From Aedoeadaptatus nemausensis (lineage in GTDB: Bacteria; Bacillota; Clostridia; Tissierellales; Peptoniphilaceae), in contig NZ_CAIJCS010000009.1 in assembly GCF_903819165.1 (NCBI RefSeq), positions 1 to 64,000 of the forward strand: DNA of 64,000 bases. Reading direction: 5' to 3'. The notes below the pieces were generated by a model that did not search any database, was not told the DNA's origin, and saw nothing but the letters and a program-made list of their open reading frames with translations. The translations under genes and the position numbers were made by a program. How positions within the stretch are numbered: the first letter of the stretch is position 1; each line of letters begins with the position of its first letter. Positions 1 to 64,000 of this stretch are shown piece after piece.

Positions 1-326
1 TCCCCGCGGACCCCATCCCCATCCTGGCCGGCTTTTTGAGCAGAAGAAAATGCCTTGCGGCATTTTCCCCATCTTATAGTATTCAACCGCAGGTCACGCT
101 CTACTGTTGAGCAAAGATGATGCACTCTTTACGACTGCAAGATTTTTTCTCGAGACAGATTGATGCTTTTGGAATATGTAACACAAAAGGGAGCCCGGTT
201 CTTACCGGACTCCCCAATGGTTTGCACGGAGGCAGCATTTTTCGCACGATTATTTTATTTCATTTAATTAATATAAAACCTTCGCCGTCTACCGCACTCC
301 CTGCGGATCCTTTGAAGACTTTCCAA
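1..326. other. Gene-poor left edge of window
   Basis: No recognisable gene is seen here. A short open frame (about 3-110, plus strand) runs in from the window edge and stops, but its translation resembles nothing I know, so I do not call it as a gene. The only clear element is the hairpin at 189-215. The stretch from about 230 to 326 is AT-rich and lies between that hairpin and the stop of the DUF2975-like gene, so it is probably its 3' untranslated region. Confidence 0.4.
182..215 (-). terminator. Intrinsic terminator after DUF2975-like gene
   Basis: The arms GGGAGCCCGGT and ACCGGACTCCC form a long hairpin with a small loop. Read on the minus strand it is followed by a broken T run (TTTTGTGT). 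It lies about 110 bases past the stop of the minus-strand gene at 327. It is nearly identical to the terminator at 1046-1075. Confidence 0.6.
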
Positions 327-776
327 TTACTTTTCCTGAGCCATATCCCGATAAACGAAAAACAGATCGAAAACGATCAAAAGAAAACCGAGGCAGGCAA
401 GGGTCATGATCATATTCGGGCTTAAGTCAATTCGCTCCAAGCCGACGCCTCCGCCTTCATAACCTATACATCCATATAGGAAGACAACGGCCATGGTCGT
501 CTTGACGAGGGAGTGAATTTTATACAGGTATAGAAAAGAAAAGGTGTCCCCTTGAAGAATATCTTTTAGAAGAAAGTTAATATAACGAAATGCGTACCCA
601 ACGATTAGCAATATAATAGCGAAAAATATTTGAAACACAATGTTTCGTGCATCAATATGGCCCACGAACACATCCTTAAACATAGAGGCGGTCACCAATG
701 CGGATAAGACGAACCATATTATATAGGCGATCTTCGTAAAAGTGTAATATTTTCCAAGATTTTTCCGTTCCATCAT
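327..776 (-). CDS. DUF2975-like small membrane protein
   Basis: A 149-residue protein with about four hydrophobic segments (roughly residues 14-32, 45-66, 90-106 and 120-142). The stretch after the second segment, with FLLKDILQGDTFSFLYLYKI, matches the general pattern of DUF2975 proteins, where a leucine-rich KxIxxGxxF motif lies between membrane segments. DUF2975 genes often sit beside a small HTH regulator gene, but none is visible here. An AAAGGAGGG site precedes the ATG. The gene and its upstream region are more AT-rich than the rest of the window, and both flanks carry the same terminator, so recent acquisition is possible. Function is unknown; the family call is moderate. Confidence 0.6.
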   Translation of the reverse strand: MMERKNLGKYYTFTKIAYIIWFVLSALVTASMFKDVFVGHIDARNIVFQIFFAIILLIVGYAFRYINFLLKDILQGDTFSFLYLYKIHSLVKTTMAVVFLYGCIGYEGGGVGLERIDLSPNMIMTLACLGFLLIVFDLFFVYRDMAQEK

Positions 777-887
777 TTCCCTCCTTTAACTCCGATGTAA
801 AATCCAAGATCTCTAGTAAATTGTATTTCACATTCAGAGAAAGTTATGTACATATAGTTTGTGTTAAAAAAAACATTCCTAAGACCT

Positions 888-916
888 ATTATAATACTGT
901 AACTTGGAAAAGTGAA
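888..916 (-). promoter_or_regulatory. Sigma-A promoter for DUF2975-like gene
   Basis: On the minus strand a TTCACT -35 (911-916) is followed after 17 bases by a perfect TATAAT -10 (888-893). The start codon is about 110 bases downstream, leaving an AT-rich leader in which I see no known riboswitch. Confidence 0.5.
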
Positions 917-1045
917 GATCCAAACTGATATTTTTATATTATGAAATTGTCTAAAGAGTGTATGATTCATAGAGTCAAATTTTCTCCTGTTTAAAGCCAA
1001 GATATTCTTAGTCTGTTTAAAAGATCGTGATGGCTCTTTGGAAAA

Positions 1046-1075
1046 CAAAAAGAGCCCGGTTTTCACCGGACTCCC
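1046..1075 (-). terminator. Intrinsic terminator after PLP enzyme gene
   Basis: The arms GAGCCCGGT and ACCGGACTC are followed on the minus strand by TTTTTG. It lies 20 bases past the stop of the gene ending at 1096. It is nearly the same sequence as the hairpin at 182-215. Confidence 0.8.
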
Positions 1076-1095
1076 AATGGTTGACATTGTATCTT

Positions 1096-2067
1096 TTATT
1101 TTCTTAGCAGCATCTCCATCTGCTCCCTCGTCCAACCGAAGGCGCCGCCGGAGTGAATAAAGAGGATATTTTCTTTTTCGCTCCAATGTTGTTCCAAAAG
1201 TTCGGAAAAAATACCGTACATAGCTTTTCCCGTATAGACGGGATCTAAGATAATACCAGTTTGGGAGACGAAGTCCCAAATAAATTCCATTTCTTCCGGG
1301 CGACTTTTGGCGTAGCCGAGGCCGACGTAATCGTCTAAGATCGTCACATTGTAATTTGCCACGTGATTGCCCGTAAGCTCGTTCATTTCATCGATAATGG
1401 GCGGCAATGTTTTTTCCAGTACGGTCTCTTTAGAATCCAATACGGAAATGCCGACGATGTCTTTTTTGCCTCCCGCCAGCTCATTGCCGTAGACGAGGCC
1501 CGCCAACATACCGGCGGATCCCGCCACGCAGACGACGGTGTCGAAAGAAATATTCATTTCTTCTTCCTGTTCGAGAATTTCGTTAAAGCAATCGACATAG
1601 CCCATACTTCCCAGGCCGTTACTCCCGCCGACGGGAATGATCATGGCATGGGCGCCTTTTGCTTCCAAATCTTTTTTCAGATCTTCCATGACCTGATCCG
1701 GATAACCGTCTTCCCTGCCGATAATATGCACGTGAGCACCGGCCAATTGATCTAAGAATAAATTGGCTTCATCTTTTGAATCTCTGTGCCCTTGTAACAC
1801 TAAATGGCAGTTGATCCCCAGTCTTGCCGCCGCAAGGGCCGTTGCCCGGGCGTGATTACTCTGCACGGCGCCCCTGGTGATGACGTCGGTAATCCCTTCG
1901 TCCAATGCCTTTTGAAAAAGATATTCCAGCTTGCGAATTTTATTGCCCGTAAATCCTACGCCGGTCATATCGTCCCGTTTAATATACAGATGGGCCGGAA
2001 GATCGGCATCCATCAGTTGAATCTCTTCGATTCGCGTGGGCGTATTGGCTAAAGATAATTTTTTCAT
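1096..2067 (-). CDS. D-cysteine desulfhydrase / ACC deaminase family PLP enzyme
   Basis: A 323-residue fold-type II PLP enzyme, the usual length for the D-cysteine desulfhydrase and 1-aminocyclopropane-1-carboxylate deaminase family. Lys43 in the GNKIRKLE motif should bind PLP, and SNHARATA (residues 70-77) is the family's substrate and phosphate loop. Family members break D-cysteine into pyruvate, ammonia and sulfide, or act on ACC, L-cysteate or related amino acids; the sequence alone does not separate these. GAGGTG lies 5 bases before the ATG. It follows the phosphatase and ileS genes on the same strand with a 9-base gap, so it is probably co-transcribed with them, and it ends in its own terminator. 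Confidence 0.85.
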   Translation of the reverse strand: MKKLSLANTPTRIEEIQLMDADLPAHLYIKRDDMTGVGFTGNKIRKLEYLFQKALDEGITDVITRGAVQSNHARATALAAARLGINCHLVLQGHRDSKDEANLFLDQLAGAHVHIIGREDGYPDQVMEDLKKDLEAKGAHAMIIPVGGSNGLGSMGYVDCFNEILEQEEEMNISFDTVVCVAGSAGMLAGLVYGNELAGGKKDIVGISVLDSKETVLEKTLPPIIDEMNELTGNHVANYNVTILDDYVGLGYAKSRPEEMEFIWDFVSQTGIILDPVYTGKAMYGIFSELLEQHWSEKENILFIHSGGAFGWTREQMEMLLRK

Positions 2068-2076
2068 AAGAACACC

Positions 2077-2679
2077 TCAATAAGATAATCCGTCCTTTTG
2101 ATCCGCTCTTTGAAGCACTTGCCACTTTCCCTTCTCAAAGCTCGCAATGGTAAGTCCCATGCTCTTTGCGATGGGTCTGTGCCAAAAGCGCGCCACGGGC
2201 ACCCCTTCCAAAACATTTATAAGGGCACGAATGCTGACGCCGTGGGCGACGATCAGGACATGATCTTTCGGATCCTTCTCCAGCTTTCGGATGAATTTTC
2301 CCATGGCTTCATATAGATCGTGAAAGTTCTCAAGGCCCGGGAGAGAAAATTGATCCGGCGTTTCAAAGTAAACGACACTTAACGGATCTTTTTGAACCTC
2401 TTTAAAAAGCTTTCCCTCCCACGGACCGAGAGGTAACTCTCTCAGTGCTTCTTCTTCTATTATCTGAATCTTTCGATCATTAATCAAGCCCTCCGCCGTC
2501 TTCTTTGCCCGTGGGAGATCGGAAGTGTAACAGATGTCGATGGGAATAAAGGAAAGTTCCTCCGCCATGGAGGCGATGTCTTTCATCCCCTTTTCCGTAA
2601 GGGGAGAGTCCATTCGCCCCTGCACCCGATCTTCTCTGTTCCACTCCGTTTCCCCGTGGCGAAGAATATAAAGCTTCAT
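2077..2679 (-). CDS. Histidine phosphatase (phosphoglycerate mutase-like)
   Basis: A 200-residue cytoplasmic protein of the histidine phosphatase superfamily. The catalytic RHGE motif is at residues 7-10, so His8 is the expected phospho-acceptor. The second histidine lies in AHG (His146), and the acid is probably in LRELPLG (about Glu81). The branch includes CobC-like alpha-ribazole phosphatases, broad-specificity phosphatases and co-factor-dependent phosphoglycerate mutases. At 200 residues it is shorter than glycolytic dPGM (about 230-250), so a small-molecule phosphatase is more likely. The ATG lies directly after the ileS stop with no clear ribosome-binding site, which suggests translational coupling to ileS. 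Confidence 0.8.
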   Translation of the reverse strand: MKLYILRHGETEWNREDRVQGRMDSPLTEKGMKDIASMAEELSFIPIDICYTSDLPRAKKTAEGLINDRKIQIIEEEALRELPLGPWEGKLFKEVQKDPLSVVYFETPDQFSLPGLENFHDLYEAMGKFIRKLEKDPKDHVLIVAHGVSIRALINVLEGVPVARFWHRPIAKSMGLTIASFEKGKWQVLQRADQKDGLSY

Positions 2680-2680
2680 C

Positions 2681-5600
2681 TTACAACTTTTTCAATTGGA
2701 AACGTACGGTTTCGCCGTTCAGATCTTGATCTTCCACGTCGAGGGTTTCGAAAGTCATGGATTCTGCCAATGTTTCGTCGCAGATTGTAGCTTTCGCCGC
2801 TTCGAGGACTTCCTTCACCTTGCTCTCGGCGTCGTAAGCGATGGCGATATGATCGGTTACTTCGTAATCGTTGGCTTTCCGTTGATTTTGTACTTTGGAA
2901 ATAAATTCGCGAACATAACCTTCCGCCAGAAGCTCGTCTGTAAGTTCCGTATCGAGAATTACGAAGAGATTATCTTCCATACTCACATCGAAGCCTTCTT
3001 TAGCGTCGATATCGACGAGGACATCCTCGACCACAACTTCCGTTTCCTCGCCGTTTAAGACCATGGTGACGCTTTCGTTGGATTTCAATTCGGCGTAAAG
3101 TTCCTTGGCATCTCTTTCATTTAAGATCTTCTTGAAATCCTTAATCTTCGGACCGAATTTTTGACCCACTTCCTTAAAGTTCGGCTTCAAACTGTAGGTC
3201 ATGTATTCGGTTAAATCGTCGCAGAAGTAGACTTCTTTTACGTTCAACTCTTCTTTTATAAGTTCCGTTAAATCGCCGATAATGGGCTTGAGGTCCGCAT
3301 CGACGAGGACTTCTTGAAGAGGTTGACGCACTTTGATCTTGGCGTTTTCGCGACCGGCACGTCCAAGGGTTACGAGGGTACGTACGATGCCCATTTTTTC
3401 TTCCAGTTTTTCGTCGATCATGGCTTCATCTACTGTGGGGTAGTCTTCCAAGTGGATACTTTCTCCGCCGACGAGGGTTTCGTAAAATTCTTCTGCGATA
3501 AAGGGCGCCATGGGGGCGATCATCTTGCATAAGCCGAGCAAGACATCGTAAGTTGTCTTAAAGACGGCTTCGCGAGAGGGCGTGTCTTCTTCGCTCCAGA
3601 AGCGGCGACGGTTTCTTCGAATATACCAGTTGGAGAAATCTTCGGAGACGAAATCTTGAATGTCGCGAACGACTTTCGTAATTTCGTGTACTTCCATATT
3701 TTCGATAACGGATTTTAAGAGACTGTTGTATTTGGAAAGGATCCAGCGATCAATTTCTTCGTATTCCACCTCTCCGGCTTTTCTCGGATCTACACCGTTA
3801 ATATTGGCGTAGAGTGTAAAGAAATTGTGGATATTACGTAGGGTGCGGAAGAATTTTCCGTTAACTTCCCGCAAACCGTCTTCGTCGAATTTCGTCGGCG
3901 TCCATGGGGGCGAAACGTACATGAGGTACCATCTCACCGCATCGGCGCCGTATTTTTTAAAGAGCTCTTCCGGCGATACGGTGTTGCCACGGGATTTACT
4001 CATCTTCTTGCCCTCTTTATCGAGGATAAGGTCGTTGACCAGGACGCTCTTATAAGGTGCCTTACCGGTCATATAGGTGGAGATAGCGAGTAAGGAGTAG
4101 AACCAGCCCCGGGTTTGGTCGATACCTTCGTTAATGAAGGCGGCCGGGAACAGCTTGTCGAAATCTTCTTTGTGTTCAAAAGGATAGTGCCATTGGGCGA
4201 AGGGCATGGATCCGGAATCGAACCAACAGTCGATAACGTCGGTAACGCGGGTCATGGTGCCGCCGCAATCGCATTTGATGTGAACATCGTCGACATAGGG
4301 GCGGTGAAGATCGATGGATTCGTCGATATCTTCTTCAGCTCGTTCGATAAGTTCTTTCACGCTTCCCACGGATGTAGTTTTGCCGCAATCGTCGCAGCGC
4401 CAAATCGGGAACGGGGTACCCCAGTATCTGGAACGGGAAATTGCCCAGTCGTTCAGGTTTTCGAGCCAGTTGCCGAAACGCTTTTCGCCGACAAAATCCG
4501 GATACCAATCGACGCCATTGTTGTTTTCGATGAGTTGATCCTTCATCTTGGTCACTTCAATGTACCAGGAGGGGTGAGCGTAGTAGATCAGGGGCGTCTT
4601 ACAGCGCCAGCAGTGGGGATAGTTGTGGACGATGGTCTCTTTCGAGAAGACTTTGCCCTGACTCTTCAAATAGTCGATGATCTCTTCGTTGACATTGTGA
4701 ACGAATTGGCCCTTCCACTGAGTTTCTGTGAAGTTCCCGTCGTCGTCTACGGGCTTGATGAAAGCTAAATTGTTGCGGCGACCGGTTTGGTAGTCGTCTT
4801 CCCCGAAGGCGGGAGCGGTATGGACGATACCCGTGCCGTCTTCGGTGGTGACATAATCTGCCGTGACGACGACGAAGGCGTCTCCTTCTTCCACTTTCAC
4901 CTGATCCAAGATTTGTTCGTAGCGGCGACCGGCGAGTTTTTCGCCCTTCACCGTTTCGAGAACGTCATACTCCCCTTTGAGTACGGCGTCTTTTAAATTA
5001 TCGGCGAGATAATAGACATTGCCGTCTTCGTATTTTACCTTGACGTAATCCACGTCCGGGTGCACGGCGAGGGCCACATTGGAGGGAACGGTCCAAGGGG
5101 TGGTGGTCCAGGCGAGGAAATAAGCGTCCTCGTCCGTCGCCTTAAATTTCATGGTAATGGTGGGCGTCTTGTCTTCCTGATAACCTTGAGCTACTTCGTG
5201 GGAAGCGAGACCGGTACCGCAACGGGGGCAGTAAGGTAAGATCTTATGGCCTTCATAAATCAGGCCGTCTTCAAACATTTTATTGAGGATGTACCAAACC
5301 GATTCGATATAAGAATTGTTTAGCGTGATATAGGGATCGTCCAAATCGATGAGATAACCCATGCGCGCGGTCATTTTGCGCCAGAGACCTTCGTATTCAA
5401 AGACGGATTCCCGGCATTTTTGATTGAATTTTTCGATGCCGTATTTTTCGATATCTTGTTTGTTATGAAGACCTAATTTCTTTTCAACTTCGATTTCCAC
5501 CGGGAGACCGTGGGTATCCCAGCCGGCTTTACGATTGACTCGGTAACCTTGCATGGTTTTGTAGCGGCAGGTCATGTCTTTCAGTGTACGGGCCATAACG

Positions 5601-5776
5601 TGGTGAATGCCCGGCTTGCCGTTAGCTGTCGGCGGACCTTCGTAGAACACGAAGTCTTCTTTTCCCTCGCGAGTTTCGACACTCCGTTTTAAAAGATCGA
5701 TGTCTTGCCAGTATTGGACGACGCGCTGTTCGCGCTCGTCGACCAGGTCTTGAGATAATGTTTTAAACTCTGTCAT
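2681..5776 (-). CDS. ileS: Isoleucyl-tRNA synthetase, type 2 (IleRS2)
   Basis: This 1031-residue enzyme charges tRNA-Ile. The N-terminal nucleotide-binding fold has the FYEGPPTANG signature and then GIHH (residues 56-59) where class I enzymes have HxGH. The editing domain follows (WTTTPWT), then KKMSKS, then an anticodon-binding domain and a long C-terminal extension. Length and signatures fit the eukaryote-like IleRS2 group rather than the roughly 920-residue IleRS1. IleRS2 enzymes are known to resist pseudomonic acid (mupirocin), and swapping the outer HIGH residues to GxHH has been linked to very high resistance. AGGAGAAAAAT precedes the ATG. A T-box leader lies directly upstream. Synthetase identity is certain; the resistance phenotype is inferred. 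Confidence 0.97.
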   Translation of the reverse strand: MTEFKTLSQDLVDEREQRVVQYWQDIDLLKRSVETREGKEDFVFYEGPPTANGKPGIHHVMARTLKDMTCRYKTMQGYRVNRKAGWDTHGLPVEIEVEKKLGLHNKQDIEKYGIEKFNQKCRESVFEYEGLWRKMTARMGYLIDLDDPYITLNNSYIESVWYILNKMFEDGLIYEGHKILPYCPRCGTGLASHEVAQGYQEDKTPTITMKFKATDEDAYFLAWTTTPWTVPSNVALAVHPDVDYVKVKYEDGNVYYLADNLKDAVLKGEYDVLETVKGEKLAGRRYEQILDQVKVEEGDAFVVVTADYVTTEDGTGIVHTAPAFGEDDYQTGRRNNLAFIKPVDDDGNFTETQWKGQFVHNVNEEIIDYLKSQGKVFSKETIVHNYPHCWRCKTPLIYYAHPSWYIEVTKMKDQLIENNNGVDWYPDFVGEKRFGNWLENLNDWAISRSRYWGTPFPIWRCDDCGKTTSVGSVKELIERAEEDIDESIDLHRPYVDDVHIKCDCGGTMTRVTDVIDCWFDSGSMPFAQWHYPFEHKEDFDKLFPAAFINEGIDQTRGWFYSLLAISTYMTGKAPYKSVLVNDLILDKEGKKMSKSRGNTVSPEELFKKYGADAVRWYLMYVSPPWTPTKFDEDGLREVNGKFFRTLRNIHNFFTLYANINGVDPRKAGEVEYEEIDRWILSKYNSLLKSVIENMEVHEITKVVRDIQDFVSEDFSNWYIRRNRRRFWSEEDTPSREAVFKTTYDVLLGLCKMIAPMAPFIAEEFYETLVGGESIHLEDYPTVDEAMIDEKLEEKMGIVRTLVTLGRAGRENAKIKVRQPLQEVLVDADLKPIIGDLTELIKEELNVKEVYFCDDLTEYMTYSLKPNFKEVGQKFGPKIKDFKKILNERDAKELYAELKSNESVTMVLNGEETEVVVEDVLVDIDAKEGFDVSMEDNLFVILDTELTDELLAEGYVREFISKVQNQRKANDYEVTDHIAIAYDAESKVKEVLEAAKATICDETLAESMTFETLDVEDQDLNGETVRFQLKKL

Positions 5777-5990
5777 ATTTTTCTCCTTTACTAAAAAAGC
5801 GCCCCATTCGTCGTTAGACGAAGGGACGCTATGAAACGCGGTACCACCCTACTTATAGGATTCTATCACTCGAAGCCTTAACGCGGCGAACGCCTTGCGG
5901 TATCTCGGAAGGTGATGCGACGCATCGTTTGTCGGTGCTTCTCAGCTGCTGCACCTCTCTGTAAAACAGGGACGATGTATCTTCGGCTTC
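5777..5990 (-). promoter_or_regulatory. T-box riboswitch controlling ileS
   Basis: The minus strand carries the T-box core AGGGTGGTACCGCG (5837-5850), the most conserved part of tRNA-sensing leaders. It is followed by a terminator hairpin (arms at 5799-5810 and 5817-5830) and a TTTTTT run at 5793-5798. Upstream, GAGAGGTGC and GCAGCTGAGAAGC resemble the distal Stem I motifs. A candidate specifier AUC (Ile; 5914-5916) is followed by ACC, as is common in T-boxes. Uncharged tRNA-Ile would stabilise the antiterminator and allow ileS expression. The leader is compact and begins right at the end of the rrf2 gene. I could not place a dedicated promoter, so read-through from rrf2 is possible. Confidence 0.9.
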
Positions 5991-6404
5991 CTAGTCGATA
6001 AAATCTGTAATTGTCATACCATCCAGTTGATCGATAATGCTCCGTTGCACGCCGTAAATGCTTCTGTGGAATTTACATCCTTCGATGCCATTGCCCGTAA
6101 AGCGGTTGCAATAGGGATCGTCTGCATGTAAACAGCGGGAGAGTTCAATGGGCCCGTCGATGGCCAAAATAATATCGTAGAGGGAAATGGACTCGGCAGG
6201 TTTATTAAGAATATAGCCTCCCTTTGCGCCTCGCTTAGATTGCGTCAAGCCACCTAGGTTCAGCTTTCGCAAAATACGTAGTGTGAAACGTTCAGGTACG
6301 TGCATGGCCTTGGCGATTTTTGGCGCGCCGACCACTTCGCCCTCATGAGCTGCTAAATGCGCAATAATGCGAAATGCGTAATCAATTTCTTGAGTTAATT
6401 TCAC
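5991..6404 (-). CDS. Rrf2-family transcriptional regulator
   Basis: A 137-residue winged-helix regulator. The N-terminus (TQEIDYAFRIIAHLA) and the recognition region with GAKGGYIL are typical of Rrf2 proteins. Three cysteines (Cys91, Cys99, Cys110) sit in the C-terminal loop where IscR, NsrR and RsrR hold an iron-sulfur cluster. Spacing is CX7CX10C, not the exact IscR pattern, so cluster binding is likely but the signal it senses is unknown. The start is GTG, preceded by AAGGAGGAGG. Its promoter overlaps the 3' end of the upstream oxidoreductase gene, and a 13-bp tandem repeat lies just downstream of the -10 box, suggesting autoregulation. The ileS T-box follows immediately. Confidence 0.9.
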   Translation of the reverse strand: MKLTQEIDYAFRIIAHLAAHEGEVVGAPKIAKAMHVPERFTLRILRKLNLGGLTQSKRGAKGGYILNKPAESISLYDIILAIDGPIELSRCLHADDPYCNRFTGNGIEGCKFHRSIYGVQRSIIDQLDGMTITDFID

Positions 6405-6423
6405 GCGTCGAATCCTCCTCCTT

Positions 6424-6449
6424 CTTAGAGATCCACCTTATAGATCCAC
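6424..6449 (-). repeat. 13-bp tandem direct repeat at rrf2 promoter
   Basis: CTTAGAGATCCAC (6424-6436) and CTTATAGATCCAC (6437-6449) are head-to-tail copies with one mismatch. They sit between the rrf2 -10 box and the ribosome-binding site, covering the predicted transcription start. This is a good position for a repressor site, perhaps for Rrf2 itself. Confidence 0.7.
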
Positions 6450-6477
6450 ATTATAGCACGTTACTATTAAGTGGTAA
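6450..6477 (-). promoter_or_regulatory. rrf2 promoter
   Basis: On the minus strand, TTACCA (6472-6477), 16 bases, then TATAAT (6450-6455) with an extended -10 TGC in front. The -10 box overlaps the stop codon of the upstream oxidoreductase gene (6451-6453), so the regulator can be expressed independently of that gene. Confidence 0.65.
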
Positions 6478-7755
6478 AGTATAAAAATTCTCGTGTTCCT
6501 TAATAAATATTTTAAATAGTTTACTCTCCTCGTCGAATAGAAGGTCTTCAAAGCGAATACGGTCGCCTTTTTTAATTTCTCTCTTCACTTTTACATTCCC
6601 GGTGATCAAACCGATGGGCACGTAGTTTTCTCTATATACTTCTCGCGCATCCATCAACGAACCGTAACAAGTATCGCTTCCGATGCCGGAAATCTCGTCT
6701 CCCAGCAGAAGATCTTTCTTCGCAACGGCTGCGGTGTGGGCCACATATCCCTTTTCAGGGGCGATGGTGGCTTCGCCGTAAAGGACGGCCTTCGCCAAGG
6801 TTATGGGGGTTTCGATATTCGTCAAATGATAGGGGCGATAGAAAATATACCGAGGCCCGTCGCCCATGGAAAGATAGGGCATTTCTTCCCGAATCAAGGG
6901 ATCGTCCGTTTCCACGACCACAAAGACCCCGGGGGCGATGCCCATAACATAATCCAGGACGCCCTTCTTTTCGAAAAAGCCTCCTTCCTCTTTCAGACGA
7001 AACTTATCCGCCAACCCATCGATTGTGGACTCGATGCCGTAGCAACCGGGTGTGTCGGGTAGAAGGCCCGTAGCATTGGCCACGGCATTGAGCTCGATCA
7101 TGGTATTGGTGGCGTCGACAAAAGATGTGAGCATGCGGGGGCTCAGTCCCTTGGATTCCGCCTTTTCCTTTAGTTTGTCGGGGGTAGCCTCTATATCCAT
7201 AGGATTGTTTTTTCCCTTCCCGGCGGCGACCACATTGAACCCTAAAAAGCTTGCAAAATCGTAAAGTTCCATCATGGCGCCCGGTTCGTCTCCCGCCGTA
7301 CCCGTGTAGCACAATCCCTTCTCTTTCGCTTTTTTTAGGAAGTAGGGCCCGAGGAGCACGTCGCATTCCACATTGAAGCTCACAATGTGCTTGCCGTGAT
7401 TCAGCCCCTCTTCGTTGATTATGGCGCCGGCTTCCGTATTGCCGGTACAGTCGACGATGGCGTCTACTTCAGGAGAGGTCCAAGTCAGCGAATTGTCGAT
7501 TACCAGGGCAATTCCGTGATCTCTTACGGCCTGCGCCACTTCTTCTTCCGTCTTGCTTATATAAAGAGCTTCTTCGGGAAAGCCTACTTTTTTTGCCGAT
7601 TCGATTAAAGCTTCATGGGATCGCGAAGACCATACTCCGGCTTTCATCCCTTCCATTTTATTTAACTGTGCGACCAGACCGGTACCCATTAAGCCGCAGC
7701 CGACGACGGCGACGCCGATGGATCCGTTCTTTCGCAAATCAGAGATTAATTTCAT
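6451..7755 (-). CDS. NAD(P)-dependent oxidoreductase with C-terminal SAF domain
   Basis: A 434-residue protein. The N-terminus has a Rossmann motif GCGLMG (residues 19-24), followed by a homoserine-dehydrogenase-like body (VDCTGNTEAGA, then GTAGDEPGA). The last 80 or so residues (KRE-IKKGDRIRFEDLLF) look like a SAF domain, as in antifreeze-like and altronate dehydratase proteins. This architecture is widespread in Firmicutes and is often labelled homoserine dehydrogenase-like, but I do not know its true substrate. Canonical threonine-pathway neighbours are absent. GGAGG lies 9 bases before the ATG. It is divergent from the M16 peptidase gene and is followed by rrf2, whose promoter lies inside its end. 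Confidence 0.75.
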   Translation of the reverse strand: MKLISDLRKNGSIGVAVVGCGLMGTGLVAQLNKMEGMKAGVWSSRSHEALIESAKKVGFPEEALYISKTEEEVAQAVRDHGIALVIDNSLTWTSPEVDAIVDCTGNTEAGAIINEEGLNHGKHIVSFNVECDVLLGPYFLKKAKEKGLCYTGTAGDEPGAMMELYDFASFLGFNVVAAGKGKNNPMDIEATPDKLKEKAESKGLSPRMLTSFVDATNTMIELNAVANATGLLPDTPGCYGIESTIDGLADKFRLKEEGGFFEKKGVLDYVMGIAPGVFVVVETDDPLIREEMPYLSMGDGPRYIFYRPYHLTNIETPITLAKAVLYGEATIAPEKGYVAHTAAVAKKDLLLGDEISGIGSDTCYGSLMDAREVYRENYVPIGLITGNVKVKREIKKGDRIRFEDLLFDEESKLFKIFIKEHENFYTLPLNSNVL

Positions 7756-7783
7756 TCAATTTGTCCTCCAATCATCCATAAAA

Positions 7784-7792
7784 ATTATAGCA
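7784..7792 (-). promoter_or_regulatory. Extended -10 promoter of SAF oxidoreductase gene
   Basis: TGC followed by TATAAT on the minus strand (7784-7792), about 30 bases before the ATG. No convincing -35 box is seen. A CCTGTG-GCG-CACAGG dyad lies at 7807-7821, between this and the divergent M16 promoter. Confidence 0.5.
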
Positions 7793-7850
7793 CAATCGGT
7801 CGTCGCCCTGTGGCGCACAGGAGGATTCAACGGTAATCTTTGCGCTTCTT

Positions 7851-7880
7851 TTGATATTCGTTATTTCCTTTGGGTATAAT
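7851..7880 (+). promoter_or_regulatory. Promoter of M16C peptidase gene
   Basis: TTGATA (7851-7856), 18 bases, then TATAAT (7875-7880). The predicted transcript starts about 16 bases before the ATG at 7903, with TAGGAGTG as the ribosome-binding site. Confidence 0.65.
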
Positions 7881-7902
7881 GGAGAGAGAATAGGAGTGAA
7901 CC

Positions 7903-10776
7903 ATGAACAAACATTATAAATTAATCGACAAGAGAAACATTCCCGAGCTTCACGGGGAAGTTTCTTTTTTAAAACACATTAAAACCGGCGCGGAGCTTTT
8001 GCTCCTGGACAATAAAAACCACAATAAAACCTTTGCTATCGGCTTTAAGACACCGCCGGAGGATTCTACGGGCGTGGCCCATATTGTAGAGCACTGTACC
8101 CTTTCGGGCTCCCGCAAATACAAGACGAAAGAACCTTTTATGGACATGGTAGCGAGCAGTGTTCAAACTTTTTTAAACGCCATGACCTATCCCGACAAGA
8201 CGCTCTACCCGATCAGTTCCCGAAACGACAAAGATTTTCGCCAGCTGATGGACGTCTATTTAGATGCGGTCTTTTATCCGGAAATGCGCGAGAATGAAAA
8301 GATCTTCTATCAGGAAGGTTGGCATCCGGAAATCGAAGAAGATCGCCTTATCGCAAATGGCGTCGTCTATAACGAAATGAAGGGCGTTTACTCGGATCCC
8401 GCCAATCGCGTCTCCGATATGGTGCGGGAAAAACTCCACCCCTCGGGAACTTATTCTCACGATTCCGGCGGTAATCCCGATTACATTCCCGATCTTACAT
8501 TTGATGATTTCTTAGATTTCCATAGTCGATACTATCGTCCATCCAATAGTTATATTTTCCTCGCAGGAGACATGGATTTTGAGGAACGATTGGCTTATTT
8601 GGACGAGGCCTATCTTTCCGCCTTCGACGCCATAGATCCCGAATCCGAAATCGCGGGACACAGTATGTACGACAGCCCCAAGGAGTTTACCGGGACTTAC
8701 GACTTATCGGAAGATGAAGATCCCGAGGGCAAATCTTATTTCGCCCTGTCCTTTTCCTCGAAAGTGGATCCTACGCCGGAAGAACTCCTCCTCAGAAGTT
8801 TCTTCCAGGAGCTCCTCGTGGAAAGCGAAAACGGCCTTATTAAAAAGAGACTTCGGAATGCAGGCATCGGCGAAGACGTGTACTCCGAGCTTTCCGCCTC
8901 CAACACCTGGGACTTTACGATCTTCTGCTACCACGCCAAGAAGGAACGTTACGAGGACTTCAGACGCATCGTTATGGAGGCCTTGGAAGATGTGGCGAAA
9001 AACGGAATCGACGAAGAGGTTCTCAAGGCCACACTCGAAAAATTTGAATTTACCGTCCGTCGCGGCGGCGGTGCCCACGCCGATTTGATTCAATACATCG
9101 GCGCCTTAAACACCTGGCTATACGGCCAAAACCCCCTGGACGGATTGGAACTATCCCCGAAACTGGAAGCCCTACGGGAAAAAATCGGCACCGACTTTTT
9201 CCAAGAGGCGGTTAAGGAATTTTTCCTAGACGTCCCCCATCGCGTCGCCATGCGCATCGATCCTGAAATCGGTAAAGAAAAGCGACTGGAGGAAAAGCGC
9301 AGAGAGAAACAAAAGGCAGCTTATGCCGCCCTCTCCGATTCGAAGCGGGAAGAGATTGCAGCACTCGCATGCGACTTGAAAGACTATCAGGAAGCCCCCG
9401 ATTCGGAAGAAGCCAAGGCAACCATTCCCAAACTGGAACTTTCCGATCTCTCGAAGAAGATTACTTCCATTCCGAGAAATGTTACGGAGCTTTCGGGCAT
9501 TACCCTTACTACCAATCCCCTAAATACCAACGGCATTATCTACACGAACTGGGCCTTCGATATGAAGCATTTAGATTTGGAAGAACTGGCCTACGCCTCT
9601 ATTCTCTCCGATGTCCTGGGTAAGATTTCTACAGAACACTATACGGAATCGGAGCTTGAAACGGAAACTTTCCTCTCCGGCGGCGGCTTTACATTCGACA
9701 CGCCCGTGGAGCAGATGGAGGAAGGCTATGTGCCCTACTTCTTCATTTCCACCGGCGCCCTTCCCCGTCAACAGGCCAGAGGCTATGCCGTCTTGGAGGA
9801 AATGCTCTCGAAGAGCAAACTTCACGATAAAGGACGACTCAAGACGATTCTCGAGACTATGAAGGCGGATATGGCCTCATCTTTCCTCCAGTCGGGCCAC
9901 TCCATCGTGTCCAATCGCGTCCGCGTCCATTACAGCGAGGCCGCTTTTGTGGACGATGCTCTTAACGGCTTGGACTTTTACTTCTTCGTCTGCAACCTTA
10001 TCGAAAAAGGCGATTATCAATCGGTCGCCGACAAATTGGAAAAGGTGGCGAAAAAAACCTTCACTACCTCCCGCTTAACGGCCAATCTTATTGCCGACGA
10101 AGAGGAGATCCTTATGGCGGAAGCTGCCCTAGCCGATCATCTCCACCATTTCGATCAAGCGGTCTACGACAACTCCGTGATTTCCTTCGAAAAAAGTGAT
10201 CTCAACGAAGCCTTCACGCTGAATTCCATGGTCAACTATGTCTCCAAAGGCGGGAGTTTGAAGGAAGCGGGCTACGAATACAACGGCAAGCTCGTCGTCC
10301 TCGCCAATGTACTCAGCAATTTATTTCTCCACAAGGAAATTCGCGCCAAGGGCGGCGCTTACGGCGCAGGCATTCGCATCACCCGCTTCGGCGATGTAGC
10401 CACCTATTCTTACCGCGATCCCCAGGTGGAAAAAACAATAGATGTCTACGATCATATGGCGGATTTTTTGAAGGATCTGTCTTTAAGTGAACGGGATCTT
10501 ACGGATATGATCATCGGAGTTATGAACGCCTTCGATCCCCACTTGGCTCCGTCCGCTTACGGCGTCTTGGACTTTAAGCGCTTCTTAAACGGCACCACAA
10601 CCGAAGCCATCGAGAAGCGGAAGGCCGAAGCCATGACCACCACCGTGGACGACCTGCGCGGTTTCAGCGATCTGATCCGAAAAACTATGGCGCAAAACAA
10701 TCTCGTGGCCATAGGTGACGCAGAGCGCTTAAAATCCGGCGAACTCTTCGACGTCTATCGCTCACTAAAACAATAA
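7903..10776 (+). CDS. M16C-family zinc metallopeptidase (presequence-protease-like)
   Basis: A 957-residue peptidase, the usual size for the M16C group (PreP/Cym1 and bacterial relatives). The inverted zinc motif HIVEH (residues 60-64) supplies two zinc-binding histidines and the catalytic Glu63; the third ligand is probably the Glu in VVYNEMKGVYSDP. Two M16 halves joined by a central helical region form the closed chamber typical of the family. No signal peptide or membrane segment is seen, so it probably degrades short peptides in the cytoplasm. TAGGAGTGAACC precedes the ATG. It stands alone on the plus strand with its own promoter and terminator, divergent from the SAF oxidoreductase gene. 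Confidence 0.93.
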   Translation: MNKHYKLIDKRNIPELHGEVSFLKHIKTGAELLLLDNKNHNKTFAIGFKTPPEDSTGVAHIVEHCTLSGSRKYKTKEPFMDMVASSVQTFLNAMTYPDKTLYPISSRNDKDFRQLMDVYLDAVFYPEMRENEKIFYQEGWHPEIEEDRLIANGVVYNEMKGVYSDPANRVSDMVREKLHPSGTYSHDSGGNPDYIPDLTFDDFLDFHSRYYRPSNSYIFLAGDMDFEERLAYLDEAYLSAFDAIDPESEIAGHSMYDSPKEFTGTYDLSEDEDPEGKSYFALSFSSKVDPTPEELLLRSFFQELLVESENGLIKKRLRNAGIGEDVYSELSASNTWDFTIFCYHAKKERYEDFRRIVMEALEDVAKNGIDEEVLKATLEKFEFTVRRGGGAHADLIQYIGALNTWLYGQNPLDGLELSPKLEALREKIGTDFFQEAVKEFFLDVPHRVAMRIDPEIGKEKRLEEKRREKQKAAYAALSDSKREEIAALACDLKDYQEAPDSEEAKATIPKLELSDLSKKITSIPRNVTELSGITLTTNPLNTNGIIYTNWAFDMKHLDLEELAYASILSDVLGKISTEHYTESELETETFLSGGGFTFDTPVEQMEEGYVPYFFISTGALPRQQARGYAVLEEMLSKSKLHDKGRLKTILETMKADMASSFLQSGHSIVSNRVRVHYSEAAFVDDALNGLDFYFFVCNLIEKGDYQSVADKLEKVAKKTFTTSRLTANLIADEEEILMAEAALADHLHHFDQAVYDNSVISFEKSDLNEAFTLNSMVNYVSKGGSLKEAGYEYNGKLVVLANVLSNLFLHKEIRAKGGAYGAGIRITRFGDVATYSYRDPQVEKTIDVYDHMADFLKDLSLSERDLTDMIIGVMNAFDPHLAPSAYGVLDFKRFLNGTTTEAIEKRKAEAMTTTVDDLRGFSDLIRKTMAQNNLVAIGDAERLKSGELFDVYRSLKQ

Positions 10777-10787
10777 ATGGAACGATC

Positions 10788-10823
10788 AAAAACCATTGGG
10801 AAATGATTCCCAATGGTTTTTTT
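10788..10823 (+). terminator. Terminator of M16C peptidase gene
   Basis: Perfect arms ACCATTGGGAA and TTCCCAATGGT around a short loop, followed by TTTTTTT, starting 12 bases after the stop codon. Confidence 0.9.
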
Positions 10824-10888
10824 GCGTACTCTCCTTGCCGTTACGGAAAGCTGATAGATTCATAAGCTCCTACTTTTTTTTCTCCCAA

Positions 10889-10934
10889 TAAAAAAACCTC
10901 CGAGTTCCGGCTTTCATTCCGGACTTCGGAGGTT
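10889..10934 (-). terminator. Terminator of ftsH
   Basis: A long hairpin with arms ACCTCCGA and TCGGAGGT continued by TCCGG and CCGGA. Read on the minus strand it ends in a T run and lies just past the ftsH stop codon. It faces the M16 terminator, insulating the convergent genes. Confidence 0.88.
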
Positions 10935-10942
10935 TATTTCTT

Positions 10943-12856
10943 TTAGTTATTTTCTTTTTTCTCCAACTCTTCCACTACTTCTTCGGAGAGATCTTCTTTT
11001 TCCAAATGTTCGCCGCTGCTGTAATCATCTTTCGTTACAGATTCGCCGTTGAAGATCGCCTCGAACTCTTTGCCGCTGATGGTCTCCTTATCCAATAAGG
11101 CATCGGAAACATTCAGGAGAATATCCAGATTCTCTTTTAAAAGATCGTGGGCCTTCTCGTAGGCTTCGTGGACGAATTTCTGCATGGCGCGGTCGATTTC
11201 GGCCGCCACTTCTTCGGAGTAATTTTTCGTGTGACCCATATCTCTACCGATAAAGACGGAATCGGAGTCACTTCCGTAAGTGAGGGTGCCGATTTCATCG
11301 CTCATGCCGTAGGTGGTGACCATTTCTCTGGCGATCTTCGTCGCACGTTCGATATCGTTGCTGGCCCCGGTGGAAATGTCGTCCAGAACGAGGGCTTCCG
11401 CCACCCGGCCGCCTAAGAGGCTCACCAATTGATTGAGCATTTCCGATTTGGTGGTGTAGTGCATAATGTCATCTTCCGGCAAATAGGCCGTAAAGCCGCC
11501 GGCACGCCCTCTGGGAATGATCGTGATCATATGCACGGGATCGTGATCCGGCAGGAGTCGGGAAACCACGGCATGGCCCGCTTCGTGAACCGCCGTAAGT
11601 TTTCGCTCTTTTTCCTTCATAACGGAGCTCTTCTTTTCGGGTCCGGCGATTACCTTAATGCTCGCCTCATTTACGATGTCCATGGTAATCTTTTTCAGAT
11701 TTTCCCTGGCGGCCAAGAGAGCCGATTCGTTCATAAGATTCTCGAGATCTGCAGGAGTAAAGCCGGCCGTACGCTTGGCCACGACTTTCATATCCACATC
11801 CTCTGCCAAGGGCTTTTTCTTTCCGTGAAGATTTAGAATTTGTTCACGAGCCCGCACATCGGGAAGACCTACGAAAATTTGACGGTCGAAACGGCCCGGG
11901 CGAAGGAGTGCCGGGTCTAAAATATCGGCACGGTTGGTTGCCGCCATAACGATGACCCCTTCATTGGTGCCGAAGCCGTCCATTTCCACGAGCAATTGGT
12001 TGAGCGTCTGTTCCCGCTCGTCGTGACCGCCGCCTAAGCCTGCGCCACGTCTACGGCCCACGGCGTCGATTTCGTCGATAAAAATAATACAGGGAGCGTT
12101 ATTCTTCGCCGTTTCGAACAAGTCGCGGACGCGGCTCGCCCCGACGCCTACATACATTTCCACGAAATCCGAACCGCTCATAATGTAAAAAGGCACTTTC
12201 GCCTCGCCGGCGACGGATTTCGAAAGATAAGTTTTACCCGTTCCCGGAGGCCCTACGAGGAGAACACCCTTGGGAATCCGAGCGCCCATGGCGACAAATT
12301 TAGAGGGATTTTTGAGAAAATCGACGATTTCGCCGAGTTCTTCTTTTTCCTCTTTTAAACCCGCCACATCGTCGAAAGTGATCTTCTTGCCGTCCTCTTC
12401 CTCCATCATCCGGGCCTTGCTCTTTCCGAAATTCATCATGCGGCCCCCGGCGCCTTGCTGGGTGCGCATAAAGCTGAAAAAGAGGTAGCCCATAAAGAGC
12501 ATAACGACGAAAGTGGGCAAAAAGCTCGTAACCGTGGTGGTGTTTTCCGTTGCAGGTGTAGCGGACAGGGCGATGGTGCCCTCTTCCACCGGGTTTTCCA
12601 AATGACTTTTATAGAAAGAATCCCAAACCATGGGGGGAATATTGGTGCGGACAATGTTTTTGTCTTTCTTCGTCACCACCGCTTCCGTACCCTTAAGGTC
12701 GATGGACTCCACTTGATCTTTATCTATAATATTGACGAGCGCCGTGTAGCTGATTTCTTCTACGCCCCGTTGATTGGGCTTGAATAAGTAAATGCCGAAA
12801 ATCAACATGACGAGAAGTACGAGGTAAAAGGCCACGCCGCTCCATTTTCTATTCAA
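10943..12856 (-). CDS. ftsH: ATP-dependent zinc metalloprotease FtsH
   Basis: A 637-residue membrane-anchored AAA+ protease. An N-terminal membrane segment (about residues 8-25), an extracytoplasmic domain and a second membrane segment (about 112-130) precede the AAA domain with GPPGTGKT, the second region of homology ([20 protein letters not shown]) and the peptidase zinc motif HEAGH. It removes damaged membrane proteins and short-lived regulators. The C-terminal tail is highly acidic (Glu and Lys rich). The start codon is TTG with GGAGGG 8 bases upstream; the next in-frame starts are too far inside. It follows hpt and tilS, the order seen in many Firmicutes. A dyad overlaps its -10 box. Confidence 0.97.
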
Positions 12857-12875
12857 TATACTAACCCTCCTTTAC

Positions 12876-12897
12876 ATGGTAAACTTCAGTATACCAT
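12876..12897. promoter_or_regulatory. Dyad overlapping ftsH extended -10 promoter
   Basis: The arms ATGGTAAAC (12876-12884) and GTATACCAT (12889-12897) match as an inverted repeat at 8 of 9 positions around TTCA. On the minus strand the right arm contains an extended -10 (TGG then TATACT, 12888-12896), so a protein bound here would block polymerase. No CIRCE or CtsR consensus matches. Confidence 0.5.
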
Positions 12898-12913
12898 AAA
12901 CGGAAGTTCTACA

Positions 12914-13477
12914 CTATTTTTCGTAGATCTCAGGTTTTAAGACGCCTACAAAGGGAAGATTGCGATACTCTTCCGCATAGTCGATGCCGTATCCCACCAC
13001 AAATTTATCCTCCACTTCATAGCCGATATAGTCTACATCGACGGCCCTTTCCCTGCGGGAAGGTTTCGTGAGGAGCGTGGCGATGCCCACTTTTTTCACG
13101 CCTCGGCTTTCCATTACCTTGGTCAAATAGCTGAGGGTAAGGCCCGTATCCACAATATCTTCCACGATGAGTACGGATTTCCCTTCAACGGAAGTGGAAA
13201 GGTCTTTTAGAATGCGTACCTCGCCGCTGGAAGTCGTGGAGGTGCCGTAGCTCGAGACGTCCATAAAGTCGATTTCCATGGGAAGATCGATGGCCTGAAT
13301 TAAATCTGCCATAAAGGCGAAGGCGCCTTTAAGGATGCCGATGACGATAAGGTGTTCTCCTTTAAAATCCTCCGTTACCTGTTTGCCGATCCGTTCGACC
13401 GCCTCTTGAATATCTTCTTTCGAAAGTAATATCTCGCCTACATCTTGGGCGATGGAGTCCACATGAGTTTTTTCCAT
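12914..13477 (-). CDS. hpt: Hypoxanthine phosphoribosyltransferase
   Basis: A 187-residue purine salvage enzyme that makes IMP or GMP from hypoxanthine or guanine and PRPP. The PRPP-binding motif VEDIVDTGLT (about residues 105-114) is the expected acidic pair followed by DTG, and the length fits the family. CAGGAGG precedes the ATG at a good distance, so the 40-bp overlap with the end of tilS is real rather than a misplaced start. The tilS-hpt-ftsH order is conserved in Firmicutes. Prs, encoded nearby on the same strand, supplies the co-substrate. Confidence 0.96.
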   Translation of the reverse strand: MEKTHVDSIAQDVGEILLSKEDIQEAVERIGKQVTEDFKGEHLIVIGILKGAFAFMADLIQAIDLPMEIDFMDVSSYGTSTTSSGEVRILKDLSTSVEGKSVLIVEDIVDTGLTLSYLTKVMESRGVKKVGIATLLTKPSRRERAVDVDYIGYEVEDKFVVGYGIDYAEEYRNLPFVGVLKPEIYEK

Positions 13478-14724
13478 TCTTTTTCCTCCTGTCTCACACT
13501 TTTTCTAAGGCCTACGACCCAAATAATTTCGCCGTCTTCTTCGACGAGGGGCCAATGATCGCGCTTGGACCTTTCTATTTTTTCGTCGATAAAAATATCT
13601 TTTATTTTCTTGTTGCCAACTTTTAAACGAATCCTGTCGCCGGGACGACGGCTGCGAATGCGCACGGCTTCGGGATCCTTTATCCGGATCCCGTCTGCGC
13701 CTTTCCCGTCTAGAAGGAAGTGGTGGCCGTTAAATTCCGCCGCCCCGTTTTGAAGGATGACATGGTCGAGGAAGGGGGCTTCCTCCCGATCTTTCGCGAT
13801 AATGATCTCGCCGTAAGATTTCGTAATTCTCAAGCCGGGAAGGTCTACGCCCTTCCCCGTCTCCGCCGACTTTAACATTTCCAGGGAGCGAATATGCTCA
13901 TAGCTTATGTTTTTCAGATCTCCCCGCACCTCTTCAATTCCGAGGCGCAAGACCCGGCTCCATATGCTCGGGGACTCGCTAAAGAGATCGACCTTTAATG
14001 CAACTTCTCCCTCTCTCGCTTCTTTATTTCCCTCGTAGTAGTTGCGGGCTACATACTTTAAATAATCTTCGTCTTCCACAGCCATGGAGCGAAAGCTTTC
14101 CATCACCGCAGAAAAATTCGGATTAATAGATTCTGCCGAAGGCACGATGTCGAGGCGGACTTTATTTCTCGTATAAATGGCCTCGTCATTGGTATGATCC
14201 AAAATATAGGGAATCTCGCGCTCCTGAAGATAATCTAAAATCTCCTTCTTCGTCATATGAAGAAGTGGGCGAAATAAATCCCCCTCCACTACCCTCATTC
14301 CGCCGATACCCTCGAGGCCCGTGCCGCGTATTAGGCGAAGGAGCATGGTCTCCACCTGATCGTCCAGATGGTGGGCCAGGGCGATCATACCGCCCTTTCG
14401 CTTGTGCTCTCTGAAAAATTTATAGCGCAATAGGCGTCCCGCCTCTTCGATGCCCAGCTTATGCTTTTTCGCATAATCCGCCACTTGAACTTGCTTTTCG
14501 ATTAAATCCACATTCCACTCGTTGCAGATGCGACGAACGAAGGCCAGATCTTCGTCCGCCTCTTTCCTTAAGCCGTGATGCAAATGAGCGGCTTCCAATA
14601 AAAAGGGAATCTCCTTACGATATTCCACGAGCCGATAGAGAAGATACATAGAGTCCGGTCCTCCGGATAGGGCGAGGAGAATTTTTGAGTCCTTATGAAT
14701 TATGTCATCAAAGATCGCTTCCAA
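13438..14724 (-). CDS. tilS: tRNA(Ile)-lysidine synthase TilS
   Basis: A 428-residue N-type ATP pyrophosphatase that attaches lysine to C34 of the tRNA-Ile reading AUA. The ATP loop SGGPDS is at residues 20-25; AHHLDDQVETMLLRLIRGTGLEGIGGM in the middle (cited here by its LDDQVET core) is the tRNA-acting region, and the C-terminus has RSRRPGDR as in other TilS proteins. The start is TTG with GGAGG five bases upstream. It overlaps hpt by 40 bp. A terminator hairpin separates it from the upstream S1-domain gene, so a promoter or read-through must feed it; I did not find a clear promoter. Confidence 0.95.
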   Translation of the reverse strand: MEAIFDDIIHKDSKILLALSGGPDSMYLLYRLVEYRKEIPFLLEAAHLHHGLRKEADEDLAFVRRICNEWNVDLIEKQVQVADYAKKHKLGIEEAGRLLRYKFFREHKRKGGMIALAHHLDDQVETMLLRLIRGTGLEGIGGMRVVEGDLFRPLLHMTKKEILDYLQEREIPYILDHTNDEAIYTRNKVRLDIVPSAESINPNFSAVMESFRSMAVEDEDYLKYVARNYYEGNKEAREGEVALKVDLFSESPSIWSRVLRLGIEEVRGDLKNISYEHIRSLEMLKSAETGKGVDLPGLRITKSYGEIIIAKDREEAPFLDHVILQNGAAEFNGHHFLLDGKGADGIRIKDPEAVRIRSRRPGDRIRLKVGNKKIKDIFIDEKIERSKRDHWPLVEEDGEIIWVVGLRKSVRQEEKEWKKLMWTPSPKM

Positions 14725-14738
14725 AGGAACCTCCCATC

Positions 14739-14762
14739 AAAAAAACGCCGCAGAGCGGCGCT
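14739..14762 (-). terminator. Terminator between S1-domain gene and tilS
   Basis: GCGCCGC, a three-base loop and GCGGCGT followed by TTTTTT on the minus strand. It lies directly after the stop of the S1-domain gene and ends 15 bases before the tilS start codon. Confidence 0.8.
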
Positions 14763-14764
14763 TC

Positions 14765-15175
14765 TTATCGTCTTTTCGTCTTTCCTTGTCGCACATTACG
14801 GCGTTGTTTTGCCGATTCAATCTTTTCATTGCTGACTTTCATGAATTTATTTAACATGTCGTCAAAGTTAGATGCGTCGGATTTGTGCACTTCTCTGTTC
14901 AATTGAACCGCCTGGGGAAGATTTTTTCTCTGTTCACTTTTCGGCTGCGCCTGTTTAATACTGAGCGCGATCTTTCCATCGGATTCGATGTTTAAAACTT
15001 TTACCTTTACTTTTTGTCCTTTTGAAAGGACATCGGACACTTCCTTGACATATTCGTCGGAAATCTCCGAAATATGTACCAAGCCGCTGTTTTCTTCATC
15101 CATTTGAACGAAGGCACCGAATTTTACAATTCCGGTTACTACGCCGTCTAGAATACTTCCCACTTCAATTGCCAT
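14765..15175 (-). CDS. S1-domain RNA-binding protein (YabR-like)
   Basis: A 136-residue protein with one S1 domain at about residues 5-73 (VGSILDGVVTGIVKFGAFVQ, then GLVHISEIS, then KVKVLNIESDGKIALSIK). The tail is basic and ends KRR. Small S1 proteins at this locus, such as YabR of Bacillus, bind RNA and probably ribosomes; the precise role is not known. The ribosome-binding site is weak and the ATG follows the divIC stop after four bases, so translation is probably coupled. Its position between divIC and tilS matches Bacillus and many clostridia, except that spoIIE, which lies there in sporeformers, is missing. Confidence 0.88.
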   Translation of the reverse strand: MAIEVGSILDGVVTGIVKFGAFVQMDEENSGLVHISEISDEYVKEVSDVLSKGQKVKVKVLNIESDGKIALSIKQAQPKSEQRKNLPQAVQLNREVHKSDASNFDDMLNKFMKVSNEKIESAKQRRNVRQGKTKRR

Positions 15176-15178
15176 AGA

Positions 15179-15508
15179 TTATTTTACATCCTCCTTATTC
15201 CGATCGCCTTCGCGATCTTTACTCTTGTCGATATAAAGTACCTCTCGAGGCTTGACCATGCCCAGATCTTCACGGGCCACTTCTTCCGCAAATTCCAAAT
15301 CGTCGCTTCGACGAATATCCTCGCCGGTACGTTTAATTTCTTCTGCACGCTGTTCGATCTTTTCGCGATTGGCTTGAAGCTCTTTTCGCCTAATCGCCGT
15401 CATGCGATAACTTCGAAAGGTGATGAGAACACAAACAAGACCCACGAACAGGATCATGAATCGCGCCGTTTGTATAGGCAGTCTATGGACTTGTTTATGC
15501 TTTTTCAT
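15179..15508 (-). CDS. divIC: Septum formation initiator protein (DivIC/FtsB family)
   Basis: A 109-residue bitopic membrane protein: a short basic cytoplasmic end, one membrane segment at about residues 16-33, a coiled coil at about 36-68 and the conserved REDLGMVKPREVLY stretch. DivIC works with FtsL and DivIB in the division machine and links FtsZ ring assembly to septal wall synthesis. GAGGTG lies five bases before the ATG. It sits between the S4-domain gene and the S1-domain gene as in Bacillus, where yabP and yabQ normally precede it; both are absent here. The charged C-terminal tail after residue 95 is not conserved in the family. Confidence 0.88.
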   Translation of the reverse strand: MKKHKQVHRLPIQTARFMILFVGLVCVLITFRSYRMTAIRRKELQANREKIEQRAEEIKRTGEDIRRSDDLEFAEEVAREDLGMVKPREVLYIDKSKDREGDRNKEDVK

Positions 15509-15553
15509 TCTATCACCTCAGTCTATATAGTATCGCATGTTTACGCCATATTT

Positions 15554-15802
15554 TCAATCCTCGGCGAGGATTTCATAGAGATCTTCGGCACCCTTTTTTT
15601 GAACATTGTCCTTAATGTCCACAACCCGAACCTTTTGGCTGTGGTTGCCGAATTGAACTTCGATAATATCGCCGATGGAAACTTCATCCCCGGCTTTGGC
15701 CGTCTTGTCGTTGATCTTTACCCGTCCGCCGTCACAGGCGTCTTTTGCCACGGTACGACGCTTAATGATGCGGGAATTTTTTAAAAATTTGTCGATTCTC
15801 AT
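15554..15802 (-). CDS. rqcP: S4-domain ribosome quality-control protein RqcP (YabO)
   Basis: An 82-residue S4 domain protein (MRIDKFLKNSRIIKRRTVAK followed by GGRVKIN). RqcP binds stalled 50S subunits with RqcH and peptidyl-tRNA and supports alanine tailing of stuck nascent chains, the bacterial ribosome quality-control pathway. The frame stays open further upstream, but AAGGAAG lies at the right distance before the ATG at 15802 and the S4 motif begins there, so the short form is right. Peptidyl-tRNA hydrolase and the repair coupling factor are encoded in the same cluster. A terminator separates it from the HU gene. Confidence 0.93.
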   Translation of the reverse strand: MRIDKFLKNSRIIKRRTVAKDACDGGRVKINDKTAKAGDEVSIGDIIEVQFGNHSQKVRVVDIKDNVQKKGAEDLYEILAED

Positions 15803-15813
15803 AATTCTTCCTT

Positions 15814-15838
15814 TAAAAAAAGAGCTCTTGCGAGCCCT
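15814..15838 (-). terminator. Terminator after HU gene
   Basis: GGGCTC, loop GCAA, GAGCTC and TTTTTTT on the minus strand, just past the HU stop codon and before the rqcP ribosome-binding site. It would favour high HU expression with reduced read-through into rqcP. Confidence 0.8.
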
Positions 15839-15842
15839 TATC

Positions 15843-16121
15843 TTATTTATTGACAGATTCTTTAAGTGCTTTACCTGCGCGGAATACCGGAGCCTTGGAA
15901 GCGGGAATCTTAATAACTTCTTCGGGGTTTCTGGGGTTTCTACCTTCACGTGCTTTGCGGTCGCGAACTTCGAAAGTACCGAAGCCAACTAATTGTACTT
16001 TTTCGCCGCTGGATAAAGCTTCTTCGATGGTGTCTAAGAAACCGTTTAATGCGTTTTCAGCGTCTTTCTTGGACAGGTTGCTTTTTTCTGCAATGCTTGC
16101 AATAAGTTCAGATTTGTTCAT
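15843..16121 (-). CDS. hup: HU-family DNA-binding protein
   Basis: A 92-residue histone-like protein that bends and compacts DNA as a dimer. It starts MNKSELIASIAEKSNLSKKD and carries the beta-arm signature GFGTFEVRDRKAREGRNP, with the intercalating proline in RNPRNPEE. The length is standard. TAGGAGG precedes the ATG. In Bacillus the HU gene lies elsewhere, while an HU gene next to mazG/yabN is common in clostridia, where it occupies the place around the sporulation genes spoVT and yabM. It has its own terminator. Confidence 0.97.
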   Translation of the reverse strand: MNKSELIASIAEKSNLSKKDAENALNGFLDTIEEALSSGEKVQLVGFGTFEVRDRKAREGRNPRNPEEVIKIPASKAPVFRAGKALKESVNK

Positions 16122-16137
16122 TTTATCCTCCTAAATT

Positions 16138-17406
16138 TCAGTTTCCTTCTTCCTTACCTCGAACGTCTTCTTCAAAAGCTTTTAAAGCTGTAGACAAGGA
16201 CGTCTCCAGATCGATACCTTCTTCTTCCGCTTCTTTTAATAAGCGAAGAAGTTCCGAAACATAGCGTTCATCGCCGCCGTTTTTATAACCGGCAAAAAAC
16301 CGGTTCATCGGATCTTCGGCTTTGCGGAGCATCTTCTGTCCGCGCATAAGGGCGGGTAGGCCGTGTAAATGCTTGAGCTTCTCGGACAGGGTCTTGTTCC
16401 CCGTCTCTTCAGCCTTAAGGACCTCCCAATCCCGGTGGCCTTCGCCGAAAACGTGAGGATGGCGATGGACCATCTTCTCCACGAGGTTTTCGACCACCGT
16501 TTCAAAAGAAAAAGTACCTTCTTCTTCGGCAAGTTCCGAATGGAAAATAATTTGAAACAGTACGTCGCCGAGCTCTTCTTCCAAGCGATAACTGTCGCCT
16601 GTAGAAATAGCGTAAGCGGCTTCATACGCTTCTTCAATCAAATTGGCTTTCATGCTTTCATGGCTTTGCTCTCGGTCCCATGGACATCCGTCTTTCCCGC
16701 GCAACCGCCGAACGAGTCTCATGACATCGCCGACAGCGACGGCCCTTTGGCTCTTCGGCACGTATAGTGCCGTTTCGAAACCGTAGTCGTCGTAGCGGTC
16801 CAGCATATAGAGCGGACGACTCAGGATTTTCTCCTTATCCGGGTGACCGGCATGACTTAATACATAGACCTCGTGTTCGTCTCCGTAAAGATCGGAGAGC
16901 ACGAGTTTTACATCGCTTGCGACCCGTCTGTTATAGACTTGGGTCATGAGCATGTCCACGTGTACGTCGATGTCGAGATCGGAAAAATTATCGCCGTCTA
17001 TAAAACGCAGACCCTCTACCGGGTCTTTTCTGACGCCTCTTAAAACCGGTTCGATAAAACTTAAGCCGTCGACGATCTCGATGGTGGGATCGTGTTCCAA
17101 TAAATAGACCACGGTTTTTTCCGCCACCAAGGGATGGCCGGGAACAAAGTAGCTGATCTTGCACGTCTTGGAACGTTCGATCAGGTCATCGGCTATAGCC
17201 CGATAGACGGAGTCGAAATCTTCCAAGGTATCGTATAAATGATCGTAGCTCGTATAAGGTATGGCGTGGGAATGAAAATAATCCACGGCATCGTGATATT
17301 TCGTCCGCAGAAAGTTTTCGGACTCATCTTTGATGGCGGCGATAGCTTTAGCCGTCAAACCGCTTGCGTCCGTAGGTCCGAGACCTATAATTCGCAGATT
17401 TCCCAT
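16138..17406 (-). CDS. yabN: YabN: tetrapyrrole methylase-like domain fused to MazG pyrophosphohydrolase
   Basis: A 422-residue two-domain protein. Residues 1 to about 200 form a SAM-dependent corrin/porphyrin methylase-like domain (MGNLRIIGLGPTDASGLT, then YFVPGHPLVAEKTV). Residues from about 220 hold a MazG domain (LRGKDGCPWDREQSH, then EEAYEAAYAI and EELGDVLFQIIFH), whose Glu/Asp residues bind magnesium. MazG enzymes hydrolyse abnormal or excess NTPs to NMP and pyrophosphate, a housekeeping role. The function of the methylase half in this fusion is unknown; no cobalamin or haem genes are nearby. GGGGG lies five bases before the ATG. It lies between prsA and HU in the conserved cluster. Confidence 0.95.
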   Translation of the reverse strand: MGNLRIIGLGPTDASGLTAKAIAAIKDESENFLRTKYHDAVDYFHSHAIPYTSYDHLYDTLEDFDSVYRAIADDLIERSKTCKISYFVPGHPLVAEKTVVYLLEHDPTIEIVDGLSFIEPVLRGVRKDPVEGLRFIDGDNFSDLDIDVHVDMLMTQVYNRRVASDVKLVLSDLYGDEHEVYVLSHAGHPDKEKILSRPLYMLDRYDDYGFETALYVPKSQRAVAVGDVMRLVRRLRGKDGCPWDREQSHESMKANLIEEAYEAAYAISTGDSYRLEEELGDVLFQIIFHSELAEEEGTFSFETVVENLVEKMVHRHPHVFGEGHRDWEVLKAEETGNKTLSEKLKHLHGLPALMRGQKMLRKAEDPMNRFFAGYKNGGDERYVSELLRLLKEAEEEGIDLETSLSTALKAFEEDVRGKEEGN

Positions 17407-17516
17407 AACGTCCCCCTTTTACCTTTGCTATTGTACTATCCAACGGCTTTTTTGTCTAGTCAAATTGCCGTTTTTCCCCTGTTTTCAGCCATTTTCCATC
17501 GTTATATTTTTTTGCA

Positions 17517-17546
17517 GCAAAAAAGAGCGCTCCTCGCGCTCTTTTT
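17517..17546 (-). terminator. Terminator after PrsA-like gene
   Basis: AGAGCGC, loop, GCGCTCT and TTTTTT on the minus strand, directly past the stop of the foldase gene at 17551. Confidence 0.88.
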
Positions 17547-17550
17547 TAAT

Positions 17551-18612
17551 TTATTTTGATTCGTTTTTGCCATTGTCGGCCTTCGCCTCATTGGCGGCCT
17601 TGGCATTATTTCCCTTGTTTTTCTCTGCCCCTTCACCTTTTTGAGCTTCGGCCTGTTCTACAGTTACGGGAATATCTTTTGCCGTATCCACATAGCGTTT
17701 CACTTTTGCCTTCTTGCGAAGTTTTTCATTGTGTTCTTGGAAACGCTCTTTGATCATGGCTTCTTTCACAGCATCTTTCGACGCATCGAAACTGTCGTTG
17801 ATCTTGTCGAGCTTAATAATGTGGAAACCGAATTGGGTCTTCACAGGTTCGCTGATTTCGCCCGGCTTCATGGAGAATACTTTTTCGTCGAATTCCTTCA
17901 CCATTTGTCCCGGACCGAAAGCGCCTAAGGAGCCTCCGTTTTCAGCCGATTGAGTATCCTTGCTCTTTTCTTTGGCGAGTTTTGCAAAGTCGGCTCCGCC
18001 GTCTAGTTCTTTTTTAACAGCTTCGGCTTCTTCCTTGGTTTCCACTAAAATGTGACTGGCTTCTGCCGTTTTAAATTCGTCTTTGTGCTTTTCGTAATAA
18101 GCCTTCATTTCTTCGTCAGTAGGCTCGAGATCTTTCAGCATTTTCTCTTGATACTTACGCATTAAGAGATTGGTGGACATATACTCTTTCAGTTCGTCCA
18201 TTTCCATTTTGTTGGCTTCGAGAACTTTTTTAAGTCCTTCCTCTCCGCCGTACATCTTCTTCATATTTTCGAGCTCTTGGTTGACCTCTTCATCACTGAC
18301 GGTGATCTTGTTTTTCTTAGCATCTTGTTTGATCACTTCGAGACCGATGAGGTTTTCCAAAGTATTTTCGCGCATAAGCTCGCCCATGGTTTTCTTGCTG
18401 CCGTCTTGTGCTTCCTGTTTCAGGAAATCTTCGCCGTATTGGGCGACGGCTTGTTGAGCCTGCACCTTGTATTCTCTCTCGTAGCGCGCCATGGGAATAT
18501 CTTCTCCATTGACCGTAACTGCTACACCGGGTTTCTTACCGCAACCGGTTAACAGTACCGAAGCCGCCAAGGCCACGGTGCCGATTTTTTTAATTGTCTT
18601 AGAAAATGTCAT
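17551..18612 (-). CDS. prsA: PrsA-like lipoprotein foldase (parvulin peptidyl-prolyl isomerase)
   Basis: A 353-residue lipoprotein. The signal peptide ends in the lipobox LTGC (Cys24), so it is anchored on the outer face of the membrane. A SurA-like N-terminal region precedes the parvulin domain (SHILVETKEEAEAV, then GGSLGAFGPGQM and FGFHIIKLDKI). It helps secreted proteins fold after export. The last 35 residues are rich in Ala, Lys, Glu and Asn and are probably disordered. The frame is open 12 codons further upstream, but GAAAGGA at 18618-18624 fits the ATG at 18612, and the shorter form gives a proper signal peptide. It follows mfd; a -10 box of its own overlaps the mfd end. Confidence 0.92.
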   Translation of the reverse strand: MTFSKTIKKIGTVALAASVLLTGCGKKPGVAVTVNGEDIPMARYEREYKVQAQQAVAQYGEDFLKQEAQDGSKKTMGELMRENTLENLIGLEVIKQDAKKNKITVSDEEVNQELENMKKMYGGEEGLKKVLEANKMEMDELKEYMSTNLLMRKYQEKMLKDLEPTDEEMKAYYEKHKDEFKTAEASHILVETKEEAEAVKKELDGGADFAKLAKEKSKDTQSAENGGSLGAFGPGQMVKEFDEKVFSMKPGEISEPVKTQFGFHIIKLDKINDSFDASKDAVKEAMIKERFQEHNEKLRKKAKVKRYVDTAKDIPVTVEQAEAQKGEGAEKNKGNNAKAANEAKADNGKNESK

Positions 18613-18646
18613 AACTGTCCTTTCTTTTCTTTTTATTCTTTTACTC

Positions 18647-18652
18647 ATTATA
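18647..18652 (-). promoter_or_regulatory. Candidate -10 box of prsA-like gene
   Basis: TATAAT on the minus strand about 35 bases before the start codon. The -35 region would lie in the end of mfd and is poor, so this is tentative. Confidence 0.35.
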
Positions 18653-18660
18653 ACAAGGAT

Positions 18661-21600
18661 TTATGATTTGCGTGTGTGGGATTTGTGTATTTTCATCAGC
18701 TCTAAAAGTTTTTCGAGAGTTTCCAACGGCTTTTCTTTTGCCGTGAGAGTGATGGTCGATCGTTCGCCGAAGCCGAAGACTACTTTTTTACCGAAGACAC
18801 TGGTGATTTCATTCATGAGAGCCAGAGGCAATTCATAGCCCTCGATAAATTCCAAAGTGTAGTCGTCTTTTTTCTGCTGTACCGTTTCCACTCGGAGAGT
18901 GGAGGCCATATGCCGAATTTTTGACAGATGAATTAATTGCAGAACGGGCTTCGGCGGGTCGGAGAATCTGTCGATCAACTCGTCGATCATATCCCGCTCA
19001 TCTTCATCATCGGCGATGACGGCGATTTTACGGTACATCTCCATGCGCTGCGCTTCGTCTTGAATATAGTACTTGGGAATATAGGAATCGATGAGCACAT
19101 CTAAAGATGTGTCCGTGGTCTCCACGTCCTCTTCGCCTTTTGCGCGGCTCACGGCTTGACGCAGAAGTTTTATATAGAGATCGTAGCCGATGGCATTCAT
19201 ATGGCCGTGCTGACTCTCCCCTAAAATATTTCCCGAACCTCGTATTTCCAAATCCCGCATGGCGATTTTATAACCGCTTCCGAATTCAGTAAACTCCCGT
19301 ATGGCGGCGAGACGCTTTTCCGCCACCTCGGAAATGCTGGCATCTCGCTTATAGGTGAAGTAGGCGTAGGCCATGCGATTGCTCCGGCCGATGCGCCCTC
19401 GTAGCTGGTAGAGTTGGGAAAGGCCCAGGCGGTTCGCTTCCCACACAATCATGGTATTGGCATTTGATACGTCCATTCCCGTTTCGATAATGGTGGAGCA
19501 GAGGAGCACATCGATATCGTGTTCCACAAATTGAAGCATGGTGTTTTCAAGTTCTCGTTCGCCCATTTGTCCGTTGGCCATGGCGATGCGGGCCTCGGGT
19601 ACGAGCTCCCGCAAATCGCCGAGCATCTTTTCCATAGATTGAACGCGATTATAGACGAAATAAACCTGTCCGCCGCGATCCAATTCCTTTAAAATCGCCT
19701 CCCTTACCATCATGGGATTGTATTCCACCACATAGGTCTGCACGGGGAAGCGCTCTTGAGGCGGCTCTTCGATCACCGACATATCCCGAATGCCGGCGAG
19801 AGACATTTGAAGCGTCCTCGGAATGGGCGTGGCCGTCAAGGTGAGAGTGTCCACATTTTCTTTTAAGAGCTTGAGTTTTTCTTTGTGGCGCACGCCGAAA
19901 CGCTGCTCCTCATCGATAATTAAAAGCCCTAAATCTTTAAACTGAACATCTTTTGAAAGGAGGCGATGGGTTCCCACGACGATATCTACGCCGCCGTTAC
20001 GAATGGCCTCGAGATCTTTCTTCTGTTCTTTTGCCGAGCGGAACCGACTTAAGAGGGCGGTCTTCAGGGCGAAATCGTTGAAACGCTCCCGCATCGTATT
20101 GTAATGTTGCTGGGCGAGAATAGTGGTGGGCACGAGAAAAGCCACCTGCTTTCCGTCGAGTACCGCCTTAAAGGCCGCGCGGAGGGCAACCTCCGTCTTT
20201 CCGTAACCCACGTCGGCGCAGAGCAGGCGATCCATGGGCTTAGCCTCTTCCATATCCTGTTTGATCTCCTCGATGGCGAGGAGCTGGCCGTCGGTTTCTT
20301 CAAATTGAAAAGAATCTTCGAATTCCTTTTGCCAAGGCTGGTCCATGCTGAAGGCATAGCCCTTCACATCTTCCCTTTTCGAATACAGGCGAATGAGATC
20401 CTCCGCCATTTCCTCCACGCTCCGCTTAGCTTTGGCCTTCGTATTGCGCCAGGTCTGGGTGTTCAGGCGGTTGATCTTCGGCGGCACATCGTCGCTTGCA
20501 ATGTAGCGGTGAATGAGGGAAAGTTGATCCATGGGCAGAAAGAGCTTGTCCCCGCCTTTGTACATGAGGGAAATATAATCTCTCTGTACATTTTGTACCT
20601 CGAGATTGGTGGTACCTAAAAACTTCCCAATTCCGTGGGTTTCGTGAACCACATAATCCCCTACATGGAGGGTTCCCAAATCGATGACGTCCCGCTTTTT
20701 CTTCCGCTTTTTCTTACGTTTAAAATCGCCGAAAATTTCCGTGGAGTTTAAGAGCACGAAACGCTCATGTTCGAATTCGAAGCCGCCGTGGACATGCCCC
20801 TCGTCTACCTGAATGACGCCGGGACGTAATGCATCTGTGAGGGGCGTGGTGGTAAAGCCCATATCTTCCAGGGTTTTAATGAGCCGCTCCGTCTTTTCTT
20901 CGCCGCCTCCCAGTAAGACGACGGTGTAATCTTCTCGGATATAGCGTTGAATTTCCTCTTTGAAAATCCTGAGCCTTCCGCCGAAACTGGTGACCGTCTT
21001 AATATGAAAATTGGCGACTTCTTTTAAGTCCACACTTTCCTTGCTCCGCACAATATGGCTGGAAAGCACACTGTCGAAACGGAACATATCTTTTTTTACG
21101 GCCTCGTAATCGATTTGAATCTTTAAGTGAGAGCTTAAGATTTCGCCTGCGTCGGCGAGATCCGTAAGGGTGTCGATTAGGGAAAGTTCCTGCTTCTTCG
21201 CGATTTCATCCATGCGTCGTGGCTCGTCAATAAAGATCATAGGTTCTTCCGAAAAATAATCGATGACGCTGGCCCGATCCTTTTTGGGAATATAGGGCAA
21301 AAATAGATCCGTATGGCTTACCCGCTCCCCTTCCCTCAAGCTTTCAATAAGAGGCTTGAATTTTTCCATGGCCCGCTCTTTCGATACGAGGGAAAGCTTA
21401 TCGGTCTTTTCCAGATCTTTTTCGATTCCTTTCGCCACGGTTTCACGCAAAGATTCATCCAAAATAATATCGTGGACGGGGAAAATATCTACGGAGTCCA
21501 CGCTCTCGACGGAGCGTTGGGTCTTGCTGTCGAAGAGGCGAATGGAATCTACTTCAATGTCGAAAAATTCGATGCGGCAGGGCAGATTTCCCGGCGGGAA

Positions 21601-22149
21601 AATATCCACAATGCCCCCGCGGACGGAAAACTGGCCCATGCCCTCTACAAAGTCCACTCTTTGGTAGCCCGTCGTGGCGAGGCGTTCCATAAGCTCGTCG
21701 ATTTCTACGTTCTCCCCTATTTCGAGAGAAAAGGAAGCCTCTTTTAAGCAGCGTGGCTTTAAGAAAATACCCCCGAGTGCCTCCGGGGTAGTGACGATAA
21801 TCTTCCCCTCCCCTTTTAACATAGCCTGAAGGGTTTGAAGACGACGGGCTAAGAGCTCGTGACTTCCCGCATCCCGCTGGAAGAAGAAAAGCTCCCGTGC
21901 CGCTAAGTGGTAGACTCCCCTCTCAGCGAAGTAACTTAAATCTTCTACGAGCTTCGTCGCTCGGGCGAGATCCCATGTAACGAGTAGAACCGGGCGGTCG
22001 CATTCCTCTTTCATTGTTTCTGTAAAGGGCGCGATAACCTGCTCCGGCAAGCCGTAAACGCCGATGGGCGTTTCCCGATCCTGCAGGCAGTTTAACACCC
22101 GGCGAAAAGAGGGATTCGCTTTTAATAATTTATGGTAAATACTCGTCAT
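18661..22149 (-). CDS. mfd: Transcription-repair coupling factor Mfd
   Basis: A 1162-residue SF2 translocase that removes RNA polymerase stalled at DNA lesions and recruits UvrA. The N-terminal UvrB-like region, the CarD-like RNA polymerase interaction domain (DLGTLHVGDYVVHETHGIGKF), the RecG-like helicase core with CADVGYGKTEVA and DEEQRFGV, and the C-terminal TRCF domain are all present at the usual length. AGGAGG at 22152-22158 fixes the ATG at 22149, eight codons inside the longest open frame. It follows pth with a hairpin between them, as in Bacillus, but the sporulation gene fin between them there is absent. Confidence 0.97.
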   Translation of the reverse strand: MTSIYHKLLKANPSFRRVLNCLQDRETPIGVYGLPEQVIAPFTETMKEECDRPVLLVTWDLARATKLVEDLSYFAERGVYHLAARELFFFQRDAGSHELLARRLQTLQAMLKGEGKIIVTTPEALGGIFLKPRCLKEASFSLEIGENVEIDELMERLATTGYQRVDFVEGMGQFSVRGGIVDIFPPGNLPCRIEFFDIEVDSIRLFDSKTQRSVESVDSVDIFPVHDIILDESLRETVAKGIEKDLEKTDKLSLVSKERAMEKFKPLIESLREGERVSHTDLFLPYIPKKDRASVIDYFSEEPMIFIDEPRRMDEIAKKQELSLIDTLTDLADAGEILSSHLKIQIDYEAVKKDMFRFDSVLSSHIVRSKESVDLKEVANFHIKTVTSFGGRLRIFKEEIQRYIREDYTVVLLGGGEEKTERLIKTLEDMGFTTTPLTDALRPGVIQVDEGHVHGGFEFEHERFVLLNSTEIFGDFKRKKKRKKKRDVIDLGTLHVGDYVVHETHGIGKFLGTTNLEVQNVQRDYISLMYKGGDKLFLPMDQLSLIHRYIASDDVPPKINRLNTQTWRNTKAKAKRSVEEMAEDLIRLYSKREDVKGYAFSMDQPWQKEFEDSFQFEETDGQLLAIEEIKQDMEEAKPMDRLLCADVGYGKTEVALRAAFKAVLDGKQVAFLVPTTILAQQHYNTMRERFNDFALKTALLSRFRSAKEQKKDLEAIRNGGVDIVVGTHRLLSKDVQFKDLGLLIIDEEQRFGVRHKEKLKLLKENVDTLTLTATPIPRTLQMSLAGIRDMSVIEEPPQERFPVQTYVVEYNPMMVREAILKELDRGGQVYFVYNRVQSMEKMLGDLRELVPEARIAMANGQMGERELENTMLQFVEHDIDVLLCSTIIETGMDVSNANTMIVWEANRLGLSQLYQLRGRIGRSNRMAYAYFTYKRDASISEVAEKRLAAIREFTEFGSGYKIAMRDLEIRGSGNILGESQHGHMNAIGYDLYIKLLRQAVSRAKGEEDVETTDTSLDVLIDSYIPKYYIQDEAQRMEMYRKIAVIADDEDERDMIDELIDRFSDPPKPVLQLIHLSKIRHMASTLRVETVQQKKDDYTLEFIEGYELPLALMNEITSVFGKKVVFGFGERSTITLTAKEKPLETLEKLLELMKIHKSHTRKS

Positions 22150-22159
22150 ATTGCCTCCT

Positions 22160-22188
22160 AAAAAGCAGCTCAATTCCTTGAGCTGCTT
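22160..22188 (-). terminator. Hairpin between pth and mfd
   Basis: The arms AAGCAGCTCAA and TTGAGCTGCTT pair perfectly around four bases. Only a short TT follows on the minus strand, so it may be a weak terminator or an RNA-stabilising element. Confidence 0.5.
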
Positions 22189-22189
22189 C

Positions 22190-22750
22190 CTATTTCCCGT
22201 TCCATGTATTCATGGCACTGTCGATGCCTTCTTTTAAAAAGCTCAAGGTCGCCCCCTTGGCCTTTTCCAAAGTTTCATCCATGACGGGAATCTCTTCTTT
22301 TGAAAAACCGGATAGGACGAAATCCGCCAGATTCATATGGGGATTTTTCTTTCCCACGGCGATTTTCAGTCTGGGAAACTGATCCGACTGAATCTGATAA
22401 ATAATGGATTTCAATCCGTTATGTGTGCCGGCGCTGCCGGATTTGCGCATGCGAACTGTGCCGAATTCGATGTCGATATCGTCGACGAGGACGAGAACCT
22501 CCTCCGGCGCGATCTTAAAATAATGCATGCACTCCCGCACAGACTGGCCGCTTTCGTTCATATAGGTCATGGGCTTTAAGAGGCGCACCTTTTTTCCGAG
22601 GATGCGCCCCTCGCCGTAAAGCCCTTTAAATTTAATAGTGTTTACCGGAATCGACAGATGGTCGGCCACACGATCCAGGGCCATAAAGCCCACATTATGA
22701 CGCGTGTTTTGGTATCGATCTCCGGGATTACCCAGTCCTACGATCAGCAT
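22190..22750 (-). CDS. pth: Peptidyl-tRNA hydrolase
   Basis: A 186-residue Pth1 enzyme that cleaves peptide from prematurely released peptidyl-tRNA. The N-terminus MLIVGLGNPGDRYQNTRHN holds the substrate Asn8 and the catalytic His18, and KPMTYMNESG and LVDDIDIEFG carry the other conserved residues. Length is standard. The ATG overlaps the prs end region after one base, with no clear ribosome-binding site, so it is probably coupled to prs. Together with rqcP in the same cluster it gives two ways to deal with stalled nascent chains. Confidence 0.96.
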   Translation of the reverse strand: MLIVGLGNPGDRYQNTRHNVGFMALDRVADHLSIPVNTIKFKGLYGEGRILGKKVRLLKPMTYMNESGQSVRECMHYFKIAPEEVLVLVDDIDIEFGTVRMRKSGSAGTHNGLKSIIYQIQSDQFPRLKIAVGKKNPHMNLADFVLSGFSKEEIPVMDETLEKAKGATLSFLKEGIDSAMNTWNGK

Positions 22751-22751
22751 T

Positions 22752-23708
22752 TTATACTTCTTCGAAAATCTTGCTGATGGACTTGTCGGTGTTTACGCGG
22801 CGAATGGCACTTGCGAGAATGGGCGCCACGGTGACCACGTCGATCTTGTCGATACTTTTTTCCGGCGGAAGAGCGATGGTGTCGGTGATGACGAATTTTT
22901 CCATAAGGGATCCGTCGATTCGCTCGATGGCCGGCCCGGAAAGTACGCCGTGAGTGGCGCAGCCGTAAATATTTCGTGCGCCGTATTTACGTAGAGCCTC
23001 GGCAGCTTTGCAAACCGTGCCCGCCGTATCGATAATATCGTCGACTAAAATGCAATCCTTGCCTTCGATGGAGCCGATGACGTTCATTACCACATTTTCA
23101 TTGGCCTTCGGGCGTCTCTTTTCGATAATAGCAATGGGCGCGCCGTTTAATTCTTCCGCAAATTTACGAGTTCTGGATACGCCGCCTAAGTCCGGGCTTA
23201 CGGCGACAATATTCGAGGTGTCGATATTCTCCTTGAAATATTTTGCCAAATAGGGAATCGCCGTCAAATGGTCTACGGGAATATCGAAATAGCCTTGAAT
23301 TTGACCGGCGTGAAGATCCATGCAGATCACGCGATCGGCGCCGGCTTTTGTAATTAAATTCGCAACGAGCTTCGCCGTAATGGGCTCTCTCGCCTTTACT
23401 TTGCGATCTTGACGCGCGTAGCCGTAATAGGGCACCACGGCGTTAATACGACCTGCGGAGGCGCGCTTCAAGGCGTCGATTAAAATTAAGAGCTCCATCA
23501 AATGGTCGTTTACAGGTCCCGAGGTCGGTTGAATGACAAAGACATCCTTCCCGCGAACCGAATCCATAATGTCGATGGAAATTTCTCCGTCGCTAAATTG
23601 ATTGACCGTACACCCGGCCCGAGGAATGTACAGATCCTCACAAATCTTTTTGACGAGATCCGGGTTGGAGTTTCCTGAAATAATAACGATCTCTCCGTGA
23701 TTAGCCAT
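22752..23708 (-). CDS. prs: Ribose-phosphate pyrophosphokinase
   Basis: A 318-residue PRPP synthetase (ribose 5-phosphate plus ATP gives PRPP plus AMP). Signatures include FSDGEISIDIMDSVRGKDVF, the catalytic loop region KRRPKANE and the PRPP loop LVDDIIDTAGT. The frame is open for 16 more codons, but GAAAGGA at 23717-23723 fits the ATG at 23708, and the protein then begins MANHGEIVIISGN like relatives. It is preceded by glmU with one base between stop and start regions. The glmU-prs-pth order matches Bacillus, without ctc (L25). Its product feeds hpt and nucleotide synthesis. Confidence 0.96.
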   Translation of the reverse strand: MANHGEIVIISGNSNPDLVKKICEDLYIPRAGCTVNQFSDGEISIDIMDSVRGKDVFVIQPTSGPVNDHLMELLILIDALKRASAGRINAVVPYYGYARQDRKVKAREPITAKLVANLITKAGADRVICMDLHAGQIQGYFDIPVDHLTAIPYLAKYFKENIDTSNIVAVSPDLGGVSRTRKFAEELNGAPIAIIEKRRPKANENVVMNVIGSIEGKDCILVDDIIDTAGTVCKAAEALRKYGARNIYGCATHGVLSGPAIERIDGSLMEKFVITDTIALPPEKSIDKIDVVTVAPILASAIRRVNTDKSISKIFEEV

Positions 23709-23709
23709 A

Positions 23710-25083
23710 TTAGCGATCCTTTCTTTTTGCCCATCCGGGAATGTTTCTTTGCTCACTACGTTCTACGGCGAGGGCGCCGTTTTCTACTTTCTTGCTGATG
23801 GTACTGCCGGCGGCGATGTAGCCTTCTTCCCCTACGGTGACGGGGGCCACTAAATTGGAATTGGAACCGATAAAAGCGCCGTCCCCTATGACGGTTTCAA
23901 ATTTTTCCTTGCCGTTATAATTGCAGAAAATCACACCGCAACCGATGTTTACATTTTTCCCGACCCGTCCGTCGCCGATATAGGCGTGGTGGCCGGCCTT
24001 GGTTCCCTCTCCCATATGGGATTTCTTTACTTCCACGAAATTGCCGATGTGGACGTCTTTTTCCAGGACGCTGTCCGGTCTTAAGTGGGCGAAGGGCCCG
24101 ATGGTGACATTGTCGCCGACGTGGGATTCTTCGATAACGGAATTGTCGATGACGACGCCGTTTTCAATGCGGCTGTCGCTGATTCTGGAAATTCCGCGAA
24201 TATAACAATGGGCGCCGATAGACGTATTTCCCTCCAGATGAACCCCCGGATCCAGAACCGTATCCCTTCCGATGGTAACGTCGAAGTCCACCATGGTAGC
24301 TTCCGGATTTAAAAAGCTGACGCCGTTTTCCATGTGCATTTGATTGATGCGACGACGCATAATGTGTTCGCATTTCGCCAATTGCACGCGAGAGTTGATG
24401 CCGAGCATTTCTTCTTCATTTCCGATGGTAAAACCGCCGATACTTCTTCCCTTTTCTCTCAAGAGGGAGATTACATCGGTTAAGTAAAGTTCACTCTGAC
24501 TGTTGTCCGTGCTCAGATTGCCGATGTTTTCCTTCAGGGCACTTCCCTTAAAGGCAAAAATGCCCGTGTTTACTTCCGTAATGGCCTTTTCCTTATCGCT
24601 TGCATCTTTTTCTTCCACAATTCCCCAGATCGTCGAGTCTTCCCCCCGAATAATGCGACCGTATCCGAAGGGATCGCTTACAATGGCGGTCAGGACGCAG
24701 CCGTCGAAGTCGTGGGACGTGGCGTAGTCGATAAATTTCCGAATGGTCTCTTCACGAAACAAGGGGGTGTCCCCGGTTAAAATAAAGACCATGTCCTCGT
24801 CGTCAAATTCGTCGATGGCACATTTTACGGCATAACCCGTTCCGTAGGGAATGCCTTCGCCGACTTTTTGCTCGATGCAGATAATGTCGTCGTCTTTAAA
24901 ATGTTCCATCACTTCTTCTTTTTTATGGCCTACGATAACGACCGTCTTGTCGATTGCGTTGGCCTTGCAGTTGTCGACTACATAACTCAAAATAGCCTTC
25001 CCTGCAACTTGATGCAGCACTTTGGGCCTGGAGGATTTCATCCTCGTTCCCTCACCTGCCGCTAAAATAATTGATACATTCAC
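23710..25083 (-). CDS. glmU: Bifunctional UDP-N-acetylglucosamine pyrophosphorylase / glucosamine-1-P acetyltransferase
   Basis: A 457-residue bifunctional enzyme that acetylates glucosamine 1-phosphate and then makes UDP-GlcNAc for peptidoglycan. The uridyltransferase domain begins with SIILAAGEGTRMKSSRPKVL; the C-terminal half is a left-handed beta helix of hexapeptide repeats (ENGVVIDNSVIEESHVGDNV) with the acetyltransferase site HHAYIGDG. The start is GTG, preceded by GAGGTG. It is the first gene of the long minus-strand cluster and has a strong promoter at 25116-25144. Confidence 0.97.
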   Translation of the reverse strand: MNVSIILAAGEGTRMKSSRPKVLHQVAGKAILSYVVDNCKANAIDKTVVIVGHKKEEVMEHFKDDDIICIEQKVGEGIPYGTGYAVKCAIDEFDDEDMVFILTGDTPLFREETIRKFIDYATSHDFDGCVLTAIVSDPFGYGRIIRGEDSTIWGIVEEKDASDKEKAITEVNTGIFAFKGSALKENIGNLSTDNSQSELYLTDVISLLREKGRSIGGFTIGNEEEMLGINSRVQLAKCEHIMRRRINQMHMENGVSFLNPEATMVDFDVTIGRDTVLDPGVHLEGNTSIGAHCYIRGISRISDSRIENGVVIDNSVIEESHVGDNVTIGPFAHLRPDSVLEKDVHIGNFVEVKKSHMGEGTKAGHHAYIGDGRVGKNVNIGCGVIFCNYNGKEKFETVIGDGAFIGSNSNLVAPVTVGEEGYIAAGSTISKKVENGALAVERSEQRNIPGWAKRKDR

Positions 25084-25115
25084 GCTTACACCTCACTCGT
25101 AATCGTTCTCACACT

Positions 25116-25144
25116 ATTATAACGGACCGAACACGTTACCTCAA
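25116..25144 (-). promoter_or_regulatory. glmU promoter
   Basis: TTGAGG (25139-25144), exactly 17 bases, then TATAAT (25116-25121) on the minus strand. It can drive glmU, prs and pth and perhaps genes further down. Confidence 0.75.
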
Positions 25145-25152
25145 CAAAAGCG

Positions 25153-25200
25153 GAAAAAAAGGCAGTTGCCTTTGCTCTTACGAGCCGGGCCGAACTGCCT
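25153..25200 (-). terminator. Terminator of the hyd maturation operon
   Basis: AGGCAGTT and AACTGCCT close a long hairpin, followed by TTTTTTT on the minus strand, just past the hydF stop codon. The glmU promoter begins about 10 bases further on. Confidence 0.85.
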
Positions 25201-25205
25201 CCTGT

Positions 25206-26285
25206 TTAAAAATCTATTTTATCCAGTATTCCCTTAGCGGCGGCGATGACCATGCCGTAATTGGTAACGTGAACCCCCGCCTCTTTCGCCTTTTCGATGC
25301 GCGCCTGCACCACCGGCCGCTGAAACATGCAGCTGCCGCACATAACCACCACATCATAATCGGATACGTCGTCGGGGAAACTGATGCCTCTCGAAAAGTC
25401 CACGGTAATTCCCTCGCCCAGTCGCTTTCGGAGCATGTGAGGAATTTTTACCCGGCCGATATCTTCTTCTTTCGGCGCGTGGGTACAGGCTTCCGACATT
25501 AAAATCTTCGCATTTTCTCCGAGGCCCATTAAGTGGCGAGCTCCCTCGATCATAATCTCCTCGTCCCCTTTGGCTCTCGCAAAGAGTATGGAGAAAGAGG
25601 TGATCTTGGATTCATCCGGCTTTTTCTCGTAGACTTCCGGAAAAACCTGAGAGTCCGTAATGATCCAATCGGGCGCCTTCTTTAAATGGAGAAGGCCCTC
25701 TTCCATGGTCTCCAGCGTAGAGATGGTGGCGGTATAGCCCTTATCTAAAATTTCCCGCATGGTTTGAACCTGAGGGAGAATAAGCCGCCCTGCCGGCGCC
25801 GATTCGTCTTGGGGCATGACCAGGAGAAAATGTCCATCCCCCACGTCCAGGCCGTCTAAAAGGCCCGGGGCTTTCTTTTTCTCCTTCAGCAAGGTTTTAA
25901 GCTCGCTTAAAATAGATTCCTTCTCGGGGAAGGGATAGCGCAGGGATAGTGTGGGGATATTTTTCTTGTAAATGGCTTCGAGAAACTCGTCCTCCACCCC
26001 CTCGAGCAAAATAGCGCAGTCGATTTCGTCGATTACCTTCCGCGTCCGCTCCATGCGCTTTTTCCCGAGAGCCGTCTCGTCTAAAAAGCCCGCCGTGTCG
26101 ATTAAAGTCACGGGGCCGATGCCGTCCAGCTCCATATTTTTATACACCGGGTCGGTGGTGGTCCCCGGAGCGTCGGAGACCATGGAGACTTCCTGGCCGG
26201 TTAAAAGATTCATAAGCGTACTCTTACCGCTATTGGTCTTCCCGAATATAGCGATGTGGAGTCGCATTCCCTTGGCCGCTTCCAT
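25206..26285 (-). CDS. hydF: [FeFe]-hydrogenase maturation GTPase HydF
   Basis: A 359-residue maturase on which the two-iron subcluster is assembled before transfer to hydrogenase. The N-terminal GTPase has GKTNSGKST (from residue 15), DAPGTT and DTAGF. The C-terminal cluster-binding part has ACTH and, about 50 residues later, CGSC, matching the CxH...xCxxC pattern of HydF. It is somewhat shorter than the common 400 or so residues, but the key motifs are present. It lies two bases after the hydG stop. The hydrogenase structural gene is not in the window, so it must be encoded elsewhere. Confidence 0.94.
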   Translation of the reverse strand: MEAAKGMRLHIAIFGKTNSGKSTLMNLLTGQEVSMVSDAPGTTTDPVYKNMELDGIGPVTLIDTAGFLDETALGKKRMERTRKVIDEIDCAILLEGVEDEFLEAIYKKNIPTLSLRYPFPEKESILSELKTLLKEKKKAPGLLDGLDVGDGHFLLVMPQDESAPAGRLILPQVQTMREILDKGYTATISTLETMEEGLLHLKKAPDWIITDSQVFPEVYEKKPDESKITSFSILFARAKGDEEIMIEGARHLMGLGENAKILMSEACTHAPKEEDIGRVKIPHMLRKRLGEGITVDFSRGISFPDDVSDYDVVVMCGSCMFQRPVVQARIEKAKEAGVHVTNYGMVIAAAKGILDKIDF

Positions 26286-26286
26286 T

Positions 26287-27702
26287 TTAAAACCTGAAAT
26301 CCCGTTCGCCGTTTTGAATACGGCTTACATAATCTGCCGCTTTTTTCCGCAAGTCATCCCGCTCCACGAGTGCCAGGAATTCGTCCATCTTCGATTCGCC
26401 CAGGGCCTTTGTCTCGGGCGCGGCGTAATCCGACAAGTATTCCTGGAGCGTCATAATGGCATTGGGCTGACAGAATTTTGCGATCTGAAAACTCTTGACC
26501 TCTTCCATAAAAGATTCTCCCGTGCGGCCGGCGCGGTAGCAGGCGGTACAGAAACTGGGCAGATAGCCGAGTTCCATGAGCCAATAGATGATCTCGTCCA
26601 AACTGCGAGTGTCGCTCGTGTCGAATTGAGCAGAGTTGTCTTCTTCTCTACCCTCTTTATAACCTCCCACAGATGTTTTGGAGCCCCCGCTGATTTGAGA
26701 AACCCCCAGTTCCAAGGCGCGCTCCCGCATGTCCTGACTTTCTCTCGTGGAAATGATCATACCCGTGTAAGGAACGGAGATACGGATCAGGGCGATAATA
26801 TCTTCGAAAAGTTCGTCGGGCACGCCGTTTTCAAACTCGTCGGGATTAATATCGTCTGCCGGACGAATGCGGGGAACGGAAATGGTGTGAGGTCCCACCC
26901 CTTTATAGGCTTCCAAGTGTTCCGCATGCATCAGTTGGCCGACGAAATCGTATTGGTAGTTATTTAAGCCGTATAAAACGCCGAGACCTACATCGTCGAT
27001 GCCACCCTCCATGGCGCGGTCCATAGCTTCTGTGTGGTAGGCCCAGTTGGATTTCGGCCCCGTCGGGTGGAGCTCTTCGTAATTTTTCTTGTGATAGGTC
27101 TCTTGGAATAAAATATAGGTTCCGATCTCCGCCTCTTTTAATTTGCGATAGTTTTCCACCGTCGTGGCGGCGATGTTTACATTGACCCGACGAATGGCGC
27201 CGTTTTTATGTTTAATGGAATAAATGGTCTTAATACTTTCGAGGACGTATTCGATGGGATTGTTTACCGGATCTTCCCCGAGCTCCAGAGCCAAGCGCTT
27301 GTGCCCCAAATCCTGAAGGGCGACGACTTCTTCTCGAATCTCATCCTGGGTAAGTTTCACCCGATCGATATGTTTATTTTTATAGTGATAAGGGCAGTAC
27401 ACACAACCGTTGACGCAGTAATTCGAGAGATAAAGGGGCGCAAAGAGTACCACGCGATTGCCGTAATATTTCTTTTTAATGGCAATGGCAAGCTCTTTGT
27501 AAGCTTCCCTTATATCGTCCAGCTCCGTCAAGAGCAAAACGGCGGCTTCTCTATGTTGAAGACCTTCCATTTTACGACCTTTTTCGAGGATCTCCTCTTG
27601 AAGTTCCCGATTACCTGCATTTTCCCTGGCATAGGCCAAGGTATCCATAATTTCGTCGTGATTTATAAATTCTTCCGCTCTAGGCGATTTAACATTATAC
27701 AT
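26287..27702 (-). CDS. hydG: [FeFe]-hydrogenase maturation radical SAM enzyme HydG
   Basis: A 471-residue radical SAM tyrosine lyase that makes the CO and cyanide ligands of the H-cluster. The CX3CX2C motif is in NYCVNGCVYC, and near the C-terminus CTAC plus a Cys 22 residues later gives the CX2CX22C motif for the auxiliary cluster that carries the dangler iron. Both are complete, so the enzyme should be active and is not a ThiH paralogue. It is immediately adjacent to hydE on one side and hydF on the other. Confidence 0.97.
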   Translation of the reverse strand: MYNVKSPRAEEFINHDEIMDTLAYARENAGNRELQEEILEKGRKMEGLQHREAAVLLLTELDDIREAYKELAIAIKKKYYGNRVVLFAPLYLSNYCVNGCVYCPYHYKNKHIDRVKLTQDEIREEVVALQDLGHKRLALELGEDPVNNPIEYVLESIKTIYSIKHKNGAIRRVNVNIAATTVENYRKLKEAEIGTYILFQETYHKKNYEELHPTGPKSNWAYHTEAMDRAMEGGIDDVGLGVLYGLNNYQYDFVGQLMHAEHLEAYKGVGPHTISVPRIRPADDINPDEFENGVPDELFEDIIALIRISVPYTGMIISTRESQDMRERALELGVSQISGGSKTSVGGYKEGREEDNSAQFDTSDTRSLDEIIYWLMELGYLPSFCTACYRAGRTGESFMEEVKSFQIAKFCQPNAIMTLQEYLSDYAAPETKALGESKMDEFLALVERDDLRKKAADYVSRIQNGERDFRF

Positions 27703-28749
27703 TTATGACTCCTTATCCAAATAATCTCCTCGGCTCATAACGATCTCGTAGCCGAGCTCCGCAATCTGACGCTTCAGTTCTTCCAGATTTTCCGCCGCTT
27801 CCAATTGAAAGGCGGCCTTGTCGTCGTAAAGTGCGTATTGATCCCGCACCGACGGCGGCGACAAATTGGGCATAAAGACATTAGCTCCCGCTAAAATCCC
27901 GCGATTGCGCCCGTCTTTCGCCAAAGTCTGCATGGCCGTCGTGGATGGCAAATTGGCCTTCGGAAAGAGCAATCTTAAAATTGCGATACAAATAGCCGTG
28001 CGCTCCACGCTGCCGCTGGGAAAATCTTTAAAGGGCGTGGCGTGGTGGCTTACATAGGGCCCGATGCCCACCATGGCGGGCTGAAGTTCTTTTAGAAAGC
28101 GGAAATCTTCCACGAGATTTTCCACGGTCTGATAGGGACTCCCCACCATAAAGCCGCTTCCCACCTGAAAACCTAAATCTTTTAAGTCCTTAAGGCACTG
28201 AATTCTGCTCTCCCTCTTCATATTTGAGGGATGGAGTTTTTTATAGTGCTCCGGATCGTAGCTTTCATGGCGAAGCAGGAAACGATCGGCACCCGCCGCC
28301 TTCCACTGAGCGTAAACCTCTTTCGGTCGCTCGCCCACGGAAAGAGTGACGGCGGCTTCCGGATCGATCTTTTTAATAGCATGAAGCCACCGGGTAATTT
28401 CCTCGTCGGGAAAGCCCGGATCCTCTCCCCCTTGCAGTACAAAGGTTTTAAAACCCATGGCGGCTCCTGCCTTTACAGCTTGCTCCATGGCTTCTTTTGA
28501 GAGGCGATAACGCACTACCTCATCATTGCCTCCGCGAATGCCGCAGTAGTAGCAATTGTTTTTACAGTAATTTGAAAACTCAATAAGGCCTCGTACGTAA
28601 ATTTTTTTGTGGAAATGCCGTTCCGTAATTTCCCGCGACTTTCGAAACAAAGGCTCCCGCACTTCTTCCTCGTGCTCGAGAATATAGCGAATGTCCTCGT
28701 CTCTTAAAGTTCCCCTGTCGTCATAGCGTTTTAAAATCTCCCCGATCAT
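27703..28749 (-). CDS. hydE: [FeFe]-hydrogenase maturation radical SAM enzyme HydE
   Basis: A 348-residue radical SAM protein in the biotin synthase/HydE fold. NYCKNNCYYC supplies the CX3CX2C motif, followed by GIRGGN; the rest (TFVLQGGEDPGFPDEEI, then GSGFMVGSPYQTVENL) is typical of HydE, which acts on the HydG product to build the dithiolate-bridged diiron unit. Its ATG overlaps the stop of the TM1266-type gene by four bases (ATGA), so the two are translationally coupled. Confidence 0.95.
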   Translation of the reverse strand: MIGEILKRYDDRGTLRDEDIRYILEHEEEVREPLFRKSREITERHFHKKIYVRGLIEFSNYCKNNCYYCGIRGGNDEVVRYRLSKEAMEQAVKAGAAMGFKTFVLQGGEDPGFPDEEITRWLHAIKKIDPEAAVTLSVGERPKEVYAQWKAAGADRFLLRHESYDPEHYKKLHPSNMKRESRIQCLKDLKDLGFQVGSGFMVGSPYQTVENLVEDFRFLKELQPAMVGIGPYVSHHATPFKDFPSGSVERTAICIAILRLLFPKANLPSTTAMQTLAKDGRNRGILAGANVFMPNLSPPSVRDQYALYDDKAAFQLEAAENLEELKRQIAELGYEIVMSRGDYLDKES

Positions 28750-29000
28750 AAAACACCTGCCAATGTGGTCTTTACCGTGACATGGTCCAACATGCCCAGT
28801 TTTCCGGACAATGCATTGATCTGATCCTGTTCGCCGTCCACGGCGATGCTGATCAGAGAAAGTCCTCGTTTTGGATAAGGAATGCCCAGTCGACCGACGA
28901 TTATATGGCGACTCTCATGTAAAAGCTTGTTGATGCTTTCTACAACAGATTCCTCGTTGGATTCGACTATGATGGCGATGATTCCTAATTTTTCGTTCAT
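28746..29000 (-). CDS. TM1266-family iron-only hydrogenase system regulator
   Basis: An 84-residue protein with an ACT-like fold: MNEKLGIIAIIVESNEE, then HIIVGRLGIPYPKRGLSLISIAVDG and a C-terminal GKLGMLDHVTVKT. This small family is found next to hydEFG genes and is thought to be regulatory, but no DNA-binding domain is seen and its mechanism is not established. GTAGGAGG precedes the ATG. It is the first gene of the operon, with an extended -10 promoter and a perfect inverted repeat upstream. Confidence 0.88.
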   Translation of the reverse strand: MNEKLGIIAIIVESNEESVVESINKLLHESRHIIVGRLGIPYPKRGLSLISIAVDGEQDQINALSGKLGMLDHVTVKTTLAGVL

Positions 29001-29065
29001 AATACCTCCTACCTCCGCTTAAAGGTAAAACCTCGAAGAAAAGGTGATGACTATCTACGCTCATT

Positions 29066-29074
29066 ATTTTAACA
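29066..29074 (-). promoter_or_regulatory. Candidate extended -10 promoter of hyd maturation operon
   Basis: TGT followed by TAAAAT on the minus strand. No good -35 is seen, which is consistent with an activator-dependent or extended -10 promoter. It leaves a leader of about 60 bases. Confidence 0.4.
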
Positions 29075-29101
29075 TAGAGTGGTTTTAATCGCGTCCTCTT
29101 C

Positions 29102-29122
29102 GAAAAATATAGAGTATTTTTC
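29102..29122. promoter_or_regulatory. Perfect inverted repeat upstream of hyd operon
   Basis: GAAAAATA (29102-29109), TAGAG, TATTTTTC (29115-29122): two perfect 8-bp arms around five bases, roughly 30-50 bases upstream of the candidate -10 box. It has the form of an operator, and I do not recognise it as a Rex, Fur, PerR or CodY site. Confidence 0.55.
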
Positions 29123-29125
29123 AAT

Positions 29126-29151
29126 AAAAAAGAGCCGCCGAAGCGACTCTT
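29126..29151 (-). terminator. Terminator of PPC-domain gene
   Basis: AGAGTCGC, TTCG loop, GCGGCTCT and TTTTTT on the minus strand. It lies just past the stop of the gene ending at 29156 and close to the inverted repeat upstream of the hyd operon. Confidence 0.85.
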
Positions 29152-29155
29152 CTGT

Positions 29156-29590
29156 TTAAACAATCATTTGATTGACGCCGATTTCATCGTGATACTTTCG
29201 ATCGATTGCGCCGTCGATTATGCGGATGAAAATTTCCGCCGTAATGGAGATCACCGCGCGATCCAAGTGACCGCCGACGACGGATCCGTCCACGCCGCCT
29301 AAGTTAATATGGCTGTGAAGATAGGCCTCGCCGTCTTTTCGGGAAAGATTTCCCATAATCGATGTGATTTCGAAAGGTTCGGTGTAATGGGTCAGTTTAT
29401 ATTCTCTCGAATTTAAATCCATTATGCCGATGGTTACATCGTCTGTGGCGCCGATTCCTTCGACGATGCCCGCCTGAATCTTTTCCTTTTCCGCAAGGGC
29501 GAGGATAGATTCGACGATTTCATCGCCCGGGTCCAATCTCAGGGCGATTACGGGAGCGGAATCTTTCGAGTAGATTTTATAATCCATCAT
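29156..29590 (-). CDS. PPC/DUF296-domain protein
   Basis: A 144-residue single-domain protein of the PPC (plants and prokaryotes conserved, DUF296) family. Signature stretches are GIVEGIGATDDVTIG, then EAYLHSHINLGGVDG and VVGGHL; the His residues of the HSH pair and GGHL probably form the trimer's metal or ligand site. In plants the domain is joined to AT-hooks; bacterial stand-alone versions have no known function, although they are often annotated as DNA-binding. AGGAGGC lies before the two ATG codons. It follows the nucleoside ABC permease gene after nine bases and is probably in its operon. Confidence 0.85.
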   Translation of the reverse strand: MMDYKIYSKDSAPVIALRLDPGDEIVESILALAEKEKIQAGIVEGIGATDDVTIGIMDLNSREYKLTHYTEPFEITSIMGNLSRKDGEAYLHSHINLGGVDGSVVGGHLDRAVISITAEIFIRIIDGAIDRKYHDEIGVNQMIV

Positions 29591-29599
29591 TGCCTCCTT

Positions 29600-30538
29600 T
29601 TATTTCGTGCGCTTGTAGGGAATACCGTTGGCGCTTGGGCCGCGAGCTTCGCCGACGAAGAGCACCATGGAAATCATGGTAATCACGTAAGGCAACATAT
29701 TTAAAAGGTCGGGGGCCACTTTGATAGAGGTGGAACCCATAAAAATGACGAGTCCTTCCGCCGCGCCGAATAATAGGCACGCGAGGAGGGTGGTATGGGG
29801 CTTCCATCCGCCGAAGATGACCGCCGCAAGGGCGATAAAGCCTTGACCGGAGATAAGGGTCTCTCTAAAGTTCGCCACCACGGCGAGACTTAAGCTCGCT
29901 CCGCCGAGGCCCGCTAAAAAGCCCGATGTGAGAACGCCGATATATTTTAGTCGGTATACGTCGATGCCCAAAGTCTCCGCCGCATGGGGGTGTTCCCCGA
30001 CGGAGCGCATGCGAAGGCCGAGCTTCGTCTTATAGAGGACGAAGTAGACGACGGCGACGAGGATGAAGGCGATATACACCGTAATATATTGGCTGAAAAC
30101 AATATCGCCCACACTTCCGCTGGGGAAGACGCCCGTAAAGACGCGAGGCATTTTATTTTTAAAGGGGATGGGCTCGGTCATGGCGGCGCCGTCAAAGAAC
30201 AGGCGCGCGAGGAAAATGGAAAGGCCCGGGCCCAGTAAGTTCAGGGCCGTACCGCTTACGACGTGATCGGCACCGAAGTGAATGGTGGCGATGCCGTGTA
30301 AGAGGGCGACGGCCATGCCGCCGAGACCGGCGCTTAAAAAGGCGATCCAAGGGTTTCCCACATAAAATCCGACGATGGCACCGACGACGGCGCCGATGGT
30401 CATCATGCCTTCGAGGCCGATATTGACGACACCTGTGTTTTCACTGACCACGCCGCCCATAGCGGTGTAAATTAAGGGAGCGGCGTAGAGCAAGGTAATG
30501 CCGAGAACTCCGGCAATATTAGCTAAAATACTATTCAA
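29600..30538 (-). CDS. nupQ: Nucleoside ABC transporter permease (NupQ/BmpC-like)
   Basis: A 312-residue membrane protein with eight or more hydrophobic segments and the permease signature GENTGVVNIGLEGMM-type start (here VVSENTGVVNIGLEGMM) and GLRMRSVGEHPHAAETLGID in the cytoplasmic coupling loop. These mark the BPD_transp_2 family that works with BMP lipoproteins to import nucleosides. It overlaps the previous permease gene by eight bases. One half of the channel is formed by this protein and the other by the gene at 30531-31643. Confidence 0.92.
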   Translation of the reverse strand: MNSILANIAGVLGITLLYAAPLIYTAMGGVVSENTGVVNIGLEGMMTIGAVVGAIVGFYVGNPWIAFLSAGLGGMAVALLHGIATIHFGADHVVSGTALNLLGPGLSIFLARLFFDGAAMTEPIPFKNKMPRVFTGVFPSGSVGDIVFSQYITVYIAFILVAVVYFVLYKTKLGLRMRSVGEHPHAAETLGIDVYRLKYIGVLTSGFLAGLGGASLSLAVVANFRETLISGQGFIALAAVIFGGWKPHTTLLACLLFGAAEGLVIFMGSTSIKVAPDLLNMLPYVITMISMVLFVGEARGPSANGIPYKRTK

Positions 30539-31643
30539 GTTCTTCCCCTCCTTTAACTTTGTTGGAAGCCAATTTTTTGCGAATCCATTCCAAGAACTGG
30601 GGCATGGCGATAAACAATACGATAATGCCGATAACGATATTAATAACTTCAGAAGGCGTATTTAACGCGGAGTTCAATTTTCCGCCGCCGTAACTTAAAG
30701 CTGCAAATAAAATTCCCGAGGGGATACAGGCGATGGGATTGTTTGCCGCAATCAGGGAAACGGCGATGCCGTTAAAGCCGTAGCCTTGTTGGGCAGCTAA
30801 TATACCGATATTTTGCGTAACGCCCAAAACTTGCACGGCCCCTGCGAGGCCTGCCATACCGCCGGAGATGGCCATGGAAATGACCGTACTCTTTTTAATG
30901 TCGATGCCGCCGTATTCCGCCGCAAAGCGATTAAAGCCTACGGCTTTCAGTTGATAGCCCAGAGTGGTTTTTTTCAAGATGAACCACACGAGGACGGCGA
31001 CGAGAACGGCGAGAATAATCCCCCAGTTAACCGGCGGATTTAAAATGCCCTTTAAAAAGGCGTTGTTCTTTAAAACCGCTCGACCCGCCTCCGATTGTTT
31101 CCAATGGCCTAAGATGCGAATACTTGCCGAAGGCTCGATGGTAAAAGAGTAGTTGCTGTCGGGCTTTCTTAAGAAAGCTTTTGTAAGCATATAATTGCTG
31201 AAGTAAAAGGCGATCCAGTTCAACATAATCGAAGAAATAACTTCGTTTACGCCTCGTCTCGCTTTAAAAATACCGACGAGACCGCCCCAGAGGGCGCCGG
31301 CAATAATGCCCACAATAAGGGCCACGATGGCGTGTAGTACCGGCGGCATTTTGACGACGACGCCGACGATAACCGCACCGAGAGAGCCCATAATAAACTG
31401 ACCTTCCGCACCTATATTAAAGATGCCCGTTCGAAAGGCGAAGGCTACGGCGATCCCGGTTAAAATAATGGGCACCGCTTCCACAATGGTCCAGGACAGG
31501 TACTTCGGTTTCCCGAAGGCACCTAATATCATGACTTTATATGCTTCCAAGGGATTGACGCCGATGACGAGCAGGATGACGGCACCGACGAGAAGCCCGA
31601 AAAGGATGGACATAAAGGTATAAGACAACATACGTTTATTCAC
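30531..31643 (-). CDS. nupP: Nucleoside ABC transporter permease (NupP/BmpB-like)
   Basis: A 370-residue polytopic permease (BPD_transp_2 family) with FNIGAEGQFIMGSLGA and the coupling-loop motif GYQLKAVGFNRFAAEYGGID. The best start is GTG at 31643, eight bases after AGGAGG; an in-frame GTG three codons earlier sits too close to that site. It overlaps the end of the ATPase gene by eight bases, so the three genes are tightly coupled. Confidence 0.92.
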   Translation of the reverse strand: MNKRMLSYTFMSILFGLLVGAVILLVIGVNPLEAYKVMILGAFGKPKYLSWTIVEAVPIILTGIAVAFAFRTGIFNIGAEGQFIMGSLGAVIVGVVVKMPPVLHAIVALIVGIIAGALWGGLVGIFKARRGVNEVISSIMLNWIAFYFSNYMLTKAFLRKPDSNYSFTIEPSASIRILGHWKQSEAGRAVLKNNAFLKGILNPPVNWGIILAVLVAVLVWFILKKTTLGYQLKAVGFNRFAAEYGGIDIKKSTVISMAISGGMAGLAGAVQVLGVTQNIGILAAQQGYGFNGIAVSLIAANNPIACIPSGILFAALSYGGGKLNSALNTPSEVINIVIGIIVLFIAMPQFLEWIRKKLASNKVKGGEELE

Positions 31644-33165
31644 GGTGTTCACCTCCTGCCATATAGTAACCTAGTTCATTTTGATCGGCTTCGCCTTCCT
31701 TGAAGATCTTTGTAATGGCACCTTCATATATAATGCCGATGCGATCGGAAAGGCTGATAACTTCATCCAGCTCGAAGCTGATAAGGAGCACGGCTCTTCC
31801 CCGATCCCTTTGCTGGACGAGGAATTTGTGAATATTTTCGATGGCGCCCACATCCAGACCCCGAGTCGGTTGAGCGGCGATTAAAATATCCGGATCGTCG
31901 TCGATTTCTCTTGCGAGAATAACTTTCTGCTGATTCCCGCCGGAAAGATCCCCCGCGAGATAGTTGCTCCTTCTCGGGCGGATATCGAAAGATTCCATAA
32001 GTTTTTCGGCGTGGGCATGAATGGGATCGTCCTGCAAGATGCCCTTTTTCGAATAGGGTGCAGAAAAGTATTGATCGAGAATCATATTTTCCGCAACGGT
32101 AAATTCCTGCACGAGTCCGCGCTTGTTGCGGTCCTCGGGGATATTGTTCATTCCGGCTTCCCGAATTTCTTTAGGAGAGCATCCTGTAACGTCTTTTCCC
32201 TCGATAAGGATCTTGCCTTCTTCCACTTTTCGAAGACCCGTAAGAGCTTCTAAAAGTTCACTTTGCCCGTTGCCGTCTACGCCGGCGATTCCGAAGATTT
32301 CACCCTTGCGCACTTCCAGATTCAGGCCGCGAACCGCCTCGATATCCCTGGCGTCGTTGACCCGCAAGCCTTCCACTTTTAAGGCTACGTCACCGGGAAC
32401 TTTCGGCTCTTTATCCACATTAAATTGAATGGAACGGCCCACCATCATTTCCGCAAGCTTGGCCTCGTCGACGGAACCTACGTCCACCGTGCCGATATGT
32501 TGTCCTCTGCGAATAATAGTACATTTTTCCGCCAAAGCTTTAATCTCTTTTAGTTTATGGGTGATAATAATAATGCTCTTGCCCTCTTTAGAGAGCGCTT
32601 TAATAATGGCGATTAGTTCCTCAATTTCCTGAGGCGTCAGGACAGCCGTAGGCTCGTCGAAAATTAAAATCTCCGCATCGCGGTAAAGGGCCTTTAAAAT
32701 TTCCACACGCTGCTGCATGCCTACGGAAATATCTTCGATCTTTGCATCCGGATCGATTTTCAGTCCGTAATGATTGGAAAGCTCTATTACTCGTTTGCGA
32801 GCGCTTTTCTTATCCAGGACGACGCCATTGGTAGGCTCTTCACCTAAAATAATGTTTTCCACCACAGTGAAGGGTTGAAAGAGCATAAAGTGTTGGTGCA
32901 CCATGCCCAGACCCTTTTCAATAGCGTCCTTCGGTCCTTTAAAATCTACCGGCTCTCCATTGATCTTAACCTCTCCTGAAGTAGGTTCATAGAGACCGTA
33001 TAGAATATTCATAAGCGTCGATTTTCCGGCGCCGTTTTCACCAAGTAAGGCGTGGATTTCGCCTTTTTCCACGACGAGATCGATCGCGTCGTTTGCTGTA
33101 AAGTCACCGAATTTCTTCGTAATGCCACGCATCTCTACAGCCGGCGCAAAATTTTTTTCAACCAT
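31636..33165 (-). CDS. nupO: Nucleoside ABC transporter ATP-binding protein (NupO-like)
   Basis: A 509-residue protein with two fused nucleotide-binding domains. The first has GENGAGKSTLMN near residue 43 and the signature ISVGMQQRVEILKAL; the second has a degenerate Walker A (GVDGNGQSELLEAL) but a full signature LSGGNQQKVILAREI. Such asymmetric pairs are normal for ribose/nucleoside ABC importers. GGGGAAAACG precedes the ATG. It has its own -10 box upstream in addition to read-through from the lipoprotein gene. Confidence 0.94.
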   Translation of the reverse strand: MVEKNFAPAVEMRGITKKFGDFTANDAIDLVVEKGEIHALLGENGAGKSTLMNILYGLYEPTSGEVKINGEPVDFKGPKDAIEKGLGMVHQHFMLFQPFTVVENIILGEEPTNGVVLDKKSARKRVIELSNHYGLKIDPDAKIEDISVGMQQRVEILKALYRDAEILIFDEPTAVLTPQEIEELIAIIKALSKEGKSIIIITHKLKEIKALAEKCTIIRRGQHIGTVDVGSVDEAKLAEMMVGRSIQFNVDKEPKVPGDVALKVEGLRVNDARDIEAVRGLNLEVRKGEIFGIAGVDGNGQSELLEALTGLRKVEEGKILIEGKDVTGCSPKEIREAGMNNIPEDRNKRGLVQEFTVAENMILDQYFSAPYSKKGILQDDPIHAHAEKLMESFDIRPRRSNYLAGDLSGGNQQKVILAREIDDDPDILIAAQPTRGLDVGAIENIHKFLVQQRDRGRAVLLISFELDEVISLSDRIGIIYEGAITKIFKEGEADQNELGYYMAGGEHRE

Positions 33166-33192
33166 CGTTTTCCCCTTTCATACACTTGTTCA

Positions 33193-33198
33193 ATTATA
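33193..33198 (-). promoter_or_regulatory. Candidate internal promoter of nucleoside ABC genes
   Basis: TATAAT on the minus strand about 28 bases before the ATPase start; a TTATAT-like -35 lies 16 bases upstream. It would top up transcription lost at the terminator at 33229-33254. Confidence 0.4.
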
Positions 33199-33228
33199 CA
33201 CTATCGACTCGAAAATATAAAAGGATAT

Positions 33229-33254
33229 AAAAAAAAGGAGGGCCTGAGCCCTCC
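33229..33254 (-). terminator. Terminator after BMP lipoprotein gene
   Basis: GGAGGGC, TCAG loop, GCCCTCC and a long T run on the minus strand. It lies between the abundant binding protein gene and its ABC genes, an arrangement that gives more binding protein than transporter. Confidence 0.88.
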
Positions 33255-33269
33255 CCTTTTCGATCAAAT

Positions 33270-34367
33270 TTATTTTGCTTCAAATGCGTTGTATTCTTCT
33301 TCCGTCGTAGGAACTTTGATTTCTCCCTTAATGATGCGTTCTTTTAAGGGTTCGATCTTTTCTAAGATTTCAGGTTTTACATTCTTGTCGCTGGTGGGAG
33401 CGATGTCGACTGTGTCGCCTTCTTTAAGACCGAAGTTTAAAGTTTGTCCGCCGGGGAATTCTTCGCCCTTGCTGAGGCCTTCGAGCACTTTGTAGACAGC
33501 GCTGTCGGCACGTTTCATAGCGGAAGTCAATACATTGTCGGGAGCGATGGGGTTTTGGTCACGGTCTACGCCGATTACCCATTTGTCCATATCTTTTGCA
33601 GCTTCGATTACACCGTCGCCTGCGCCGCCGGAAGCGTGGAATACGACGTCAGCACCTTGTTGGTACATATTGGTCGCAATGCTCTTACCTTTAGCAGCGT
33701 CGGAGAAGTTGCCGACATATTGGCTGATGAATTCGATCTTTTGGCCTTTTTCTTTAGCCGCTTGGTCTACACCTGCGTGGTAGCCTACTTCAAAAGCTTT
33801 AATTAAAGTAGATTCTTGACCGCCGACGAAACCGACTTTGTTGGTTTCGGAGGTAAGACCTGCAATGTAACCGACTAAGAAGGAAGGTTCTTCCGCCTTA
33901 AATTCAACACCTGTTAAGTTTTCGATGCCTTCACCATTGGCAGCGTCGACGATGAGGAATTGAACGTCGGGATTATTTTTAGCAGCTTCCGTAATAGCTT
34001 CTTCAAGGTTGAAACCTGCCGCTACGATAATGTCGTTGTCCGCATCGAGTAAGGTTTCGATGTTCTTGTCGTAGTCGCTGGCTTCTTTAGATTCTTGGTA
34101 AGAAACTTCGTAGCCGAAATCGGCATTGGCTTTTTTAAGACCTTCCCATACACCTTGGTTAAAGGATTGGTCGTTGATGCCGCCTTCGTCGGTTACGAAA
34201 CCGATTTTAAGTTTCTCGCCGTCAGTTTTTTCTTCGCCTGCATTCGCTGCGGCGTTGTTGTTGGCTGCTTCGTTATTAGCAGTATTGCCGTTAGAAGCGC
34301 CACCACATGCGGTCAATACAAAGATGGACAGCATGGTCAGTGCTAGTAATAGCGATCTTTTTTTCAT
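33270..34367 (-). CDS. BMP-family nucleoside-binding lipoprotein
   Basis: A 365-residue substrate-binding lipoprotein. The signal peptide ends with the lipobox LTAC (Cys21), followed by an Asn/Ala-rich linker to about residue 45. The mature part begins KIGFVTDEGGINDQSFNQGVWEGL, the hallmark of BMP/PnrA/TmpC proteins, with conserved aspartates and Trp that bind purine nucleosides in PnrA. GGGGGAAATCC precedes the ATG. A strong promoter lies at 34397-34425. Substrate is probably nucleosides, by family and because thymidine kinase and pseudouridine genes are nearby. Confidence 0.93.
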   Translation of the reverse strand: MKKRSLLLALTMLSIFVLTACGGASNGNTANNEAANNNAAANAGEEKTDGEKLKIGFVTDEGGINDQSFNQGVWEGLKKANADFGYEVSYQESKEASDYDKNIETLLDADNDIIVAAGFNLEEAITEAAKNNPDVQFLIVDAANGEGIENLTGVEFKAEEPSFLVGYIAGLTSETNKVGFVGGQESTLIKAFEVGYHAGVDQAAKEKGQKIEFISQYVGNFSDAAKGKSIATNMYQQGADVVFHASGGAGDGVIEAAKDMDKWVIGVDRDQNPIAPDNVLTSAMKRADSAVYKVLEGLSKGEEFPGGQTLNFGLKEGDTVDIAPTSDKNVKPEILEKIEPLKERIIKGEIKVPTTEEEYNAFEAK

Positions 34368-34396
34368 GGATTTCCCCCTTTATTTGATCTGACCAT

Positions 34397-34425
34397 ATTA
34401 TAGTATGTACCATTTATATTTTCAA
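34397..34425 (-). promoter_or_regulatory. Promoter of BMP lipoprotein gene
   Basis: TTGAAA (34420-34425), exactly 17 bases, then TATAAT (34397-34402) on the minus strand; one of the best promoters in the window. The leader is only about 25 bases, so no riboswitch fits. Confidence 0.8.
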
Positions 34426-34446
34426 TAGGATAAGGTTTGCAATTAA

Positions 34447-34472
34447 AAAAGCGTGTACACGTACACGCTTTT
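34447..34472 (-). terminator. Terminator of membrane protein gene
   Basis: A nearly perfect palindrome (GCGTGTAC, AC, GTACACGC flanked by A and T runs) just past the stop of the gene ending at 34479. Confidence 0.85.
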
Positions 34473-34478
34473 CATATG

Positions 34479-35507
34479 CTAGAGGTAAAATCCTTTCGTA
34501 ACGGCGAAAAGATAGGTGGAAAGAATAAGGACGAGGATGGCCATTCCCGCACCTTGTCTGAAATCCAGGGATTTCACTACAAGTTTAGGGCGACGCATCA
34601 GTTTGTAAAGTAAATAGCCGCCGAAGGCGATAAGAGGGAATCCTAAGAAAGTAGCCCAATTATTCGGCGCCTTCAACATAGCTTTGGGAAGAGCCAATGA
34701 GAAGAGAACCATACCTCCATAGACGAAGGGGTATAGTTTTTTTCTATCGGTCAGAATAATCAAGAACCCGCCCACAGCGGAGACGACGCAGACGATGACG
34801 GAAAGCGTGCGAAGCACATTGAGCCTCGATTGAACGGATCCGTCGATAAGTTCCAAAGAATTAATATAAGTGCCCGATTGAGTCTTCGTCGTAATCTGAG
34901 GCTTCATGCTCTTGTCCTTAACATCCAATGCGTCGGTAAATTTATCCATCTTACCATTGGTAACAAATACGCCGATATCGGCGAGATTTTTACCCGAGCG
35001 CACGGACACGGAAGTCGGTCGCGTCACCACGGAGAAGACGTAATCTTCCGTCTTTTCATCTAAGGGAATGCGAAGCTCGGAAGCCGGATGAAGCTTATAA
35101 TTTAGTTTTTCTAAAATTTTATTCAGCTGTAAAGATTCTTTGACCGCCGAATTGATTTTCTCGTATTCGCCCTTAAGTACTACCTTACTCTTGGAAGGCG
35201 TCGTACCTTCCGGTAAGTAAACGGGCTCCGCCACCTTACCCAGAACGCGTACACTGGAGGGATTCCCCTCGTAGCGGAATTTTACATCGTAGCGAAAGAG
35301 CGTAGGGTCGCTCCCTTCGAGGCGCCGCGTAATTTGCAGGTGCTCGATATTGGTAGGGTCGTCAAAAATCAAACCGTCGAAACCGGAGCGGCTCATGTCT
35401 TTCGAAAGAAAGAGAGATTTTTCCGATACCAAGGGTGTCAATGTCAGTAAAAAGCAAAGTAGTAAAAATACTACAAAAAGTATGCCATTTTTCATCTGTT
35501 TCTGCAT
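34479..35507 (-). CDS. Membrane protein of unknown function
   Basis: A 342-residue protein I do not recognise. One N-terminal membrane segment (about residues 5-25) is followed by some 200 residues with beta-strand character, predicted outside the cell, and then about four membrane segments from residue 230 to the end, with a short KLMRRPKLVVK loop between the third and fourth. The layout resembles TMEM-like or DUF-type sensor or anchor proteins, but no motif supports a function. A TTG start six codons upstream is possible, but AGGGGG lies six bases before the ATG at 35507. Its promoter faces that of the divergent gene at 35632. Confidence 0.7.
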   Translation of the reverse strand: MQKQMKNGILFVVFLLLCFLLTLTPLVSEKSLFLSKDMSRSGFDGLIFDDPTNIEHLQITRRLEGSDPTLFRYDVKFRYEGNPSSVRVLGKVAEPVYLPEGTTPSKSKVVLKGEYEKINSAVKESLQLNKILEKLNYKLHPASELRIPLDEKTEDYVFSVVTRPTSVSVRSGKNLADIGVFVTNGKMDKFTDALDVKDKSMKPQITTKTQSGTYINSLELIDGSVQSRLNVLRTLSVIVCVVSAVGGFLIILTDRKKLYPFVYGGMVLFSLALPKAMLKAPNNWATFLGFPLIAFGGYLLYKLMRRPKLVVKSLDFRQGAGMAILVLILSTYLFAVTKGFYL

Positions 35508-35524
35508 GGTTTTCCCCCTAATCA

Positions 35525-35530
35525 ATTATA
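35525..35530 (-). promoter_or_regulatory. -10 box of membrane protein gene
   Basis: TATAAT on the minus strand. The predicted transcript start lies on the ribosome-binding site, giving a leader of about 11 bases. The -35 is weak. Confidence 0.4.
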
Positions 35531-35606
35531 GTTTTTTCCATCATATCATAAAGGTTACCCATTAGCACGGTAAAATTAGTAGCCGATTCTCAAGCTTCTT
35601 GCGATG

Positions 35607-35615
35607 TGCTATACT
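35607..35615 (+). promoter_or_regulatory. Extended -10 box of small membrane protein gene
   Basis: TGC followed by TATACT on the plus strand. The predicted transcript would start at about 35622, within GGAGG, only about 10 bases before the ATG. Confidence 0.4.
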
Positions 35616-35631
35616 GAATTCGGAGGTAATT

Positions 35632-36090
35632 ATGACCATCGACAAGAAGAAATTTATCAACATTTTAAAGTCTATCGATACTTTCAGTATCGTCCTGGCT
35701 TTATTTTTGGCGTTCACCCAGCCCTATGTTCCCGTTTATAATGATGCGGGAAAAATTATCGAGCGAAACGCCATGCTCCACGTTCTCATTATTCTCCTCG
35801 TGATCATCGGGATCATCCCCATCTTCAGAAATGAAATTAAACAGATCCAAAAGAATAAAAAACCCTATCACATTACGAAAAAAATCAATACCGTCCACAT
35901 GGCACGGGTGAATTTTATCGTAGCCATTGTATTCGCCGTCTGTCCCCTCGTGTTCGTTCCCATGTCCGTTTACCGCTACGCGCCACAGGGCCTACGCGCA
36001 CAACTTTTTTACTCCGCACTATATGTATTTATTTATCTCGGCGTCGGCACGAGATTACAAATGAAGATCGGTTTAAATTCCGGCAAATAA
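35632..36090 (+). CDS. Small membrane protein of unknown function
   Basis: A 152-residue protein with about four membrane segments (roughly residues 13-30, 48-66, 95-112 and 120-137) and a lysine-rich loop (IKQIQKNKKPYHITKKIN) between the second and third. I do not recognise the family. The frame opens 11 codons earlier, but GGAGG at 35622-35626 fixes the ATG at 35632. It is divergent from another unknown membrane protein gene and convergent with the rubredoxin-reductase-like gene, sharing a bidirectional terminator with it. Confidence 0.7.
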   Translation: MTIDKKKFINILKSIDTFSIVLALFLAFTQPYVPVYNDAGKIIERNAMLHVLIILLVIIGIIPIFRNEIKQIQKNKKPYHITKKINTVHMARVNFIVAIVFAVCPLVFVPMSVYRYAPQGLRAQLFYSALYVFIYLGVGTRLQMKIGLNSGK

Positions 36091-36091
36091 A

Positions 36092-36137
36092 AAAGCCCCT
36101 CGGAGCTTTCCAAACGAAAGTTTCCGAGGGCTCTTTT
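36092..36137. terminator. Bidirectional terminator
   Basis: The arms AGCCC-TCGGA-CTTTC and GAAAG-TCCGA-GGGCT form a long hairpin with A and T runs on both sides, between the convergent genes ending at 36090 and 36139. Confidence 0.85.
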
Positions 36138-36138
36138 T

Positions 36139-37320
36139 TTATGCTTTTTCAGTTGTAAAGGGATATTTCGCCTTTAAGGCTTCTTCAATATCGGCATGCT
36201 CTTCCACGAGCTTTCTGTAGGTGGTCATGGCCTTGGTATCGCGATATAAGATCACGCCCGTAACCTTGCCGTCCTTTGCAAATAGCCGGTGGTGCACGTC
36301 GCCGTCATCGTAGAAATAGACGTCTCCTTCCATAACATTGCCGCAGCTGAAGACTTGAATTTCGCCGATATCCAGCTTCGTGAAAAGCTTCGGATCTTCG
36401 TAGGTGGCCTTGCCGCCGGTCATATTGGCAGCTGCCACTTTTCCCATGGCGCGGGACGCGGGCCAAATGCCCATGGTACGGCCATCGATTTCCGCCACAT
36501 CACCTGCCGCCCATACATTTTCAATATTGGTCTTAAGTTCTCTGTCCACGACGACTCCGCGGTTGATCGCAAGGTCCGTACCTTTAAACAGTTCGATATT
36601 GCTGCGAACGCCGATGGATACGAGGACACAATCTAAATCTACTACGGTTCCGTCGTCAAATTCGATGCCCGTAACCTTTTCGTCGCCGACAAACCCCTTG
36701 GTCGCTGTACTCGTATAGACCATAAAGCCGTGATCTTTCATCTCTTCGTTGAGAGTCATGCCCAATTCTCTATTGAGCTGCTTGGAGAGAAGGTATTCCT
36801 CCATGTCCACGATAACGACTTCGTGGCCTCTTTTTTGCAGACTCTTCGCCGCCTCGAGACCTAAGAGACCGCCGCCGATCACGCCGACGCGCTTCGCGCC
36901 TTTCAGATAAGACAGGATGGACAAAAGATCGTCGTAACTTCTCAAAGTAAAGACGCCTTTTAAATCGCTGTTTTTAAAGGGCGGTAAATTGGCGTGGCTA
37001 CCGTTGGCGAGGAGAATTTTTTTCGCCTCTACCTCTTCCCCGTTGGAAAGGCTTAAAATCTTCTTTTCGAAATCAATGGATTCTACGGACACGCCGAACT
37101 TACATTGAATTCCGAGCTTTTCATTCCAGCCTTCTTCTGCAAGGGCGGGAAGGGAAGGCTCCTCTTCTCCTAAAAGTTCGGAAAGCTTAATGCGATAATA
37201 GGGATTTCTCACATCGTCTCCTACGAGCAGAATGGAACCTTCTTTGTCCTGTTTGCGGATTTCCTTTGCAGCCGTTACTCCGGCGATGCCACTACCAACA
37301 ATTACATAATCAAATGCCAT
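36139..37320 (-). CDS. NADH:rubredoxin oxidoreductase-like flavoprotein
   Basis: A 393-residue FAD and NAD(P)H-dependent enzyme of the pyridine nucleotide-disulphide family. The FAD motif GSGIAG is at residues 9-14, the NADH motif GGGLLG follows VGVIG near residue 145, and AAGDVAEIDG is the second FAD-binding motif. No redox-active CxxxxC pair or SH-dependent cysteine is seen, which fits NADH:rubredoxin reductase or a nitrite-reductase FAD subunit rather than a disulphide reductase. In anaerobes these feed rubredoxin to oxygen- and peroxide-scavenging enzymes. It lies 30 bases after potD without a terminator, so it is probably at the end of the pot operon; why is unclear. Confidence 0.85.
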   Translation of the reverse strand: MAFDYVIVGSGIAGVTAAKEIRKQDKEGSILLVGDDVRNPYYRIKLSELLGEEEPSLPALAEEGWNEKLGIQCKFGVSVESIDFEKKILSLSNGEEVEAKKILLANGSHANLPPFKNSDLKGVFTLRSYDDLLSILSYLKGAKRVGVIGGGLLGLEAAKSLQKRGHEVVIVDMEEYLLSKQLNRELGMTLNEEMKDHGFMVYTSTATKGFVGDEKVTGIEFDDGTVVDLDCVLVSIGVRSNIELFKGTDLAINRGVVVDRELKTNIENVWAAGDVAEIDGRTMGIWPASRAMGKVAAANMTGGKATYEDPKLFTKLDIGEIQVFSCGNVMEGDVYFYDDGDVHHRLFAKDGKVTGVILYRDTKAMTTYRKLVEEHADIEEALKAKYPFTTEKA

Positions 37321-37350
37321 GATACATCTCCTTTGTATACTGTTGTAAAT

Positions 37351-38394
37351 TTATTCCGCCGTAACTTCCGTCCAGATGCGATCGTATACTTTTACCAAAT
37401 CTCCCGCATCTCGATAAACCTCGAGTGGCGGCAGGCGATCCATATCCGGATAGGCGATAGTATCCTCTCGAAGCTCCTTCGGCAATAAGTCGATGGCTTC
37501 GAGAACCGGCGTCGCATAACCCACATTGAACTCCGCATTGATTGCGGCTATGTCCGGACGCGACATGAAATTGATAAATTTCATAGCTCCCGTGGGATTT
37601 TTAGCGTTCTTTGGAACAACAAATGAATCATACCATATATTGCTACCCTCTTTAGGTATAATGTATTCTAAATCTTTGTTTTCTTGACACATCATGGTGG
37701 CGTCTCCGGAATACATTACCGAAAGGGCGGCATCGCCCTGGCTCATAACATCTCGCCCTTCGTCCGCCAAGTAGGCGTAGACCAAGGGCTTTTGTTTAAT
37801 CAAGGCCTTCCCGGCTTCTTCCAATTCTTTTTGAGAGCGACTGTTCATAGAGTATCCCAGCATTTTCAGGGCCACGGCAATGGAATCCCGTTGAGAATTG
37901 TACATAATAATCTCATTTTTATAGTGAGGATCCCATAAATCCTTCCAGGAATCGATAGGCGTGTCCACGTACTTTTTATTTGCCACGATTCCAAGGGTCC
38001 CCCAGTAGACGGGGAGGCTGTAGCGATTCCCGGGATCGTACTCCATATCCAAAATCCGCTCGTCCATCTTTTTACTATTGGGAATTAAATCGTAATCCAA
38101 GGGCCGGAGCATATCTTCCCGAATCAATCGCTCCACCATATACTCCGAGGGCACGACCACATCGTAGGGATCGTTGGATTTTTTTAATTTTACATAAAGA
38201 TCTTCATTGGAAGCGAAGGTGTCGTAAATGACGTGGATTCCCGTCTCTTCCTCAAATTGGCGAATAGTATCCATATCCACATACTCGCCCCAATTGTAGA
38301 CGTGAATGGTCTCGCGATCTCCATTGGCTATATCATCGCAACCTCCTAAAACTAAGAGGGCGAAAAAACAGACTATCCATTTTAACTTTTTCAT
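37351..38394 (-). CDS. potD: Spermidine/putrescine-binding lipoprotein PotD
   Basis: A 347-residue binding protein. The signal peptide ends at the lipobox LGGC (Cys19). The mature region begins ETIHVYNWGEYVDMDTIRQF, which is the PotD/PotF signature, and continues with DVVVPSEYMVERLI and SLPVYWGTLGI. It captures polyamines outside the membrane for the PotABC channel. It lies directly after potC, the usual order, and the NADH:rubredoxin reductase-like gene follows it. Confidence 0.94.
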   Translation of the reverse strand: MKKLKWIVCFFALLVLGGCDDIANGDRETIHVYNWGEYVDMDTIRQFEEETGIHVIYDTFASNEDLYVKLKKSNDPYDVVVPSEYMVERLIREDMLRPLDYDLIPNSKKMDERILDMEYDPGNRYSLPVYWGTLGIVANKKYVDTPIDSWKDLWDPHYKNEIIMYNSQRDSIAVALKMLGYSMNSRSQKELEEAGKALIKQKPLVYAYLADEGRDVMSQGDAALSVMYSGDATMMCQENKDLEYIIPKEGSNIWYDSFVVPKNAKNPTGAMKFINFMSRPDIAAINAEFNVGYATPVLEAIDLLPKELREDTIAYPDMDRLPPLEVYRDAGDLVKVYDRIWTEVTAE

Positions 38395-38395
38395 A

Positions 38396-39175
38396 TTACA
38401 CCTCGAGATCGGCTATATCCACGTCCCGACGATTTAACACGACGAGAAGGGCCATGATCACGACGAATAAAATCGTAGAAATGGCGTTCATAGACGGATT
38501 GATTCCCGTCTTCGCCATGGAGTAAAGAGTGATCGACAAATTGGAAACTCCCTGCCCCGTGGTGAAAAAGGAAATAATAAAGTCGTCGATGGATAGGGTG
38601 AAAGCCAGGAGCGCCCCGGTGACGATCCCCGGTTTTATTTGGGGAATAATAACGTAATAAAGGACTTCGTGGGGCTTGGCGCCTAAATCGAAGGCCGCCT
38701 CCACAATATTATTGTCCAGCTGATCCAGCTTCGGCAAGACGGAAATGATCACATAGGGCAGGCAGAACACGATATGGGAAAGAATCATGGTCAGAAGCCC
38801 CTGTTCGATGGAAAGGAAGCCGTACAAACTCATAAGGGCCACTGCCGTCACGATGTCCGGATTTAATACGGGCAAATAGTTGATGTTTAAAATAATGTGC
38901 TGCGTGTTTTTGCGAAAGGCCCGAATGCCGATGGCGGAAATCGTGCCGATAATCGTGGAGACCACTGTAGAGACGATGGCCACGAGGAAAGTAATATAAA
39001 GGCTTTTTAAAATCACCGGATCGCTGAAAAGATCCACATACCAATGGGTGGTAAATCCTGCCCACACCCCTCTTAATTTCGTGTCGTTAAAGCTGAAAAC
39101 GATAAGCACGAAAATGGGCAAGTAGAGAAAGAGGAGCATAAGACCTAAATAAAATTTTCGTAATTTATTTCCCAC
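38396..39175 (-). CDS. potC: Polyamine ABC transporter permease PotC
   Basis: A 259-residue permease with six membrane segments and the inner-membrane signature EAAFDLGAKPHEVLYYVIIPQIKPG. Relatives start [11 protein letters not shown], and AAAGGAG lies six bases before the GTG at 39175, so that start is preferred over in-frame codons further upstream. It overlaps the potB stop by 11 bases. With PotB it forms the polyamine channel powered by PotA. Confidence 0.94.
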   Translation of the reverse strand: MGNKLRKFYLGLMLLFLYLPIFVLIVFSFNDTKLRGVWAGFTTHWYVDLFSDPVILKSLYITFLVAIVSTVVSTIIGTISAIGIRAFRKNTQHIILNINYLPVLNPDIVTAVALMSLYGFLSIEQGLLTMILSHIVFCLPYVIISVLPKLDQLDNNIVEAAFDLGAKPHEVLYYVIIPQIKPGIVTGALLAFTLSIDDFIISFFTTGQGVSNLSITLYSMAKTGINPSMNAISTILFVVIMALLVVLNRRDVDIADLEV

Positions 39176-39998
39176 GGCGATCTCCTTTCTCATTTTTACT
39201 CTCGAGTAAGCGAACGACAAATAGCATAAGGAGCAAAATGACGATCAGAACCACGGCGATGGCGGATCCGAAGGGCCAGTTTCCCGTCAGTCGAAATTGC
39301 TGCTCGATAATATTTCCCACCAGATAATATTTGTTCCCTCCGAGTAAAGAGGAGATGACGAAGGTGGAAAGGGCGGGGATAAAACACATTAATATGCCAC
39401 TGTAAACCCCGGGCAGGGAAAGGGGAAGAATAACTTTTAAAAAAGTTTCTCTCGAATTGGCGCCTAAATCCTTTGCCGCCTCGATAAGGGAATGGTCCAT
39501 TTTTTGCAAAATGGTATAAATGGGAAGCACCATAAAGGGCAGAAAGTTGTAAATCATGCCCATTAAAATCGATCCCTGATTGTACATCATGTCGAAGGGT
39601 CCGAGGCCAATAAAGCCTAGAAGCCGGTTGATGACGCCATTTCGCCCGAGAAGGGTGATCCATGCGTAGGTTCTCAGCAAAAAATTCATCCACATGGGAA
39701 TGACGAAGAGCAGAATCATCGTTGATGCCGTCTTAGGCTTTAATCTGGAAATACTGTAAGCCGCCGGATAGCCCAATAAGAGGCAGACGACGGTAGACAC
39801 CACGGCGAGGTTGACCGATCGCCACATAATCCGCAAATACATGGGCTGAAAGAACCGCGCGTACTGCTCCATGGAAAATCGATAGCCTTCCATGCTCATT
39901 GCTTCCTCGCCGTTAAAGCTGATAAAGACTACGAGCAAAAGAGGCAAGACGATAAACAAAATCGCCCAGGGAATGTAAATCAAAGAAAATCGCTTCAT
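39165..39998 (-). CDS. potB: Polyamine ABC transporter permease PotB
   Basis: A 277-residue permease with six membrane segments and the motif [25 protein letters not shown]. The N-terminus [19 protein letters not shown] is typical of PotB. The ATG overlaps the potA stop by four bases (ATGA), so translation is coupled. Confidence 0.94.
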
Positions 39999-41035
39999 TC
40001 ACCCTCCCCCTTCATAACGTGGAAATTTTCGGGCTCGACATAAATGCCCACCATATCTCCCGGTTCCTTCGCCACAGTGGATTGCACCATCCACCGCTCG
40101 CCCGAAACGTCTAAAATCATTTCGTAATGTACACCTTTAAAGACCACGGACTCTACGGTGCCCGTCAGGCGACCCTCGGTATCCCGCTTTAATTCAACGT
40201 CCTCCGGTCGGATAACCACCTGCACCTGCTCTCCGGGGGCGAATCCTTTATCGACGCAATCAAATTCTCTTCCGTAAAAAGAAACGACTTTATCTTTTAC
40301 AAACTTCGCCTGAATAATATTGCTCTCGCCGATAAAATTGGCCACGAAGGCGTTGACGGGCTCATTGTAAATAAAAGTCGGCGTGCCGATCTGCTGAATG
40401 GATCCGTCCTTTAACACCACCACCGTATCGCTCATGCTGAGGGCCTCTTCCTGATCGTGGGTGACGTAGATAAAGGTAATGCCCACCTGCTCCTGAATAC
40501 GCTTTAATTCAAACTGCATCTGTTTGCGAAGCTTTAAATCCAAAGCGCCCAAGGGTTCGTCGAGAAGGAGAATCTTCGGATCATTTACGAGAGCTCTTGC
40601 AATGGCGATCCGTTGCTGCTGACCGCCGGAAAGGGATTGGATCTTTCTTGTGCCGATACCCGGAAGATTGACCAGTTCCAGCATTTCGTCCACTTTTTCA
40701 CGAATCTCTTTCTTCGGCATTTTTTTCAATTTCAAACCGAAGGCGATATTGTCGAAGACATTGAGATGAGGGAAGAGAGCGTATTTTTGGAACACCGTGT
40801 TTACCGGCCGCTCGTAGTGCTTCACCGCCGTAAGGGGTTTGCCATTAAAGAACACTTCCCCGGCATCGGCTTCCTCAAAGCCTGCGATAATCCTTAAAAG
40901 CGTCGTCTTGCCGCAGCCGCTCGGCCCCAGTAAAGTTAAGAACTCCCCGTCGTGAATCGAAAGATCGATCCCCTTCAAAACCGGATTGTCGCCGAAGGAT
41001 TTTTCAATCCCCTTAATTCTGATCATAGAATCCAT
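39995..41035 (-). CDS. potA: Polyamine ABC transporter ATPase PotA
   Basis: A 346-residue ATPase. Walker [12 protein letters not shown] (about residues 38-48), the Q-loop, the signature [15 protein letters not shown] and Walker [13 protein letters not shown] are intact, and a C-terminal TOBE regulatory domain follows ([15 protein letters not shown]). AGGAGGTGACCA precedes the ATG. It starts 10 bases after the cupin regulator gene, so it is in the same operon. Confidence 0.96.
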
Positions 41036-41045
41036 TGGTCACCTC

Positions 41046-41585
41046 CTAAAAATTCGGCGGGTTGGACACCCAAATTAACTCCGCAGACTCGGAGCCCGTG
41101 TTTTCAAAAAACACTTCCCGATCTCCATTACCGTACACCGTGTCTTCCGCCTCTACATCGTAAATGAAGTCGCCGTAATGAACGGCGAGATTTCCCTTTA
41201 ATACATAGGCAAACCACTGGCCTTCATAGAGAGAGAGCACTTCCGAGCGCCCCTTCGGCTTAATATGCCAAAGAGTAGGCTCCATGGTGTTTTTCTGCGC
41301 ATTGGGAACGATGTATTCGATGGAATAGCCCTCGGATTCCGATGTAAAACTGGACGCATCTTCTTTCGTAAAGACGATTTTCGGCTCGTCCATATGGCGA
41401 AAAAATTCGTCGGGCTCTACGCCGAGAGCGTCCAATATATCTAAAAAAGTAGCCACGGAAGGGCTCGTTAAATCCCGTTCCACTTGGGAAATAAAACCCT
41501 TCGTCACCTCGCTACGCTGGGCAAGCTCTTCTTGCGTAAGCTGCTGAATCAGGCGCAACCGTTTTATCTTTTCTCCGATTTTCAT
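41046..41585 (-). CDS. HTH-cupin (XRE family) regulator of the pot operon
   Basis: A 179-residue regulator with an N-terminal HTH (MKIGEKIKRLRLIQQLTQEELAQRSEVTKG, described here by its KIGEKIKRLR start) and a C-terminal cupin domain (ILHI-like LWHIKPKGRSEVLSLYEGQ), the PuuR-like architecture. Cupins of this group bind polyamines or related metabolites. It is the first gene of the operon with potABCD, which suggests it controls polyamine uptake and itself. A longer frame extends 13 codons upstream but overlaps the promoter region; the HTH begins at 41585. GGAG lies 12 bases upstream, which is long. Two direct repeats in front of it could be its operator. Confidence 0.9.
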   Translation of the reverse strand: MKIGEKIKRLRLIQQLTQEELAQRSEVTKGFISQVERDLTSPSVATFLDILDALGVEPDEFFRHMDEPKIVFTKEDASSFTSESEGYSIEYIVPNAQKNTMEPTLWHIKPKGRSEVLSLYEGQWFAYVLKGNLAVHYGDFIYDVEAEDTVYGNGDREVFFENTGSESAELIWVSNPPNF

Positions 41586-41589
41586 ATTA

Positions 41590-41619
41590 TCACTAAACTC
41601 CAAGATTAATTTACTAAAC
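41590..41619. promoter_or_regulatory. Paired direct repeats, candidate operator of pot operon
   Basis: TCACTAAAC (41590-41598) and TTACTAAAC (41611-41619) are same-direction copies with one mismatch, 21 bases apart, about two helical turns. They lie in the leader, right after the -10 box, where the HTH-cupin protein could block transcription. Confidence 0.5.
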
Positions 41620-41628
41620 AACACTTAA

Positions 41629-41657
41629 ATTATAAAGGGATGAAAAGACTACGTCAA
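41629..41657 (-). promoter_or_regulatory. Promoter of HTH-cupin/pot operon
   Basis: TTGACG (41652-41657), 17 bases, TATAAT (41629-41634) on the minus strand: an almost perfect sigma-A promoter, so the operon is probably held off by a repressor. Confidence 0.85.
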
Positions 41658-41759
41658 TACGGGAGGAGCTTTTAATCTGAGGAAAAGTGAGTGAACGCTT
41701 CTAAAATACGGCGATTGGAATCCCCTGTTCCGATTTGAAGCTCATGGTTTTTGCGCATT

Positions 41760-41783
41760 AAAAAAACGCCCGCAGGCGTTTCT
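41760..41783 (-). terminator. Terminator of tdk-psuK-psuG operon
   Basis: ACGCC, loop TGCG, GGCGT and TTTTTT on the minus strand, directly past the psuG stop. Confidence 0.8.
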
Positions 41784-41786
41784 TTT

Positions 41787-42716
41787 TTATTGACGTTCGG
41801 CATAGGCCTTGGCGAGGGCCGCGCCGAGTTTCGTATTGTTGTAAACGAGGGCAATATTGGATTCCAAGCTGCTGCCGCCGGTTACTTCAAGTACTCTTTG
41901 CAGTAAGAAGGGGGTGGATTCCTTGCCGCTGATGCCTTCTTTTTCCGCATCGCGAAGGGCCTCTTCGATGGCTTTGTCGATGACGGCCTCGTCCATGGCG
42001 TCTTCTTCGGGGATGGGGTTGGCGACGACGATGCCTCCGTGAAGGCCGAGGTTCCATTTCGCTTTCATAAGATCGGCGATTTTTGCCGGATCGTCGTAAC
42101 GGTAATCCAGTTTATGGCCGCTGTGTCTCGTAAAGAAGGCGGGCATTTCTTCCGTTTCATAGCCGACGACGGGTACGCCGAAGGTTTCTAAATATTCGAG
42201 AGTGAGCCCGATATCTAAAATGGATTTGCAGCCTGCACATACGACGGCGATGTCGCTGGTGGCAAGTTCTTGAAGGTCACGGGAAATGTCCATGGTGGTT
42301 TCAGCACCGCGGTGCACGCCGCCGATACCGCCCGTTACTAAGATGGGGATGCCCGCCAGGCGTGCCGTTACAATGGAAGTTGCCACGGTGGTGGCGCCGT
42401 TTAATCCGTTGGCGACGATATGCGCGTAATCTCTCGTGGAGCTCTTGACGATATCTTTAGAAGTCGCCATAAATTCGATTTCTTCCTCCGTCAAGCCCAC
42501 TTTAATGCGACCGTTAATAATGGCAGTGGTGGCCGGCGTAACCCCCGCATCTCTTAAGATAGCTTCGCAGTGTTTTGCCATTTCCACATTTTTAGGATAG
42601 GGCATGCCGTGGGAAATGATGGTGGATTCCAGAGCGACCACTGGTTTTTTCGCGTCCAGTGCCTCTTGAACTTCTTCTGCAATGTCCATGTACTGTTCCA
42701 AATTAGATAATGTCAT
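41787..42716 (-). CDS. psuG: Pseudouridine-5'-phosphate glycosidase
   Basis: A 309-residue enzyme that cleaves pseudouridine 5'-phosphate to uracil and ribose 5-phosphate. Family signatures are ALESTIISHGMPYPKNVEMA, ILVTGGIGGVHRGAETTMDISRDL and EEMPAFF; the Lys of GRIKVGL and the acids of the central motif form the active site. The length matches the family. It overlaps psuK by 14 bases, so the two are coupled. With PsuK it recovers uracil from RNA modification breakdown. Confidence 0.97.
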   Translation of the reverse strand: MTLSNLEQYMDIAEEVQEALDAKKPVVALESTIISHGMPYPKNVEMAKHCEAILRDAGVTPATTAIINGRIKVGLTEEEIEFMATSKDIVKSSTRDYAHIVANGLNGATTVATSIVTARLAGIPILVTGGIGGVHRGAETTMDISRDLQELATSDIAVVCAGCKSILDIGLTLEYLETFGVPVVGYETEEMPAFFTRHSGHKLDYRYDDPAKIADLMKAKWNLGLHGGIVVANPIPEEDAMDEAVIDKAIEEALRDAEKEGISGKESTPFLLQRVLEVTGGSSLESNIALVYNNTKLGAALAKAYAERQ

Positions 42717-43626
42717 ATTGTATCTCCTTTTTCTCTTTTTCCCATTGGCGTCTGTCGAAGACGCTCAAGTCACTATGATCACTTTTGAGAACCATACGGG
42801 AAGCCGCCATGGCGCCGACAATGGCTTCTTCAAGAGATTTCTCCTGAACCAGTTCTGCCGTCAACATACCTACAAATGCATCCCCCGCCCCCGTGGCGCC
42901 TTTAATCGCCATGGGAGAGGTAGTGAAGTGTAAAGCTTGATCGGCGGAATATAAATACGCTCCGTCGCTGCCGGCGGTAATGAGCACATACTCCGAGCCC
43001 TTTTCGAGAAGGACTCGCCCGCAGTCTGAAATACTCGCCCCGTCACCTAATTCGGACAATGCTCGGGCTTCCAGAACGTTACATTTTAGCACATTTATTT
43101 TAGAAAGAAAAGGCTTAAATTTCCCTACCTTCACGGCGCTCACGCCGTCGACGATAATCCTCGTATTCCAACTGAAGATGGTCTGAAGGGCTTCTTCCTT
43201 TAAATTTGCGTCTACTACGGTGTAGGATGCGCCCTCCGCCAGTTCGCGGCGGGATTCCATCTCTTCACGTCCGAGCTTGTCCACAGCCTTCATATCGTTT
43301 ACCGCCACGGCCATCTCCCCCTCATCGTCCAGGACCACGAGATAACTTCCCGTGCCTACATCGCCGAAGGTAAAGGATGATTCGAAGCTAAGTTTCTCCG
43401 GCGCATTTCGAAGGATCAGCCTCTTTTTATCGTCGTCGCCGAAGGCCGTTATGATTTTCGTATGAATGCCCACGAGGGCGATATTGGCGGCGATATTTCG
43501 GCCCACACCGCCCGGCGTCATGCTCACATCGCCCGGATTGGAATCGTGGGGCAAAAGCGCGGTTTTCGATTTACCGCTGATGTCCATATTGCAGCCGCCG
43601 AAAACGGCGACATAGGGTGCGTTCAT
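42703..43626 (-). CDS. psuK: Pseudouridine kinase (PfkB family)
   Basis: A 307-residue PfkB sugar kinase: N-terminal VAVFGGCNMDISGKS, MTPGGVGRNIAANIALVG, and the C-terminal GATGAGDAFVGML with the catalytic Asp. Context decides substrate: the next gene is psuG, so it should phosphorylate pseudouridine. Its ATG overlaps the tdk stop codon by one base (TAATG), and it overlaps psuG by 14. In many bacteria psuK carries an N-terminal HTH domain; this one does not. Confidence 0.92.
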   Translation of the reverse strand: MNAPYVAVFGGCNMDISGKSKTALLPHDSNPGDVSMTPGGVGRNIAANIALVGIHTKIITAFGDDDKKRLILRNAPEKLSFESSFTFGDVGTGSYLVVLDDEGEMAVAVNDMKAVDKLGREEMESRRELAEGASYTVVDANLKEEALQTIFSWNTRIIVDGVSAVKVGKFKPFLSKINVLKCNVLEARALSELGDGASISDCGRVLLEKGSEYVLITAGSDGAYLYSADQALHFTTSPMAIKGATGAGDAFVGMLTAELVQEKSLEEAIVGAMAASRMVLKSDHSDLSVFDRRQWEKEKKEIQYDII

Positions 43627-44210
43627 TATGCTCTTCCCTCCCCTCGATTTTTAAGCCGCTTGTAGCATGCGCGGCATAGAGGTTCGTATTTTTCAGTGGC
43701 GCCGATGACCACGCGATCGGATTCTTTCGTCGTGCGGTGACTCACCCAACCGTCGCTCCCGCAATGAGCGCAGACGGCGTGATGTTTCTCCACATAATCC
43801 GCCACCGCCATAATTTCTTTCACAACTTCAAAAGGATGGGCTTCGTAATCCATATCGAGCCCGGCACAGACGATGGTCTTGCCCTCGTCCAGTAAAGTAT
43901 CGAATGCGGACAAGATGCTCCCGGCATCGTCGCCTAAAAACTGCACTTCGTCGATAGCGAGTACATCGGCTTTTTCCCGTGTCGCCGCCTCTACCACATC
44001 GTCGATGTCTTCCACCACAACGGCTTCCAGAGAAGTGTTGTCGTGGCTCGTAATAGCGGAATGGATAAAGCGCGTATCCAGCGTAGGTTTTAAAACCAAG
44101 GTATTATAACCGGCTATGCGAAAGCGCTTCACTTCCCGCTCCAAACTGGATGTCTTACCTGAAAACATGCTTCCCGTGTGTAAAATTAAACGTCCTCGAT
44201 ATTGATGCAT
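43626..44210 (-). CDS. tdk: Thymidine kinase
   Basis: A 194-residue type II thymidine kinase that makes dTMP. The P-loop GSMFSGKTSSLE is at about residues 13-24, and DEVQFL is the Walker B-like motif. The C-terminal zinc site has CAHCG and CRAC. Enzyme length and order of motifs are complete. AAGGAGGACGAG precedes the ATG and an extended -10 promoter lies upstream. It is first in an operon with psuK and psuG, an arrangement that joins pyrimidine salvage steps. Confidence 0.96.
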   Translation of the reverse strand: MHQYRGRLILHTGSMFSGKTSSLEREVKRFRIAGYNTLVLKPTLDTRFIHSAITSHDNTSLEAVVVEDIDDVVEAATREKADVLAIDEVQFLGDDAGSILSAFDTLLDEGKTIVCAGLDMDYEAHPFEVVKEIMAVADYVEKHHAVCAHCGSDGWVSHRTTKESDRVVIGATEKYEPLCRACYKRLKNRGEGRA

Positions 44211-44229
44211 CTCGTCCTCCTTGGAAAAA

Positions 44230-44238
44230 ATTATACCA
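44230..44238 (-). promoter_or_regulatory. Extended -10 promoter of tdk operon
   Basis: TGG followed by TATAAT on the minus strand, about 20 bases before the tdk ATG; the -35 region is poor. Confidence 0.45.
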
Positions 44239-44265
44239 TATGGGAGCTACTTCTCGCTAAGTCCA

Positions 44266-44293
44266 TTACAGATCTCGTTTTATTCTGTATAAT
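44266..44293 (+). promoter_or_regulatory. Promoter of ABC exporter operon
   Basis: TTACAG (44266-44271), 16 bases, then TATAAT (44288-44293), about 38 bases before the ATG at 44331. Confidence 0.65.
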
Positions 44294-44330
44294 AAATAAA
44301 GAAAACCATCCACTTTACAAAGGAGTTACC

Positions 44331-45047
44331 ATGTTACATATAGATCATCTTTCCAAGTTTTACGGCAAGAAACAGGTTCTTTTCGATATCAGTTTCTCAT
44401 TGGAGCCCGGCGATATCTGCGCCTTTATCGGTTCCAACGGCGCCGGGAAGACGACGACTATAAAATCCGCCTTGGGGCTCATCCCCTTCGATTCCGGCAC
44501 TATTACTATCGACGACCACAATATCGAAACCGATCCCATGGAGGCGAAACGCATCTACAGTTATGTCCCCGATAATCCGGAGCTCTACTCTTTTATGCGG
44601 GGCATCGACTATTTAAATTTCATCGCCGATATTTTTGAATTGGACTACGACAGGAGAAAGAGCGGCATCGACACCCTATCGAAAGATTTTGAAATACATG
44701 ATCGCCTGGGCGAGCCCATCGAATCCTACAGTCACGGCATGCAGCAAAAGCTGGCCTTAATCGGCGCCCTCTTACACTATCCGAAGCTTATCGTCTTGGA
44801 CGAACCCTTCGTCGGCCTGGATCCCTTGGCGACGAGAAAAATCCGCGAGCATTTTAAACGCATGGCGGAAAATAACGACACGACAATTTTATTCTCCACC
44901 CACGTTTTGGAAGTGGCGGAAAAATTATGCAATAAGGTCGCCATTATACGCGAAGGCCGCCTCGTTTACTTCGGCTCCACCGAAGACGTGCTCGCCAAGG
45001 GAAGCTTGGAAGATCTCTTTGTGGAAAGGATGCAGGACCATGCTTAA
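44331..45047 (+). CDS. ABC transporter ATP-binding protein
   Basis: A 238-residue ATPase. Walker A GSNGAGKTTTIK is at about residues 36-47, the signature is unusual (SHGMQQKLAL in place of LSGGQ), as in the exporter class that includes EcsA and Bcr-type ATPases, and Walker B reads LIVLDEPFVGLD. AAAGGAG lies before the ATG at 44331; the frame is open further upstream but that part crosses the promoter. It overlaps the permease gene by eight bases. Substrate is unknown; the pair resembles exporters of the ABC-2 type. Confidence 0.9.
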   Translation: MLHIDHLSKFYGKKQVLFDISFSLEPGDICAFIGSNGAGKTTTIKSALGLIPFDSGTITIDDHNIETDPMEAKRIYSYVPDNPELYSFMRGIDYLNFIADIFELDYDRRKSGIDTLSKDFEIHDRLGEPIESYSHGMQQKLALIGALLHYPKLIVLDEPFVGLDPLATRKIREHFKRMAENNDTTILFSTHVLEVAEKLCNKVAIIREGRLVYFGSTEDVLAKGSLEDLFVERMQDHA

Positions 45048-46629
45048 GACCCTGATCCGTTTGGAAATCAGCCGTATTTTTGCTCAGTTCAAGGGAGGCA
45101 AGCAAAAAGTCTTCGGCATCTTCACCTATCTTCTGAGCCTTTGGGGAATTTTCGGATTGGGCGCCCTTTTGCCGATTTTCGGTTCCACGGCTACCCTGGC
45201 TACTCTTCCGAAGGGAGAGGGGTTCAGCCTGCCGGAACTTGCTCGAGAGTACGAGCTTTTGGCCACATCGGACATCACCGTGACCATTTTATTTATCGCC
45301 GTGTTACTCATAGCCTTCTTTCAAATGAAGAATACTTTTTTCCACAAGTTTGACCAGTCCTGTTTGTGGTCGCAACCTATCGAAACGAAAACCATCGTCT
45401 TATCGAAGTTTATCGGCGCCTGGATCATGGGCGTCCCCATGATCATCGCCTTTTCCCTCGGCTCGTTGGGAGTCTGTTATATCGCCACGGGATCTTTCGG
45501 GAAGACTTTGATCCTACTTCTTCTCTTTCTCGCGGTGGAAATTCTCGCCGAATGTTCAGGCTATTTCCTACGCACCCTCTCCACCCGTGCAAGCCGCCGA
45601 CTCCATACGCCGAAAATCGTAAAGACGGTGTTAAAAGTTCTTCTGTTCGCCGCCGTTATGGGGCTCTATTATTACGAAATCTCGAGAGATTTTAAGGATC
45701 TGGCGCAGTTTTTAGTATTCTATCGCTCACTTCCACCGGTCTTTCGCATGATCTCCTATATTATGGAGAAGCAAATTGTTCTGGCGCTCCTTCCCATCCT
45801 CTTGGCCGGTGCCTTTCTCCTTTTCTTTATTCGCTACATGGCGAAGCACTTCTTCGCCATAGCAGAAACCATGGAGACGCGAGGGAGCAAGAAAGTAGTG
45901 GCCCAAAAGGATTTAAAGCCGAAATCAAAAATTGTCGCTTTGGTCGCAAAAGAACTCAAGCTTTACTGGGATAATTCCGCCGTGGCCATGAACACCTTTT
46001 TCGGCGCCCTTATGCCCCTGATCCTCTCCCTGCTGCTCCTCGTGCCCATGATTCACGACGGCTTTACCGATTTCTTATACGGGCAGGAATACGTGCCGCC
46101 CTATGCCGCCCTCTTTCTCATTTTACTTTCCCTGGCGGGCATTATGAATGTGGCGGGCTACAGCTTCAGTCTGGAGGGAAAGTCCGCTTACCTGACCTAC
46201 ACCCTTCCCCTTACGGGGCGCATGGTCTTTTTCGGAAAACTTCTGGCCTCTTTGGTGCTTTTAATCCCCACCTACACCCTGACCTTTTTAGTATCCATGG
46301 CCATCCTTTCCCCCGATCCCCGCTACATGCCCCTCTATTTTATAGGGCCCGTAGCCTATATTATTTTCAATAATGCGGTAGGGCTCCTCTTCGATTGGAA
46401 ATACGCCAATTATACCTGGACCACGCCTCAGGAATTCGCCAAAAATTCCAAGCAGGCCTTCTTTTCCTCCTTCGGCAGCCTCGCCGTAAGCGTGCTCATT
46501 ATCTTCGTCGGCATGACGATTATGACGGCCTATCCCCTCCTCTACGCCGGGATCATTACGGGCCTTCTGATTATCGCGGATATTATCATCTTTCTTCTCA
46601 CGAAGAATTTAAAGATCTATCACTATTAA
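45040..46629 (+). CDS. ABC-type exporter membrane protein
   Basis: A 529-residue polytopic protein with about a dozen membrane segments and a long basic loop in the middle (ETMETRGSKKVVAQKDLKPKSK, given here by its ETMETRGSKK start). It has no ATPase motif and partners the ATPase directly upstream. It resembles large permease subunits of two-gene ABC exporters, but no motif tells the substrate. The start at 45040 begins MLKTLIRLEISRIF and lies inside the end of the ATPase gene. GGAAAGGA lies nine bases upstream. Confidence 0.85.
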   Translation: MLKTLIRLEISRIFAQFKGGKQKVFGIFTYLLSLWGIFGLGALLPIFGSTATLATLPKGEGFSLPELAREYELLATSDITVTILFIAVLLIAFFQMKNTFFHKFDQSCLWSQPIETKTIVLSKFIGAWIMGVPMIIAFSLGSLGVCYIATGSFGKTLILLLLFLAVEILAECSGYFLRTLSTRASRRLHTPKIVKTVLKVLLFAAVMGLYYYEISRDFKDLAQFLVFYRSLPPVFRMISYIMEKQIVLALLPILLAGAFLLFFIRYMAKHFFAIAETMETRGSKKVVAQKDLKPKSKIVALVAKELKLYWDNSAVAMNTFFGALMPLILSLLLLVPMIHDGFTDFLYGQEYVPPYAALFLILLSLAGIMNVAGYSFSLEGKSAYLTYTLPLTGRMVFFGKLLASLVLLIPTYTLTFLVSMAILSPDPRYMPLYFIGPVAYIIFNNAVGLLFDWKYANYTWTTPQEFAKNSKQAFFSSFGSLAVSVLIIFVGMTIMTAYPLLYAGIITGLLIIADIIIFLLTKNLKIYHY

Positions 46630-46640
46630 ATCTCTCCATG

Positions 46641-46678
46641 AAAAAACCACGCTGAGTTTTTGCTCAACGTGGTTTTTC
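46641..46678. terminator. Bidirectional terminator
   Basis: The arms AAAACCACG and CGTGGTTTT with a TGAG/CTCA extension around a T-rich loop, between the convergent ABC permease and cyclophilin genes. Confidence 0.88.
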
Positions 46679-47284
46679 TTATGCTTCAAATGTAAAAGTT
46701 TGGGCCCGCTCGATCAGAATATCTTCATCCGGTCGGTCCATGCTGTTCCGTTCGGCAGCGGCAATGGCGTCGACTACGTCCATTCCCTCTACTACTTGGC
46801 CGAAGACCGTATGCTTGCCGTCGAGCCAGAAGGCGCCGCCTTTTTCCCTATAACCGTCGATGACATCTTGGCTATAGCCCATGCGCTCCCCGGCAGCTTC
46901 CATCTGCTCGATAATATCCGCTCCCACCTCGGGGCCGTGAACGATGAAAAACTGACTTCCGTTCGTATTCGGTCCCGCATTGGCCATGGAAAGGGCACCG
47001 ACGATATTGCGGTAATCTTTGTGGAATTCGTCCTCAAAGCGTTCGCCCCAAATGCTTTCGCCGCCGCGACCGGTACCCGTGGGATCGCCCCCTTGAATCA
47101 TGAAATCGGGAATGACGCGGTGGAAAATAACGCCGTCGTAATAGCCGCGGTCGATTAATGTCGTAAAGTTTTCTACGGTTTTCGGCGCCGCTTCCGGAAA
47201 GAGTCGCAAGACGATCTCGCCCTTTGTGGTTATAAGCTTCGCCATTTTATCGCCCACTTGAGGGGCTTCCAATTGCTTCAACAT
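46679..47284 (-). CDS. Cyclophilin-type peptidyl-prolyl isomerase
   Basis: A 201-residue cytoplasmic cyclophilin. [21 protein letters not shown] holds the catalytic Arg and the family signature, and GSQFFIVHG is the second conserved stretch. It is somewhat longer than PpiB (about 145-165) owing to an insertion with [20 protein letters not shown], a variant common in Firmicutes. No signal peptide. AAGGAG lies six bases before the ATG. It follows map after one base. Confidence 0.93.
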
Positions 47285-47285
47285 A

Positions 47286-48038
47286 CTATTCTCCTTGTTC
47301 CGTTAAGATAATGACGCCGTCTTCCGTTACGGCAAGAGTGTGTTCGTATTGGCAGGAAAGGGAGCCGTCTCGCGTACGGGCCGTCCAGCCGTTGTCGTCC
47401 ATTTTTATGGGCCAGTCCCCGGAATTGATCATAGGCTCGATGGTAAATACCATCCCTTCTTCCAATCGGATGCCCCGCCCGGGCTTGCCATAGTGAAGGA
47501 CCTGGGGATCCTCGTGCATATTGGTGCCGATGCCGTGGCCGACAAAATCACGCACTACGGAAAAACCGTTGGCTTCGGCGTGGCTTTGAATGGCGTGGCC
47601 GATATCGCCCAGTCGAACGCCGGGCTTCACGAGCTCGATGGAGCGGTAGAGGCACTCCTTCGTCACGTCCATAAGCTTTTGAGCTTCCTCGCTGATGTCG
47701 CCTACGGCATAGCTCCATGCGGAGTCTGCCAGATAACCGTCTACATTGACCACCATATCGATGGTTAAGAGATCGCCGTCTTTTAATTTGCGATCACTTG
47801 GAAAACCGTGGCAAATTTCATCGTTTACCGATGCGCAGATACTATAGGGAAAGCCCTGATAGCCTTTTTGTTCCGGATAGCCGCCTCTATCGGTAATAAA
47901 TTTTTCTACGAATTTATCCAATTCTAAAGTAGTTACGCCGGGCTTGACCTCGTCCCGAAGGGCGCGGTGCACCTTTACGAGCAGATCCGCAGCGGTTTGC
48001 ATTTTTTCTATTTCCTGTTTTGTCTTTATAATAATCAA
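47286..48038 (-). CDS. map: Methionine aminopeptidase type I
   Basis: A 250-residue enzyme that removes the initiator methionine. The metal ligands are in [29 protein letters not shown] and VFTIEPM, with the final Glu in QYEHTLAVT. The start is TTG with GGAGG seven bases upstream inside the TPR gene; the start overlaps that gene's stop by four bases. Usually map lies near the ribosomal protein genes, so its place with a TPR gene and a cyclophilin is unusual; a second map elsewhere is possible. Confidence 0.96.
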
Positions 48039-48928
48039 CTGTCTACCTCCCGGACAATCTCTTGTAAATCCTCATCTCGCGACGCCCACATTTTAGCGTC
48101 GCCGTTTATGGCGATGGCCTCTTTTAAATCGGCGATGGCCTCGTCTCGCTTGCCGAGACGTACAAAGCTGCAGGCCCGATTGTAAAAGAGATTCACACTC
48201 TCCAAATCCAAGGCAATGCCTTTCGTTAAGATGGCTATAGCTTCTTCTACCCTTTCGCCGCGCAAATAAACCGCCGACATATTTAAATACGTCGGCGCAT
48301 AATATTCATCGTAAACTAAGGACTCTTTATAGGCTCGAAGGGCCTTTTCATCTCGCCCCGTCTTTTGGTAGATTACGCCTAAATTATAATAGCCGATACT
48401 GTAGGTGGGCGAGAGACGCACGGCTTTTTCCGCCAAGGGCAATGCCTTTTCATAATCCTGCCGCTCCTCGTATATCGAGGCGATGTCGGATAACACCACG
48501 CCGTTTTCCGGTACGAGCTCGGCACAGCGCATGAAGAGTTCCAGAGCATCGTCTTTATACCCGAAGCGGTCGTACAAAAGCGCCAGCTCGTAGCATGCGC
48601 TTTCGTAGGCCGGATCCTTCGCCACGGCATCTTCCAAATAGCCCATGGCTTCCCGATCTCTACCCCCTTCTTCCATTAACACCCCGAGGGCGTAATCGGC
48701 GCCGGGATAATCTCCCAGTGCGCGAATTTTTTGAAAGGTCTCCTCGGCCAAGACATATTCCCCTCGCTGCCAGTAAAGATCGCCCAGGGAAAAATAGGTT
48801 TCCACACGGCTCTCTTCGTCGGGCACGAATTTCAGGGCTTTATTTAAAAGTTCGATAGCCTTTTCGGCATCGCCTTGATTCAATAGATTGTCGCTTAAAA
48901 TATGATAATTTTTCCATTTGCCGGACAT
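48035..48928 (-). CDS. Tetratricopeptide repeat protein
   Basis: A 297-residue soluble protein built of about eight TPR units spanning nearly the whole length (for example AIELLNKALKFVPDEESRVE, YSIGYYNLGVIYQKTGRDEK). TPR proteins serve as scaffolds for complexes; the partner here is unknown. No signal peptide or enzyme domain is seen. GGGAGGCGGAT precedes the ATG. It overlaps map by four bases, so the products are made together, perhaps as parts of one nascent-protein process, though this is inference. Confidence 0.88.
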   Translation of the reverse strand: MSGKWKNYHILSDNLLNQGDAEKAIELLNKALKFVPDEESRVETYFSLGDLYWQRGEYVLAEETFQKIRALGDYPGADYALGVLMEEGGRDREAMGYLEDAVAKDPAYESACYELALLYDRFGYKDDALELFMRCAELVPENGVVLSDIASIYEERQDYEKALPLAEKAVRLSPTYSIGYYNLGVIYQKTGRDEKALRAYKESLVYDEYYAPTYLNMSAVYLRGERVEEAIAILTKGIALDLESVNLFYNRACSFVRLGKRDEAIADLKEAIAINGDAKMWASRDEDLQEIVREVDS

Positions 48929-48957
48929 ATCCGCCTCCCGGAAACATTATATCACAA

Positions 48958-51009
48958 TTATTTCTCTCCCTTGTAGCCTAAGAGAGTGGTGGCGATAAGC
49001 ACGCAAATCAGGGAGACGCCTACGTCGGCGAAGACGGCGAGCCATAAGCTTCCGATGCCCGCCATACTTAAGACGACGACCAGAAGTTTAATGATGAGGG
49101 CCAGGGCGATATTAATGAAGCTGATGCGGCGAGTTTGTTTGGAAAGGCCGAAGAGGAAAGGCAGTTTACCGATATCGTCTCCTAAGATGACGATGTCCGC
49201 GCTTTCGATGGCCATGTCCGCGCCGCCTGTTCCCATGGCGATGCCCACATCGCTTTTAGCGAGAACCGGCGCGTCGTTAATGCCGTCACCTACATAAGCC
49301 ACCTTGTGGTTTTCGGCGAGAGCACGATCCAGGGCCTGTACCTTTTCTTCAGGTAGAAGGCCGCCGTAAGTTTCATCGATGCCTAAATCTTTCCCCACGA
49401 CCTCTACCAATTCCTTTTTATCTCCGGAGAACATATAGGTCTTGAGGTATTGCTTCATTCGTTTCAGCGCTTCTCTTACGCCGCCCTTTACCGAATCCGT
49501 AAAGGAAATGCGACCTAGGAGCACCCCTTCCTGTACCACATAAACCGATGTCATGGCCACGGGATCCAGGGGATCGTGAACCCCCAGGGATTCTAAGAGT
49601 GCGCCGTTACCTACGGCTACTTCTTTCCCGTCGATGGTGCAGCTGATGCCCTTTCCGGAAATTTCCCTGTAGTTTTTGATCTCCCCTTCAGGCTTCGCCT
49701 TGGCGAAGAGTGATTGTGCGATGGGGTGATTGGAATACTGCTCCGCCGTTGCGGCCAGCTTTAAAAGACTATCTTCGTCCGTTTCAAGAGCTTCCACCTT
49801 TGCCACGGCAAAGTTCCCGTCCGTAAGGGTACCGGTCTTGTCGAAAGCGATGGCGTCGGTTTCCGAAAGGATTTCCACGGCTTCGGCGCCTTTAATAAAG
49901 ATTCCCTCCCGGGATGCCCGGCCGATACTCGCAAACATGGTGAGGGGTACGGAGAGCACGAGGGCACAGGGGCAACTGATGATTAAGAATGCGCAGGCTT
50001 TATAGACCCAGTGGTCCCACGTTCCCATATTTAAAAGAGGAGGCACCACGGCCACGATTAAAGCGAGGGCCACGACGATGGGCGTATACTTTGCCGCGAA
50101 GCGCGTGATCCAAGCTTCCGTCTTGCCCTTATTGAGGCGAGCGTCGGCGACGAGGCCTTCAATTTTAGCCATGGTGGATTCGCCAGCTATTTTAGTGACG
50201 ATCACTTCGTAGGCGCCGTCCAAAGCCATGGCGCCTGCTAAAATCTCGTCCCCTTCTTTAACGGCGATAGGCGTTGATTCCCCGGTCATGTGTTGGTTGG
50301 AAATGTGGCCTTCTCCGTGAAAAATCTTTCCGTCGGCCGCCAAGGTGTCCCCGGCGCGAAGGATAATATGATCGCCTACGGCTAAATCTTCCGCTTCCAC
50401 TTCAACTACCTCTCCGTCTTTTAAGAGATGGGCCATTTCAACATCCCGCTTTAAAAGCTCCTGAATGGATTCGATGGAGCGATCCACCGCCACATCCTGT
50501 AGAGCTTCCCCTAAGCGGTAAAGGAGCAGGACGCCCAGAGCTTCCGTATGCTCGCCGATGTAAAAGGCCGCCACGGAGGCGACGGTCATAAGCAGGTTCT
50601 CGTCGAAAACCTCTCCGCTTTTGATGCCGCGAAAAGCGTTTAAGAAAATCTCCTTACCGGCGACGAGCAAAATAATTCCCGTCGCCACAGTTTCCCATTT
50701 ACCTTCGAGAAAAAAGGCACTGAGAGCCGTGAGAATGGCCAGGGCGGCAATAGTAATAAATTCTTTTTTTACGGAGCCCTCTTCCTCTTCTCCCTTTTCC
50801 TCCCCCTCTACGATTTCCACGCCGTTTTCGATGGAAGTGGCGATCTGTTGGAAATCTTTCAGCATATGAGGCGATTCACCTTCCACGACCAATTTTTTTG
50901 ATATAAAATCGAGGCTCGCCTTTTCTACATAGGGCAGCTCCTGAATGCGCTGTTCTATTTTGGCGGCGCAATTGGCGCAGCCTAAATTTTTTAAATAATA
51001 GGACGTCAA
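48958..51009 (-). CDS. P1B-type heavy-metal ATPase (ZntA/CadA-like)
   Basis: A 683-residue transporter. The N-terminal HMA domain has GCANC (about residues 10-14), then an acidic linker, eight predicted membrane segments with the transport motif CPCAL, the phosphorylation site DKTGTLTDG and the hinge GDGINDAPVLAKSDVGIAMG. Both CPC and the lack of copper-type membrane residues suggest zinc, cadmium or lead export, but metal choice cannot be fixed from sequence alone. The start is TTG with GGAGG seven bases before it. A consensus promoter with a dyad downstream of the -10 box lies upstream. Confidence 0.92.
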   Translation of the reverse strand: MTSYYLKNLGCANCAAKIEQRIQELPYVEKASLDFISKKLVVEGESPHMLKDFQQIATSIENGVEIVEGEEKGEEEEGSVKKEFITIAALAILTALSAFFLEGKWETVATGIILLVAGKEIFLNAFRGIKSGEVFDENLLMTVASVAAFYIGEHTEALGVLLLYRLGEALQDVAVDRSIESIQELLKRDVEMAHLLKDGEVVEVEAEDLAVGDHIILRAGDTLAADGKIFHGEGHISNQHMTGESTPIAVKEGDEILAGAMALDGAYEVIVTKIAGESTMAKIEGLVADARLNKGKTEAWITRFAAKYTPIVVALALIVAVVPPLLNMGTWDHWVYKACAFLIISCPCALVLSVPLTMFASIGRASREGIFIKGAEAVEILSETDAIAFDKTGTLTDGNFAVAKVEALETDEDSLLKLAATAEQYSNHPIAQSLFAKAKPEGEIKNYREISGKGISCTIDGKEVAVGNGALLESLGVHDPLDPVAMTSVYVVQEGVLLGRISFTDSVKGGVREALKRMKQYLKTYMFSGDKKELVEVVGKDLGIDETYGGLLPEEKVQALDRALAENHKVAYVGDGINDAPVLAKSDVGIAMGTGGADMAIESADIVILGDDIGKLPFLFGLSKQTRRISFINIALALIIKLLVVVLSMAGIGSLWLAVFADVGVSLICVLIATTLLGYKGEK

Positions 51010-51026
51010 AGTATTACCTCCTTTTC

Positions 51027-51046
51027 ATATGTTTGTCCGTTCATAT
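51027..51046. promoter_or_regulatory. Candidate metal-regulator operator
   Basis: ATATG (51027-51031), ten bases, CATAT (51042-51046), located between the -10 box and the start codon of the P1B-ATPase. The form and the ATATGAA core resemble ArsR/SmtB-family operators. No such regulator gene is in the window. Confidence 0.45.
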
Positions 51047-51048
51047 TT

Positions 51049-51077
51049 AGTGTAAGCTCTCACGCCTTGTTTGTCAA
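51049..51077 (-). promoter_or_regulatory. Promoter of P1B-ATPase gene
   Basis: TTGACA (51072-51077), exactly 17 bases, then TACACT (51049-51054) on the minus strand. Confidence 0.75.
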
Positions 51078-51104
51078 CAAAAAAAGAACGCCCGAAGGCG
51101 CTCT
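51078..51104 (-). terminator. Terminator of nitroreductase gene
   Basis: AGAGCGCC, TTCG, GGCGTTCT and a T run on the minus strand, directly past the stop of the gene ending at 51113; it nearly touches the ATPase -35 box. Confidence 0.88.
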
Positions 51105-51112
51105 CTGAAAAC

Positions 51113-51916
51113 TTAAATGGATATGGTAGCCACGGGTTCTAAGTTATCCACATCGGCGCCTTCGATGAGGCTCCAGGTCTTATGGGTTCCCGTGCTTTCG
51201 AGCATGGCTTCGAAATAATACATTACGACGCCGATATCCACATAGCTCTTAACACCTTTGCTCTTGTCCATGTAAAGGGTGACGGTGCCGTCATCTTTTA
51301 AAAGGAAGCGCCAAGGCTGAGCGTTAATGTGGCTCGGTGCAAAGCGAATGGAAGAGAACAGATCGAAAAGACCGTAGTTTTCAAGTTCCGTTAAATCAGC
51401 GGGGCTATCCAAATGGTTTTTAAAGACCAATTCTCTTACGCTGAAACGGGGACTTACGCGTTCTTCGGAAAATACATCTTGCACTTCGGGCTTGCCGAAG
51501 CCGATAATGTAATCGACAAATTCTCCGTCTTCGCCGAAAACGGCACGTTTCAGATCTTTATTCACTTGAATGGTAGTAAGCCAGCAGGTACCGAAGTTCT
51601 TTTCGATTAAGGCGGTGTTCACCTTTTCGAGATAGTAGCCGGTGCGAATAAGTTCTTCTTTTTCGTGGCTCTTAGCGCGAAGGGCGATGTAGTAGGGCGC
51701 TTTGATCATTACGCCGCCGTATCCGGCCTTGCCGTCCAAGTTTTTAGCTACGGATTCTCCGTCTTCGTAGAAAGCGAAGCTTACGTCGTTGTCTTTAGAT
51801 TCCGCTTCGATCTTATCTAAAGTATCCCGTAGCCATTCCATCTCCAATTTAGATAATTTTGTCGGAGCGAATTCTCGTACCGTACGTCTTTTTTGTAAGA
51901 AATTTGTCATGACCAT
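51113..51916 (-). CDS. Nitroreductase family protein
   Basis: A 267-residue FMN-dependent flavoprotein of the nitroreductase superfamily. MTNFLQKRRTVREF near the start matches the RRSxR motif that binds FMN, and RFAPSHINAQPWRFLL matches the SxxNxQPW motif that appears near the second FMN contact; here it lies in the second half, as in the double-domain putative NADH/FMN-binding nitroreductases of clostridia. Substrate is unknown. AGAGGAGG fits the ATG at 51916. The frame stays open far upstream, but that part lies antisense-frame over the PAP2 gene and is not coding. It is probably cotranscribed with PAP2. Confidence 0.85.
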   Translation of the reverse strand: MVMTNFLQKRRTVREFAPTKLSKLEMEWLRDTLDKIEAESKDNDVSFAFYEDGESVAKNLDGKAGYGGVMIKAPYYIALRAKSHEKEELIRTGYYLEKVNTALIEKNFGTCWLTTIQVNKDLKRAVFGEDGEFVDYIIGFGKPEVQDVFSEERVSPRFSVRELVFKNHLDSPADLTELENYGLFDLFSSIRFAPSHINAQPWRFLLKDDGTVTLYMDKSKGVKSYVDIGVVMYYFEAMLESTGTHKTWSLIEGADVDNLEPVATISI

Positions 51917-51933
51917 AATATCTTCCTCCTCTG

Positions 51934-52491
51934 TTAGATCCAGTTTGCTACGGCGCCATAAACATATATATGTACAACGTAAGCGACACCAATGCCTATG
52001 ATTATGCCCGCCAAAACATCGGTGGGATAGTGCACAGCTAGATATGTTCTTGAAATCGCCACGAGGATTGCCATAATAAAACAAAGGGCGGCGATTTTTG
52101 GAAAATAAAGAGAAAAGGTGGTAGCGACGGTAAAGGCAGCCGTCGTGTGCCCCGATGGAAAGGAATAATCCGTTAAGTCGATGCCGTAAGTGTTGAGATT
52201 CTTCATGACCCAATAAGGTCTGCTGCGGCTGATGACGCGCTTTAAGAGCTGAGCCACGAGGGTGCTGAGCACCAGGGCCAGGACCATTTCGTAAGCGGCA
52301 TCGCCGATCCAACGTTTTCCAAATATCAACATGACAACAGATAAGGCTACAAGAAACCGCGGCCCCGCAATATTGGTATAATAAAAGAAAAATACATCGC
52401 AATAGGGATTCTTCAGTTTCCTGTTGATACCATCCATCAAATAATCATCAAAAGCTTTAAATGGATTTTTCATCTTCACCATCCTGTACAT
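51934..52491 (-). CDS. PAP2-family membrane phosphatase
   Basis: A 185-residue membrane phosphatase with about five hydrophobic segments. All three catalytic motifs are present: KRVISRSRP (KX6RP), FPSGHTTA (PSGH) and SRTYLAVHYPTD (SRX5HX3D). Such enzymes act on undecaprenyl pyrophosphate (cell wall lipid recycling) or phosphatidic acid. GGGAG lies five bases before the ATG at 52491, favoured over two upstream ATGs that would precede the predicted transcript start. Its promoter is back to back with that of the UvrD-like gene. Confidence 0.9.
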   Translation of the reverse strand: MYRMVKMKNPFKAFDDYLMDGINRKLKNPYCDVFFFYYTNIAGPRFLVALSVVMLIFGKRWIGDAAYEMVLALVLSTLVAQLLKRVISRSRPYWVMKNLNTYGIDLTDYSFPSGHTTAAFTVATTFSLYFPKIAALCFIMAILVAISRTYLAVHYPTDVLAGIIIGIGVAYVVHIYVYGAVANWI

Positions 52492-52504
52492 ACCTACTCC
52501 CATC

Positions 52505-52533
52505 ATTATATACTATGTATTTCCTATTGAAAA
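52505..52533 (-). promoter_or_regulatory. Promoter of PAP2-nitroreductase operon
   Basis: TTTTCA (52528-52533), 17 bases, TATAAT (52505-52510) on the minus strand. Predicted transcription starts about seven bases before the ATG, on the ribosome-binding site. Confidence 0.55.
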
Positions 52534-52555
52534 GGATATTTCAAAGAAGAAATCT

Positions 52556-52561
52556 TATACT
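52556..52561 (+). promoter_or_regulatory. -10 box of UvrD-like helicase gene
   Basis: TATACT on the plus strand with a poor -35. The transcript would start about nine bases before the ATG at 52577, at the edge of GGAGG. Confidence 0.35.
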
Positions 52562-52576
52562 CACCCGGAGGTGACT

Positions 52577-54433
52577 ATGCAACTTACGGATGAACAACTT
52601 CGCGCCATGGCCCACGACGAGGGACCGGCACTGGTTTTGGCCGTGCCGGGAAGCGGTAAAACCACCATGCTCCTTTCCCGCACGAAGCGTCTCATCGACA
52701 AGGGCGTGGACAAAAACAGAATACTCACTATAACCTTTTCCAAGTCTTCGGCGAGAGATCTTTCCGTGCGCTACGAAAATCTCTTCGGCCGCGAGGATCG
52801 GCCTGCCTTTTCCACGATCCACAGCTTCTGCTATTCGGTGATCAAAAATTACGAAAGGAGAAGCGGCAAGGCCTTTACACTCATCGAAACCGATCGCCAT
52901 ATTAACAAGTGGCGCATTTTAAGCGATCTATGGAAAGAATATTTGACGCGCAGCCCCAACGACGATCAGATCGAAACCCTGATCGGCGAAATCAGCTATG
53001 TCAAAAACAAAATGATCGACCCCGCCCGCTACGCCCAGGAAGCGACCACTCCTTTGTTTTTGAAATTTTATAAGGGTTACGAAGATATCAAGAGAGAAAA
53101 ACAATGGATCGATTTCGACGATATGATCACCCTCTGTTTGGAGATATTTAAAAACGATCCTCCGCTTTTAAGGAGCATTCAAAAAACATACGATTATGTC
53201 CAGGTGGACGAGGGGCAGGACACTTCCAAGGGTCAGCTCCAAATCATCGACGGCATCATTCGCCCCCACGGCAATCTCTTTATCGTCGCCGACGACGATC
53301 AGTCGATTTACGGCTTTCGCGGGGCGGATTTTAAAGAGCTTATGGCCCTTCCCCGTCATTACCCCGATCTTAAGACCTATTACCTCTCAAGAAATTTCCG
53401 ATCGGCGGAAAATATCGTCGCCATGAGCAGCCGCTTTATCGCAAAAAATAAAGATCGCTACGAAAAGACGCCGATGGCCGTCCACCCGAAGGGTCCGGAG
53501 ATCCGCGCATTGACAATGAATAATTTAGATAAGGAATACCGCTTTATTCTATCGGAAATTCGGGAGAAGGACCTCGGCGACGTGGCGATTTTATACCGCA
53601 ATCACGTCTCCGCCATCGGCCTCGTGGAATGTTTGGAGCGGGAGGGCGTGTCCTTTTCCGCGAGACGAGGCGGTCTGAAGTTTTTCAATCACTGGGTGAT
53701 GAAGGATTTAATGACGATTTACACCTTCGCACAGGACCCCTCGGATCTGGAAGCTTTTTCTACCTTTTACTACAAGATTCGCGGCTATATCTCCAAGAAA
53801 ATGATCGCCGATCTTTCGAAAAAAGGCGTTCGCCTCTCCGTCTTCGATTCTCTCTTGGAAATGGATCTCCCCGATTATATGAGAAGGGATTTGAAGGCGC
53901 TCACGCGAGATTTCCATTATTTAAAAAGTTTGCCTCCAAGAGAGGGCTTCCGCTTTATTCAAAAAGATTTGGAATACGAAGAGTATATCGAAAATCATGC
54001 CGCCACCTTCGGCTCCTCGAAGACCACCTCTATGCGGATCCTCTACTACGCGAAATATATCGCGGGAAAGAGCAAGACCTACGCGGAATTTATCGGCCGC
54101 CTTAAAACCGTGGATCGTCTGCTTCGAGGCGGCGCACCGGGAGAAAAGGGGCTCGTGCTCTCCACACTTCACGGCGCAAAAGGTCTGGAGTTCGACACGG
54201 TTTTCCTCATCGACTTAAACGAAGACGCCATACCGGCGGAACCCTCCGGCGACCTCACTCCGGAAGAGGCACGGGAAGCCCTCGAGGAAGAGCGGAGACT
54301 TTTTTATGTCGGCATGACCCGCGCCAAGGAAAGATTGTATTTCCTCCGCACGAAATCCGTGGATCGTGAACCCCTCTCCCCTTCCGTCTTCTTTACCTGG
54401 GCCCAGGAAGATATTGTGGCCAATAGAAAATAA
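52577..54433 (+). CDS. UvrD/Rep-type superfamily 1 DNA helicase
   Basis: A 618-residue SF1A helicase. Motifs in order: LTDEQLRAMA (Q motif), VPGSGKTTML (Walker A, about residues 26-35), VDEGQDTSKGQ (Walker B), ADDDQSIYGFRGA, LSRNFRSAENI, LSTLHGAKGLEFDTVFL and EEERRLFYVGMTRAKERLY. It is about 100 residues shorter than PcrA/UvrD (720-750) and lacks their long C-terminal tail, so it is a paralogue of the compact group rather than PcrA itself. CGGAGG fits ATG 52577; a GTG two codons earlier overlaps the site. It stands alone on the plus strand, so a housekeeping or stress repair role is guessed. Confidence 0.92.
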   Translation: MQLTDEQLRAMAHDEGPALVLAVPGSGKTTMLLSRTKRLIDKGVDKNRILTITFSKSSARDLSVRYENLFGREDRPAFSTIHSFCYSVIKNYERRSGKAFTLIETDRHINKWRILSDLWKEYLTRSPNDDQIETLIGEISYVKNKMIDPARYAQEATTPLFLKFYKGYEDIKREKQWIDFDDMITLCLEIFKNDPPLLRSIQKTYDYVQVDEGQDTSKGQLQIIDGIIRPHGNLFIVADDDQSIYGFRGADFKELMALPRHYPDLKTYYLSRNFRSAENIVAMSSRFIAKNKDRYEKTPMAVHPKGPEIRALTMNNLDKEYRFILSEIREKDLGDVAILYRNHVSAIGLVECLEREGVSFSARRGGLKFFNHWVMKDLMTIYTFAQDPSDLEAFSTFYYKIRGYISKKMIADLSKKGVRLSVFDSLLEMDLPDYMRRDLKALTRDFHYLKSLPPREGFRFIQKDLEYEEYIENHAATFGSSKTTSMRILYYAKYIAGKSKTYAEFIGRLKTVDRLLRGGAPGEKGLVLSTLHGAKGLEFDTVFLIDLNEDAIPAEPSGDLTPEEAREALEEERRLFYVGMTRAKERLYFLRTKSVDREPLSPSVFFTWAQEDIVANRK

Positions 54434-54510
54434 AATCCGATTCCGACGCTGCAATTTCTCCGCGAACTGAGAGCTTACAATTTATATCCGTATAAAAAAT
54501 ATCTTCCCGC

Positions 54511-54555
54511 AAAAAAGACCCTCGACAATGAGAAACGGTGCTCATCGTCGAGGGC
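54511..54555 (-). terminator. Terminator of engB (tig-clp-lon operon)
   Basis: The arms CCCTCGAC-ATGAG and CTCAT-GTCGAGGG with TTTTTT following on the minus strand; a long hairpin 20 bases past the engB stop. It can also stop plus-strand transcripts from the helicase gene. Confidence 0.85.
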
Positions 54556-54574
54556 CTGCTTATTTTGGAAAGAT

Positions 54575-55183
54575 TTAATCCTTTTGACTGTGAAATTTCG
54601 TCATTTGGTAAAGCTCGTCCCAAAGGACGTCTATATTTTCCTTCGTAACGGCACTATAGGGGAAAATAAGTTCCTTATACTCCACGTCCAGAGCCTTCCG
54701 AATAACGGAAAGGGCCTTTTGCCTCTGATTTTTGGAAAGCTTGTCCGCCTTTGTAGCTACCACCATGCCGGCGTAGCCCGATTCCACGATCCAGCGGTAC
54801 ATTTCCTTGTCCTGTGCTGAAGGTTCGTGGCGAATATCCACGAGGAGGATCAGCTCCGCCAGATTGTCCCGATAGGCGAGATAATCGTTAATGGTCTTCG
54901 CCCAGGCGTCCTGATCTTTTTTCGACGCCACGGCGTAGCCGTACCCGGGAAGGTCCACGAGTCGCATCATATCGTTAATGCGATAGAAATTGATGGTGCG
55001 CGTCTTGCCCGGCTTCCCGCTCGTGCGGGCAAGGTTTTTTCTGCCGAGCATGGCGTTAATAAAGCTGCTCTTCCCTACATTGGAGCGCCCGCAGAAGGCA
55101 AACTCCGGCACATCCGCTACAGGGTATTGCTCCTGCTTTACCGCCACCTTCTCCAGTTCGCAGCTTTTAATCTTCATCGTCAT
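54575..55183 (-). CDS. engB: Ribosome biogenesis GTPase EngB (YsxC)
   Basis: A 202-residue TRAFAC GTPase needed for assembly of the 50S subunit. G1 GRSNVGKSSF at about residues 32-41, G3 LVDLPGYGYA, G4 TKADK. The length is normal. The start overlaps lon by 17 bases; either of two close ATG codons (55183 or 55177) can serve. Gene order lon-engB is conserved in Firmicutes. Confidence 0.96.
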   Translation of the reverse strand: MTMKIKSCELEKVAVKQEQYPVADVPEFAFCGRSNVGKSSFINAMLGRKNLARTSGKPGKTRTINFYRINDMMRLVDLPGYGYAVASKKDQDAWAKTINDYLAYRDNLAELILLVDIRHEPSAQDKEMYRWIVESGYAGMVVATKADKLSKNQRQKALSVIRKALDVEYKELIFPYSAVTKENIDVLWDELYQMTKFHSQKD

Positions 55184-57500
55184 CTACGATCGCCTCTTTC
55201 AATACTTCGTCCATGGTTTCCACGCCGACGATGGTCAGCTTTTTAATCGAGGGCGAATCCATTTCCTTTATGTCGCGCATATTAGCCTTCGGAACCAAAA
55301 CCTTCGTAACCCCCGCCCGTTGTGCGGCGAGAAGTTTTTCCTTCAGACCGCCGATGGGAAGCACACGACCTCTCAGAGTCACCTCGCCGGTCATGGCGAT
55401 GTGGCGGTCTACCGCTTTTTCCGTCATGGCGGAATAAAGGGCCGTGGTCATGGCCGTTCCGGCGGAGGGACCGTCCTTCGGCGTGGCGCCGTCGGGCACG
55501 TGAATGTGAATGTCGTGTTTCGTCTTGAAGGACTCGTCGAGCCCCAGCTCGTCGGCCTTGCTCCATAAATAAGTGAGGGCCGCTTGGGCGGATTCCTTCA
55601 TAACATTCCCCAGTTGTCCCGTCAGTTGAAGCTTGCCGCTTCCCGGAACAACATTGACCTCGATGCCTAAGATCACGCCGCCGACGGATGTCCATGCCAG
55701 ACCGTTCACATAGCCCACGAGGTTCTTCTCCTCGATCCTTTGGGCGAAGGTCTTCTCCTCGCCTAAATACTTCCGGAGATTGCGCGCCGTAATTCTCGCG
55801 CCGGTCTTCCCGCTTTCCATACATTCCAAGTTCACCTTGCGAATTATCTTCGCCAGGGCTTTATCCAGCATCCGCACGCCGGCTTCCTGGGTATAGCCTT
55901 CGATAATGGCGTCGATGGCGCCGTCGGAGAGTTTAATGTCCTCGGGATCGTAGCCCACCTCTTTCAATTGTTTGGGCCACAAATGATTTTTCGCGATTTC
56001 CCGCTTTTCTTCCGGGGTGTAGCCGCCCAGTTGAATAATTTCCATGCGGTCGAGCAAGGGAGCGGGAATGGTCTTCGTCGTGTTCGCCGTGGTAATGAAA
56101 AATACATTGGAAAGATCGAAGGGCACTTCCATATAGCGGTCCGTAAAAGTATTGTTTTGCGCCGGATCTAACACTTCCAAAAGACCGGAGGCCGGATCGC
56201 CACGGTAATCATTGCCCACCTTGTCGATTTCGTCGAGAAGGAAGAGGGGATTGTTTTTCCCCGCCTGCTTCATTAAGCTGATGACCCGCCCCGGCATAGA
56301 GCCCACATAGGTTCTCCTGTGGCCGCGAATCTCGTTTTCGTCGGTCATGCCGCCGAGACTCATGCGCACATAGGGAATGGAAAGGGCATGGGCCACGGAG
56401 GCGGCGACGCTGGTCTTCCCTACCCCCGGCGGGCCCACTAAACAGAGGATGGGCGTGCGGGCACTCTTCGATTTATTCCGAAGGGCGATAAATTCCAGAA
56501 TGCGCTCTTTAATATCCTTGAGCCCGTAATGCTCGTCGTCCAAAACGGCGCGGGCCGTCTTGAGATCTGTAGATTCTTCCGCGGATTCGCACCAGGGCAG
56601 ATCCAAAATCCAATCCAGATAATTGGTCTGGCCGCCGTATTCCGGAGACGCGGTGTTCATGCGCTCCAGCTTTTCCAATTCCTTCTCCGCTTTTTCCCGC
56701 ACTTGATCTGGAAGTTCTTTTTCGGCCAGCTTTTCCCGGTAAAGATCCACATCTTCCATCTCGTCTTCCCCGGAAAGCTCACTGCGAATAATCCGCATCT
56801 GCTCTTTTAAAAAGTACTCCCGCTGAGATTCGTTCATGCTGGTCTTTACCTTATCGTCGATGGCATTTCCGATGGTGAGGAGCTCATTTTCTTTCACGAG
56901 AATGGTGTGAAGACGGGTGAGTCGCTCCTTTAAATCGAAAGCGTCCAAAATATCTTGGGCATCTTCCACCTTCATGTTCACATAACCCGCCACCGTATCG
57001 GCGAAGGCGCCGGGATCTCGATCGTCGATCACCGAATCCAGGAGTCCGGGATACACCTTATTGTTTTTCTCCATATATTCGCTGAGATCGTCTCGGGTCA
57101 TGCGGAAGAGAGCCTCGATTTCGTTATCTACCACAGAATCTTCGTCGTCTTCATAGGCCTCGACCCTTACTTCCGTAAGCTTGTCTCCCGCTTCCATTTC
57201 CGTAATAATGCCGCGGGCCACGCCCTTGACGAGAACGCGGACGATACCGCCGGGGAGTCTTAAGATTTGATTGATCTTACAAATGGTTCCCGTGTCGTAA
57301 TAATCCTCCACATCGGGATCCTCAATATTGGGATCCCGCTGGGTCACCACGAACAAATAACCGTCCGTATCGTCGGCATATTCTATTGCGGCCACGGAGC
57401 GCTTTCTCGCCGCGTCGAAATGAGTTACCACATGGGGTAAAATGACCATATCCCTCAACGCTAGGAGGGGATAAAGTCCATTGGCGCTTAGTCTTGTCAT
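55167..57500 (-). CDS. lon: ATP-dependent protease Lon
   Basis: A 777-residue soluble AAA+ protease. The N-terminal substrate domain (PLLALRDMVILPHVVTHF), Walker A GPPGVGKTS, Walker B LFLLDEIDKVG and the C-terminal protease domain with the Ser/Lys dyad in DGPSAGTAM and GLKEKLLAA are intact. AAGGAG lies before the ATG. It follows clpX across a short perfect hairpin and precedes engB. Confidence 0.97.
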   Translation of the reverse strand: MTRLSANGLYPLLALRDMVILPHVVTHFDAARKRSVAAIEYADDTDGYLFVVTQRDPNIEDPDVEDYYDTGTICKINQILRLPGGIVRVLVKGVARGIITEMEAGDKLTEVRVEAYEDDEDSVVDNEIEALFRMTRDDLSEYMEKNNKVYPGLLDSVIDDRDPGAFADTVAGYVNMKVEDAQDILDAFDLKERLTRLHTILVKENELLTIGNAIDDKVKTSMNESQREYFLKEQMRIIRSELSGEDEMEDVDLYREKLAEKELPDQVREKAEKELEKLERMNTASPEYGGQTNYLDWILDLPWCESAEESTDLKTARAVLDDEHYGLKDIKERILEFIALRNKSKSARTPILCLVGPPGVGKTSVAASVAHALSIPYVRMSLGGMTDENEIRGHRRTYVGSMPGRVISLMKQAGKNNPLFLLDEIDKVGNDYRGDPASGLLEVLDPAQNNTFTDRYMEVPFDLSNVFFITTANTTKTIPAPLLDRMEIIQLGGYTPEEKREIAKNHLWPKQLKEVGYDPEDIKLSDGAIDAIIEGYTQEAGVRMLDKALAKIIRKVNLECMESGKTGARITARNLRKYLGEEKTFAQRIEEKNLVGYVNGLAWTSVGGVILGIEVNVVPGSGKLQLTGQLGNVMKESAQAALTYLWSKADELGLDESFKTKHDIHIHVPDGATPKDGPSAGTAMTTALYSAMTEKAVDRHIAMTGEVTLRGRVLPIGGLKEKLLAAQRAGVTKVLVPKANMRDIKEMDSPSIKKLTIVGVETMDEVLKEAIVDDDED

Positions 57501-57517
57501 AATATCTCCTTAAACAA

Positions 57518-57541
57518 AAAGGCTCACCGCGGTGAGCCTTT
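57518..57541 (-). terminator. Hairpin between clpX and lon
   Basis: AAAGGCTCACC and GGTGAGCCTTT form a perfect palindrome with a two-base centre, overlapping the region just past the clpX stop. Short T run on the minus strand; a partial terminator is likely since lon follows closely. Confidence 0.75.
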
Positions 57542-57543
57542 CT

Positions 57544-58809
57544 CTATTGATCGGACGATGCTTCTGCACTAGGCTCCTTACGCTCCATAATAGGAGCTTC
57601 TTCGCCTTCGACGCTTTTCTTCGTCACAATGACCCGGTCCACGTCGTCCATCGATGGGATGTCGAACATGGTGTCTACCATAATCTCTTCGATGGTGCCG
57701 CGAAGGCCGCGGGCGCCCGATTTTTTCTTAATGGCCTTTTCCGCAATGGCTTCCAGTGCGTCGTCTTCAAAGACGAGCTCCACATCGTCCATGTCGAAAA
57801 GAGCCTCATATTGCTTGACCAATGCATTTTTCGGTTCCGTAAGAATGTGAACCAATGCATCTTTGTCTAATTCTTCAAGGGTAACGGTAACGGGAAGGCG
57901 ACCGATAAATTCCGGGATCAGACCGTATTTCAAAAGGTCTTCCCCTTCCAAATGTTTTAAAAGGTCTTCTTCATCGTGTTTGCTACGCTTGATTTCAGTT
58001 CCGAAGCCGATTCCCCCTTGGCCCAAGCGATTTTCGATAATCTTATCTAAAGAATCGAAGGCGCCGCCTAAGATAAAGAGAATATTCGTCGTATCCACCT
58101 GGATAAATTCCTGATTGGGATGCTTCCGTCCTCCTTGGGGAGGCACATTGGCTTCCGTGCCCTCGATCAGCTTTAAAAGCGCCTGTTGAACGCCTTCGCC
58201 GCTGACGTCGCGGGTAATGGATACATTCTCGGATTTGCGGGCGATCTTGTCGATTTCGTCGACGTAAATAATGCCGCGCTCGGCAGCCTCCACATCGTAA
58301 TCCGCCGCCTGGATCAGCTTCAAGATGATGTTCTCCACGTCTTCGCCTACATAGCCTGCTTCCGTTAAAGAAGTGGCGTCGGCAATGGCGAAGGGTACAT
58401 CGAGAATGCGGGCCATGGTTTGGGCGAGAAGAGTCTTCCCGCTACCCGTGGGGCCCACCATTAAAATATTACTTTTTTGTATTTCTATATCATTATTCGT
58501 CGAGTTTGCGTTTTTTTCCTGTGCCCGAATACGCTTGTAGTGATTGTAAACCGCTACGGCCAGAGCGCGTTTGGCGCTTTCCTGGCGAACGACGTAATCA
58601 TCTAAAGTCGCCTTGATTTCGGCAGGCGTCGGCAGCTTCCCGAGCTCTTTGGAGCCCTCTTCGCTTACCGGTTCCTGACCTAAAATATTCTCACACAAAT
58701 GGACGCATTCGTCGCAAATATACACATCGGGACCGGCGATAAGCCGTTCCACCTGGTCTTGCGATTTGCCACAGAAAGAACAACGCAAATCTTTGGAATT
58801 ATTTGGCAT
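57544..58809 (-). CDS. clpX: ATP-dependent unfoldase ClpX
   Basis: A 421-residue AAA+ unfoldase that delivers proteins to ClpP. The zinc-binding N-domain has CSFCGKS and CDECVHLC, Walker A is [10 protein letters not shown], and the ClpP-binding IGF loop reads IGFG. All motifs of the family are in order. AGGAGCG precedes the ATG. It is 12 bases after clpP. Confidence 0.97.
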
Positions 58810-58821
58810 GAACGCTCCTAA

Positions 58822-59406
58822 CTATTGACGCTTTTCGATAACATCGTCGATGATGCCGTAATCTTTGCCCTCTTCGGCGGACATAAAGAAATCTCTGTCC
58901 GTGTCGCGCTCGACTTTTTCGAGGGGTTGACCGGTTCTTTCGGCGATGATCCTATTTAATTGATCCCGTGTCTTTAAGATTTTTTCCGCGTGAATTTGGA
59001 TGTCCGCCGCCTGTCCTTGGGCGCCGCCTAAGGGTTGGTGGATCATAATATCCGCATTGGGCAGGGCGTAGCGCTTGCCTTTTTCACCGGCAAGGAGCAA
59101 AAATGCACCCATCGAAGCCGCAAGACCCACGCAGATCGTGGAAACATGGGGCTTAATATATTGCATGGTATCGTAAATCGCAAAACCTGCGCTTACGGAA
59201 CCGCCGGGAGAATTAATATAGATTTGAATATCCTTGTCCGGATCTTCCGATTCAAGGAATAATAATTGTGCGACGACGAGATCCGCGATTTGATCGTTAA
59301 TTTCTCCCGTTAAGAAGATAATACGATCTTTTAAAAGTCTGGAATAAATATCGTAACTGCGTTCGCCGCGATTGGTCTGTTCGACGACCATGGGGACTAA
59401 TGCCAT
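58822..59406 (-). CDS. clpP: ATP-dependent Clp protease proteolytic subunit
   Basis: A 194-residue serine protease; catalytic Ser in [11 protein letters not shown], His in [11 protein letters not shown] and Asp further down in TDRDFFMS. It assembles into a tetradecamer and works with ClpX. AAGGAGG precedes the ATG. No CtsR or other known stress operator is seen upstream; the gap to tig holds only a short hairpin, so it is probably read from the tig promoter. Confidence 0.97.
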
Positions 59407-59444
59407 AGTGTGCCTCCTTAAATAGCGAGGCTCTTTACAGCCTC

Positions 59445-60773
59445 TTATTTGTCTTCTTTATCTTCAGCCGCTTCTACTTCTTTCGCGTTTTCTACGAGGA
59501 AGTCTACGGCTTTTTTACGTTCTAAATCCGTCTTCAAGGCTTCGGAATTATCTTCGATCATGGTCTTAACCATTTCTTCTTGCTTGTCTTCGTCGCCTTT
59601 GAAGTAAAGAGCAGCCGTTTCGCGAGCGTACTCTTCGATTTCCTTTTCGCTGATTTCGAATTTTTCCGCTTCGATTACCGCTTCTAAAGCGAGTTGCTTG
59701 CGCACTTCCGCTTCGGCGTCGCCGCGCATGGAATCCTTAAAGTCATCTAAACTTTGGCCGAGCATGCCCAGGTATTGTTCCAATTGAATGCCTTGGCTGC
59801 GCATATTATTGTCCATATTGCGAACTTGCTCTTCAATGGCATTGTTGACCATTGCATTGGGAACGTCTACTTCCATATTGTCCGCTACCTTTTCGAGGAC
59901 GCGGTTAATACGTAAGTTTTCCGCATTGGCTTCCACTTCGGCGGTTTTCTTTTCGCGAATGTCCGCTTTGTATTCTTCCACCGTGTCGAATTCGGAAATA
60001 TCTTTAATGAATTCGTCGTCAACTTCGGGAAGTTCTTCCTTGGCGATGGAGTTAAGGGTAATGTGGAATACGGCGTCCTTGCTCTTTAAGTCTTCGTTGA
60101 AGTAATCTTCGGGGAAAGTAACGTCGATGTCGAATTCATCGCCCACTTCGTGGCCTACGACGCCTTCTTCAAATCCGGGAATAAAGCTGCCGCTGCCCAG
60201 TTCGAGTTCTTGGTTTTCGGCACTTCCACCTTCGAAAGCTACGCCGTCCACTTCGCCCTTGAAGTCGATATTGACCTTGTCGCCTTCTTCGGCTGCGCGG
60301 TCGTCGATATTGATGCGACGTGCGTTCAGGTGACGTTGCTTGTCGATTTCATTTTCGATTAATTCGTCGCCGACTTCCGTGGGTACGGCTTCGATTTCCA
60401 CGCCTTTGTATTCGCCGAGTTTCACTTCCGGCTTAACTTCCACGTCGATATTGACAATAATATCTTTTTTACGATCGAAATTTTCTTCGTCGATGTCCAC
60501 ATTAGGTTGATCGATTACATCGAGTTTCAATTCGTCGATGGCGTCTTGATAGTGCTTGGGAAGCACTTCGTTTAAAGCATCTTCGAAGAAAATGCCGTCG
60601 CCGTAGAACTGTTCGATAATCTTCTTCGGTACGTGGCCTTTACGGAAGCCCGGTACATTGAAGTAGTTCTTGTTTTGTTTATAGATCTTCATTTCCGCTT
60701 CGCGAATTTCTTCCGCGGGAATGGTTAAATCAAAGTAAACTTTATTTTTTTCTTGCTTTTTAATCTCTGTCAT
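59445..60773 (-). CDS. tig: Trigger factor
   Basis: A 442-residue ribosome-bound chaperone and peptidyl-prolyl isomerase. The ribosome-binding loop is in [20 protein letters not shown], followed by an FKBP-like domain ([18 protein letters not shown], then [18 protein letters not shown]) and the helical C-terminal arms. The frame remains open 26 codons upstream, but GGAGGG lies six to nine bases before the ATG at 60773, and [11 protein letters not shown] is the family start. Its tail is acidic. It heads the tig-clpP-clpX-lon-engB operon. Confidence 0.97.
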
Positions 60774-60803
60774 CGATATCCCTCCATAATTTATATCTAA
60801 AGC

Positions 60804-60812
60804 ATTATACCA
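60804..60812 (-). promoter_or_regulatory. Extended -10 promoter of tig operon
   Basis: TGG followed by TATAAT on the minus strand, about 30 bases before the tig ATG. The -35 is weak. The same TATGGTATA core occurs at the ftsH and tdk promoters. Confidence 0.5.
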
Positions 60813-60872
60813 TAAGGGCACTAAAATCGACAGTTTAAGGGCAAAAAACACTCTTTAAAGGGAATTTTCCCC

Positions 60873-61268
60873 CTATACACGCCGTTCATAGACGAATTGA
60901 CAGTAAGGACACCGTATAGAAACTTTTCCCTTGCCCTTGGGAACTTTCGCCACCTTATTGCAGGACGGGCAATGAACGTAGCGATAATACCTGCGGTTTT
61001 TAAAGCGCACCCACATGGTTTTGAAAGGGGCTATGAGCTCACGAAACCGGGCATTTTCCTTTCGTCGCTTTCCCCGATTGGTAGAAAAAGAGCGCAGGAG
61101 GGCGATGATGATCACGATGGATGAGAGATTGAGAAAAAGATTCCGCTTATAAAAATAGGAAAGGGCGAGAGCCGCAAAACCTAGGATATAGAGCGCCGTG
61201 TTTAATCCGTCCCATCCGTAGCGGGTGCGCATAAACTGCCGCCATTTTAGTTTAAGCTTATTCCACAC
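60873..61268 (-). CDS. Membrane protein with C-terminal zinc ribbon
   Basis: A 131-residue protein. Two hydrophobic segments (about residues 24-40 and 43-60) follow a basic N-terminus, then a basic linker rich in Arg and Lys, and a C-terminal zinc ribbon with CPSC and CPYC. I do not know its function; membrane proteins with a rubredoxin-like ribbon of this kind are common in clostridia and unnamed. The GTG start lies inside the end of the dehydrogenase gene with an 11-base overlap and no near ribosome-binding site, so translation is coupled. Confidence 0.65.
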   Translation of the reverse strand: MWNKLKLKWRQFMRTRYGWDGLNTALYILGFAALALSYFYKRNLFLNLSSIVIIIALLRSFSTNRGKRRKENARFRELIAPFKTMWVRFKNRRYYRYVHCPSCNKVAKVPKGKGKVSIRCPYCQFVYERRV

Positions 61269-62181
61269 TCGCTTGATAACTCCTTACGGTTTCGGCGCTC
61301 TTTCGATATTTTTCCATTTCTTCATCGGTTAGGTTCAAGGTAATAATCTTCTCAATTCCGTCCTTGCCGATAACACAGGGCGTTGAGACGAACACATCGT
61401 CTACGCCGTATTCCCCGGTATGGAGAGCCGATACTTGAAGGGACTTCTTCGAGTCGAAGTGAACCGCATCTAAAATATCGTTCACCGTATTGGCGATGCC
61501 GTATTGAGTGCTGCCCTTACCGAAAAAGGCCCGGTGGCCCCGGTAGACCACAGATTCTTCAATGGCGTCCTTATCGGCGGTGAGATTATTCTCTTCTATA
61601 TATTGATCGAAGGGAATGTGATTGATCTTAACTTGAGAGTAGGGAAGGAACTGGCTGTCGCCGTGTTCCCCGAGCATCATACTGTTTACGGAGTGAACAG
61701 ATACGCCATAGGTTCTCGCGAGAATAGTTTGGCTCCGTTCGGAATCCAGTGCCGTGCCGCTTCCGATGACCCGGGATGCGTCGAGCCCTGAATATTTCCA
61801 CACGGCGTAGGCGATAGCGTCGCAGGGATTGGTTACCACGACGAAGACGCCGTCGAAGCCCGCCGCCATAATCTTCGGAATATAATCCTTTACATCCTCG
61901 TGATTATTCTTAAATTCGTCGCGACGCTGAGCGTTTTCGGGAATGCGACCGCTGGCCACGACGATCTCTTTCGCCTTCGCCACATCCTCGATGGTGCCGG
62001 CGATAAAAGCCGTGTCGTGGGGGTAAAAGCGATTGGCATCTTCCAAATCGCTGACCACGCCGTCTAATCGCTTTTCGTCGATATCGTAAAGAACTATTTC
62101 ATTGTATCCGCCGCGCAGAGCCGCCGTGTAGGCGACGATTTCCCCTACATGGCCTGCGCCGATAATGCCGAGTCTTGCCAT
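61258..62181 (-). CDS. L-lactate / L-2-hydroxyisocaproate dehydrogenase family protein
   Basis: A 307-residue NAD-dependent enzyme of the LDH/malate dehydrogenase family. The Rossmann motif GAGHVG is at residues 7-12, VTNPCDAIAY is the cofactor loop and GEHGDSQF holds the catalytic His. The substrate loop after ASGRIPENAQRRDEF lacks the lactate-type QKPGETR pattern; the catalytic Arg may lie in QRR. Both the loop and the SQF following the catalytic His are closer to L-2-hydroxyisocaproate dehydrogenases, so branched 2-oxo acids may be substrates. AAAGGAG precedes the ATG. It follows the PC4-like gene. Confidence 0.8.
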   Translation of the reverse strand: MARLGIIGAGHVGEIVAYTAALRGGYNEIVLYDIDEKRLDGVVSDLEDANRFYPHDTAFIAGTIEDVAKAKEIVVASGRIPENAQRRDEFKNNHEDVKDYIPKIMAAGFDGVFVVVTNPCDAIAYAVWKYSGLDASRVIGSGTALDSERSQTILARTYGVSVHSVNSMMLGEHGDSQFLPYSQVKINHIPFDQYIEENNLTADKDAIEESVVYRGHRAFFGKGSTQYGIANTVNDILDAVHFDSKKSLQVSALHTGEYGVDDVFVSTPCVIGKDGIEKIITLNLTDEEMEKYRKSAETVRSYQASVE

Positions 62182-62192
62182 AATAACTCCTT

Positions 62193-62402
62193 TTATTTAA
62201 CTAATTCCCGCAAAGCTTCAAACTCTTCCACGCTTAAGGTAATGCCCTTTGTCATGCGGGAGTGATCTTCGTTCCAGCCGCGAATATCGAATTTCGCAGG
62301 CGCCCCGTTGTAGGACACCCGGTTTAATTCCTTCGTCCAGCCATTGTTCGACGTTCCCAGAACGCCTAAATGTTCTACAATTTCAAATGAAAAATCAGCC
62401 AT
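62193..62402 (-). CDS. PC4/YdbC-family ssDNA-binding protein
   Basis: A 69-residue protein (MADFSFEIVEHLGVLGTS, then GWTKELNRVSYNGAPAKFDI) of the YdbC/PC4 family, in which dimers bind single-stranded nucleic acid. KFDIRGWNEDHSRMTKGI matches the family closely. Its cellular task in Firmicutes is not known. TTAGGAGG precedes the ATG. It heads a short operon with the LDH-family gene and the zinc-ribbon gene. Confidence 0.85.
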   Translation of the reverse strand: MADFSFEIVEHLGVLGTSNNGWTKELNRVSYNGAPAKFDIRGWNEDHSRMTKGITLSVEEFEALRELVK

Positions 62403-62415
62403 AATGCCTCCTAAT

Positions 62416-62440
62416 TGAAAAAAGCGCCTTGGGCGCTTTT
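62416..62440 (-). terminator. Terminator of copper ATPase gene
   Basis: AAGCGCC, TTG, GGCGCTT with A/T runs on both sides, immediately past the ATPase stop codon and just upstream of the PC4-like gene. Confidence 0.85.
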
Positions 62441-62441
62441 T

Positions 62442-62648
62442 TTATGCCACCGATACGACGGTATAACCGGCATCTTCTACCGCTTTTTTAAGGACATCCT
62501 CCGAAAGGTTTGCGCCTTCCACTTTGGCTTCGCCCGGTTCCAATGTTACCGTGGCCTTGACGCCGTCAAGGTCGTTTAACGCTTTTTCAACGCGTCCCAC
62601 GCAGTGTTGGCAGCTCATACCTTCGATAGTTAATGTTTTATGTTCCAT
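62442..62648 (-). CDS. Nested in-frame CopZ-like copper chaperone (internal start in copper ATPase)
   Basis: The last 68 codons of the ATPase frame begin with an ATG (62646-62648) preceded at eight bases by AAGGAGG, the best kind of ribosome-binding site in this genome. The product would be a free HMA protein: MEHKTLTIEGMSCQHC with the metal-binding CxxC at residues 13-16, and a full beta-alpha-beta-beta-alpha-beta length of 68 residues, the size of CopZ. So the same sequence may be made both as a C-terminal domain of CopA and as a soluble chaperone. Whether the separate form is made is inferred. Confidence 0.6.
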   Translation of the reverse strand: MEHKTLTIEGMSCQHCVGRVEKALNDLDGVKATVTLEPGEAKVEGANLSEDVLKKAVEDAGYTVVSVA

Positions 62649-64000
62649 AAAAATTTCCTCCTTTTTACCTTCTTTGTCTTTATACCCTTTTACTCCGGGA
62701 TTATCAATATTATTTTCATTCTTTAAAGAAATTAATTTCGGTTCAACGGAAATCTCACCGGTTTCCGAACGATCCGCCTCTTCCAACTTTACGAGATTTA
62801 AGCGAAGGGCGTTTGTTACGACGAAGACCGAGCTGAAACTCATGGCGAAGGCGGCGATCATGGGGCTGAGCGTCCAGCCGAAGGATTTATAAAATACCCC
62901 TGCCGCCACGGGAATACAAATCACATTGTAGAAGAAGGCCCAGAATAAATTCTGCTTAATGTTGCGAATGGTGGCTTCGGAAAGTTCCACGCCGCTCACC
63001 ACATCTAAGAGATCGCTGTGCATTAAGACCACGTCGGCACTTTCCATGGCGATATCCGTTCCGGCGCCGATGGCAATGCCCACATCGCTTCTAGCAAGGG
63101 CCGGGGCGTCGTTAATGCCGTCGCCGACCATAGCGACCTTCCCTTCTTCCTGATACTTCCGCACAAAGGCTTCTTTTTCGTCGGGCAGGACGCCGGCGTG
63201 AATTTTATCGATGGCGAGATCTTTACCGATCACTTCCGCCGTCTTTTCATTGTCGCCGGTGAGCATAATAATACGCTTGCCCTTGGCCTTTAGTTTTTCC
63301 AGGGCTTCCTTCGAATTTTTCTTCACCACATCTTTCGCGGCGATAAATCCGAACAGCTCTTTCTCCGTTGCGAAAAAGAGAGGTGTCTTTCCTTCGTTGA
63401 GCGTGCGTTGAAGTTCGCCTTCTACGCCGCTTAAAGAATGTCCCAGCTCTTCCATTAAGCGAATATTGCCGCCGTAGAAAACTTCGCCGTCGATAGTGGC
63501 TTTCAGTCCCCTACCGGGAAGGGCCTCGAAATCTTTTACATCTTCGGCCGCTTTCTCGCCGTATTTTCCTTCGAAGCTGCGAATAATACCTTCCGCCAAG
63601 GGATGCTCCGAAGGTTTTTCAAGGGCATAGGCCAATTCGAAAAGGGATTCCGCACTTCCATGTAAGGCAACTACGTCGGTAACGAAGGGCTTACCGTTGG
63701 TGATGGTGCCCGTCTTGTCTAAAATCAGTGTATCCACTTCGTGGAGGAGTTCCAAACTTTCCGCACTCTTGTAGAGCACGCCGGCCTTGGCGCCCTTCCC
63801 CGTGCCTACCATAATGGCGACGGGTGTAGCCAGGCCGAGGGCGCAGGGGCAGCTGATGACGAGAACGGATATGGCGAGACGCAGGGCAAATTCCTTGTCG
63901 GCGCCTAGGAAGAGCCACACCGCCGCCGTAATCAGAGAAATGGCGATGACGATGGGCACAAAGACCCCGGCCACACGATCGGCGATCTTCGATATAGGTG
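62442..64000 (-). CDS. copA: Copper-type P1B-ATPase with C-terminal HMA domain (5' end outside window)
   Basis: At least 510 codons of a heavy-metal ATPase; the N-terminal part lies beyond the window end. Seen here are the membrane segment with CPCALGLATPVAI, the phosphorylation site DKTGTITNGKP, the GDGINDAPALARSDVGIAIG hinge and the last membrane pair with YNVICIPVAAG, residues typical of copper(I) exporters (CopA). After the last helix a linker of about 45 residues leads to a HMA domain with GMSCQHC near the C-terminus. N-terminal HMA domains, usual in CopA, cannot be checked. A strong internal ribosome-binding site precedes the HMA part. Confidence 0.93.
   Translation of the reverse strand, partial: PISKIADRVAGVFVPIVIAISLITAAVWLFLGADKEFALRLAISVLVISCPCALGLATPVAIMVGTGKGAKAGVLYKSAESLELLHEVDTLILDKTGTITNGKPFVTDVVALHGSAESLFELAYALEKPSEHPLAEGIIRSFEGKYGEKAAEDVKDFEALPGRGLKATIDGEVFYGGNIRLMEELGHSLSGVEGELQRTLNEGKTPLFFATEKELFGFIAAKDVVKKNSKEALEKLKAKGKRIIMLTGDNEKTAEVIGKDLAIDKIHAGVLPDEKEAFVRKYQEEGKVAMVGDGINDAPALARSDVGIAIGAGTDIAMESADVVLMHSDLLDVVSGVELSEATIRNIKQNLFWAFFYNVICIPVAAGVFYKSFGWTLSPMIAAFAMSFSSVFVVTNALRLNLVKLEEADRSETGEISVEPKLISLKNENNIDNPGVKGYKDKEGKKEEIFMEHKTLTIEGMSCQHCVGRVEKALNDLDGVKATVTLEPGEAKVEGANLSEDVLKKAVEDAGYTVVSVA

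Follow-up and report, generated by a model that had tools for sequence, protein, structure and literature searches.

The copper ATPase gene copA of Aedoeadaptatus nemausensis ends in an HMA domain which is preceded, inside the reading frame, by a Shine-Dalgarno (SD) sequence and an ATG. This raises the question of whether the domain is made only as the end of the pump or also as a separate copper chaperone of the CopZ type. The locus lies in a window of 64,000 nucleotides (NZ_CAIJCS010000009.1, positions 1 to 64,000), which is the whole stretch of DNA analysed here, and a first-pass annotation had proposed two products from its one frame. That proposal was supported by the anatomy of the gene, by conservation and by distribution, and it is very likely that a single copA mRNA yields a CopA-CopZ fusion together with free CopZ, the latter by internal initiation. 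From its sequence we infer that initiation takes place at this site in the cell, and that the product would be stable and act as a chaperone. Direct support comes from the sequence anatomy, the conservation, the codon signature and the complementary distribution with standalone copZ genes.

Table 1. Features of the 3' part of copA and of the putative nested gene in the window
Feature	Coordinates	Strand	Remarks
copA, C-terminal part, 518 codons and stop	62442..64000	-	gene runs on past the window
Lys/Glu/Asn-rich linker, ATPase core to HMA domain	62649..62780	-	core boundary approximate; peptide unconserved
Internal Shine-Dalgarno AAGGAGG	62657..62663	-	spacer 8 nt; predicted anti-SD pairing -11.8 kcal/mol
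Internal start ATG	62646..62648	-	in frame with copA, where the C-terminal HMA domain begins
Putative nested copZ, 68-residue HMA/CopZ-type ORF	62442..62648, stop included	-	GMSCQHC motif
Terminator-like hairpin and T-run	62418..62441	-	directly 3' of the copA stop; by eye

The coordinates of these features (Table 1) and the open frame confirmed the initial reading of an AAGGAGG lying 8 nt ahead of an in-frame ATG at 62648, where the HMA domain starts after a charged linker. In the genome, the open frame of copA comprises 875 codons, with HMA domains at both ends, the N-terminal one being outside the window; its stop codon is at 62444-62442 on the minus strand, and the frame is open throughout the nested site. 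The likely start of copA, an ATG at position 9037 of locus L006, has its own AAAGGAGG ahead, and the context of this start, AAAAAGGAGG-TTTT-ATGGAACA, closely resembles that of the internal ATG. The C-terminal part present in the window was by itself given 413.7 bits by TIGR01511 (cut-off 397) and the CPC motif of copper ATPases was present as SCPCALG; on these subfamily criteria, the copA product is classified as a Cu(+)-exporting P1B-1 ATPase. A hairpin similar to that found 3' of copA was seen by eye in 8/8 genus members, and the hairpin of the window was not among the elements listed by the consensus scan. The gene next after copA was absent from the HMA matches of the window's genome.

The 68-residue ORF matched the HMA domain over residues 5-63 (PF00403, 5.6e-14, 52.7 bits, cut-off 24.8) as well as solved CopZ structures (1k0v, 9.9e-13; 2qif, 1.7e-12), and it constitutes an HMA domain of about 70 residues carrying MxCxxC (GMSCQHC) in an ORF of its own. 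Its best NCBIfam matches were CopZ models, all of them scoring under their curated cut-offs (NF047957, 69.4 against 85; NF033795, 60 against 91; NF033794, 59.1 against 95), and as judged from these matches the ORF is CopZ-like. According to the scheme proposed here, translation from the normal start would give the CopA ATPase with its CopZ domain tethered C-terminally, and ribosomes loading directly at AAGGAGG-N8-ATG would give a free, soluble CopZ of 68 residues, which would carry Cu(I) to the pump. Selection would then keep both readings, that is, no stop between the two parts and a working ribosome-binding site.

Conservation of the start and of its SD was analysed at several taxonomic levels, the end of the ATPase core being located in relatives by a tblastn anchor. 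Within the genus, the fusion and an ATG at the same position were found in 8/8 genomes, with AAGGAG or GAGGAG ahead and differing linkers; the copA locus of one member (G003) was identical around the domain to NZ_LR134523.1. The family sample comprised 130 genomes, of which 124 had a match; 110 loci were analysed, and 14 genomes with low-ranked matches were left out. CopA-HMA was fused at 87 of the 110 loci, and a start with an SD of <= -6 kcal/mol was present at the domain start in 84 of these 87 genes and in 25 of 26 genera (81 ATG, 2 GTG and 1 TTG), the three failures being all three genomes of genus g33. For the class, 293 genomes were sampled, 248 of them with a match, and the 64 non-family loci analysed were the best-ranked of the list; the rows left out were the second matches of G156 and G361 together with G237, G313, G388 and G293, and G247 was included from beyond three of these six rows. 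Fifty-two of the 64 loci were fused, with start and SD present in 51 at <= -4 and in 45 at <= -6 kcal/mol; 38 of 43 genera passed at the latter threshold. The conservation of the internal ribosome-binding site among relatives that the first-pass annotation called for was thus borne out in the family (84/87) and in the class (51/52 at <= -4).

A further set of named records contained 77 fused loci out of 80, 76 of which passed at <= -4 and 69 at <= -6, but these records had been picked by peptide patterns, one of them spanning the linker (KKEEIFME), so that the set is biased toward the site. By title, it covered Lachnospiraceae, Ruminococcus, Butyrivibrio, Selenomonadaceae, Megasphaera, Christensenella and one Bifidobacterium, and it also included MAGs labelled Spirochaetaceae and Synergistaceae. 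Four named-record loci were the same sequences as loci in other sets, and pooled counts are therefore given on 212 distinct fused loci. The site passed at <= -4 in 207 of them, with 199 ATG, 5 GTG and 3 TTG starts. Non-ATG starts at L077, L087, L091, L135 and L230 lay 8 codons ahead of the GMxC motif and had a strong SD; three passes appeared doubtful by eye, namely L144 (GTG, -6.3), L185 (GTG, placed 13 codons ahead of the motif) and L240 (TTG, -5.0). The scan retains the best start found over 13 codon positions, so that a small number of passes may have arisen by chance. In other windows within these genes, scanned identically, a start with an SD of <= -6 was encountered in 6.3% of cases for the family (n=31,582), 8.4% for the named records and 9.3% for the class, and among 3,029 further in-frame Met codons, taken from the family and named-record genes, 7.2% had such an SD. 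An in-frame start with its SD inside a longer gene is accordingly kept among relatives, and its occurrence at the domain start is not a matter of local chance.

The sequence of the site was then compared with what its codons and peptide would be expected to give. SD energy was under the synonymous-codon expectation in 61/69 genera, leaving 8/69 in which it was not, and under that of codon-permuted linkers in 69/69. Over the distinct loci of the three sets, the GAG:GAA ratio was 166:113 in the site versus 156:689 in the remaining linker, and that of AAG:AAA was 99:98 versus 215:705. The family mean SD energy was -9.5 as observed and -5.2 after synonymous resampling, which yields part of the SD strength because Lys-Glu and Lys-Gly-Glu already spell an SD-like sequence. 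Among 65 genera with a recognised core, the SD was in codon phase 0 only in 41, in phase 2 only in 20, in both in 2, and in phase 1, alone or with phase 0, in 2. Because of these differing phases, the residues ahead of the start vary (Lys-Glu-Glu, Lys-Gly-Glu, Gly-Gly, Gln-Glu). The start region was also less structured than linker permutations in 61/67 genera. Its low structure relative to the remaining copA (67/69 genera) was discarded as a signal, being largely an effect of the A-rich linker, and only the linker-permutation comparison was used for this reason. These data indicate that selection acts on the nucleotides of the internal site, beyond peptide and codon expectation.

The survey of standalone copZ genes took in 53 family genomes out of 130, hand-chosen for spread (internal start, 33; fused but devoid of it, 3; unfused, 17), together with 45 out of the 52 class genomes in which copA is fused. 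HMA matches were listed in the family down to about E 3e-9 and small HMA genes were typed, larger HMA frames (e.g. in G023 and G179) being outside the survey; CopZ-type genes were called by eye, on the strength of GMxCxxC and of BLAST matches to fused domains at roughly 50 bits and above. A standalone CopZ-type gene was present in 2 of 76 genomes with the internal start (G073 and G257, both divergent), and no other CopZ-type gene was found in the remaining 74 among the matches listed and small frames typed. Some genomes with the internal start, that of the window (L004) among them, carry small HMA proteins that belong to a different type (motifs such as DLDCANC and PTCPSC). Standalone CopZ-type genes were found in 15/17 genomes with an unfused copA, the HMA survey revealing none among the matches listed for the other two, G061 and G081. 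The site was absent from 4 of the 139 fused genes of the family and class samples (L020, L021, L022 and L263), which belong to two lineages, the three g33 genomes and G247. Relatives that are fused without an internal SD, held at the outset to speak against a second start, thus do exist, but each of their genomes (4/4; G096, G097, G098 and G247) has a separate CopZ-type gene, as the hypothesis predicts; that of G247 is directly upstream of copA. The difference between 2/76 and 4/4 or 15/17 corresponds to Fisher p values of 9e-6 and 2e-13, respectively, relatedness being ignored. The nested start and the standalone copZ gene therefore show a complementary distribution.

A few genomes deserve separate mention. 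G295, whose TTG is doubtful and in which a CopZ domain occurs at another place, was kept out of the 76/4 table. One named-record locus, L134, lacks the site, which is preserved in a second copA of its genome. Three named genomes were inspected for an absent or odd site: G411, where such a second copA is present, G413, where a 120-aa frame encodes an HMA protein, and G412. In G412, which carries the doubtful GTG of L144, a standalone CopZ was not found at E <= 1e-8, and this genome counts against the rule linking internal start and standalone copZ if that GTG is unused. Copper ATPase and chaperone genes were also found as separate neighbours within the family (e.g. L060, L079, L101 and L109-L113).

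Other explanations can be considered for the site. The SD and ATG could be the relic of an ancestral separate copZ, the domain now being only a tethered C-terminal metal-binding domain, and the separate copA-copZ neighbours of the same family make it plausible that the fused parts descend from such a pair. Decay would be expected of a relic, however, and SD and start persist over dozens of genera in which the linker has diverged, in varying phase and with changes between start-competent codons. Moreover, each of the four fused genes devoid of the site shares its genome with a separate CopZ-type gene. We regard a relic as very improbable. An SD-like stretch might otherwise act as a translational pause that aids folding or insertion of the pump before its last domain. 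SD-like sequences within genes have been proposed to slow ribosomes, and the site comes after the last transmembrane part of the pump. A pause of this kind would not require a start codon at constant spacing, yet an ATG, GTG or TTG (199/5/3) is present in 207/212 distinct fused loci, and the complementary distribution with standalone copZ would not be predicted either, which leaves this possibility with very little likelihood.

The remaining alternative is that a Lys-Glu-rich peptide is kept as a flexible charged linker, its codons yielding the SD incidentally. Position -5 is Lys in 106/211 passing loci and position -4 is Glu in as many, and the fairly strong mean SD still obtained by synonymous resampling is in keeping with this idea. 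Gly nevertheless occupies -4 in 51/211 passing loci, so that different peptides spell the same nucleotides. The enrichment of GAG and AAG is limited to the site, the SD is stronger than the synonymous expectation in most genera (61/69), and an absence of codon bias at the site, on which this alternative turns, is contradicted by the counts. A mere linker peptide thus seems most unlikely, and internal initiation is retained as the preferred reading.

The first-pass annotation had likened the gene to a copA-copZ pair that had lost its stop codon, the second start being kept. A recent local loss does not agree with the extent of the fusion, which is widespread in the class and represents no recent local event. 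When 174 ATPase cores were placed on a FastTree tree, the 139 fused genes showed two changes of state of the start, and at least 9 changes, undirected, separate fused from unfused genes, many inner branches of this tree being poorly supported. Fission had been considered from the shared frame of copA-copZ pairs (9/9 separate pairs of the class sample) and was rejected: most rows came from a search that continues past stops within a single frame, and a common frame is consequently no sign of fission. The class sample contained three further unfused loci without copZ nearby.

In E. coli, the short product CopA(Z) is the N-terminal domain of CopA, made by a frameshift and early termination; here, the C-terminal domain is concerned and an internal start is proposed. 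According to PMC9548414, which cites Meydan 2017 and its confirmation by Drees 2017, and to PMC7558416, CopA(Z) arises by -1 programmed frameshifting, and the two systems are alike in that a single copA gene gives a pump and a small HMA chaperone. A parallel for the mechanism is offered by SctQ/HrcQ of type III secretion, for which PMC8553256 describes an internal in-frame start giving the C-terminal domain as a separate protein beside the full-length one; the proteins are unrelated, and the short form is proposed there to be a chaperone of the long form and a part of the sorting platform. Operons of copA and copZ, mentioned in PMC7558416, comprise the same two functions side by side, but a stop splits them into two genes, where the gene studied here is a single continuous frame. 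Among the papers listed from an open-access library, to which most subscription papers do not belong, no description of an internal copA start was found.

We consider it quite probable that the seemingly missing copper chaperones of Clostridia and some relatives are nested in copA behind a second start. This would be a long-conserved and selected system of one gene for two proteins, which would solve the problem addressed by the E. coli frameshift with a different mechanism and at the other end of the protein, and would tie chaperone supply to the pump mRNA. If so, the source of a copper chaperone in many anaerobic Firmicutes that lack a separate copZ would be accounted for, and in two bacterial groups one copA would serve for both pump and chaperone, each group using its own translational route. 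Annotation easily misses a nested in-frame start, since the frame is already assigned; a test for conserved SD and start could therefore uncover further such genes.

Promoter-like elements were also observed around copA. In the linker of the window, GGGTATAAA occurs at 62707-62679 (minus strand), with TTGATA 17 nt ahead; GGGTATA was found in the linker of 8/8 genus members and GGGTAT in L015, and GGGTACAAT or GGTTACAAT in that of the five g31 loci examined. The GGGTATA element may serve as a promoter inside the gene, or it may reflect a short peptide motif, Gly-Tyr-Asn. A conserved GGGTATAA stretch upstream in the genus was rejected as a second copper promoter, as it is located outside the copA promoter region; the consensus scan, which demands a final T, did not list it. 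Ahead of copA in L007-L014, a copA promoter-like element consists of TTGACA and an extended -10 (TAGGAT-like) around TTGGTAGGATATAA, with variants in several members. A CsoR-family gene was not found in the window's genome at E <= 0.001. An ArsR-like regulator (by eye) adjoins a 74-aa HMA-like protein with DLCPNC at 1414-1947 of L004 (contig 22 of the window's genome, G000), and small HMA proteins with a motif similar to DLCPNC (DLDCANC, PTCPSC) were typed in many surveyed genomes.

Two variations on the arrangement were noted. CopA of L044, L062, L063, L065, L066, L069, L072, L075, L078, L082, L089, L092 and L094 (g36 and g37) ends in a tandem HMA pair, and at these loci a strong site, AAAGGAGA in most, stands before the last HMA domain. 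In L311 (G295; minus strand, about 1201-600), a CopZ domain lies in frame after the apparent end (by eye) of a sugar-isomerase-like ORF, with AAAAGGAG and then an ATG ahead of it; this may be a further nested copZ, housed in a different gene.
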